From NCBI GenBank assembly GCA_026988015.1, contig JALSMA010000073.1:1-34577 (forward strand): a DNA stretch of 34,577 nt. The letters are read 5' to 3'. Positions 1 to 34,577 of this stretch are shown one piece after another. The notes under the pieces were generated by a model that saw only the letters and a list, made by a program, of their open reading frames with translations, ran no database searches and was not told where the DNA came from. Positions within the stretch are counted from its first letter, which is position 1. Each line of letters opens with the position of its first letter. The stretch comes from Desulfobulbaceae bacterium. GTDB taxonomy: Bacteria; Desulfobacterota; Desulfobulbia; Desulfobulbales; Desulfocapsaceae. A program made the position numbers and the translations under genes.

Positions 1-136
1 ATCATGTGCAAGCCTTTTGTTGAGTATTGCTCTGTATGCTTGCATAGTGTACTACCTTTTTAAAGTCTTTACTCTAGAATAACAGTTGGTTGTGACTTTT
101 TGAGGACAATCTAGTTAGTTTTTACTGGCATCAATG

Positions 137-769
137 TTATCGGACAGGATAATCAAATACCAGGGCAGGGCGCACTCTATTGTTCTTATCTTTAACGTTA
201 CAGTTGATAAAGGTGGTTTTGCCTACTTTCTTTATTCCATTATGGTTATGGATATGCCCAAAGAGATGGATTACAGGAGCAACTCGCTGCACTGTTTCAA
301 GGAGATCGGAACAGCCATGACTGACTCCTCCATCTTCGTCCATGATCCCACATGGAGGGCTGTGGGTAACCAGGATGTCGGTGTCTTCAGGAATCATGTC
401 CCATTTGCTGCGCATTACCTTGCCACGGGGCAAAGCAAAGGCGTCACAGGCGTTGGTGTTGAAAATAGGTTGCCAGGGAGCGCCATATATTTTGATGCCC
501 TCAATAGTGACACTGTCATCTTGGAGGTAGATGGCGTCTTTTAAAAGCGTGTGGCTAAGTTCTGGAGAAGAAGCCAGGAGATGATCGTGGTTACCACCGA
601 TCACAACTTTGTACTGATGGGGCAGTGTGGCCAGGAAATCATTGAACCCTGCCACGTCCTGCAGGGTTCTGCAGACCGACATGTCGCCTGCGAAAATGAG
701 GATGTCGCCCTCTGGGATTTCCACCTGTTGATGGAGCATGTGAGTGTCACTGAATGCGGTTATTTTCAC
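137..769 (-). CDS. Calcineurin-like metallophosphoesterase
   Basis: A 210-residue cytosolic protein with the full set of two-metal phosphoesterase motifs: D8-x-H10 near the N-terminus, GD at 28-29, GNHDH at 59-63, a histidine in THSPP near 136 and GHIH at 171-174. The family hydrolyses phosphomono- or phosphodiesters using Mn/Fe-type metal pairs; the substrate cannot be told from sequence. It resembles the short single-domain predicted phosphoesterases. The start codon is GTG and no clear Shine-Dalgarno is seen before it. It lies 29 bp downstream of the NYN-domain gene on the same strand, so the two may be cotranscribed, which would fit a nucleotide or RNA-related role. That role is an inference. 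Confidence 0.9.
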   Translation of the reverse strand: MKITAFSDTHMLHQQVEIPEGDILIFAGDMSVCRTLQDVAGFNDFLATLPHQYKVVIGGNHDHLLASSPELSHTLLKDAIYLQDDSVTIEGIKIYGAPWQPIFNTNACDAFALPRGKVMRSKWDMIPEDTDILVTHSPPCGIMDEDGGVSHGCSDLLETVQRVAPVIHLFGHIHNHNGIKKVGKTTFINCNVKDKNNRVRPALVFDYPVR

Positions 770-798
770 GGTGCCAGTCGGACTGTATAAGAGAAATG

Positions 799-1572
799 TC
801 AGGATTGAATCTCGTCGATGGAGCGAATGTTCATGGCTTCTGTTTTGTTGTTGTTGTCAGGATTGGCGACGATTTTAAACTCGAAAATATTATTGGAGTC
901 CAGGAAGAGGCCGTCAGAACTGACATTTGACTTGGAACAGTGAAAGAAGACACTTTCCGCCCTGAGGCCATGGTTTTGCAGCGAGTAGTAGCGCATAAAA
1001 CCAAAACCGCGTTCACCATTGTAATTCATCGGAAATCCTCGATGCCAGCCATCTCTTTCATCCTGAAGTGGCAGGAGACCTGGGATAAGAAACCCTGAGA
1101 GAAAACTGTCAGCCTCTTCCTTGAGTTCATTGCTTACATTGTTAAAGGCAATGACTTCAACCCTGCATCCCATATTCTGCAGGGCCTGAACGAGGCGGAT
1201 AAAGTCGCCGTCACCGGTTAGAAGTATAATCCGGTCAAGGTTTCTGGCTTGAAGCAGTGCGTCAATGGCCAGGTCCATGTCTGCATTGGCCTTGGTGGTG
1301 AGGATTCCCTCGTCATCAACAAAGTGTTTTACAAACTTTTTGATCACTTTGAAGCCGCACTGGCGCAGGATGTCATGGTAGCGATAGAGTTTTACCCGGT
1401 ATTCCCGGTCTTCTCTGGTACGTTCACCATTTTCGGCAAGGTAGCAGTTAGCCCTGAGCATAATCGAATTTCCTCGGTTGGCCAAATCCACCAGCACATC
1501 ATACCGCATTCCATATCCACCACAGAGTCTGATGTTTTCAGCATCGACGTATATTCCAGTTTTTAGTGTCAT
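799..1572 (-). CDS. NYN-domain (PIN-like) nuclease fused to a cold-shock-like domain
   Basis: A 257-residue protein. Residues 1-165 form a NYN/LabA (DUF88)-type PIN-like domain with the acidic residues expected of a metal-dependent ribonuclease: D10 and N13 in YVDAENI, D98/D100 in KANADMDLAID and D121/D123 in TGDGDF. Residues 175-253 look like a cold-shock/OB domain, with an RNP1-like GFGFMRY at 189-195, an RNP2-like VFFHCS at 208-213 and a final strand ending in AMNIRSI. A nuclease joined to an RNA-binding OB fold suggests an RNA-processing or RNA-decay enzyme. The NYN assignment is strong. The cold-shock assignment rests on motif resemblance. No good ribosome binding site precedes the ATG. 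Confidence 0.85.
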   Translation of the reverse strand: MTLKTGIYVDAENIRLCGGYGMRYDVLVDLANRGNSIMLRANCYLAENGERTREDREYRVKLYRYHDILRQCGFKVIKKFVKHFVDDEGILTTKANADMDLAIDALLQARNLDRIILLTGDGDFIRLVQALQNMGCRVEVIAFNNVSNELKEEADSFLSGFLIPGLLPLQDERDGWHRGFPMNYNGERGFGFMRYYSLQNHGLRAESVFFHCSKSNVSSDGLFLDSNNIFEFKIVANPDNNNKTEAMNIRSIDEIQS

Positions 1573-1893
1573 GGTCTGGTTAGGGTTGTTTAGTTTGAAA
1601 AATGTTGTGCCCTATACTTGGGCCTGTGACGGCTTCGCGACAGTATTGTTCTTTTGTGTAACATGTTGAAATAAAAATGAAATTTACAGGTAAGTATGTT
1701 TTGACAAAAACCAAGCTGTCTCACTGTCGAACGCTCACGGTTTCAAGTTGTTGATAAACTACCATGTACGACATAGTTTTGGAGTGTTTTTTTTATATTA
1801 CTATAAACGAATGTGTCCTGGGACAGGAAAGACTGTCTGAAGTGGAGGGCAAAAGAGTAGATGGTGACAGTGCATGAGACTGCTATTTAATTG
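1573..1893. other. Intergenic region between hybrid kinase and NYN gene
   Basis: This 321 bp AT-rich gap separates the end of the hybrid kinase gene from the start of the NYN gene, both on the minus strand, so it should hold the NYN promoter. A short palindrome, TGTCC-TG-GGACA, lies near 1813-1824. It is not followed by a T-run on either strand, so I do not call it a terminator. No RNA gene or convincing reading frame was seen. Confidence 0.4.
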
Positions 1894-4002
1894 TTACTGG
1901 AGTAAGGCGGTTATAGTGCTGCTCAGTTCCTTCAGGTCAAAAGGCTTGGTGACAGCAGCCTGAAAACCGTATTTCTTAAAATTTGCCATCACTGGATCAT
2001 TGGAGTAGCCACTGGCAACAATGAGTTTTGCTGTCGGATCAATCTTGAGGAGATTCCGGGCGGCCTCTCGTCCACCCATTGCACCTGGGATAGTTAAGTC
2101 CATGATAACAACATCAATGGGATCGTCGTTCTCCTGGTGCCGCTGATACCTGTCTATTGCCTGCTGACCGTTTTTCACAAGGAGTGGTTTATGGCCAAGA
2201 GCTTTAAGCTGTGATTTCAGGAGATTCCTCAGCATCTCTTCATCGTCCATGACCATAATCCGTGCAGATCTTGGAGGGGAGTTGGGTTTGGGAGTGAGAC
2301 GCTGGCTCTCTGCATCTGTAACAGCCGGTAGATATATGGCAAAGGTTGTCCCCTGGTCTGGGGTAGAATCAACGGTCAGAAATCCGTTATGCTTGTTAAC
2401 TATAGAATGACAGATCGCAAGACCTAGGCCACTGCCTTCCTGTTTTGTGGTGAAATAGGGATCAAAAATTTTGTCCTTAAGTTCTTTGGGGATACCTATT
2501 CCGTAATCTTTGATGGTGATACGGACAAATTCTCCGGTATCAACACTGAGAAACAATTCTCCGGCTGCATCTTTGATGTTGCAGCATTTGATATTTATCT
2601 CACCGTTTTCCGGAAGGGCCTGCCTGGCATTGAGGATGATGTTCTGAATAACCTGACTGATCTGGCTGCTGTCAGCATCAACCTGCCAGAGTCTGTCTGG
2701 AAAGATGAAATTGCAGGTGATGGTGGTGTCGTAGAGAATGAATTCAGCAGAACTTTTGATGATATCAGGAAGTGAGGTTATTTTTCTGACGGGGTCGCCA
2801 CCCTTGGAAAAGGTGAGCAGCTGGTCAGTGAGCTTTGCGGCCCGCAACGTTGCTTTCTGTGCGCTGTCAAGGAGTGCAGCTGTCTTGCTGTCTTCTGCTG
2901 TACGGTAACCGGCGAGCTCGATATTGCCCAGGATTGCTGAGAGAATGTTGTTGAAATCATGGGCTATTCCTCCGGCAAGGATACCGATTGATTCCAGCTT
3001 TTTTATCTTGAAGAGTTCCTCTTCGAGTAATTTTTCATTGGTGGTATCTCTAAAAACCAGAACAGCTCCCACTATTTTGTCATCCTGATCTTTAATAGGG
3101 GCACTGCTGTCTGCTATGGGCCTGATTGTACCATCTTTTGCAATGAGGGCAGTGTGGTTGTCAAGACCTATCGCTTTCCCGAGTTCAAGCGCCTGATGGA
3201 TGGGGCTGAGACATTGTTGTCCGGTCTTCTTGTTTATGATGTTGAAAACTTTGCTTGAGGCTATCCCTTTGGCAGCTTCATTGTTCCAGCCGGTCAGTTG
3301 TTCTGCGATTCTGTTCAGGAATACTATATTGCCGTCTGTGTCAGTGGTGATAACTCCATCACCGATGGAACGCAGGGTGACGCTGAGCAGTTCTTTTTCA
3401 TTTCGCAGCTCTTCCTCAGCCTTTTTACGGTCGTCTGTGTCACGTATTGCAGCAATGAGGAAATCCTGATTTTTAAAGTGGGTTTTTTTGAGAGAAATTT
3501 CTGTCCAGAAGATGTTGCCATCCTTTTTCCTCGAGAGCCACTCAAAGGTGTGGGTTCCATAGGTAATTGCCTTTTGGAACAGGGGCATGGCACCGTTCCA
3601 ATTCCAATGGGCTGTTCCTTCGCTGATCGAGTCTATATCAAGTTGTGGTACTTCTTCCGGTGTGTAACCATACACTTCTCTGAGGGCCTTGTTTGCTTCA
3701 ATGAAACGGCCATCTTTTGCAGAGAATATGATAATAGGTTCGCCGGGTGCGTTGAAAATTTCCCGGTATTTTTCCTCCTGCTCGTGCAGTTGGTCATGGG
3801 CAATTGAAAGCTCAGATATTTTGTCGAGCCATCGTTGTCTCATCCGACCCAGCAGGAAGCCAGAAACTGAACCCACAAACAGTGGTGCAATGTAGCGGTA
3901 GATATCACCTTGATGGCCGGTTCCGCTTAAGGCAAGAAAACCAAATATCGGAACGATACAGGCTCCTGTCAAAGCATATGTCGCTGCCAGAGAACGTCTC
4001 AT
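1894..4002 (-). CDS. Membrane PAS-PAS hybrid sensor histidine kinase with C-terminal receiver
   Basis: A 702-residue sensor kinase. Two hydrophobic segments (about 11-28 and 36-53) anchor it in the inner membrane with almost no periplasmic loop, so sensing is probably intramembrane or cytosolic. Two PAS domains follow (about 78-192 and 203-325). The HisKA H-box contains H348 in GGIAHDFNN, a class often seen in NtrB-like and hybrid kinases. The ATPase domain has N454/N458, DYGIGIP at 499-505 and GSGLGLAI at 523-530. The receiver (about 580-702) has acidic DDE at 586-588, phosphoacceptor D635 in MDLTIPG and K686 in the TKPF motif. No response-regulator gene or Hpt protein is adjacent, so the output partner is unknown. 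Confidence 0.93.
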   Translation of the reverse strand: MRRSLAATYALTGACIVPIFGFLALSGTGHQGDIYRYIAPLFVGSVSGFLLGRMRQRWLDKISELSIAHDQLHEQEEKYREIFNAPGEPIIIFSAKDGRFIEANKALREVYGYTPEEVPQLDIDSISEGTAHWNWNGAMPLFQKAITYGTHTFEWLSRKKDGNIFWTEISLKKTHFKNQDFLIAAIRDTDDRKKAEEELRNEKELLSVTLRSIGDGVITTDTDGNIVFLNRIAEQLTGWNNEAAKGIASSKVFNIINKKTGQQCLSPIHQALELGKAIGLDNHTALIAKDGTIRPIADSSAPIKDQDDKIVGAVLVFRDTTNEKLLEEELFKIKKLESIGILAGGIAHDFNNILSAILGNIELAGYRTAEDSKTAALLDSAQKATLRAAKLTDQLLTFSKGGDPVRKITSLPDIIKSSAEFILYDTTITCNFIFPDRLWQVDADSSQISQVIQNIILNARQALPENGEINIKCCNIKDAAGELFLSVDTGEFVRITIKDYGIGIPKELKDKIFDPYFTTKQEGSGLGLAICHSIVNKHNGFLTVDSTPDQGTTFAIYLPAVTDAESQRLTPKPNSPPRSARIMVMDDEEMLRNLLKSQLKALGHKPLLVKNGQQAIDRYQRHQENDDPIDVVIMDLTIPGAMGGREAARNLLKIDPTAKLIVASGYSNDPVMANFKKYGFQAAVTKPFDLKELSSTITALLQ

Positions 4003-4029
4003 AACAGAATTGTGTCATATTATGTGAAT

Positions 4030-4095
4030 ACAGTCAAGGGTGCTGCCTTTACCTGCTGCTTAACGTTCTGTATCCTCATTCTTTACCTTGACTGT
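4030..4095. repeat. 10-bp inverted repeat upstream of the hybrid kinase gene
   Basis: The arms ACAGTCAAGG (4030-4039) and CCTTGACTGT (4086-4095) are exact reverse complements separated by 46 bp. They lie 28 to 93 bp upstream of the kinase start. On the minus strand the proximal arm contains TTGACT, which could also serve as a -35-like element. The arms could be an operator pair or chance; nothing here decides. Confidence 0.4.
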
Positions 4096-4121
4096 GTAAT
4101 CGTTGAAGTGGAATGGTCAAT

Positions 4122-4325
4122 AGTGATGGTGTCGTAAAAAGGTCAGAAACAGGATGGACTTGTAAAGCTTTGGAGATTTGAGGGGTAAGCAGGTGTGCGT
4201 AGACTTAGAAAAACTTCATATGTGAGGTGAAACATTTTTTGGTTGATTGCAGCGTGCCAGGATACGTCGTAAGAAAAAAATAGAATAATGATGCAGGTGA
4301 AGGGTTCTTACGACGCTGTTAATAC
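4122..4325. repeat. Dispersed nested-palindrome repeat, copy A
   Basis: One of three related elements in this window. Its outer arms are GTCGTAAAAA (4131-4140) and TTCTTACGAC (about 4306-4315), nearly reverse-complementary. Inside are CTTCATATGTGAGGTG and, near the right arm, GCAGGTGAAGG, which partly pair. Near the centre is CGTGCCAGGATACGTCGTAA. Copy B (13921-14091) matches it along most of its length, including the TACGTCGTAA block and the GCAGGTGAAG block. It fills most of the 455 bp gap (4003-4457) between the outer-membrane-like gene and the kinase gene; the rest of that gap holds the inverted repeat at 4030-4095 and AT-rich sequence with no gene seen. It has no coding capacity, so a MITE-like or REP-like element is inferred. 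Confidence 0.7.
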
Positions 4326-4457
4326 GTGTTTTTCATCTGATCTGTGATGTATTTGTGGTTGCTTTACTAAGTAATATATTGAAATGAAGATATAAAATTT
4401 GTAATCAGGAGTGTTTGAGAGAAACCACCATTGAACGATTACGGATTCGGGTTCCAG

Positions 4458-5009
4458 TTAGAATCGAATCAGGAATCCGGCAGTGAGAGCACTGCCGCCC
4501 CAGGCGAATTGCATGCCGACGTTTTTGTATCGTATATCACTGTAAAGCTGAATCAGCGGGAAAAGCCCGGAATTTCCAATTTCCATTTTCTCATAGCCGT
4601 AGAGGATGCCGGCACGGTAGCCGGCTTCCATGGAGATTGGCCCCCAGGTGGTGCGGTAAACATCACGTTGTACACCACCGGACCAGGCCCGGTCATCACG
4701 TGAATTTTCAAAGGTGCCGAAAAAGAAACCTTTAAATGCCAGGCCAATGAGATTATGGGTGGTCTGGTACTCATCATCGTCATCAACAAAATGATAAGAC
4801 CACATTCCGAGGTATAAAGTGTCCATAGCAGGCTCGCCCCAGAAGAGCTCCATGGCTGTTTTTTCAGTTTCTGCCCTAGGTGGGGAGGGTGCACCGAAAT
4901 CCTCTTCAGCAGAGTAAGCTTTCTGATTTTGGAATAGTGAAAAACCGAAAAAAACAGCTAATAAAATAAAGAGTTGGCTTGCAGTATGGCTGAAGTTTGT
5001 TTTAAACAT
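4458..5009 (-). CDS. Small outer-membrane-like beta-barrel protein, function unknown
   Basis: A 183-residue protein with a signal peptide: basic start, hydrophobic core about 12-26, and probable cleavage after an A-Y-S-A-type site near residue 34. The mature part is rich in alternating aromatic and glycine strands and ends in a phenylalanine (LIRF), typical of an outer-membrane barrel. Segments such as MWSYHF, YRAGILYGYEK and YSDIRYKNVG resemble small eight-strand barrels of the PagP/PagL-like or acyloxyacyl-hydrolase-like kind, but I cannot confirm any enzymatic motif. The mature N-terminus has a proline and glutamate rich linker. It stands alone, with repeat copy A downstream and zwf beyond its own promoter side. 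Confidence 0.6.
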   Translation of the reverse strand: MFKTNFSHTASQLFILLAVFFGFSLFQNQKAYSAEEDFGAPSPPRAETEKTAMELFWGEPAMDTLYLGMWSYHFVDDDDEYQTTHNLIGLAFKGFFFGTFENSRDDRAWSGGVQRDVYRTTWGPISMEAGYRAGILYGYEKMEIGNSGLFPLIQLYSDIRYKNVGMQFAWGGSALTAGFLIRF

Positions 5010-5158
5010 ATCGAGATGTGAGGTGAAATGAGTTTTATTTGAAAAAAGTTATATCCTATTACATATGATAAGGGAACAAGTTTTTAAAATTGATTGTCGG
5101 GTTTCCCTGCTCATAGGGTACCTGACTCTGACAGATACTAACAGTCCGCTTACAGCTG

Positions 5159-6625
5159 TTATTCTTCCCATTCACGACCGTCGCGGGCCAGTAGTGCAAC
5201 AGATGCAACCGGGCCACCGGATCCTGCAGGGTACGGTCTGGGCGGTTCGTTGGATGCCTCCCAGGCCGTAATGATGGAATCAATCCAGGCCCAGGAACGC
5301 TCCACCTCATCACGCCTGATAAAGAGGGACTGATTGCCTATCATTGTCTCCAGTATCAGTCGTTCGTAGGCGTTAGCTACGTGCCCTGCCAGAAAGGCAT
5401 CAGAGAAGGAGAGGTCCAGCATGGTTTTCTGCAGTTTGATCCCCTTCCCGATTCCGGGAACCTTGTTGAGCATCTCAATTTCTACTCCTTCATCAGGTTG
5501 GAGGCGAATTACCAGCTTGTTCTGAGGAAGGTCACGATAACTGTTTTTAAAGATATTGTGTGGAAGCTGCTTGAAATAAATAACAACCTCCGAGCGTTTT
5601 GAGGTCATGCGCTTTCCCGTTCTCAGGTAGAATGGAACCCCAGCCCAGCGCCAGTTGTCAATATCAACCCTGATGGCTACAAAACTTTCAGTGGTTGAGC
5701 CGGGGGTACCCCCCTCTTCTTCCTTGTAGCCGGGGACTGCCGTTCCCTTGATAAATCCAGCAGTATACTGGCCTCTGACAGTTTTTTCGGCAGCGTTGTC
5801 TCTGGTTATTGGACGCAGTGCTTTGAGCACCTTCAGCTTTTCATTTCGAATGGAATCACCATCCATATTTACCGGCGGTTCCATGGCGACTAGGGTGAGG
5901 ATCTGCATGAGGTGGTTCTGGACCATATCGCGCAACTGCCCGGATTTGTCAAAGTATCCCCAGCGTCCCTCGATGCCTACCTCCTCAGCCACGGTGATCT
6001 GTACATGATCAATGGTGTTGTGATCCCAGTTGGTAGTGAAGATGGAGTTTGCAAAGCGCAAAGCCAGGAGGTTCATGACAGTCTCTTTGCCAAGATAGTG
6101 ATCAATTCGGTAGATCTGCTCTTCGGTAAACGCCTTAGAAACAACGTCGTTGATATTTTGTGAGGAGACAAGATCACGGCCAATGGGTTTCTCAAGCACA
6201 ACTCGGACCCGCTTTGTGGTGAGTCCTGCGTGACTCAGGCCCTTGCAGATGTCGTCAAAGAGAGAAGGGGCAACGGAAAAATAGTTGATTAGGCTGTGTT
6301 TCTCGTTATCTGAAAACCTGGCAAGTTGCACATAGTCTTCAGGTTTGTCAATATTGATGAGAATATAGTGGAGGCGGTTTAAAAGTCGTTCTACGATCTC
6401 AGGAAGCAGCTCGGTGGGGCTGAAGGTGTTGAGGGCCTCTTCCATTTTTTCTTTAAAATCGTTCTGGCTGATGTCGTGGCGGGCAATACCGAGAATTCTG
6501 GTATCTTTGTGTAGATGACCGGCGCGATCCAGTTCATAAAGAGAAGGAAGCAGCTTGCGTCTGGAGAGGTCTCCTAAAACACCAAATATTGCAAAATCAC
6601 ACGGATCATACTGTTGCTCCTTCAT
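5159..6625 (-). CDS. zwf: Glucose-6-phosphate 1-dehydrogenase
   Basis: Oxidises glucose 6-phosphate to 6-phosphogluconolactone with NAD(P)+, the first step of the oxidative pentose phosphate pathway. The chosen ATG gives 488 residues, close to the 491 of E. coli Zwf. It is preceded by AAAGGAA at good spacing, and the longer frame (from 6691) would overlap pyk. Visible motifs are the Rossmann loop GVLGDLSRRK at 15-24, EKPIG at 145-149 and the active-site signature RIDHYLGK at 173-180. It follows pyk after a 52 bp gap on the same strand, so the two probably share an operon. Confidence 0.97.
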   Translation of the reverse strand: MKEQQYDPCDFAIFGVLGDLSRRKLLPSLYELDRAGHLHKDTRILGIARHDISQNDFKEKMEEALNTFSPTELLPEIVERLLNRLHYILINIDKPEDYVQLARFSDNEKHSLINYFSVAPSLFDDICKGLSHAGLTTKRVRVVLEKPIGRDLVSSQNINDVVSKAFTEEQIYRIDHYLGKETVMNLLALRFANSIFTTNWDHNTIDHVQITVAEEVGIEGRWGYFDKSGQLRDMVQNHLMQILTLVAMEPPVNMDGDSIRNEKLKVLKALRPITRDNAAEKTVRGQYTAGFIKGTAVPGYKEEEGGTPGSTTESFVAIRVDIDNWRWAGVPFYLRTGKRMTSKRSEVVIYFKQLPHNIFKNSYRDLPQNKLVIRLQPDEGVEIEMLNKVPGIGKGIKLQKTMLDLSFSDAFLAGHVANAYERLILETMIGNQSLFIRRDEVERSWAWIDSIITAWEASNEPPRPYPAGSGGPVASVALLARDGREWEE

Positions 6626-6677
6626 CTTCGTTTCCTTTAGTAAGAGTGGGGATTGATCCCTGGACTGTGGGTGAGAA

Positions 6678-8120
6678 TCATGCCCGGTCAAGGGTGATAA
6701 ATTCTATCTTGTTATTGGTGTTTGGGTGGTCAGGTGATGGTCCTTCAGTTTGCAGGATACAGCTCCCTTTGAGATTGTATTGCTTTGCGAAGGTGTTTGC
6801 AAAGTCTGTCCAGTTTCTGGGGTGAGCCTTTTCTTCAATGGCCCAGACGCCATAGGAAAACTGTAGCTCCTGGCAGGTTCTGTGGCTTGGACTTACTGCA
6901 AGAATCCAGACAGGCAGACGAAAACGGGTGACTGAACGTGCGGTGTAACCGCTTGCTGTGGGAGTGAGTACGGCGGCGGGTGAGTCAACTTTTTCCAGCA
7001 AGTTCTCGATGGATACGGCAATGTAGTCAACGGTGTTGTACTGGTAGTTGGCAATGTCCTTCTGGGGTGCTAGAGTGGAGTTCAAGTGGCGTTGTTGTCG
7101 GGCCGGTTCCGTTGCAGCAGCAATTTTGGCAAGCATCTCCACAGATTCCAGGGGGTAGTCTCCCATTGCGGATTCTTCGGAGAGCATGACGCAGTCAGTG
7201 CCATCAAGGATGGCATTGGCGACATCGGTGGATTCTGCCCTGGTGGGCCTGCGGTTGCGGGTCATGGATTCCAGCATCTGAGTGGCGGTGATCACCGGTC
7301 TACCGAAAAGATTGGCACGTGCGGTAATAAATTTCTGAATTACAGCGATCTCTTCGATGGGGATTTCCACTCCGAGATCACCTCTGGCCACCATTATTCC
7401 ATCAGTGACTGTAAGAATTTCGTCAATCCTGTCCTGGATGGAGGCACGTTCTATCTTGGCAATAATAAAGGGATCAAAACCCATCTCTGCAGCGGACTTT
7501 CTGACATCTTCCACATCTTTTGCGGAATTTACAAAGGATTGACTAATGGCATCAACCCCCTGTTCCAGGGCAAACTGCATACACTCTTTGTCTCGTGGAG
7601 TAAAGGCACTGGTTCCAAGGTCAATTCCTGGTATATTCAATCCCTTACGAGATCGTAGCTCGCCACCCATAACGACCTTGCAGTTGATGTCGGTTTCTGT
7701 GGAATTGCTGACCAGGAGTTGGATTAACCCGTCGTTGAGATAGAGGATATCACCCTTTTTCACTACAGCAGGCAGTCCCATCATGGTTATTGCTACCTGT
7801 TCGACATCGCCGGTGATCTCTCTGGTGGTGAGGGTAAAGTCCTGTTCCTTTACAAGGAGTACCGGTTCATCACCAAAATTCCCTATACGCATTTTGGGGC
7901 CGGGGAGATCGGCCATGATGGCCACTCTTTTTCCGGTATTTTCGGAAGCAGTTCTGATTCTGGATATGGTTTCCCGGTGACTGTCAAAGTCACCGTGGGA
8001 AAAGTTAAGACGAGCCACATTCATGCCGGCGAGCAGCATCTTTTCCAGCATGGCAAGAGAGTTTGATGCCGGTCCGATGGTACAGACAAGTTTTGTCTTA
8101 CTTGTTGGCAGAGTAGTCAT
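6678..8120 (-). CDS. pyk: Pyruvate kinase
   Basis: Converts phosphoenolpyruvate and ADP to pyruvate and ATP. The N-terminal KTKLVCTIGPAS, NFSHGD, the catalytic-lysine region FIIAKIERA, ARGDLGVEIP and the ATQMLESM block are all present, and the C-terminal allosteric domain is intact. I place the start at 8120 (480 residues) because AAGGAT precedes that ATG at good spacing. An upstream ATG at 8150 starts 2 bp after the pta stop and lacks a Shine-Dalgarno. The gene lies between pta and zwf on the same strand, a compact central-carbon cluster. Confidence 0.97.
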   Translation of the reverse strand: MTTLPTSKTKLVCTIGPASNSLAMLEKMLLAGMNVARLNFSHGDFDSHRETISRIRTASENTGKRVAIMADLPGPKMRIGNFGDEPVLLVKEQDFTLTTREITGDVEQVAITMMGLPAVVKKGDILYLNDGLIQLLVSNSTETDINCKVVMGGELRSRKGLNIPGIDLGTSAFTPRDKECMQFALEQGVDAISQSFVNSAKDVEDVRKSAAEMGFDPFIIAKIERASIQDRIDEILTVTDGIMVARGDLGVEIPIEEIAVIQKFITARANLFGRPVITATQMLESMTRNRRPTRAESTDVANAILDGTDCVMLSEESAMGDYPLESVEMLAKIAAATEPARQQRHLNSTLAPQKDIANYQYNTVDYIAVSIENLLEKVDSPAAVLTPTASGYTARSVTRFRLPVWILAVSPSHRTCQELQFSYGVWAIEEKAHPRNWTDFANTFAKQYNLKGSCILQTEGPSPDHPNTNNKIEFITLDRA

Positions 8121-8152
8121 AGTTTTATCCTTGAACACTTTTAGTGTCATTG

Positions 8153-10267
8153 TCAGTGGTGGGGCTGTGACGGCTGTACAGATTGTGCCTGTATCGCTGT
8201 TATGGCCACCGTGTTAATGATATCTGCAACAAGACAGCCACGACTCAGATCATTTACAGGTTTGTTCAAACCCTGTAGAACCGGACCGATGGCAACGGCA
8301 CCTGATGAGCGCTGTACTGCCTTGTAGGTGTTGTTGCCGGTGTTGAGGTCTGGGAAAATAAAGACCGTGGCGCGGCCCGCCACAAGACTATCGGGCATCT
8401 TTGTTCTGGCTACGCTGGGTTCAATGGCGGCGTCATACTGAATGGGGCCTTCTATGAGGAGATCAGGTCTTTTCGACCTGGCTATGCTGGTGGCTTCTCT
8501 TACTTTTACAACATCTTCGCCCTTCCCGGAAGCACCTGTGGAATAGGAGAGCATGGCCACTCGTGGTTCAATGCCGAAAGTGGCTGCAGTGTCTGCAGAA
8601 GAAATTGCGATTTCAGCGAGTTGAGCAGCATTTGGGGTCGGGTTTACCGCACAGTCTCCGTAGACCAGCACCCGAGTATCGAGGCACATCAAAAAGACCG
8701 AGGAGACCACGGATATTCCAGGAATGGTTTTTATGATCTGCAGTGCGGGTCGGATAGTGTCTGCAGTTGTGTGTATGGCGCCTGAAACCATGCCGTCTGC
8801 CAGCCCTTCATGCACCATCATGGTTCCAAAGTAGGAGGAGTTACTGAGGACATCACGGGCACCGTCCGGTGTCATATTCTTATGTTTTCTCAGCTCATAG
8901 AACGTGCTGATGAATCCTTCACTGAGTGCAGAGTCAGCGGGGTCGACGAGTTTTGCAGCACTGATGTCGAGTCCGAGTGATGCGGCATGGGAGAGTATTT
9001 TTGCAGGGTTACCAAGGAGGCTTATATTCACAACATTACGTCTGAGGAGAATCTCTGTGGCCCGTAAAATTCGTTCGTCACTGGATTCCGGGAGTACAAT
9101 GTGTTTTTTATCCGAGCGGGCTCTTTCAAAGAGACCATACTCAAACATCACCGGGGTGACAGCCGTTGGAGTTGCTGCCAGTTCAATTATCTTGCTGAGT
9201 TGTCCGCTGTCAACATGGGTCTCAAAGAGTCCCAGTGCCAGAGCGATTTTACGGTCATCACCGGGATTAATAAGTGCCGGCACTGCGGCAACATTACGGG
9301 TGGTGCTATAGGTGTCGGTCTTAACACTGAGTAGAGGAATGGTCTGGTCCCGGCCTGTGAGGAGGCGCATGGTGTTGTCGCCAGGATGGAATCCTCCGGA
9401 AAGCAGTATTCCTGCAACATTTGGATAGTTTACGGAGAAGAGGGTGGAGAGTGAAGCCAGAATGATATCATCTCGGTCACCGGGTACGATAATGAGATCT
9501 CCGTCTTCCACGTGGCTGAGGAAATGTTCCATGGTCATGGCAGCGATCTTGAACCGCTTGACGATACGATCCATGCCTTCCTCACGGCCTAGAACATTGA
9601 CACAGCCAAGGGCATCACTGATATCGGCAAGGGAAGGTTTGTCCAGCTCCTCGTTTTCAGGCAGCAGGAAGACGGGAACACCGGAGGATTCGCCAGGATC
9701 GTCGAGCTCCACTTCAAGGACTCCGAGGGTGTCTTCTGCCATGCGATTCACAAAGGTGGCCAGATGCGTACAACCCGCTTCGGCAATGGCATCTTCAGTG
9801 ATCTTGATCTCCTTGGCAATGTCCCGGGGAGACTGATCCATGCCGTTTAAGACGCCGATGAAGGGACAGCCGAGGTTTTTGGCAATCTCCATATTGATGT
9901 CAACATCAAAGGCGGAGAGGAAAGAGGTGGAGTTCAGGCCCTGGCACAGGACAAAATCGTACCGTTCCTTGAGATCGTTGAGTCTCTTTATCAATTCCTC
10001 GAGGAAAAATTTGATTTTGCCTTCAGCAACAAAGGATTTTACTTCTGACGCCTCAAAGCCGTAACTCTCCTCATAGCTCATATTGGGGCAGTAGCGACCT
10101 CGAATAAGATCTATGTCAGGATCAAGATCTCTGTCTGTATCAATGACCGGCCTGAAAAAAGCAACATTTCCCACAGTGCGGCTGAGAAACTCCATCAGCC
10201 CCATGGTGACCACAAGTTTCCCGGCCTCAAGTTCAAGGGAGGCGATATAGAGAGTGTTTGCCTGCAT
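8153..10267 (-). CDS. pta: Phosphate acetyltransferase (long, three-domain form)
   Basis: Interconverts acetyl-CoA and acetyl phosphate, coupling to acetate kinase for ATP formation or acetate activation. At 704 residues it matches the long Pta form (E. coli Pta is 714). It has an N-terminal BioD-like P-loop domain (TLYIASLELEAGK), a central DRTGG-type regulatory domain and a C-terminal PTA_PTB catalytic domain from about residue 385 (KKHIVLPESSDERILRA), including SYSTGASGKG and GPIQYDAA. No ackA is in the window. It sits upstream of pyk with only 32 bp to the chosen pyk start, implying cotranscription. No clear Shine-Dalgarno precedes the ATG. Confidence 0.96.
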   Translation of the reverse strand: MQANTLYIASLELEAGKLVVTMGLMEFLSRTVGNVAFFRPVIDTDRDLDPDIDLIRGRYCPNMSYEESYGFEASEVKSFVAEGKIKFFLEELIKRLNDLKERYDFVLCQGLNSTSFLSAFDVDINMEIAKNLGCPFIGVLNGMDQSPRDIAKEIKITEDAIAEAGCTHLATFVNRMAEDTLGVLEVELDDPGESSGVPVFLLPENEELDKPSLADISDALGCVNVLGREEGMDRIVKRFKIAAMTMEHFLSHVEDGDLIIVPGDRDDIILASLSTLFSVNYPNVAGILLSGGFHPGDNTMRLLTGRDQTIPLLSVKTDTYSTTRNVAAVPALINPGDDRKIALALGLFETHVDSGQLSKIIELAATPTAVTPVMFEYGLFERARSDKKHIVLPESSDERILRATEILLRRNVVNISLLGNPAKILSHAASLGLDISAAKLVDPADSALSEGFISTFYELRKHKNMTPDGARDVLSNSSYFGTMMVHEGLADGMVSGAIHTTADTIRPALQIIKTIPGISVVSSVFLMCLDTRVLVYGDCAVNPTPNAAQLAEIAISSADTAATFGIEPRVAMLSYSTGASGKGEDVVKVREATSIARSKRPDLLIEGPIQYDAAIEPSVARTKMPDSLVAGRATVFIFPDLNTGNNTYKAVQRSSGAVAIGPVLQGLNKPVNDLSRGCLVADIINTVAITAIQAQSVQPSQPHH

Positions 10268-10374
10268 TGGTGAAAGAGTCTTTGAGAAGGTTGTGTGTTA
10301 CCTGTCGTGGCAGGGCTGGTCTTCAGAAACACAAGAGTTTTGAAGTGGCCAGACCTGTCTTTTTCTATTTGCTG

Positions 10375-11925
10375 CTATTCCCATTCTATGGTTGCCGGGG
10401 GCTTGGATGAGATATCAAAAACAACCCTGTTCACTCCACGGACTTCATTTATGATCCTGGTGGAAATTTCACCGAGAAGGTCGTATGGCAGCCTTGACCA
10501 ATCAGCGGTCATGGCATCCCGAGAATCCACGGAACGGATGGCGATAACATTTTCATAGGTGCGGTTATCTCCCATGACTCCAACCGTCTGGATGGGAAGG
10601 AGTACAGCAAAGGACTGCCATACCTTTCGGTACCATCCGCTTTTTTTCATCTCTTCAAGGACGATGACATCTGCCTTCCGGAGGATGTCGAGACGTTCCC
10701 GGTTGACATCCCCCATGATCCGAATTCCAAGGCCGGGACCGGGGAAGGGTTGCCGGTAGATGGCCTCTTCAGGTAACCCAAGTTCAAGGCCAAGATCGCG
10801 TACCTCATCTTTAAAGAGTTCACGGAGTGGCTCAATGAGATCAAGCTTCATGATTTCCGGTAGTCCACCAACGTTGTGGTGGGATTTTATGGGAGCCTCT
10901 CCCATAAATGAGACTGATTCAATCACATCAGGATAGAGGGTACCCTGAGCGAGAAAGTTTACCTCACCAAGTTTGGCTGCCTCTTCTTCAAAAATCTTAA
11001 TAAAACCGAGACCAATACGTTTTCGTTTTATCTCAGGATCAAGGACGTTGTCGAGTTCACTCAAGAAAAAATCAACAGCATCGACATGGATGACCTTGAG
11101 CTGACTTTTCTCACGGAAAAATCGTAGGATGGATTCGCTTTCACCAATACGCATAAGGCCGTTGTCCACGTAAATACAGGTGAGCTGATCTCCAATGGCT
11201 CTGTGTACGAGAGCAGCTGTGACTGAAGAGTCGACACCGCCTGAGAGAGCACAGATAACCTTGTTGCGGCCGACTTTCTCCTGGATACCCTGGACGGTGG
11301 CCTCAATAAAGGATGCCATGGTCCAGCTTGGGCTGCATTTGCAGATGCCAAAAATAAAGTTACGCAGGATGTCAGTACCAATGAGGGTATGGGCTACTTC
11401 CGGGTGGAACTGTACTGCTACAAAGGGTTTTGAGGTATGGCGCAGTGCTGCGTAAGGTGAGTGGTCGCTCACCGCTGTGGTCTCAAAACCTTCGGGGACA
11501 ACTTCAATCCGATCGCCATGGCTCATCCACACTTGATGTTGCGGGACGCCAGTCTCGAGTCCGGCAAAGAGTCCTTCGGTATATTGGACCGTGAGGTTGG
11601 CTTTTCCAAATTCTCTTTTGGCGGCATTTTCAACTTTTCCTCCAAGTTGTTGTATCATCAGTTGAGCGCCATAACAGATACCGAGAACAGGCAGGCCCAG
11701 TTTAAAAATGGCCGGATCTGAGAGGGGGGCATCATCGTCATAGACGGAGCGTGGGCCCCCTGACAGTATTATCCCTGTCGGTTTCGCGGCTTTGATGGTT
11801 TCGATGGGAGTGGAGAAGGGGTGAATCTCACAGTAGACCTTCTGCTCTCTAATACGGCGGGCGATCAGCTGGGTGGTCTGGGAACCAAAATCAAGAATCA
11901 GGATTTTTTCGTCATGGATGTTCAT
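10375..11925 (-). CDS. guaA: GMP synthase (glutamine-hydrolysing)
   Basis: Aminates XMP to GMP using glutamine and ATP, the last step of GMP synthesis. The 516 residues comprise a class I glutamine amidotransferase domain with the nucleophile cysteine in GICYGAQ and its histidine in VQFHPEV, an ATP-pyrophosphatase domain with the P-loop LSGGVDSSV, and the C-terminal dimerisation domain ([12 protein letters not shown] and the terminal PATIEWE). The length is typical. guaB lies upstream on the same strand, but a 263 bp gap holding repeat copy C separates them, which is looser than the usual guaBA operon. Confidence 0.98.
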
Positions 11926-11999
11926 AATAGTGAGGTCAGCGGTTGTTGATACTCCCTCTGACTATATCTTGCTTGGGTTTGTATTTGATTGGATTTCAG

Positions 12000-12166
12000 T
12001 TGTTGATGGACTCGTAAAAATTTATCATCTCCTTCGTTACGTGCCCTCTAGGAAGTGCCCCAGGGGTACAATTCTTATCTTTTCAACGTAGCTCAGTACG
12101 CCGAGAAAATAAGAAATCTTTGTGCCTCGGATAGGAAGTTTTTTACAAATCCGTCCAGTTTCTGGC
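12000..12166. repeat. Dispersed nested-palindrome repeat, copy C (inverted, diverged)
   Basis: A diverged copy in the opposite orientation to A and B. Reading plus, it begins GATGGACTCGTAAAAA, continues with CTCCTTCGTTACG, contains CCCCAGGGGTAC near the centre and ends GTGCCTCGGATAGGAAG followed by TTTTTTACAAATCCGTCC. The reverse complement of copy B has the matching blocks TGATGACGTCGTAAAAA, CACCTGCTTCGTTGC and GCGCCTCGCATCTGAAGG followed by TTTTTACTTATCCATC, in the same order. The outer arms ACTCGTAAAAA and TTTTTTACAAAT are imperfect inverted repeats. It occupies most of the guaB-guaA gap, so transcripts of that operon would carry a foldable spacer. Confidence 0.6.
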
Positions 12167-12188
12167 ATGTGTAAGAGACCATCAGTTG

Positions 12189-13652
12189 TTATGCGGTACG
12201 GTAATTAGGGGCTTCCTTGGTAATAATGACATCGTGGACATGGGACTCACGAAGTCCGGAAGCAGAAATTTTCACAAATCTGGCTTTTTGGCGCAGTTCT
12301 TCAATTGTTGCTGCCCCTACATATCCCATTCCTGAGCGGAGGCCGCCTAGGAGCTGATAGATAACACTGGAGAGTGGGCCACGGTAAGGAACTTTTCCTT
12401 CAATTCCTTCAGGAACAAGTTTGGATTGACTGGAAACCTCTGACTGGAAGTATCTGTCCGAAGAACCTTTACGCATGGCACCAAGTGACCCCATCCCGCG
12501 ATAGCCTTTGTAAGTTCGACCCTGATAGAGGAAAGTGTCACTAGGTGTCTCATCGGTTCCGGCAAAGAGGGAGCCGATCATGATGGCGTGGGCACCACCG
12601 CCGATGGCCTTGGCCAGTTCTCCCGAATGCTTTATACCTCCATCGGATATGATGGGAACATTATATTTTGATGCGACAGCCACAGCCTTTTTAATGGCGG
12701 TCATCTGGGGAACACCAACGCCGGCAACAATTCTTGTGGTACAGATGGAGCCGGGACCGACACCAACCTTTACGCAGTTGGCACCAGCTTTGATAAGCGC
12801 CTCAGTGCCCTCACCGGTTGCTACATTTCCTGCAATGATCTGGAGCTCTGGGAATGCACTTCTTATTTTCGCAACCGCCTTGAGTACCCCCTGAGAATGT
12901 CCGTGGGCAGAATCAACCACCACAATGTCGACACCTGCGTTAACCAGCTTCTGGGCATTTTCCTCAAGATCAATGCCAACACCAAGTGCTGCTCCCACAA
13001 GGAGTCTGCCAAAGTCATCTTTGGCCGCCAGGGGATATTTTTTTATCTTTTCAAGATCCTTAATGGTAATCAGACCGCTGAGGATGCCATCATCGTCAAC
13101 CACCAGTAGTTTTTCAATGCGATGTTCGTGGAGCAGGGCTTTGGAATGCTCAAGGTCAATGCCGACTTTCGCTGTGACCAGGTTTTTACTGGTCATGACA
13201 TCGCCTACACGCAAGCCGTCATCTGATACAAAGCGAAGATCACGGTTGGTAACAATGCCGACAAGCTTTCCATCGCGGAGAACGGGAAGACCAGAGATTT
13301 TATATTTTGCCATGATCTTTTCAACTTCGGCAACGGAATGGGTTTCCTTGACGGTGATGGGATCAATGATCATTCCGGATTCAGACTTTTTGACCCGTTC
13401 AACCTCTTTGGCCTGGGACTCAATGGACATATTCTTGTGGATAATACCAAGGCCGCCTTCCCTGGCCATGGCAATGGCAGTTCTATGTTCGGTCACCGAA
13501 TCCATTGCTGCACTGATCAGTGGAGCATTCAGGTGAATAGTCTGAGTCAGCTGGGTGGCAAGGGACACTTCGCTGGGGAGGACCTGGGAGGCTGCAGGGC
13601 AGAGGAGCAGGTCGTCAAACGTAAGGGCAACTTCTATATTGTCAGGTAACAT
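12189..13652 (-). CDS. guaB: IMP dehydrogenase
   Basis: Oxidises IMP to XMP with NAD+, the committed step of guanine nucleotide synthesis. The 487 residues hold the catalytic barrel with a pair of CBS domains inserted at about 90-205. The catalytic-loop motif [11 protein letters not shown] carries the nucleophilic cysteine. [16 protein letters not shown] and the flap/monovalent-cation regions are present. The start follows AAAGGAGCTCTC, a strong ribosome binding site. Promoter sequence should lie in 13653-13920 upstream; I could not fix a convincing -35/-10 pair. Confidence 0.98.
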
Positions 13653-13920
13653 GAGAGCTCCTTTTTTTCAGAATTCAAATGAAAAATGGGATGAAATAGA
13701 CTAGTATACTAATCTTTTGTCTACTTTATTCGATATGTTTTGGTGGAGCATTGCAGCACAAACCCATTCTAGCATTGAAGCTGAAAAGATCAAAACTTTA
13801 TTCGGCCCTAGGCGTAACTATTTGAGTGATGTGTTTTAGATGCAGGCTGCCTGGTCGTATTTAGTGCAAATCCGTGGCTAGTTTACTCTGTGCCGCAGAT
13901 TTAAGTTTTTCCTTACAATG

Positions 13921-14091
13921 TCAAGTGGGACAATCTCATAAAAAGGTCAATTGATTGACAGATGGATAAGTAAAAACCTTCAGATGCGAGGCGCGTATTT
14001 TTTATTTTATTTCATTGTACCAGGGTACGTCGTAATTGAACATAAAATGCAGCAACGAAGCAGGTGAAGATTTTTTACGACGTCATCAAGT
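13921..14091. repeat. Dispersed nested-palindrome repeat, copy B
   Basis: The best-preserved copy. The centre is an exact palindrome, GTACC-AG-GGTAC (14017-14028), followed by GTCGTAA. Flanking it are CCTTCAGATGCGAGGCGCG on the left and CGAAGCAGGTGAAG on the right, which partly pair. The outer arms are CTCATAAAAAGG (left) and TTTTTTACGACGTCATC (right). It lies between the divergent guaB and yciO genes and ends about 30 bp before the yciO start, so it overlaps the likely yciO promoter or leader. The rest of the 471 bp gap (13653-13920) is AT-rich and shows no gene. Confidence 0.7.
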
Positions 14092-14123
14092 GTACTCTAT
14101 TTAAAGAGAGAGGAGATTTATAA

Positions 14124-14735
14124 ATGTTGCTTGAAATAAATCCGGATAATCCGCAGCAGAGGTTGATTCAGCAGGTGGTGGAGCGGCTGAAACGTGGAGC
14201 CGTTATCTGTTATCCCACTGACACCGGGTATGGCATCGGGTGTGATTTTTCCTGTCAAAAGGCTGTTAAGAAGATTATTCAGATCAAAAAACGTCCCAAA
14301 GGAAAGCCCTTTTCCTTTATGTGTTCAGATCTTAAGCATATCAGTAAGTATGCCCACGTCTCCAACGTTGCCTATCGTCTTCTAAAAAAAAATCTCCCGG
14401 GGCCTTACACATTTGTTTTGCCGGGAACAAAAATAGTTCCGAAGTCCATGGTGACAAAACAAAAAACCGTGGGTATCAGAGTTCCTGAGAATGCAATCTG
14501 CCGAATGCTCCTTGAAACTCTCGGAAGTCCAATCATTAACACCTCTCTTCCCGTTGAGGAGGGTGAACCCAGTATCACCGCTCCATGGGATATTGATAAC
14601 CACTACGGCAAACAGGTTGATCTGATTGTGGATGGAGGGGATGTGTATACTGATCCCTCATCCCTTGTCGACCTGACCGGTGACCACCCTGTGGTTCTGC
14701 GGGAAGGAAAAGGGGATGTAACCCCTTTTATGTAG
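14124..14735 (+). CDS. yciO: YciO-type Sua5/YrdC family protein
   Basis: A 203-residue single-domain YrdC-fold protein. Family members that make the tRNA t6A precursor use threonine, bicarbonate and ATP. The YciO branch is related but its physiological role is less settled. The sequence follows E. coli YciO closely in layout: NPDNPQQRLI near the start, YPTDTGYGIGCD, KGKPFSFMC, LPGPYTFVLPGT, the VGIRVP strand, TSLP and a VVLREGKGDV ending. It lacks the extra C-terminal Sua5 domain. The start is well supported by AGGAG eight bases upstream. A strong hairpin immediately follows the stop. Confidence 0.92.
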   Translation: MLLEINPDNPQQRLIQQVVERLKRGAVICYPTDTGYGIGCDFSCQKAVKKIIQIKKRPKGKPFSFMCSDLKHISKYAHVSNVAYRLLKKNLPGPYTFVLPGTKIVPKSMVTKQKTVGIRVPENAICRMLLETLGSPIINTSLPVEEGEPSITAPWDIDNHYGKQVDLIVDGGDVYTDPSSLVDLTGDHPVVLREGKGDVTPFM

Positions 14736-14739
14736 TCAT

Positions 14740-14772
14740 CCCTGCGGAGGGCTGTCTTAGCCCTCCGCAGGG
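14740..14772. terminator. Bidirectional terminator between yciO and ihfB
   Basis: A perfect 14-bp GC-rich inverted repeat: arms 14740-14753 (CCCTGCGGAGGGCT) and 14759-14772 (AGCCCTCCGCAGGG) with a 5-nt loop. It is followed on the plus strand by the pyrimidine-rich TTCTTTCCCTC. It begins 4 bp after the yciO stop and ends 10 bp before the convergent ihfB stop. It should therefore end plus-strand transcription and may also act on the minus strand, where the following tract is not U-rich. Confidence 0.85.
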
Positions 14773-14782
14773 TTCTTTCCCT

Positions 14783-15061
14783 CTATTCCTTAATGAGTGC
14801 TTCCTTGAGGGATTTGCTCATGGTGAAATGGATGGTTTTACGCTCAGGAATGTTCATTATGGTTCCTGTTTTGGGGTTCTTGGTGCAGCGTGCCTTCCGT
14901 TTTCTCACGGCAAAACTTCCAAACCCCCTGAGCTCAATACGACGATCTTCCTTTAATGCATCTTCCATGGTCTTGAGCATGATGTCGAGGGCAATGGTCA
15001 CATCATTTTTGTGGAGAGACAGCTCGTTGCTTACTTCATTGACAAGTTCTTTTTTTAGCAT
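14783..15061 (-). CDS. ihfB: HU/IHF-family DNA-bending protein, probably integration host factor beta
   Basis: A 92-residue histone-like protein. The DNA-binding arm motif is GFGSFAVRKRKARCTKNPKTG, and the C-terminal IHFTMSKSLKEAL matches the last strand and helix of the family. IHF bends DNA as an alpha/beta heterodimer; HU is homologous and less specific. I favour IHF beta because the gene lies directly downstream of rpsA, the conserved rpsA-ihfB order of proteobacteria, and because RRIELRGFGSF resembles IHF beta. Plain HU cannot be ruled out. A strong hairpin terminator lies between rpsA and this gene, so it probably has its own promoter or relies on readthrough. Confidence 0.88.
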   Translation of the reverse strand: MLKKELVNEVSNELSLHKNDVTIALDIMLKTMEDALKEDRRIELRGFGSFAVRKRKARCTKNPKTGTIMNIPERKTIHFTMSKSLKEALIKE

Positions 15062-15255
15062 GGTTATTACTTATATGCCTGTGTGGCAGTAGAAAATGTA
15101 TAATTGAAATGTTTACCGATTGCCAAAGAGGCCAGCGGCAAGTATTCCTGGGATGCTGTAACAGTTTTCAGAGCCCGGTATCTTCTGGCGACTGCAATGT
15201 GGATGAGTTTCGCTTTGGATAATGGCGGCCGGATAATAATTACAGATTCAGATAT

Positions 15256-15304
15256 AAAAAAGGTTGTTTTACCGATGGTGAAGTTCACCATCGGTAAAAC
15301 AACC
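15256..15304 (-). terminator. rpsA rho-independent terminator
   Basis: A perfect 21-bp inverted repeat with arms 15262-15282 and 15284-15304 and a one-base centre (in practice a small loop around AAGTT). Read on the minus strand, downstream of the rpsA stop at 15332, the hairpin is followed by six U residues (15261-15256) and then UAUAUC. This is the classical intrinsic terminator layout, with an unusually long perfect stem. Confidence 0.9.
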
Positions 15305-15331
15305 TGTGGGTCTTAGGTTACGATTGACAGT

Positions 15332-17071
15332 TTACTTCTCTTCGGATGTTTCCTCGCTGTTATCGTCTCCTGCAGCTGCTTTGAGCAGGTCGCCAAAGGT
15401 GGAAGGTGCAGCAGCTTCTGCCTCTTCTTTCTTTTTGGCGTAGTTCTCAGCAGCACCTTCCTCTCCGTCCTCTTCGAGAGTTTTGATGGAGAGACCGATT
15501 TTTCTGTCCTTGGCAGACACATTGATAACAATGGCTTTCAGAGTGTCTCCTACTTCGTACATTCCAACTGGAGTTTTGATTTTGTCCTTGGAAATCTCAG
15601 AGACGTGAACCAAACCTTCGATGCCTTCTTCAAGCTGAACAAATACACCAAAATCGGTGACGTTGGTGATCTTTCCTTCGATGATGGTTCCTGAAGGATA
15701 GTTGTTATAAGCAGCCTGCCATGGATCCGGTTCAAGCTGTTTGATACCGAGGGAGAAACGCTCGTGTTCTTTGTCAATCTTCAGGACAACGGCCTGGATA
15801 GTTTCACCCTTGGAGTATTTCTCTGAAGGATGTTTGATGCGCTCGGTCCAGGAAAGATCAGATACATGGATCAATCCATCAATGCCTTCCTCGATACCAA
15901 TGAATATACCAAAGTCTGTGATGTTTTTGACTTTTCCTTCAATAACTGAACCAACTGGATAGTTGTCTGTCACCAGATCCCATGGGTTAGGGAGAAGCTG
16001 CTTCATACCCAGTGAAATACGTTTGGTCTCAGGTTCGATATTTAGAACCATGATCTCTACTTCATCACCAACGGTAACCATCTTGGATGGATGGCGCGGT
16101 TTCTTTGACCAAGTCATTTCAGATACATGAATAAGCCCTTCAACGCCTTCTTCAAGTTCTACAAAGACACCGTAATCGGTTATGGAAACGACTTTACCCA
16201 TGGTTTTCTCGCCAACGGGGAAACGCTCTGCAACAGTTGCCCATGGATCAGCTTTGAGCTGCTTGACACCAAGGGATACTCTGTCGTGTTCTTTGTCGTA
16301 CTTGAGAACTTTGACCTCCAGTTCCTGACCAACTTTGTAGAGCTTAGCAGGATGGGAAACACGCCCCCAGGAAAGGTCTGTGATATGACAGAGGCCGTCC
16401 ATGCCGCCCATGTCGATGAAGAGACCGTAATCGGTGATATTGGTAATTGCTCCTTTGATGATCTGTCCTTCTTCCAGGACCGAGCGCATCTTCTCACGAA
16501 GTTTGGCGCGGGCCTCTTCGAGGATTGCACGGCGGGAGATAACTACATTGTTGCGTTTACGGTTGAACTTGAGAATCTTGAAGTCAAAAGATTCGCCAAT
16601 GAGAGCATCGAGGTCTTTAACGGGGCGCAGATCGATCTGAGAATAGGGGAGGAAAGCGGGTACGCCGATGTTGACGGACATGCCGCCTTTAACGCGATTT
16701 TCAATTTTTCCTTCAATGGTACCGTCTGCTTCCTGAATCTTGGCGATATCTTCCCATACCTTGATGGCTATGGCTTTGTCCCGTGACAGCAGGAGGCCAC
16801 CTTCATCTTTGCGGCGTTCCACAAATACTTCAAAAGTGTCGCCAACATTGAATTCAATTCCTTCGTCCAGCTGGAATTCGGATTTGGCAATGTAGCTCTC
16901 AGCCTTGTCTCCGACATCTACGAGGACATAGTCGTCCACAGTACCGATGATGGTACCGATGGTAACGTCACCAACGTTAACCACTGTATTGTTCTCTTCC
17001 ATTTCGAAGAGTTCCGCAAAGCTCATCTCTTCGTCGTTGTCCGGGGTTGTTTGTTTAAGTTCCTCTGTCAT
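15332..17071 (-). CDS. rpsA: 30S ribosomal protein S1
   Basis: A 579-residue S1 with six S1 (OB-fold) domains at about 35-98, 115-180, 201-271, 286-358, 373-445 and 460-530. Domains 3-6 show the repeated ITDYGxF/ITDFGxF and GLxHVS/GLCHIT cores and end in SLGxKQL. The first two, more diverged domains are those that anchor S1 to the ribosome in E. coli; domains 3-6 bind mRNA. The protein has an acidic N-terminal tail (DNDEEMSFAELFE) and a low-complexity acidic C-tail. A good promoter (17209-17237) and an intrinsic terminator bracket it as its own transcription unit. Confidence 0.98.
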   Translation of the reverse strand: MTEELKQTTPDNDEEMSFAELFEMEENNTVVNVGDVTIGTIIGTVDDYVLVDVGDKAESYIAKSEFQLDEGIEFNVGDTFEVFVERRKDEGGLLLSRDKAIAIKVWEDIAKIQEADGTIEGKIENRVKGGMSVNIGVPAFLPYSQIDLRPVKDLDALIGESFDFKILKFNRKRNNVVISRRAILEEARAKLREKMRSVLEEGQIIKGAITNITDYGLFIDMGGMDGLCHITDLSWGRVSHPAKLYKVGQELEVKVLKYDKEHDRVSLGVKQLKADPWATVAERFPVGEKTMGKVVSITDYGVFVELEEGVEGLIHVSEMTWSKKPRHPSKMVTVGDEVEIMVLNIEPETKRISLGMKQLLPNPWDLVTDNYPVGSVIEGKVKNITDFGIFIGIEEGIDGLIHVSDLSWTERIKHPSEKYSKGETIQAVVLKIDKEHERFSLGIKQLEPDPWQAAYNNYPSGTIIEGKITNVTDFGVFVQLEEGIEGLVHVSEISKDKIKTPVGMYEVGDTLKAIVINVSAKDRKIGLSIKTLEEDGEEGAAENYAKKKEEAEAAAPSTFGDLLKAAAGDDNSEETSEEK

Positions 17072-17130
17072 GGGCTTCTACTCTTCCAGCGGCCTGAATG
17101 ATTCGGCCAGGTTGTTAAGGTTGTTATTTT

Positions 17131-17148
17131 GTCAATGAAATCATTGAC
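17131..17148. repeat. 18-bp palindrome in the rpsA leader
   Basis: The sequence GTCAATGA-AA-TCATTGAC is an exact palindrome with a 2-bp centre. It lies between the predicted rpsA promoter and the start codon, ending 60 bp upstream of the ATG. It could be an RNA hairpin in the leader, for example for S1 autoregulation, or a protein-binding operator. Function is inference only. Confidence 0.5.
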
Positions 17149-17208
17149 TCTAAAATTGAAGAAAGGCCACAGCACAATGCCGTAACCTCGCATCTTGTAA
17201 AACCCTAC

Positions 17209-17237
17209 CTTATAGCAAAATTAAAATGGAAAGACAA
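17209..17237 (-). promoter_or_regulatory. Sigma-70-type promoter for rpsA
   Basis: On the minus strand a -35 TTGTCT (17237-17232) and -10 TATAAG (17214-17209) are separated by exactly 17 bp. They lie about 140 bp upstream of the rpsA start, giving a leader that includes the palindrome at 17131-17148. Confidence 0.6.
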
Positions 17238-17346
17238 GAACTTCTTGGGGGGAGTGATCAAAAAAATCAGGCCGTGGTTATAGGTGAACTTGAGCGGTTT
17301 CGTCTTGCTGTGTTTTTGGGGGAACTTTCCCTGTTGGTCTGCTGGC

Positions 17347-17796
17347 TCAGCTGATCAATGTCTTGATGATATCTTTTTTGCCAATGATGCCCGCGAGCCT
17401 GTCATTTTCGATGACGGGCAAGGTGTGGATGTTGTCCTCGGCCATAATGGTTGCAATCTCATCAAGTCCAGTTTCGGGAGAGATTGTTTTAGGAGTCGCG
17501 CTGCATATTTCTGCCACCGAGGTTGCGGCCATTTTTTTCATCTCAGCTTCCATCTTGTCAGGGTTCTCAAGATAGAATACAGAGTCGAGAATAGTTATGA
17601 CTGTGGGGATGTGCAGCTTTTTGGACTGGTCGATGAGGTCGCTCTCCGTGGCTACCGCAATGACCTTGCCTGAGTCATCAAGCACGGGGACTCCACTGAT
17701 ATGATTACTGGTGAGTATGCGCGCAAGCTCAGCAACGGGGGTGTCTTTTTGTACGGAAATAACGTTTCTGGTCATAATATCTCTTGCTGTAAGCAT
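17347..17796 (-). CDS. Two-CBS-domain protein
   Basis: A 149-residue protein made of two CBS motifs (about 1-60 and 85-145), with ARDIMTRNVISVQKDTPV opening the first, SGVPVLDDSGKVIAVATESDL in its second half, and HTLPVIENDRLAGIIGKKDII closing the second. Paired CBS domains bind adenosyl nucleotides (AMP, ATP, SAM) and usually regulate a partner. As a stand-alone unit its partner is unknown. The start follows AGGAGAGCCC. It lies upstream of rpsA on the same strand, but rpsA has its own promoter, so linkage is probably not functional. Confidence 0.9.
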   Translation of the reverse strand: MLTARDIMTRNVISVQKDTPVAELARILTSNHISGVPVLDDSGKVIAVATESDLIDQSKKLHIPTVITILDSVFYLENPDKMEAEMKKMAATSVAEICSATPKTISPETGLDEIATIMAEDNIHTLPVIENDRLAGIIGKKDIIKTLIS

Positions 17797-17927
17797 GGGC
17801 TCTCCTAGTGTGGGCGTGATGGTATCTCTGCGGGGAAATATGTATCCTGTATAGAGTATATCATTTTCACGTTGCTAACTTCAAATAGATAATTTCCGGA
17901 CAGTTGAAAAAAGGGGAGTAGGGATGC

Positions 17928-18023
17928 ATGGAAAGTGAGTGGCTTTGGAGCACCTTGCTGGCCTGGGATAATTTTATGGAATGTGGTGAGTGCGCCAAAA
18001 TAAAAGCTGAATCAGTATGTTAG
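17928..18023 (+). CDS. Possible 31-residue Cys-containing microprotein
   Basis: A short frame starting ATG at 17928, preceded by GGGGAGTAGGG, which offers a plausible ribosome binding site. The 31 residues include three Trp, an ECGEC (C-x-x-C) motif and a C-terminal Cys. It sits inside the 472 bp gap between the divergent two-CBS and PhnD-like genes. I do not recognise it. Chance occurrence is quite possible for so short a frame; coding is supported only by the upstream purine-rich motif and the unusual composition. Nothing else was recognised in the gap. Confidence 0.22.
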   Translation: MESEWLWSTLLAWDNFMECGECAKIKAESVC

Positions 18024-18268
18024 GTCGAGGTGTCTGTGGTGTGAGTGTGTTGCAAATCTAAATGTAGAAATGAGAGTGGTTCCTATTGTCGCACTTCTTT
18101 TTTGTCGGATTTTGTCTTGACTTCTGTTTTTGGGATGGGTAATTGTGCCTATGGTTTGGATGTTTTGGGAAAAGACTGCTTACCAGCCGGGAGGGACGAA
18201 TATCAGCCAGAATATTGATAGAAAAATGTAAATCGACTGTTGTCGAATGTGTCATTCCAGGAGAATGT

Positions 18269-19150
18269 ATGAGCAGAGAATGCGGAAAACTATGTTCATT
18301 TCTGATAGTTGTGACTTTTCTGGTTTGTATTCCTGTTGGCAGTGTCTGGTGTCATGATGCTCCTGTCAGAGTAGCTGTCCTCTCCTGCATGGATCCCGTG
18401 AAGACCTATAAAAAATTTCACCCTCTGGCTCATTATCTTGAGACTCAAATAGGTCGAGAGGTCAGCCTCCTGGTTCCCAGGGATTATTCCGCTTTTATGC
18501 GTATGGTGAAACAGGGACAAGTGGATTTTTCCTATCAGCCAGCACATATTTTTCTAACTTTGGAAAACTATCTGAACCCTGAAATGCGCCTCAGCACCCT
18601 GACCATGTCAGGAGAGCGTCAGCATCGTGCTTTACTTATTGTTCGTGCAGACAGCTCTATTAAGGGGGTTGCTGATTTGCGTGGCAAGTCGGTCCTCTTT
18701 GGGCCAGAGCAGTCAACGGTAAAATCATTTGCTGCAAAACAGCTTCTGGTAGAGCATGGTATTAACCTGGAGAGCGACCTCCACGACAGCAGTTATGGTT
18801 CCTCCTGTGAGAAAACAGCTTTTAATGTCTATCTGAAGGCTTATGATGCCGGGTTTGTCTGTGCTCACAGTTATCATACTCTTATGGGGAGAAAGAACTC
18901 TGAATGGCCTATTCCCCCGGCAAGCTTGAGGGTCGTGGCGAAGACAAACCCTATCCCAACCTGGATTTTTTCCGCATCAAAAAATGTTAACCCGGAAATG
19001 GTGACGGTAGTCAGAGAGGCACTTCTTGCTTTGTCCAGTCATCCCACAGAAGAGCATCTGGAGATTCTCCACAATATTGAGTCATCCGGATTTGATATTA
19101 CAAGCGAGAATGACCTCAGAATGCTGCGTAAACGGTTTGTTTCTCAATGA
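18269..19150 (+). CDS. Periplasmic PhnD/phosphonate-type substrate-binding protein
   Basis: A 293-residue protein with a signal peptide (hydrophobic core about 9-24) and a PhnD-like (PF12974-type) type 2 periplasmic binding fold: VRVAVLSCMDP, HPLAHYLETQIGREV, GQVDFSYQPAHIF, DLRGKSVLFGPEQST and the second-lobe AYDAGFVCAHSY. The start at 18269 is chosen for its AGGAG and its signal peptide; the frame is open further upstream to 18143 without support. No ABC permease or ATPase follows. Instead its stop overlaps the diguanylate cyclase start (ATGA), so it more likely senses a ligand for that enzyme than feeds a transporter. The ligand is unknown. Confidence 0.88.
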   Translation: MSRECGKLCSFLIVVTFLVCIPVGSVWCHDAPVRVAVLSCMDPVKTYKKFHPLAHYLETQIGREVSLLVPRDYSAFMRMVKQGQVDFSYQPAHIFLTLENYLNPEMRLSTLTMSGERQHRALLIVRADSSIKGVADLRGKSVLFGPEQSTVKSFAAKQLLVEHGINLESDLHDSSYGSSCEKTAFNVYLKAYDAGFVCAHSYHTLMGRKNSEWPIPPASLRVVAKTNPIPTWIFSASKNVNPEMVTVVREALLALSSHPTEEHLEILHNIESSGFDITSENDLRMLRKRFVSQ

Positions 19151-20361
19151 TCAGTTTTCGTACTAAACTTGTCGTCCTTATCTCTGTTCTGGTGACAGTC
19201 AGTCAGCTTACCACCGGTTTTGTTATCAGCAGGCAGTCAGAAGAAGCGCTGTGTGAGCAGAATGACCGAATCGCCATGGCCATGGCTCGGAATATCTCGA
19301 AAATTTCCACAAAATCGTTTTTGAGCCGGGACCTTGCGAGCTTGTATGAGCAGGTCAAGCTTGCCATGCTGGAGCAGAATGTACTTTTTGTGAAGATTGT
19401 TGATTTGGATAACAGAATAATAATGTCAGAAACACTCTCTGAAGTGGGGGCTATGCTGTCTTTTTCCAGTGAGAACCTTTCCAGCCCTGTTGCTCCCGGA
19501 GAACTGATACTCGATGGCTCTTCGGCAAAGATCGTAGAGCCGGTGGTGCTTAGTGGTGAAACTCTGGGACATGTGATTCTTGGATATTCTCATGTTGAGA
19601 TACGGGTAGCCATCTTAGCTCTGAAGAAAAAGATACTGACCACACTGCTCATTGGCCTTTCAGGAGCTATATTCATAGCAGTGTTGATCACAGGGATGAT
19701 AACAGCACCACTGATGAAGCTTGAAGCTGCAGCTGCCAGGATTGCTTCTGGTAAATTTGATCTGACAAAACCTGCCAGGAAACAGGGCGATGAATTCTAT
19801 CTTCTTTCGCAGACCATGTATGACATGGCTAAACGACTGGAGTCGCTGGTCTATAATGACCCCTTGACAGGGGTGTATAATCGTCTTTTGTTAAATAGCA
19901 GGCTACGCGAAGAGCTGGCCCGCAGTAATCGTTACAACTGGCCCCTTGCCATGTTGATGATAGATATAGATCATTTCAAAAAAATCAATGATACTTATGG
20001 GCACCTGGTTGGCGATGAAATGCTGCTTGCCTGTACCCGGATCTTCTCAGAACATATAAGGGAAGAAGATTGTTTGGCTCGTTTTGGCGGGGAGGAGTTT
20101 GTTGTTCTTGCTCCAAATATGACCTCGGACAATGCCATGCTACTCGCTGAAAGGATCCGTCAGGCTGTTGTGGATGAACACTTTATATCGAGCCAGGATA
20201 CTGGGGTGATTCGGATGACAGTAAGTATTGGCGTTTCCCTTTATCCAGCTCATGCCCGGACTGAAAATGAGCTGATTGCAACGGCTGATCAGGCATTGTA
20301 CAGTGCTAAAACCAGCGGTAGAAACAGGGCCATACTTTTTTCCCGGTACTCCGGGTCGTGA
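19147..20361 (+). CDS. Membrane-bound diguanylate cyclase (GGDEF)
   Basis: Makes the second messenger c-di-GMP from two GTP. The 404 residues have a membrane segment at about 5-27, a periplasmic region of about 135 residues, a second membrane segment at 163-186, a HAMP-like linker (187-235) and a GGDEF domain (about 237-400). The active-site signature is intact as GGEEF (314-318), and an inhibitory I-site RxxD (R305-D308) sits five residues before it, so product inhibition is expected. Its start overlaps the PhnD-like gene by 4 bp (ATGA), implying translational coupling. The periplasmic part is the likely docking or sensing site for that binding protein. Confidence 0.95.
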   Translation: MISFRTKLVVLISVLVTVSQLTTGFVISRQSEEALCEQNDRIAMAMARNISKISTKSFLSRDLASLYEQVKLAMLEQNVLFVKIVDLDNRIIMSETLSEVGAMLSFSSENLSSPVAPGELILDGSSAKIVEPVVLSGETLGHVILGYSHVEIRVAILALKKKILTTLLIGLSGAIFIAVLITGMITAPLMKLEAAAARIASGKFDLTKPARKQGDEFYLLSQTMYDMAKRLESLVYNDPLTGVYNRLLLNSRLREELARSNRYNWPLAMLMIDIDHFKKINDTYGHLVGDEMLLACTRIFSEHIREEDCLARFGGEEFVVLAPNMTSDNAMLLAERIRQAVVDEHFISSQDTGVIRMTVSIGVSLYPAHARTENELIATADQALYSAKTSGRNRAILFSRYSGS

Positions 20362-20466
20362 TGGCTTTTTTCTGCCCCAAGGGTGCTATATATGGTATGG
20401 TGCCGCCATCGAAAATAACAGACAGCCTGGTTTAGCAGGTTCAGGAGAGTAAAAGAGGGAGAGGAA

Positions 20467-21561
20467 ATGGCAGTTTTAGAGCTAGAATCGCTGGGCAGGA
20501 GGGAGCTTTCCTCTGTGCCTGTGGCAGAACTTATGGATCGGGCTCAGGTCGTGGCAGCAGTACAGACAGCAAATTATGACCAAGGGGAGCAGGCGGCACT
20601 CACGGCCGAGATCAAATTGTTACTGCAAAAAGAGAATGCTGTTCTTGTGGCACACTATTACACATCCCCAGAGCTGCAGCAGCTTGCGGAGGAGACCGGT
20701 GGCTTTGTAGCTGATTCTCTGGAAATGGCCCGCTTTGGAAGTGAGCATTCTGCGACGACTCTGGTGGTGGCAGGGGTTCGCTTTATGGGTGAGACCGCAA
20801 AAATACTCAATCCTGAGAAACGAATTTTAATGCCTGATGCAGATGCCACCTGCTCTCTTGATATTGAATGTCATGTGGATCTTTTTTCAGAATTTTGTGA
20901 CACACATCCCGATCATACAGTTGTGGTTTATGCCAACACCAGTGCTGCTGTGAAGGCTAGGGCCGACTGGGTGGTTACTTCGGGAATTGCATTGCCCATA
21001 ATCAAATACCTCGCCGAGCAGGGGCAGAAAGTGCTCTGGGCCCCCGATAAACACCTCGGTGCATACGTGCAGGGGGCCACAGGTGTTGAAATGCTGATTT
21101 GGCCCGGAAGTTGTGTGGTGCATGAGCTGTTCAAGGCAGATGGGATAAGGGCATTGAAAAAGAGATATCCGAATGCGGCTATTCTGGTTCATCCTGAATC
21201 ACCCATGGAAATAGTGGCTATGGCTGATGTGGTTGGATCAACCACTGCTCTTATCAAGGCCGGCAGTGAGCTTGCGGCGACGGAGTTTATTGTGGCAACA
21301 GAGCCTGGTATTTTCTATAAGATGAAACAGGCTGAACCGGATAAGCTCTTTCTGGAAGCGCCCACTGGTGGTGCAGGTGGTAGTTGTGAGAGCTGTATCC
21401 GTTGTCCCTGGATGGCAATGAACGGCCTTCGGAACCTTGCTGAGACCTTGAAGACAGGTAGGGATGAGATTCTGGTTGCTGAAGCACTCCGGAAGAAGGC
21501 ACTGATACCATTGCAGCGAATGATGGACTTTGCTAAAGGTCCACATGCTTCAGTGAAGTAG
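20467..21561 (+). CDS. nadA: Quinolinate synthase
   Basis: Condenses iminoaspartate with dihydroxyacetone phosphate to quinolinate in de novo NAD synthesis, using a [4Fe-4S] cluster. The 364 residues include [38 protein letters not shown] and HPESP. The three cluster cysteines are C129, C216 and C313, with the same mutual spacing (87 and 97) as C113, C200 and C297 of E. coli NadA. The [10 protein letters not shown] signature is intact. An N-terminal extension of about 16 residues precedes the E. coli-equivalent start. The nadB and nadC partners are not in this window. It follows the cyclase after 105 bp and is convergent with the aldolase/dehydrogenase gene. Confidence 0.97.
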
Positions 21562-21596
21562 GATCCGTAGGTGTCCGGTTGCAGTTTATATTGTTC

Positions 21597-23696
21597 TCAG
21601 CGGGGGAAAGCCGCAGCTACGCCACCGTCAACGGGTAGAGTCGCCCCTGTGGTTGGTGTGAGGCTGGATGCAAAAAAAACCACTGCATTCCCAACGTGAT
21701 TGGCAAGAACTTCTGTTTTTAAGAGGTTGCGTTCCCGGTAATAGGCTTTTAAGCCTTGCGGATCAAGATTCCTGGATCGCATTCTGTCTGGCCCCACCAC
21801 ATCCCACAATCCGGACGACACTCCGTGGTCATCAAAAATTGCATCAGCGTTGATCATATTGACCCGGACGTTGTGAGGTGCAAGTTCCATGGCGGCAATT
21901 TTTCCAAGTTGGTGTGCTCCTGCCTTGGATGAGGAATAGGCTCCAAAAGCAGTACCTGGTGCAAAGACATTCTTTGAGCTGTTGATGACAATATGACAGG
22001 GGGCAGATCCTAGGGCAGCCTGGCCCTTAAAGACTGGGATGGCGGCCTGGATGACCTGAAACACCCCCATGGTGTTTACCTCAGTTACCTGCCGGAATGT
22101 ATCTTCATCAAGCTCTTCCAGAGTGGCTACATGGGCAAGTCCCGCGTTGGGAACCAGGATGTCAAGACCGCCCAGTTCTCTGATAATGGTTGCCATACCT
22201 TCCTGAACAGTTTTTTTGTCCGTGACATCCATGGTGAGGGCACTGATACGCTCTTTCGGGAATTCAGATTGTAGCAGGTCGTATACCTTCTCCAGGCGTT
22301 TTTTACTCAAATCTGAAAGGTAGACATGGGCACCTGCCTGTAACAGCTTTCTGCCAATTCCACAGGCAATAGCACCTCCACCGCCTGTGACAAGTGCCAC
22401 CTGACCGGCTAAAGGGAGCGGTGGTGTGTTCCCCAGCTTGACCTGCTCAAGACTCCAGTATTCCATGTCAAAAATATGGGCTTCCTCCAGTTCCCGGTAT
22501 GGGGCAATACCGGCACCCTTTTGTTTTGCCATGAGGGTATGCAGAGCTATATCTCCGGCAATGCGAGCTGCTTTTTCACTGTGTCCGCAGCTAATCATTC
22601 CCAACCCGGGGATAAGTATGACCCGTGGTTTGGGATCAAGGCAGATGCGTATCACTCCCTTATCCCGGATCTGGGTTTCAAAGTAGTTCAGGTAGGCTTT
22701 TTCATATGCAACAAGACTATGTTTGATTGTCGTGGCCAATGTTTCCTCATGGCTGTTTTGAATGTTCAGCCAGAGAGGATAGTTTTTGGTACGGATCACA
22801 TGATCAGGGGTGAGGACTCCTGAGGTGTAGCGTGATTGTGCATCTTTTTCCTGGAGGTAGTCGAGTACTTCCCTGTCCTGGTTCAGAAGGAGGTAGAAAG
22901 GGCGGGAGGTACCGTTCTCTGTGATAGTCAGGGCGCCGCGTAACAGGGGCAGGATGGTACTTGCAGAGAGCTTCGGTCTGTCTGGCTGTGTCGCAGCAGG
23001 TGCGGTGCTTTTTGATGCTGCAATGTATTCCTCGGCCAGGTTGACATAGTGGATCATTTTGCTGTAAGCAGCCTCCCCGCTTTGTCCAAAGGTGAAAATA
23101 CCATGGTTGAGCAGGATGATGGCTTCCATGTCCGGTTGTTTTTCATAGAGTTCCACTACTTTTCTAGAAAGGGGAAAGCCTGGCATGATCCAGGGAAGGA
23201 TTCCAATTCTTTTACCCAGCACCTCTTTAAGCCGCTCTTCGGGGGTGGTCATATTGGTCAGGGTGACAATGGCATCTGCATGGGTATGGTCGATGAACTT
23301 ATGAGGGAGAAATGCATGGACCAGTGTTTCGATCGAAGGGTTGGGCGCAGTTGCATCCAGCATGTGGGTCTTGAACTGGTTAACCATCTCCTCGTCTGAC
23401 AGTTGCTCAAGGGGGCGGAGGCGCTGAAGATAGGTGAGGTCAAGGGCTGGAAAGCCCTGGGGCTCAATGGTGGCCAGATCCCAGCCACTCCCCTTGATAA
23501 ACAGAACCTTGCAGGGATCACCGAGGAGGTCGGTGATGGTGGATTTTACCGAAGTATTGCCGCCGCCATGCAGTACCAGGTTTTCTTCCTGGCCAATGAG
23601 GCGGGATGTATAGGTGCGCATCGCAAGATCCGCATTGCAACCATCTTTGGATTTTGCGTAACGTTCTGCGTCGCTTGCTGAATATCTGTTTTCCAT
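21597..23696 (-). CDS. Bifunctional class II aldolase / short-chain dehydrogenase
   Basis: A fusion of about 699 residues. The N-terminal half is a class II aldolase/adducin fold with HGGGNTSVK, the HTHADA metal-binding site and a later LNHGIF histidine. The C-terminal part is a Rossmann short-chain dehydrogenase with VTGGGGAIACGIG for cofactor, PNAG and the catalytic YSSSKAGAHQ (Y-x-x-x-K). The family (RhaD/YuxG-like) is linked to rhamnulose or related sugar-phosphate breakdown with lactaldehyde oxidation; no other rhamnose gene is present, so the substrate is open. The start at 23696 fits family alignment. A GTG at 23738, overlapping the upstream gene by 17 bp, is the alternative. No good ribosome binding site decides. 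Confidence 0.92.
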   Translation of the reverse strand: MENRYSASDAERYAKSKDGCNADLAMRTYTSRLIGQEENLVLHGGGNTSVKSTITDLLGDPCKVLFIKGSGWDLATIEPQGFPALDLTYLQRLRPLEQLSDEEMVNQFKTHMLDATAPNPSIETLVHAFLPHKFIDHTHADAIVTLTNMTTPEERLKEVLGKRIGILPWIMPGFPLSRKVVELYEKQPDMEAIILLNHGIFTFGQSGEAAYSKMIHYVNLAEEYIAASKSTAPAATQPDRPKLSASTILPLLRGALTITENGTSRPFYLLLNQDREVLDYLQEKDAQSRYTSGVLTPDHVIRTKNYPLWLNIQNSHEETLATTIKHSLVAYEKAYLNYFETQIRDKGVIRICLDPKPRVILIPGLGMISCGHSEKAARIAGDIALHTLMAKQKGAGIAPYRELEEAHIFDMEYWSLEQVKLGNTPPLPLAGQVALVTGGGGAIACGIGRKLLQAGAHVYLSDLSKKRLEKVYDLLQSEFPKERISALTMDVTDKKTVQEGMATIIRELGGLDILVPNAGLAHVATLEELDEDTFRQVTEVNTMGVFQVIQAAIPVFKGQAALGSAPCHIVINSSKNVFAPGTAFGAYSSSKAGAHQLGKIAAMELAPHNVRVNMINADAIFDDHGVSSGLWDVVGPDRMRSRNLDPQGLKAYYRERNLLKTEVLANHVGNAVVFFASSLTPTTGATLPVDGGVAAAFPR

Positions 23697-23721
23697 TCTG
23701 TTCGTTTGTGTTGTAGAGTTT

Positions 23722-24414
23722 CTAGCCGCTGTAGGCACTTATCTCAGCCATGAGCGAACCGAAGAGTTCTTCGTAGCGTGGAATCGCCTTTCGGAGGATG
23801 GTCAGGAGTTCGGGGATCTCATTGTTATTTACCACCAGATTGGCGGAAAGGGCGAGGGCTTCCAGGTCATAAAGGGTGGAAAACTCAGGGCCGATGAGAA
23901 TGTAGAAGATGAATCTGCGCTTTAACATGGACATATCGCGCATGAAATTATGGAAGGGGGATTCGTCAAGGGGACCGGGCCTGAAACTGGTGTGGAGGAT
24001 GACACTGGCATAATTAATAAATTGCATCTTATCCATGGCCTCTTCATCTGACCCGGCAAAACTGGCCTGGTAGCCGATGCTTTCTATTGCCTTTGCCACG
24101 AGATCTCTTTCAGCTCCTGGGTTAATGAGAATGAGGGTTTGTGGGATGTCTTCAACGACTTCTTCCTCTTCAAACGTTCCTTTCTTGAGCCAGGTAATAT
24201 CTGGAGCTTCCGGCGGTTTGACAGCCCCCGCTGTCAAGTTTGTCTGTTGAGTCGTACTGTTTGGATTGAGGTGGTTGCCGTCAAGCACTATAGCTTCACC
24301 GCATTTAGGGCAGGGCAGGCGGAGCAGACGTCCCGGGGCAAGCTGCTGAATACCTTTTTTTATCTTGTCGCTGAGTTTTAATTTTCTGTTGCAGTTTTGG
24401 CATGTTATGGTCAT
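23722..24414 (-). CDS. Zinc-ribbon (MJ0042-like) protein with receiver-like domain
   Basis: A 230-residue soluble protein. It begins with a zinc ribbon of two CxxC pairs (C5/C8 and C35/C38), a form found in deltaproteobacterial regulatory and motility proteins. A flexible proline-rich linker (about 50-80) precedes a domain at about 88-215 that begins QTLILINPGAERDLVAKAIESIGY and alternates strands and helices like a response-regulator receiver, but the phosphoacceptor Asp is not evident (the expected strand ends VILHTSF). It therefore looks like a pseudo-receiver. The start follows GAGGA. It begins 11 bp after the PilT-like gene, so it probably acts with or on that ATPase. Confidence 0.75.
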   Translation of the reverse strand: MTITCQNCNRKLKLSDKIKKGIQQLAPGRLLRLPCPKCGEAIVLDGNHLNPNSTTQQTNLTAGAVKPPEAPDITWLKKGTFEEEEVVEDIPQTLILINPGAERDLVAKAIESIGYQASFAGSDEEAMDKMQFINYASVILHTSFRPGPLDESPFHNFMRDMSMLKRRFIFYILIGPEFSTLYDLEALALSANLVVNNNEIPELLTILRKAIPRYEELFGSLMAEISAYSG

Positions 24415-24425
24415 TGTAGTCCTCT

Positions 24426-25592
24426 TTACCAGCGGGTTTGTTCCTCTTCTTCCATGGCCAGACCGGAGAGAGTTGATGTGGCCTCTCCGCGTGATGCTTT
24501 GATGGTGTCGAGGCCTCGGGCAACTTCGTTTCTGTGAGAGCTGTATCGTATGGCGGTCCCTTCAGTGATAAGTTCGGATTCGTACAACTCCAGGATATGC
24601 TGGTCAAAGGTACGCATATCTATGGCAGATCCCTGTTGGATGACTTTGTAAAAGGTCTTTTCCTCATCCTCTCCGTTTAAAATCAGGTCTTTTACCCGCA
24701 GGCTGGTACAGAGAATTTCCATGGCAGCGATTCGGCCACCGCCTACTTTTGGCAGCAGGCGCTGACCAACGACCCATCGAATGGTATCTGCAAGACGGTT
24801 TCTGATTTGGGGCTGCTCCTCCTGCTCAAACATACCGAGGATACGGTTGATGGTCTGTCCTGCGTCAATGGTATGGAGGGTGGAAAGAACAAGGTGTCCG
24901 GTTTCTGCAGCAGTGAGGCCGATTTCCATGGTTTCCCTGTCCCGCATCTCACCTACCAGGATGACTTTCGGAGCCTGTCGCAGTGCCGCACGCATTCCTC
25001 CGGGAAATGTTGAAAAGTCATTGCCAAGTTCGCGTTGGTTGAAGGTGGCCTTTGCATGGGGGTGGACATATTCGATGGGGTCTTCCAGGGTCACGATGTG
25101 GACTGAGCGATCCATGTTTATTTTATGCAGCAATGAGGCAAGAGATGTGGTTTTACCACTACCTGTGGCGCCTGTGAAGAGTACTAGGCCGTTCATCTCC
25201 GCTGCCATCTTGTTAAAGGCTGAGGGGAAATTCATACCTTTGATCGTGGGAATGGTGGTTTCGAGCTTTCTGAGAATGGTGGTGAAGTAGCCTTTCTGGG
25301 TGAAAATGTTGACCCTGAAACGAACCTTGTCACCCAGATTGTAGGATAGATCACAAGATCCCTTTTCAACCAGATCCCGGAGGAGGCGCTTATTGTTGCC
25401 GATGAGGTTCAGGGCAAAGACTTCTGCCTGGAAAGGGGTGAGCCTGTTGACTGGCGGGGTGACAGCAATCGGCATAAGAACTCCGGCAGATTCAACCTGC
25501 AGAGTCTTGCCGACGGTGATATTCAGATCTGAGACATTCTCATATGCCTCGAGCATTGATGTGATCCAATAATCGATTTCTGTTTGTTTCAT
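24426..25592 (-). CDS. PilT/PilU-like type IV pilus retraction ATPase
   Basis: A 388-residue hexameric secretion-type ATPase that would power type IV pilus retraction at the inner membrane. The N-terminal PAS-like part contains VSDLNITVGKT. Walker A GATGSGKTTS spans 141-150, the Asp box HIVTLEDPIEYVH lies at 165-177, Walker B ILVGEMRD at 211-218 and the His box GHLVLSTLHT at 232-241. It is slightly longer than classical PilT (about 345), with a C-terminal extension ending in acidic residues. No pilus structural genes are in the window. PilT and PilU cannot be separated with confidence. Confidence 0.9.
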   Translation of the reverse strand: MKQTEIDYWITSMLEAYENVSDLNITVGKTLQVESAGVLMPIAVTPPVNRLTPFQAEVFALNLIGNNKRLLRDLVEKGSCDLSYNLGDKVRFRVNIFTQKGYFTTILRKLETTIPTIKGMNFPSAFNKMAAEMNGLVLFTGATGSGKTTSLASLLHKINMDRSVHIVTLEDPIEYVHPHAKATFNQRELGNDFSTFPGGMRAALRQAPKVILVGEMRDRETMEIGLTAAETGHLVLSTLHTIDAGQTINRILGMFEQEEQPQIRNRLADTIRWVVGQRLLPKVGGGRIAAMEILCTSLRVKDLILNGEDEEKTFYKVIQQGSAIDMRTFDQHILELYESELITEGTAIRYSSHRNEVARGLDTIKASRGEATSTLSGLAMEEEEQTRW

Positions 25593-25634
25593 TCATTCTC
25601 TCCAGATTTTTTTTTACACACCTGTTATTTTCAT

Positions 25635-25640
25635 AGTATA
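25635..25640 (-). promoter_or_regulatory. Possible -10 element for the pilT-like operon
   Basis: On the minus strand TATACT lies 43 bp upstream of the PilT-like start in the divergent gap with ilvD. No good -35 hexamer is seen at 16-18 bp, so this is a weak call. Confidence 0.25.
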
Positions 25641-25715
25641 TTGTCACAAACAAGACAAGAAGTTCAGATTTTTTATTTATTAAAGAAAGATAAGGGCTAC
25701 TTAAATAGCAGGTAT

Positions 25716-25757
25716 GTATTCCCGCGTCGATTGCTTTTGGGATACCGACTTTTTTTT
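25716..25757 (+). promoter_or_regulatory. Terminator-like hairpin in the ilvD leader (possible attenuator)
   Basis: The arms GTATTCCC (25716-25723) and GGGATAC (25739-25745) pair with one bulged base, and eight T residues follow at 25750-25757, just before the ilvD ribosome binding site. A terminator placed between a promoter and an amino-acid biosynthetic gene suggests attenuation. The overlapping short frame has few Ile, Leu or Val codons, so a classical leader peptide is not supported. Confidence 0.3.
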
Positions 25758-25781
25758 AGGTGAGCTTTAGAGGTGAACAGT

Positions 25782-27620
25782 ATGGCAATCCCATTACGCA
25801 GTAATACAACAACCCAGGGAAGAAAAATGGCAGGGGCCCGCAGCCTCTGGCGTGCAAATGGTGTCACAGAAGAACAGTTTGGCAAGCCCATTATCGCCAT
25901 CGTGAACTCTTTTACCCAGTTTGTTCCCGGCCATGTCCATCTCCATGAGATTGGGCAGCAGTTGAAGAAACAGATTGCAGATCTTGGCTGCTTTGCGGCT
26001 GAGTTTAATACCATTGCCATTGATGATGGTATTGCCATGGGGCATGCGGGAATGCTTTACTCCCTTCCTTCCCGGGAACTGATTGCCGATAGCGTAGAGT
26101 ATATGTGCAATGCGCATACTGTGGATGCCATGATCTGTATCAGCAACTGCGATAAGATTACCCCCGGTATGCTGATGGCGGCCATGCGACTCAATATTCC
26201 GGCGATCTTTGTTTCCGGTGGCCCCATGGAGGCTGGAGTTGATGGTGAAAAGCGCTACGACCTTGTGGATGCCATGGTCATGGGAGCGGATCGTGAGGTA
26301 AGTGATGCTGATGTTGCTGTCGTTGAACGCTGCGCCTGTCCCACCTGCGGGTCGTGTTCCGGGATGTTCACTGCTAATTCCATGAACTCTTTGAATGAGG
26401 CCTTAGGAATGGCCTTGCCTGGCAATGGAACTGTTGTGGCAACTCATGCAAACCGTATAAGTCTCTTTGAAAGAGCAGCTGAACGAATCGTGGCCATGAC
26501 TGACGCCTGGTATAAAGATGAGGATGCCTCTGTGTTGCCGCGAAATATAGCTTCCAGGGCCGCATTTCTTAATGCCATGACCCTCGATATTGCCATGGGC
26601 GGATCCACTAATACGGTACTTCATCTTCTGGCCATTGCCAATGCCGCTGAAGTCGAGTTCAGCATGGAAGACATTGATGAGCTTTCCCGTAAAATCCCCA
26701 ATCTTTGTAAAGTTGCACCCTCTTCACATTACCACATGGAAGATGTGAATCGGGCAGGGGGGATTATGGGGATCCTTGCTGAGCTTGACCGGGCTGGAAT
26801 GATCGATTCAAGTGTCAGTCGTGTTGAGGGGCAGACCTTGCAGGAGATTCTTGCCAGCTGGGATGTGGCAGGAGAATCCTGCGATGATGAAGCACGCAAT
26901 CTTTATTTAAGTGCCCCCGCCCAGAGTGGCCGCAATCTGGTCATGGGGTCACAGAAGAGTATGTATGCTGCTGCGGATCTCGATCGGGCAGAGGGCTGTA
27001 TCCGTGATGTGGAACATGCATACAGCAAGGATGGCGGGCTGGCAGTACTCTATGGAAACATTGCCCTTGACGGTTGTATTGTGAAGACTGCGGGGGTTGA
27101 TCCATCTATCTTTAATTTTAAGGGAACTGCCAGGGTCTATTCCTCTCAGGAGAGTGCCTGCGATGCCATTCTTGGTGGTTCGGTTTCTGCAGGGGATGTG
27201 GTGATTATTCGCTATGAAGGTCCTAAGGGCGGCCCTGGAATGCAGGAGATGCTTTACCCCACCTCCTACCTTAAATCAGTACATCTTGGCAAGGAATGTG
27301 CGCTTATCACCGATGGGCGTTTCTCCGGTGGCACATCTGGACTCTCCATTGGGCATGTTTCCCCTGAGGCTGCTGCTGGTGGTGCAATAGCCCTGGTTCG
27401 TAACGGGGATGTTATCACAATAAACATTCCTGAACGCAAAATTGATGTTCAGATTTCAGATGATGAGCTGGAGCAGCGCAGGGCTCAAGAGTTGCAAAAA
27501 GGCTCCGCTGCATTCAGGCCGGATGACCGTGACCGGCATGTATCCCAAGCCCTGAAAGCGTACGCAATGTTCGCAGCATCTGCTGATAAGGGTGCCGTAA
27601 GGATAGTCCCAGGTGGCTGA
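25782..27620 (+). CDS. ilvD: Dihydroxy-acid dehydratase
   Basis: Dehydrates dihydroxy acids to the 2-keto precursors of valine, leucine and isoleucine, using an Fe-S cluster. The protein is 612 residues (E. coli 616) and closely E. coli-like throughout: [24 protein letters not shown] with C123, [11 protein letters not shown] with C192, [41 protein letters not shown] and [20 protein letters not shown]. The ATG at 25782 is chosen because GAGGTGA precedes it; a GTG nine bases upstream lies within that ribosome-binding sequence. It is transcribed away from the PilT-like gene. No other ilv gene is near. Confidence 0.98.
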
Positions 27621-27683
27621 TATCGTAATTAATATTGTAGTTACTGGTCTTTTTTGGATTTGTTTTTGTGGTACATATTGATA

Positions 27684-27712
27684 TTGACAATTACTCATGT
27701 GTTCTGTAGATT
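27684..27712 (+). promoter_or_regulatory. Sigma-70-type promoter upstream of the coiled-coil gene
   Basis: A consensus -35 TTGACA (27684-27689) and -10 TAGATT (27707-27712) are separated by 17 bp. They lie about 70 bp upstream of the ATG at 27779, so the coiled-coil gene is probably transcribed independently of ilvD. Confidence 0.55.
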
Positions 27713-27778
27713 AGATGTCTTGCTTGATATAGTATATTGCCATCGAAGTTTTCTATTATATTTTTATGAGGTCTGGTT

Positions 27779-28672
27779 ATGAGTAAAAATCAAATTATCA
27801 TCGCCTTGGTTGTGCTTACTCTGGTGGGTACGATATGGGGGTCGGTTCAGGATAAAAAAAGTAAAAGTCTTGAAAGGCAGCTTGCAGCATTAAAAGCCGA
27901 TCCTCCTGCATCACCAGCTGTTGATGAGGCAGTAGCCAGTGATGCCCAGGCTGTGGTAAACAAAGCACTTACTGAGATAGCAGATCTGAAATCTCAGAAC
28001 AAGGCTCTTTTGGCAGATGCGGAAACTTTGCGTAGCAGTGTGGCCAGTCAGCAGAAAGAGATTGCCAGTCTTAAAAAACAGCTTGCTGAGGCAAGCAGTG
28101 GTTCTCAAACCATTGGAGCAATGCAGGCGCAGCTTGACAAGGGTGCAGCCGAAATCACAAAACTTCAGGAAGCTCTGACTGCTGCAAAGGCAGAGGTTGC
28201 TCAGAAAACGGCAGCCCTTGCGGCTGCAGAAGAGGTTGCTGCGGGTTTAGAGGGCGTAAAGTCTGTTCTGGCTAACAGCGTGGACGCTTATAGTGCAAAA
28301 AGTCAAGAACTTTCGGCTGAGGTTGAGGAGTATCATTTGCGTATCCAGTCCCTTGAAAAGGCCCTGGAAGAACGTACGAAGAGTCTTGTTGCTGCCGGTG
28401 AGGAATTGGCACGAACCAAGCTGAATATGAATGTTTTACTCTCCAAAATCGCAGCTCAGAATAACTCCCTTGAAATACTTGAGGAAACCCGAGTGGCACT
28501 TGAAAAAGAGCTTGCCATGAAGTTTCTGACCATAGAGGATCTTCAGCGGCAGTTGAGTATTAAGGTCGTTTCGGAGGATGTAAGTACTGAGGAGCCAGTT
28601 ACTGAAGAAGATCAGGCAGCTCCTGCAGAAGAGGTTCAGCAGGCTGTTGAGGAATCGAGTGCTGCACACTGA
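27779..28672 (+). CDS. Membrane-anchored coiled-coil protein, function unknown
   Basis: A 297-residue protein with an N-terminal hydrophobic segment (about 6-22) that is probably an uncleaved anchor. A linker rich in Ala, Pro, Ser and Asp follows, then long heptad-rich alpha-helical stretches (about 60-265) rich in Ala, Glu, Lys and Leu, and a Glu/Ala tail. I do not recognise a domain. The layout resembles periplasmic coiled-coil scaffolds, but low-complexity helices make homology unreliable. The start follows GAGGT at six bases. A strong terminator follows the gene, so it looks monocistronic. Confidence 0.75.
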   Translation: MSKNQIIIALVVLTLVGTIWGSVQDKKSKSLERQLAALKADPPASPAVDEAVASDAQAVVNKALTEIADLKSQNKALLADAETLRSSVASQQKEIASLKKQLAEASSGSQTIGAMQAQLDKGAAEITKLQEALTAAKAEVAQKTAALAAAEEVAAGLEGVKSVLANSVDAYSAKSQELSAEVEEYHLRIQSLEKALEERTKSLVAAGEELARTKLNMNVLLSKIAAQNNSLEILEETRVALEKELAMKFLTIEDLQRQLSIKVVSEDVSTEEPVTEEDQAAPAEEVQQAVEESSAAH

Positions 28673-28696
28673 GACGCATTTTACAGAGAATATGAG

Positions 28697-28734
28697 CTGC
28701 CTTTATCCAGAATGGGATAGAGGCAGTTTTTTTT
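28697..28734 (+). terminator. Rho-independent terminator after the coiled-coil gene
   Basis: The arms CTGCCTTTATCC and GGATAGAGGCAG (28697-28726) pair with one G-U wobble around a short loop, and eight T residues (28727-28734) follow directly. It separates the coiled-coil gene from yedF and argues against a yedF start at 28740, which lies only 5 bp past the T-run. Confidence 0.85.
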
Positions 28735-28781
28735 GTTGAATGATCACCATTAAGAATGGTGCGGTACAGGAAGAACCTGAT

Positions 28782-29393
28782 ATGGAAATTTTGGATTGTA
28801 GTGGATTAAACTGTCCTGAGCCAGTTTTGCGAACGAAGGCTCATCTGGAAAAGAATTTGAATGAGACTTTTGGCGTTTTGGTGGACAATGAGGCGTCACG
28901 CGAGAATGTACTGCGTTTTTCAAGGAGCAGGGGTTGTGAGGCAAAGGTCACAGACAGTGCTGATAAAAACTTTCTAATCCATGTGACTCCAGGAGGAGAG
29001 GTGCTGGATGAAAACTTTGAGAAAGATGAATATCTCTGCGAAGTCACGTCCGGGGCTAATCTTGTCTATGTGATAGCCTCTGATTCAATGGGGCGTGGTT
29101 CTGATGAGTTGGGCTGGGCTTTGCTGCAGACCTATGTCACAACCATTGCTGAGATATCACCCCTTCCTTCTCACATATTACTTTATAATGGTGGTGTGAA
29201 GTTGGCCAGTACACCGGGCAAGGCTCTTGAATCCCTGCAGCTGCTTGAAAAGAAAGGTGTCACAATCTGGATTTGTGGAACCTGTCTTGAGCATTTCAGA
29301 TTAGAAAAAAAACAACAGGTGGGGGGGATCACCAATATGTATGATATTATGAGTACCATGGCTACTGCTGGAAAGGTCGTAAGTCCTTATTGA
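28782..29393 (+). CDS. yedF: YedF-type sulfurtransferase-like protein (selenium metabolism family)
   Basis: A 204-residue protein. The N-terminal TusA-like domain (1-75) carries the CPxP motif with the sulfur-carrying cysteine at residue 11 (LNCPEPV). The C-terminal part (about 90-204) is DsrE/DsrF-like, with YVIASDSMGRGSDELG and a possible second cysteine in WICGTCLEHF. The family is annotated as sulfurtransferase-like and co-occurs with selenium use, though its reaction is not established. The start at 28782 has GGAAG eight bases upstream; an earlier in-frame ATG at 28740 sits just past a terminator. The next gene begins about 20 bp after the stop, so the two are probably cotranscribed. Confidence 0.88.
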   Translation: MEILDCSGLNCPEPVLRTKAHLEKNLNETFGVLVDNEASRENVLRFSRSRGCEAKVTDSADKNFLIHVTPGGEVLDENFEKDEYLCEVTSGANLVYVIASDSMGRGSDELGWALLQTYVTTIAEISPLPSHILLYNGGVKLASTPGKALESLQLLEKKGVTIWICGTCLEHFRLEKKQQVGGITNMYDIMSTMATAGKVVSPY

Positions 29394-29413
29394 CATCCGG
29401 ATTTATAGTGTAC

Positions 29414-30535
29414 ATGAAAATATCTCCAGCTCCTGTGGATCATATTGCTGATGACTGTGTCAGCTGTGGGATTTGCGTTAAAGAATGTTCCTTTCTCCAG
29501 GAATACGGATCGCCAAAAGATCTTGCTGAAAACTGGCGAAGTGGGCAAAATCAAGGTGGAAAACTCTTTCCTTTCGAGTGCAGTCTCTGTGGCCTGTGCC
29601 TTGGAGTGTGCCCCAAAAAGCTAGATCCTTCTGCGATGTTTCTTACCATGCGTAGAGAGCTTATGGCTGGTGGTCAGGGTATACTCAGACAGCATAAGAC
29701 CATCAGATCGTATGAGAAGCGAGGGAGTTCTCCTCTGTTTTCTTTTTATTACTTTCCCGAGGGATGTACCACAGTGCTTTTCCCTGGATGTGCCTTTCCG
29801 GGAACTCGTCCCGATACGTTGCTGCATCTTTATCAGCACCTTCAGAGCTCCATTCCGAACCTTGGAATAGTTATGGACTGCTGTACAAAACCTTCCCATG
29901 ATCTCGGTGACAGTGCGCATTTCACGAAGATGTTTTCGCAACTCTGTCGGATTCTAGACTCCAATTCAGTAACTAGGGTTCTTGTAACCTGCCCGAATTG
30001 CCATCGTATCTTTAAAGAATACGGGCAGGGGATAGGGGTGGAGAGTGTCTATGAAGTGATGCCTGGGGGTGATGGCTTGCCGGTTACCACTGAGACAGAG
30101 GTGACAGTACACGATCCTTGCGGGGTGAGATTCGCGTCATCGGTACAGGATGGTGCAAGGGAATTGCTGCAGCAGCAGGGAGTGCGGATCAGAGAGATGG
30201 AGCATAACCGTCAGAAGACTTTCTGCTGCGGCGAGGGCGGGGCTGCCGGGTTTATCAGGCCTGATTTTGCAAAATCATGGACCGACAAGCGGGTGAGGGA
30301 AGCAAAGTCTAACCTTATCATCAGCTACTGTGCTGGTTGCACACAATTTCTCGGTGAGGCTGCCAACTGCCACCATCTGCTTGATTTTCTCTTTTTTTCG
30401 CAGCGGGTAATGGAGGGACGCCACAAAGTGAGTCGTGCCCCGTTTACCTACTGGAACCGTTTCCGGCTAAAGCAAAAACTCAGGAAGATGTGCTGTGCTG
30501 GTCGTTGTGGTACCCGTAACCAGATGGCCGGTTAA
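29414..30535 (+). CDS. Two-[4Fe-4S] ferredoxin plus CCG-domain oxidoreductase subunit
   Basis: About 373 residues, cytosolic. Two [4Fe-4S] ferredoxin motifs lie near the N-terminus (CVSCGICVKEC and CSLCGLCLGVCP). Two CCG-type cysteine regions follow: LFPGCAFPGTR with MDCCTKP, then CPNCHRIF, HDPCGVR, FCCGEGG and YCAGC. This is the layout of HdrD/GlpC/LutA-like subunits that pass electrons to disulfide or 2-hydroxyacid-type reactions. The partner subunit is not present. It follows yedF directly; an alternative TTG start at 29390 would overlap it. Its TAA stop overlaps the TAA of the convergent CBS-ACT gene within TTAA. Confidence 0.9.
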   Translation: MKISPAPVDHIADDCVSCGICVKECSFLQEYGSPKDLAENWRSGQNQGGKLFPFECSLCGLCLGVCPKKLDPSAMFLTMRRELMAGGQGILRQHKTIRSYEKRGSSPLFSFYYFPEGCTTVLFPGCAFPGTRPDTLLHLYQHLQSSIPNLGIVMDCCTKPSHDLGDSAHFTKMFSQLCRILDSNSVTRVLVTCPNCHRIFKEYGQGIGVESVYEVMPGGDGLPVTTETEVTVHDPCGVRFASSVQDGARELLQQQGVRIREMEHNRQKTFCCGEGGAAGFIRPDFAKSWTDKRVREAKSNLIISYCAGCTQFLGEAANCHHLLDFLFFSQRVMEGRHKVSRAPFTYWNRFRLKQKLRKMCCAGRCGTRNQMAG

Positions 30536-31185
30536 GTCTGTTCTGTCTCCAGAAGGACCCGGTTGACCTTTGCGCCGGAGTCCCACAGGGCGTCAATCAT
30601 GCTGTCCATTTCTTTTCCAGCCACCCGAATGGTGAGCAATTGGTGGTCAGGGCTGTAGTTCTTGATGATGGTGATGGCCAGCAACTGCATATTGAAATCT
30701 TTGCAGATATCGGTGATCTTGTACACGGCGGCTCCATTATTTTGAATCTGCAGTTCAATTCGAGCCCCTGATTCCCCCCCGCCCAATATTTCTGCAAAGG
30801 CTTGAAATATATCTGTTTCTGTTATTATTCCCAGCAGTTCATCGTTTTCCACCACCGGTACGGCTCCAATTTTAAAACGACGCATCAAAAGGGCCACATC
30901 TTCCAGTGGATCCATGGGATGGGCGGTGACAGGATTGGATGTCATAAATGAAGAGACCTTTGCCTGGGTGGCGATGATTGTTTTTTGAGGACTGGAAGAA
31001 GAGTCAATGGCAGAAGGAAGGGCCCTGTGGATATCACTCTGAGTGATGATTCCCACCAGCGTATTATCTTTGACCACAGGCAGATGGCGGAAATGAGATT
31101 GGCTTATGATTTCAACCGCCTGGCCAATAGGAGTGTTCTCGTCAACTGTGGTGACATCCTGCTGCATCCAAAGTTTAATAAACAT
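30532..31185 (-). CDS. CBS-CBS-ACT-like regulatory protein
   Basis: A 217-residue cytosolic protein with two CBS motifs (about 7-62 and 80-137: HFRHLPVVKDNTLVGIITQSDI and GAVPVVENDELLGIITETDI) and a C-terminal ACT-like fold (about 140-217, ARIELQIQNNGAAVYKITDICKDF). CBS pairs bind adenosyl nucleotides and ACT domains bind amino acids, so this is probably a metabolite sensor. The start follows ACAGGAGAACCC. It lies 11 bp after FapA in a three-gene operon. Confidence 0.88.
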   Translation of the reverse strand: MFIKLWMQQDVTTVDENTPIGQAVEIISQSHFRHLPVVKDNTLVGIITQSDIHRALPSAIDSSSSPQKTIIATQAKVSSFMTSNPVTAHPMDPLEDVALLMRRFKIGAVPVVENDELLGIITETDIFQAFAEILGGGESGARIELQIQNNGAAVYKITDICKDFNMQLLAITIIKNYSPDHQLLTIRVAGKEMDSMIDALWDSGAKVNRVLLETEQT

Positions 31186-31196
31186 GGGTTCTCCTG

Positions 31197-32849
31197 TTAT
31201 AAATCTGTCTCGATGAAAGTGGAGTTGTCACTGTGCAGTGAAAAACGAATCCCATGAAAATCATATTCAATGGTAGTGGTGGCATTGCCGATCTGGATCT
31301 CTGTTCCACTGAAGATTGTTCCTTCCACGGTGATGGATATTGTTTTTAGAAAAGCACTCTCGCTGCCACTGGTTCCTGCTGGGATGAGGTCGAGGCCGGT
31401 CATATTCTGATAAAGTGTGTTAATCGCCTCTTCAAGGGACTGTCGTTGTTTAATATTTTTCTTCATTCCGTGGAGCTGCAGGAAGGTGAGGCATTCTTGT
31501 TCGGTGTCTCGCAACTGAGCGCGGATTCGTAAGTAGCGCAGGTACTTTCCAGGGGAAATTCCTGCTGCAAGGAGAGTCGGAGGTGCGTTGGGTGAACCCA
31601 CATTACCGAGAGTGATGCTAGCGCCGCTCATCAGAAATCCTGCCATGACCTGACTGCTCTTTTGGCCCAGGATATCGCCATCAGACATTATTGTACTGTA
31701 GTAGGCCTGTTTTCGTATGATGGTCTTTCCTTTTACCCGCAGATTAGCCTGCTCTATGAAACTGAAGTCTGCATCTCCTGCCACGCTTACCTTACAGTTT
31801 TTGCCAAGGATTCCACCTTTGATAACCAGGTTTCCACCGCACTTGATGGTTGCCGATCTGACATTTCCACCAAGGAGCAGATCGCCACGGGTGTCTACCT
31901 TGAATCCGGGGAGGATCGTGCCTTTTATTTCGACGGCATCCTGGGATTCAATATTGCCAGTACTGTAATCAATGTTTCCGGGGATAAGTTGATGGGCACA
32001 AACTTTGATGGAGTTGTCGCTTACAAGGGAGAGGATACCACTGCGACTGGCAATAACAAGGCCCTTTTCTTCATCGTAGACAGCATCGTCAGAAACAGCG
32101 AAGGGAATATCTCTTCCCGGGAGTTGAGGGATTTCATCACCGAGAACATTGAGGCCAGGGGTACCACTTGTGGGTGGAACTCGTGTGGCAATAACCTGTC
32201 CTTTTGAAACACCAACAAACATTTTTCGTTCACGAAAATCGATCGTACCGTTCCCGAGGAGTTTTCCAGGAAGAGGACCAACCTCGATATTAAAACGGAG
32301 CAAACTATCCTTGCCGTTTATGGGAAGAAATCCCCTGGCGACGGTTTTATTTTTGAGGATTATTTTTTCAGTGGCGGAGTATTGCAGTAATTGAGATAAG
32401 CGCTCTTCCATTATCCCAAAACGAATATCATTACCCTCAAGGATCTCTGCAATGATTTCGAGAGTTGGACCGGGAGTGTCAGATAGAGGAGGGTAGATGG
32501 TGAGCTGTGCTTCCATCATATCCTTTGAAATTGTCACCAGGGGGATCATGGTGATCATTATGAGGTGCATCTTTTGACTGGTTTTGCTGGATATCTGAGG
32601 GTACCCGTCTATTTCAGCGCTGATGGTATGTTTGTCATCTGTAAGCCGAGTATGTTTTCCTGTGACCAGTTCAAGTGGTCTTTTTGGGGGATTGTCTACA
32701 GGGGGAAGAACCAGTTGAACAAGAGGTTGGTTTTTTCGTACCAGCTCCATGGTCTGAACAGAGGATTGATCCCTTGCGGTAATATTTTCGGTACGGAACA
32801 GAAAATTGGCAATCAGAAGGGGATGAGCTTCTTTGGTCTCGTTGCTCAA
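31197..32849 (-). CDS. FapA/DUF342-family polymer-associated protein
   Basis: A 550-residue cytosolic protein of the FapA (flagellar assembly protein A, DUF342) family. The N-terminal 100 residues are atypical and hydrophobic-rich in parts. The family core (about 170-430) is repetitive beta structure: GQVIATRVPPTSGTPGLNVLGDEIP and then SQDAVEIKGTILPGFKVDTRGDLLLGGNV repeats (parallel beta-helix). A C-terminal coiled stretch precedes a final beta part. FapA affects flagellar or polar-organelle biology in some bacteria. The gene starts with TTG, 2 bp after the NifM-like stop, so translation is likely coupled. No flagellar gene is adjacent. Confidence 0.85.
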   Translation of the reverse strand: MSNETKEAHPLLIANFLFRTENITARDQSSVQTMELVRKNQPLVQLVLPPVDNPPKRPLELVTGKHTRLTDDKHTISAEIDGYPQISSKTSQKMHLIMITMIPLVTISKDMMEAQLTIYPPLSDTPGPTLEIIAEILEGNDIRFGIMEERLSQLLQYSATEKIILKNKTVARGFLPINGKDSLLRFNIEVGPLPGKLLGNGTIDFRERKMFVGVSKGQVIATRVPPTSGTPGLNVLGDEIPQLPGRDIPFAVSDDAVYDEEKGLVIASRSGILSLVSDNSIKVCAHQLIPGNIDYSTGNIESQDAVEIKGTILPGFKVDTRGDLLLGGNVRSATIKCGGNLVIKGGILGKNCKVSVAGDADFSFIEQANLRVKGKTIIRKQAYYSTIMSDGDILGQKSSQVMAGFLMSGASITLGNVGSPNAPPTLLAAGISPGKYLRYLRIRAQLRDTEQECLTFLQLHGMKKNIKQRQSLEEAINTLYQNMTGLDLIPAGTSGSESAFLKTISITVEGTIFSGTEIQIGNATTTIEYDFHGIRFSLHSDNSTFIETDL

Positions 32850-32851
32850 GG

Positions 32852-33718
32852 CTATATTTCCCCCCTGGGTCGAACAAGATCGTGGAGCCAGGTGCGACAG
32901 GCTTCCAGTTGTTTCTTTTTCAGGAGTATAGAAAAAATTTCAGAGGATGCTTTTTTGAGGGATGATTCCTTTACCGGTATAATTTTTTTGCAGTAGAGAA
33001 TATTGAATCCGTCTGCTGTTTCTATGATATCACTTATTTCTCCCTGGCGGAGAGAAAAAAGGATCTTGTCTAGATCGGTGCAGAGTTCACCAGCTACTAG
33101 GTTTTTCAAATTACCACTGCCGGAAACGGCGCAGCTGGAATGGAGGCGGGCCTCTCTGCTAAATGTCTTCGGATGCTGGCAGACTCTGTCGCGGATGTTT
33201 GTTATCAAGGCAAAGGCTTGGTCGATTTCCCGAACGGAAACCGGATTGAAAGGGATGTGGATGTGTCCGGCGATACGCCTCTCCTGCAGCCTGAAATCTG
33301 CATGGTTCCGGGTGTAATAGGAGAGTATTTCAGCCGCAGTCACAGACTGTACTGTAGAAGCAACCCTGGAAAGTACTGTCTCCACCCGAAGGTCGTTGTG
33401 AAGAGCAATGGTATACTCTTCCATTTGCATATTGTTTTCCTCCAGAGTGGAAAAAAAAACATCGCTGCTGGGATATTCGGAAATAACATCTTCCAGGGTT
33501 TGGTTCAGGGTAACCTCGGGAATAACAACACAACAGGCATCTTCTGAGGTAAGGATAACCTGATGGAGAAGCATTTCTTCATTGGCGTGCTGGTATGCAA
33601 GGGTGTATTCGTGCTTTGTCAGATTACTGGTACTTTTCTGGAAATCTTGAAAGGCAAATTTCATGAGATGAAAGGACAGTGATGGGTCAATCTGATTTTG
33701 CTCTTTATCCTGCTGCAT
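32852..33718 (-). CDS. NifM-like parvulin-type peptidyl-prolyl isomerase
   Basis: A 288-residue protein without a signal peptide. The N-terminal part carries the NifM-like helical pattern, with VVIPEVTLNQTLEDVISEYP and LHNDLRVETVLSRVA resembling the equivalent NifM segments. The parvulin-type isomerase domain begins at about 160 (ERRIAGHIHIPFN) and runs to about 262. NifM assists maturation of the nitrogenase Fe protein in diazotrophs. No nif gene is present here, so the client is open. The start at 33718 has AGAGGATCTT upstream; a GTG at 33748 has none. It leads the operon with FapA and CBS-ACT. Confidence 0.7.
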   Translation of the reverse strand: MQQDKEQNQIDPSLSFHLMKFAFQDFQKSTSNLTKHEYTLAYQHANEEMLLHQVILTSEDACCVVIPEVTLNQTLEDVISEYPSSDVFFSTLEENNMQMEEYTIALHNDLRVETVLSRVASTVQSVTAAEILSYYTRNHADFRLQERRIAGHIHIPFNPVSVREIDQAFALITNIRDRVCQHPKTFSREARLHSSCAVSGSGNLKNLVAGELCTDLDKILFSLRQGEISDIIETADGFNILYCKKIIPVKESSLKKASSEIFSILLKKKQLEACRTWLHDLVRPRGEI

Positions 33719-34488
33719 AAGATCCTCTGGAAGTGGAATGGCAGCCACTGCAAAAGTATATGTATTCTCTGAATTCGTGCCGGCGTCGTAATTGTTTTTT
33801 TAGTAACATGCTGAGTTATAGGTGTAAAATTTCCTATCAGACAAGTTTGGAGAAATCACCAGCCTCCCTTTGGGTCATTTGCTGCCGACTGTCCTGTATC
33901 TTTTTGATGCGCCTGTTGCTCCTCAAGGAGATGAAAGGAGGTAGATGCTTGCGACTAATTATTGTAGCTTTATTGTATCGCATTACTTTGCGGAAACAAA
34001 ATTTTTCCGGATGAAAAATGAAAAAAATGCATCTTGCAGAACTCTTTTTTTCTTTTGGAAAATAGCAGAGAATTATAGGCGATAAGCAGTTTCTTTCGGA
34101 AAGGCAAGAGTGCAAGGGGGAGAGTTGTCGCCGAAACCATGGCGCGTATTGTGAATTTTGGTACAGGTGAAGGGCTGCTGTTGCAATCTTGGAAAAAGAT
34201 AGATCTGTATATGTGATACGACGGAAGTCACGTTATACATTGCGGAAGATGAATTTGTAAAAAGGGAATTTTCTGTGGGACAGGGTAGGCTGAGAAAGGT
34301 CCTGAAAAAAGTATGTAAGAAAGCGTTTCTTCGAAGTAACAAGGTATGTCTGTCTCTGTACAGTGCTGCAGACAGGGGACATATTACAGCGCAGTGACAG
34401 TGAACTCTTTATTGACAAGATTGTAAAAAGCCAAAACAACCAATGCCTAAGTAGAGCTTCCTCAATAAGTCATCCAGCTACAAGCTGA
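33719..34488. other. AT-rich region without a confident gene
   Basis: About 770 bp upstream of the NifM-like operon. It probably holds that operon's promoter on the minus strand. I saw no tRNA, repeat copy or terminator. Two weak coding hints exist on the plus strand: a 46-codon frame at 33945-34085 preceded by AAAGGAGG, and an open frame without ATG at 34203-34397. I would not annotate either with confidence. Confidence 0.5.
33945..34085 (+). CDS. Possible 46-residue small ORF with strong ribosome binding site
   Basis: ATG at 33945 is preceded by AAAGGAGG, but the spacing from GGAGG to ATG is only 3 bases, short of optimal. The product has several Phe, Lys and Asn and two Cys and matches nothing I recognise. 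Coding is doubtful. Confidence 0.18.
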   Translation: MLATNYCSFIVSHYFAETKFFRMKNEKNASCRTLFFFWKIAENYRR

Positions 34489-34577
34489 ATGGATTTTACT
34501 GACATGAGCCAGTCCGTAAATTTAGCCAATATTTTTACCAAAAGGGCCAATTGTACAAATCCAAGAGTCTTTTTGAG
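34489..34577 (+). CDS. Possible partial CDS running off the right edge
   Basis: A frame opening with ATG at 34489 (second ATG at 34504) continues to the window end. Its beginning, with QSVNLANIFTKRANC, faintly resembles the N-terminus of AMP-binding acyl-CoA ligases, which often begin NIA-x-LL-x-RA. Only about 30 residues are visible and no strong ribosome binding site is seen, so the call is tentative. Sequence past the edge would settle it. Confidence 0.3.
   Translation, partial: MDFTDMSQSVNLANIFTKRANCTNPRVFL

Follow-up and report, generated by a model that had tools for sequence, protein, structure and literature searches.

A NifM-family parvulin next to a fapA-cbs flagellar pair in Desulfocapsa and a second genus: a candidate chaperone with a client other than NifH

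Introduction

Among described proteins, the closest counterpart to the parvulin analysed here is NifM. The sections of PMC12691677 that deal with the K. oxytoca protein attribute most of its activity to the isomerase (PPIase) half and the binding of NifH to the N-terminal half, and they report a G213A/H215A/L217A triple mutant as dead, H215 alone not being mutated there. The same sections describe the NifM family as restricted mainly to a subset of Proteobacteria, and both its role for NifH and the relative part of the isomerase and binding halves as still debated. By titles and the opening lines of abstracts, a literature search on NifM in the Desulfobacterota had nothing on point among the matches listed, and some of its matches concerned the pipeline NifMAP.

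The second described system is FapA, which the relevant portion of PMC6877527 presents, in Vibrio, as a protein of flagella assembly to which EIIAGlc binds in its dephosphorylated form. Desulfocapsa sulfexigens is described, in the part of PMC3739170 concerned with it, as an N2 fixer that moves by means of a polar flagellum. A literature search for FapA, CBS domain and flagella together found nothing on a fapA-cbs pair. The locus analysed here brings a NifM-family parvulin and such a pair together in one window, by which is meant the whole stretch of DNA that was analysed (34,577 nucleotides, contig JALSMA010000073.1 of assembly GCA_026988015.1).

The operon in the window

On its reverse (−) strand the window encodes a NifM-family parvulin (32852..33718; 288 aa; Pfam Rotamase 2.9e-13), whose close orthologues are termed class A throughout, followed after a 2-bp gap by fapA (31197..32849; 550 aa; TTG start; FapA_N and FapA beta-solenoid) and after an 11-bp gap by a gene for a two-CBS-domain protein (30532..31185; 217 aa; C-terminal region weakly like ACT), here called cbs. 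A preliminary description had reported a tight three-gene operon, and its coordinates, strand, gaps and TTG start of fapA all hold. An alternative in-frame GTG start would extend the parvulin by 33719..33748 on the same strand (GTG at 33748); the ATG at 33718 is the point from which orthologues align to the window protein. In Pfam, the window FapA matches FapA_N (5.7e-40, 137 bits against a cut-off of 27) and FapA (8.3e-37, 127.7 bits against 31), and the CBS protein carries two CBS domains (1.4e-33, 115 bits). The earlier label of a CBS-ACT protein is thus sound in its CBS part but weak in its ACT part, for which the model gives 13.5 bits against a cut-off of 27.4; that model matches 3 of the 11 homologues scanned at E ≤ 1, with a best E of 0.0057.

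Read by eye, a purine-rich run lies inside the 3′ end of the parvulin gene just 5′ of the fapA TTG, and at all 18 of the junctions printed fapA opens between −4 and +12 bp from the parvulin stop, so that the arrangement is not one of chance. Judged by this spacing, the parvulin is probably co-transcribed and translationally coupled with fapA-cbs. Scans of 22 upstream regions for sigma-54 and sigma-28 consensus sequences, made without a shuffle control, gave scattered weak matches and leave a flagellar promoter unsupported. A TACAAT element, found by eye and with no control in the last 60 nt of 11 of the 22 class A upstream regions (e.g., just before position 5755 of locus L040) and absent from the window parvulin's own last 60 nt, is possibly a shared housekeeping promoter of class A parvulins.

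Two genes on the forward (+) strand lie outside the operon. A convergent gene for an iron-sulfur/CCG protein (29390..30535), related to the 'near Sec' family, is a kept neighbour in Desulfocapsa, and yedF (28740..29393; TusA and DsrE) is a kept neighbour in both genera that carry class A. Together (window 28740-30535) they adjoin the parvulin across Desulfocapsa, the flagella-less genome G131 included.

Phylogenetic placement of the parvulin

No signal peptide is apparent by eye in the window parvulin. The AlphaFold model (mean pLDDT 87.4, pTM 0.60) predicts a helical N-domain (residues 12-142), then a PPIase (parvulin) domain (147-247), and finally a long helix at the C-terminus (254-282). 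Solved relatives, in sequence as in fold, are of the SurA, PrsA and Pin1 types. The NifM profile TIGR02933 covers the whole length of the protein at 110.6 bits, under the cut-off of 168.2. Five class A proteins scanned with this profile gave 110.6-158.9 bits, all five below the cut-off, and five of the class B proteins defined below gave 168.8-200.9 bits. As one class A copy from the second genus (G012) reaches 170.2 bits, class A straddles the NifM cut-off. Generic secreted parvulins score like the window protein, one of them reaching 133 bits; profile bits alone were therefore dropped as evidence, and the designation 'NifM-like' rests on the tree. NifM is rare in the phylum, where a draw of 395 genomes held one protein above the cut-off, a class A copy. 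A second close relative of the parvulin was sought in the window's genome, and the next match stood at E 0.02 over 41 residues.

Among 242 genomes of the order, class A occurs in 27, namely in 15 of the 18 Desulfocapsa genomes drawn and in 12 of the 14 from the second genus, and in none outside these two genera. Nine genomes encode a nearly full-length protein, 27-31% identical, which is designated class B. It adjoins nif genes in eight of the nine and lies apart from the genome's own nif cluster in the ninth (G050), and these copies amount to a nif-linked NifM in 8 of the 242 genomes of the order plus one unlinked copy, sometimes beside the paralogue: G033, G073, G093 and G160 each hold class A and class B together. 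The class B gene is divergent between nifA and nifH in G033, G093, G073, G180 and G160 (L060, L061, L062, L063 and L067), an arrangement unlike the enterobacterial plasmid order nifV-nifW-nifZ-nifM; in G218 and G014 it follows nifK and the genes next to it, and in G083 it adjoins nifH. An Oleiphilaceae locus holds a copy inside a cluster read by eye as nifU, nifS, nifV and others.

A first tree of 54 rows, rooted at its midpoint and with many rows of odd letter make-up, recovered class A as a clade of its own (100/100). A split with 100/97 support separated class A, 12 class B-type rows and three enterobacterial NifMs from 14 secreted and two nar-linked parvulins. Class B was not one clade in this tree, and support was weak (89/48) where class A joins the class B of its own family. 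Three class A copies, broken by an in-frame stop (G160), deleted for one domain (G151) or split over two contigs (G143), were assigned by identity and their place beside fapA and used in neither the trees nor the catalytic-site table; the G156 copy entered both, counted as changed in the table, and was left out of the domain-identity comparison, and G093 is absent from the first tree and present in a second. The earlier description had called the parvulin NifM-like and had named a grouping with SurA/PrsA as the contrary outcome; that grouping did not occur, and the protein falls, under the midpoint root, on the NifM side of the 100/97 split in its own branch. By the same split, a SurA/PrsA parvulin mislabelled as NifM was ruled out. 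Class A is apparently a NifM paralogue, vertically inherited in two genera around Desulfocapsa. Two of the class B-type rows (L117 and L119, of G360 and G387) come from other families of the phylum. The NifM model gives them 163 and 145 bits, the tree places both on its NifM side, and in the short stretches available neither was seen to have a nif gene alongside.

Co-occurrence with nifH

The window's genome (3.15 Mb, 99.8% complete) carries nifH on contig C57 at 411 bits, the window itself being contig C73. By eye, a nifA-like gene precedes nifH, and the genes after nifH look like nifI1, nifI2, nifD and nifK. The earlier statement that there are no nif genes here is accordingly correct for the window but not for the genome, and a nitrogenase-free genome was rejected. 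No nif genes lie alongside at the class A loci read, where the neighbours are fapA-cbs or yedF.

A search of the 242 genomes at E 1e-70 found nifH in 150. Among the class A carriers it is present in 17 of 27 and absent from ten (G104, G131, G156, G049, G084, G196, G217, G221, G239 and G241), of which G104, G131, G156, G049 and G084 are 94-100% complete. Because nifH is missing from these ten, NifH is no obligatory client of class A. The reverse also occurs, with 128 of the 150 nifH genomes lacking both class A and class B (G210, with nifH and neither class, is one example), so NifH in this order commonly does without NifM. The earlier hint of a client other than the nitrogenase Fe protein is therefore probable, given the ten carriers without nifH and the four that also hold a nif-linked NifM.

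Association with fapA, cbs and flagella

Directly downstream of the parvulin lies fapA in 21 of the 27 carriers, and cbs follows in 19 of those 21; the contig ends in G239, and cbs is about 11 kb away in G049. Behind the parvulins of G241 and G156 the contig ends, and a genome-wide search for FapA in G156 gave no match. A genome-wide search at E 1e-6 gave no fapA in G131, G221, G079 and G096, neither FlhA nor FliF was found in them, and a search for cbs homologues at E 1e-25 gave none in three of the four and only a 29% identical one in G079. All four retain the parvulin, and in G131 a gap of 19 bp separates its end from the following gene, as though fapA-cbs had been excised.

Flagella were surveyed in 46 genomes chosen out of the 242, comprising all 32 of the two genera and 14 others; G241, in which a FlhA fragment fell below the cut-off, was counted as flagellated because FliF is present. 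FapA is absent from four of the five flagella-less genomes (G180 keeps one) versus 2 of the 41 others (G156 and G083), for a Fisher p of 4.4e-4 across these chosen genomes, uncorrected for kinship. On the tree, supported branches yield only three independent pairs, which agree in direction (sign test p 0.25). dN/dS was computed by NG86 for 15 class A pairs, 12 of them measurable. Six of the 12 involve G221, G079 or G096 and gave 0.15-0.27; the other six compare flagellated genomes and gave 0.07-0.33. The remaining three pairs were saturated, two of them with flagella-less G131. The parvulin is thus under purifying selection in the three measurable flagella-less genomes, G221, G079 and G096.

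The pair also exists without the parvulin. Five other genomes of the family were tested for fapA-cbs: G100, G061, G056 and G041, from four further genera, hold this conserved pair with no parvulin (L103, L104, L105 and L106), and G180 has fapA with no cbs match. In the second genus, G210 keeps fapA-cbs and lacks the parvulin although the contig continues. The window's genome encodes a second fapA (G000:C48:39740-41320, L109), 36% identical, between genes that read by eye as nuclease-like and transporter-like, with no parvulin or cbs alongside. The other contrary outcome named in the earlier description, a scattered gene order, occurs in part; the order recurs in 21 of 27 carriers. Since parvulin and flagellar pair are separable both ways, the parvulin has been joined to the pair and does not form one folding unit with it, and the earlier suggestion of a single folding or assembly unit with FapA and the sensor is not upheld. 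Nor is FapA an obligatory client, as four flagella-less, fapA-less genomes keep the parvulin.

State of the isomerase domain

Three catalytic-site positions were matched to what we take to be His59, Cys113 and His157 of Pin1. The H-C-H combination is present in all 11 class B/NifM rows and in 10 of the 12 class A rows from the second genus, the other two reading H-A-H, versus 3 of the 12 Desulfocapsa class A rows, where nine are changed. The window parvulin reads H-C-N, with the second catalytic-site His replaced by Asn, and shows G-F-N-I-L where, matched by motif spacing, K. oxytoca NifM has its G-x-H-x-L motif (G213/H215/L217). Losing one His does not necessarily abolish the activity of a parvulin.

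Conservation of the two domains in Desulfocapsa class A runs the other way from NifM. In Desulfocapsa class A, mean pairwise identity is 0.57 in the N-domain versus 0.45 in the PPIase domain (+0.12; column bootstrap 95% 0.04 to 0.20). The corresponding values are 0.66 versus 0.69 in the second genus, with an interval that includes zero, 0.57 versus 0.75 (−0.18) in five nif-linked class B proteins of the same family, and 0.29 versus 0.48 in the 11 class B/NifM rows. At the level of sequence, then, the isomerase domain is decaying in Desulfocapsa class A.

G151 encodes a 185-aa protein of the NifM family (L071:4518-5072) that retains everything through residue 142 together with the C-terminal helix, its PPIase domain having been deleted in frame, as read from one contig of one draft genome. 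Its model (pLDDT 80.4, pTM 0.71) aligns with the SurA core while skipping the isomerase domains (Z 11.2, 163 residues, rmsd 3.4 Å), and SurA occupies 10 of the top 11 rows of the structure comparison. As a Z of 11.2 between helical proteins is no proof, the likeness of this predicted form to the SurA core is suggestive. Other copies are plainly damaged. In G160, which also has a nif-linked NifM, the class A gene (L047:6318-7178) is broken by an in-frame TAG, and the G156 copy is degraded and frameshifted close to its end; together these indicate that part of Desulfocapsa may be losing a dispensable gene.

Discussion

The reading that we favour, at a probability of roughly 0.55, is that class A is a cytosolic NifM-family chaperone which relies chiefly on its SurA-like core, has a client other than NifH or FapA and is placed beside a flagellar pair. 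Class A is taken in this sense because the pattern of constraint in Desulfocapsa is the opposite of that in NifM. The protein would most likely be a SurA-like holdase or foldase, in which the N-terminal helical domain and the C-terminal helix would cradle a nascent or apo client, with the PPIase domain assisting where it is intact, as in the second genus, and being lost in Desulfocapsa. Gene losses point to a client that would be neither NifH nor FapA nor the flagellum; another cytosolic protein, cofactor-bearing or nucleotide-binding, is a guess by analogy with NifM. The place upstream of the flagellar pair may have reasons of history or expression. Several observations count against this reading. 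In the sections of PMC12691677 on K. oxytoca NifM the PPIase half carries most of the function, opposite to the proposal for Desulfocapsa; the contrast between domains is absent from the second genus; and the copies of G160 and G156 show plain damage. The G151 deletion comes from a single draft contig, the change of one His is compatible with parvulin activity, the link of FapA to flagella has three independent pairs on the tree, and the dN/dS pairs of G131 are saturated.

Three other explanations were weighed. Class A could be the genome's own NifM, maturing a NifH encoded elsewhere and standing beside fapA incidentally, and the window's genome, with nifH and no other NifM-like gene, would fit this, as would the 17 of 27 carriers with nifH and the 170.2 bits of G012 against a cut-off of 168.2. 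We nevertheless regard it as quite improbable: ten carriers lack nifH and four also have a nif-linked NifM, G151 pairs nifH with only a domain-deleted copy, G210 has nifH and neither class, 128 of 150 nifH genomes do without both, and the window protein has Asn where, by motif spacing, the G-x-H-x-L motif has His. It is likewise improbable, though not to the same degree, that class A is a folding factor specific to FapA or the flagellum and is translated immediately ahead of that client. The tight junction in 18 of 18 printed cases, the 21 of 27 carriers with fapA directly downstream and the tracking of flagella by fapA (Fisher p 4.4e-4 in 46 chosen genomes, kinship not corrected) all speak for such a factor, but four genomes that lack both fapA and flagella still have the parvulin, three of them showing dN/dS values similar to those of the remaining pairs, fapA-cbs occurs with no parvulin in G210 and in four further genera, and the second fapA of the window's genome has no parvulin adjoining.

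Finally, class A may be a relic of NifM that has lost its client and drifts in Desulfocapsa, persisting only as a leader gene for the translation of fapA. The in-frame stop of G160, the degraded G156 copy, the domain loss of G151, the clean loss in G210 and the changed catalytic site in 9 of 12 Desulfocapsa rows are what decay would leave behind, and this is the least unlikely of the three, though unlikely still. Against it, dN/dS is 0.07-0.33 in all 12 measurable pairs of the 15, the parvulin is retained after the loss of fapA, where a leader role is pointless, and the catalytic site is intact in 10 of 12 rows of the second genus.

A further-reaching scenario can be offered tentatively, as a possibility that we hold to be short of even odds: one branch of the NifM family may have exchanged nitrogenase for a different cytosolic client and, within Desulfocapsa, may be giving up its isomerase function to act purely as a chaperone, G151 being a living intermediate without the isomerase domain. 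As a paralogue on the NifM scaffold that has no obligatory NifH, a decaying isomerase and one domain-free version, class A would offer a way to separate the two functions.

Compared with known systems, class A is like NifM (TIGR02933; enterobacterial and class B) in having no signal peptide by eye, in its domain order over the full profile and in its side of the tree. It differs in forming its own clade, in the lack of adjoining nif genes at the loci read, in occurring without nifH, in a TIGR02933 score below the cut-off in five of five proteins scanned (one further copy lies above) and in the loss of PPIase residues from most Desulfocapsa copies. With SurA, PrsA and PpiD it shares the fold, a helical chaperone core with a parvulin domain, but it has no signal peptide by eye and lies outside the branch of 14 secreted parvulins (100/97). 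The narI-linked parvulins of Pontibrevibacter and Azospirillum plasmids resemble class A in being attached to a non-nif operon, although they belong to a different branch of the tree; they lie directly behind narJ-narI on Alphaproteobacterial plasmids (L149:1465-2259 and L150:1231-2154), a second case of an operon-bound parvulin. The FapA of the window, for its part, shares the FapA_N and FapA domains with the described protein and its presence follows flagella, and in the family that contains Desulfocapsa it is paired with a CBS-domain gene.
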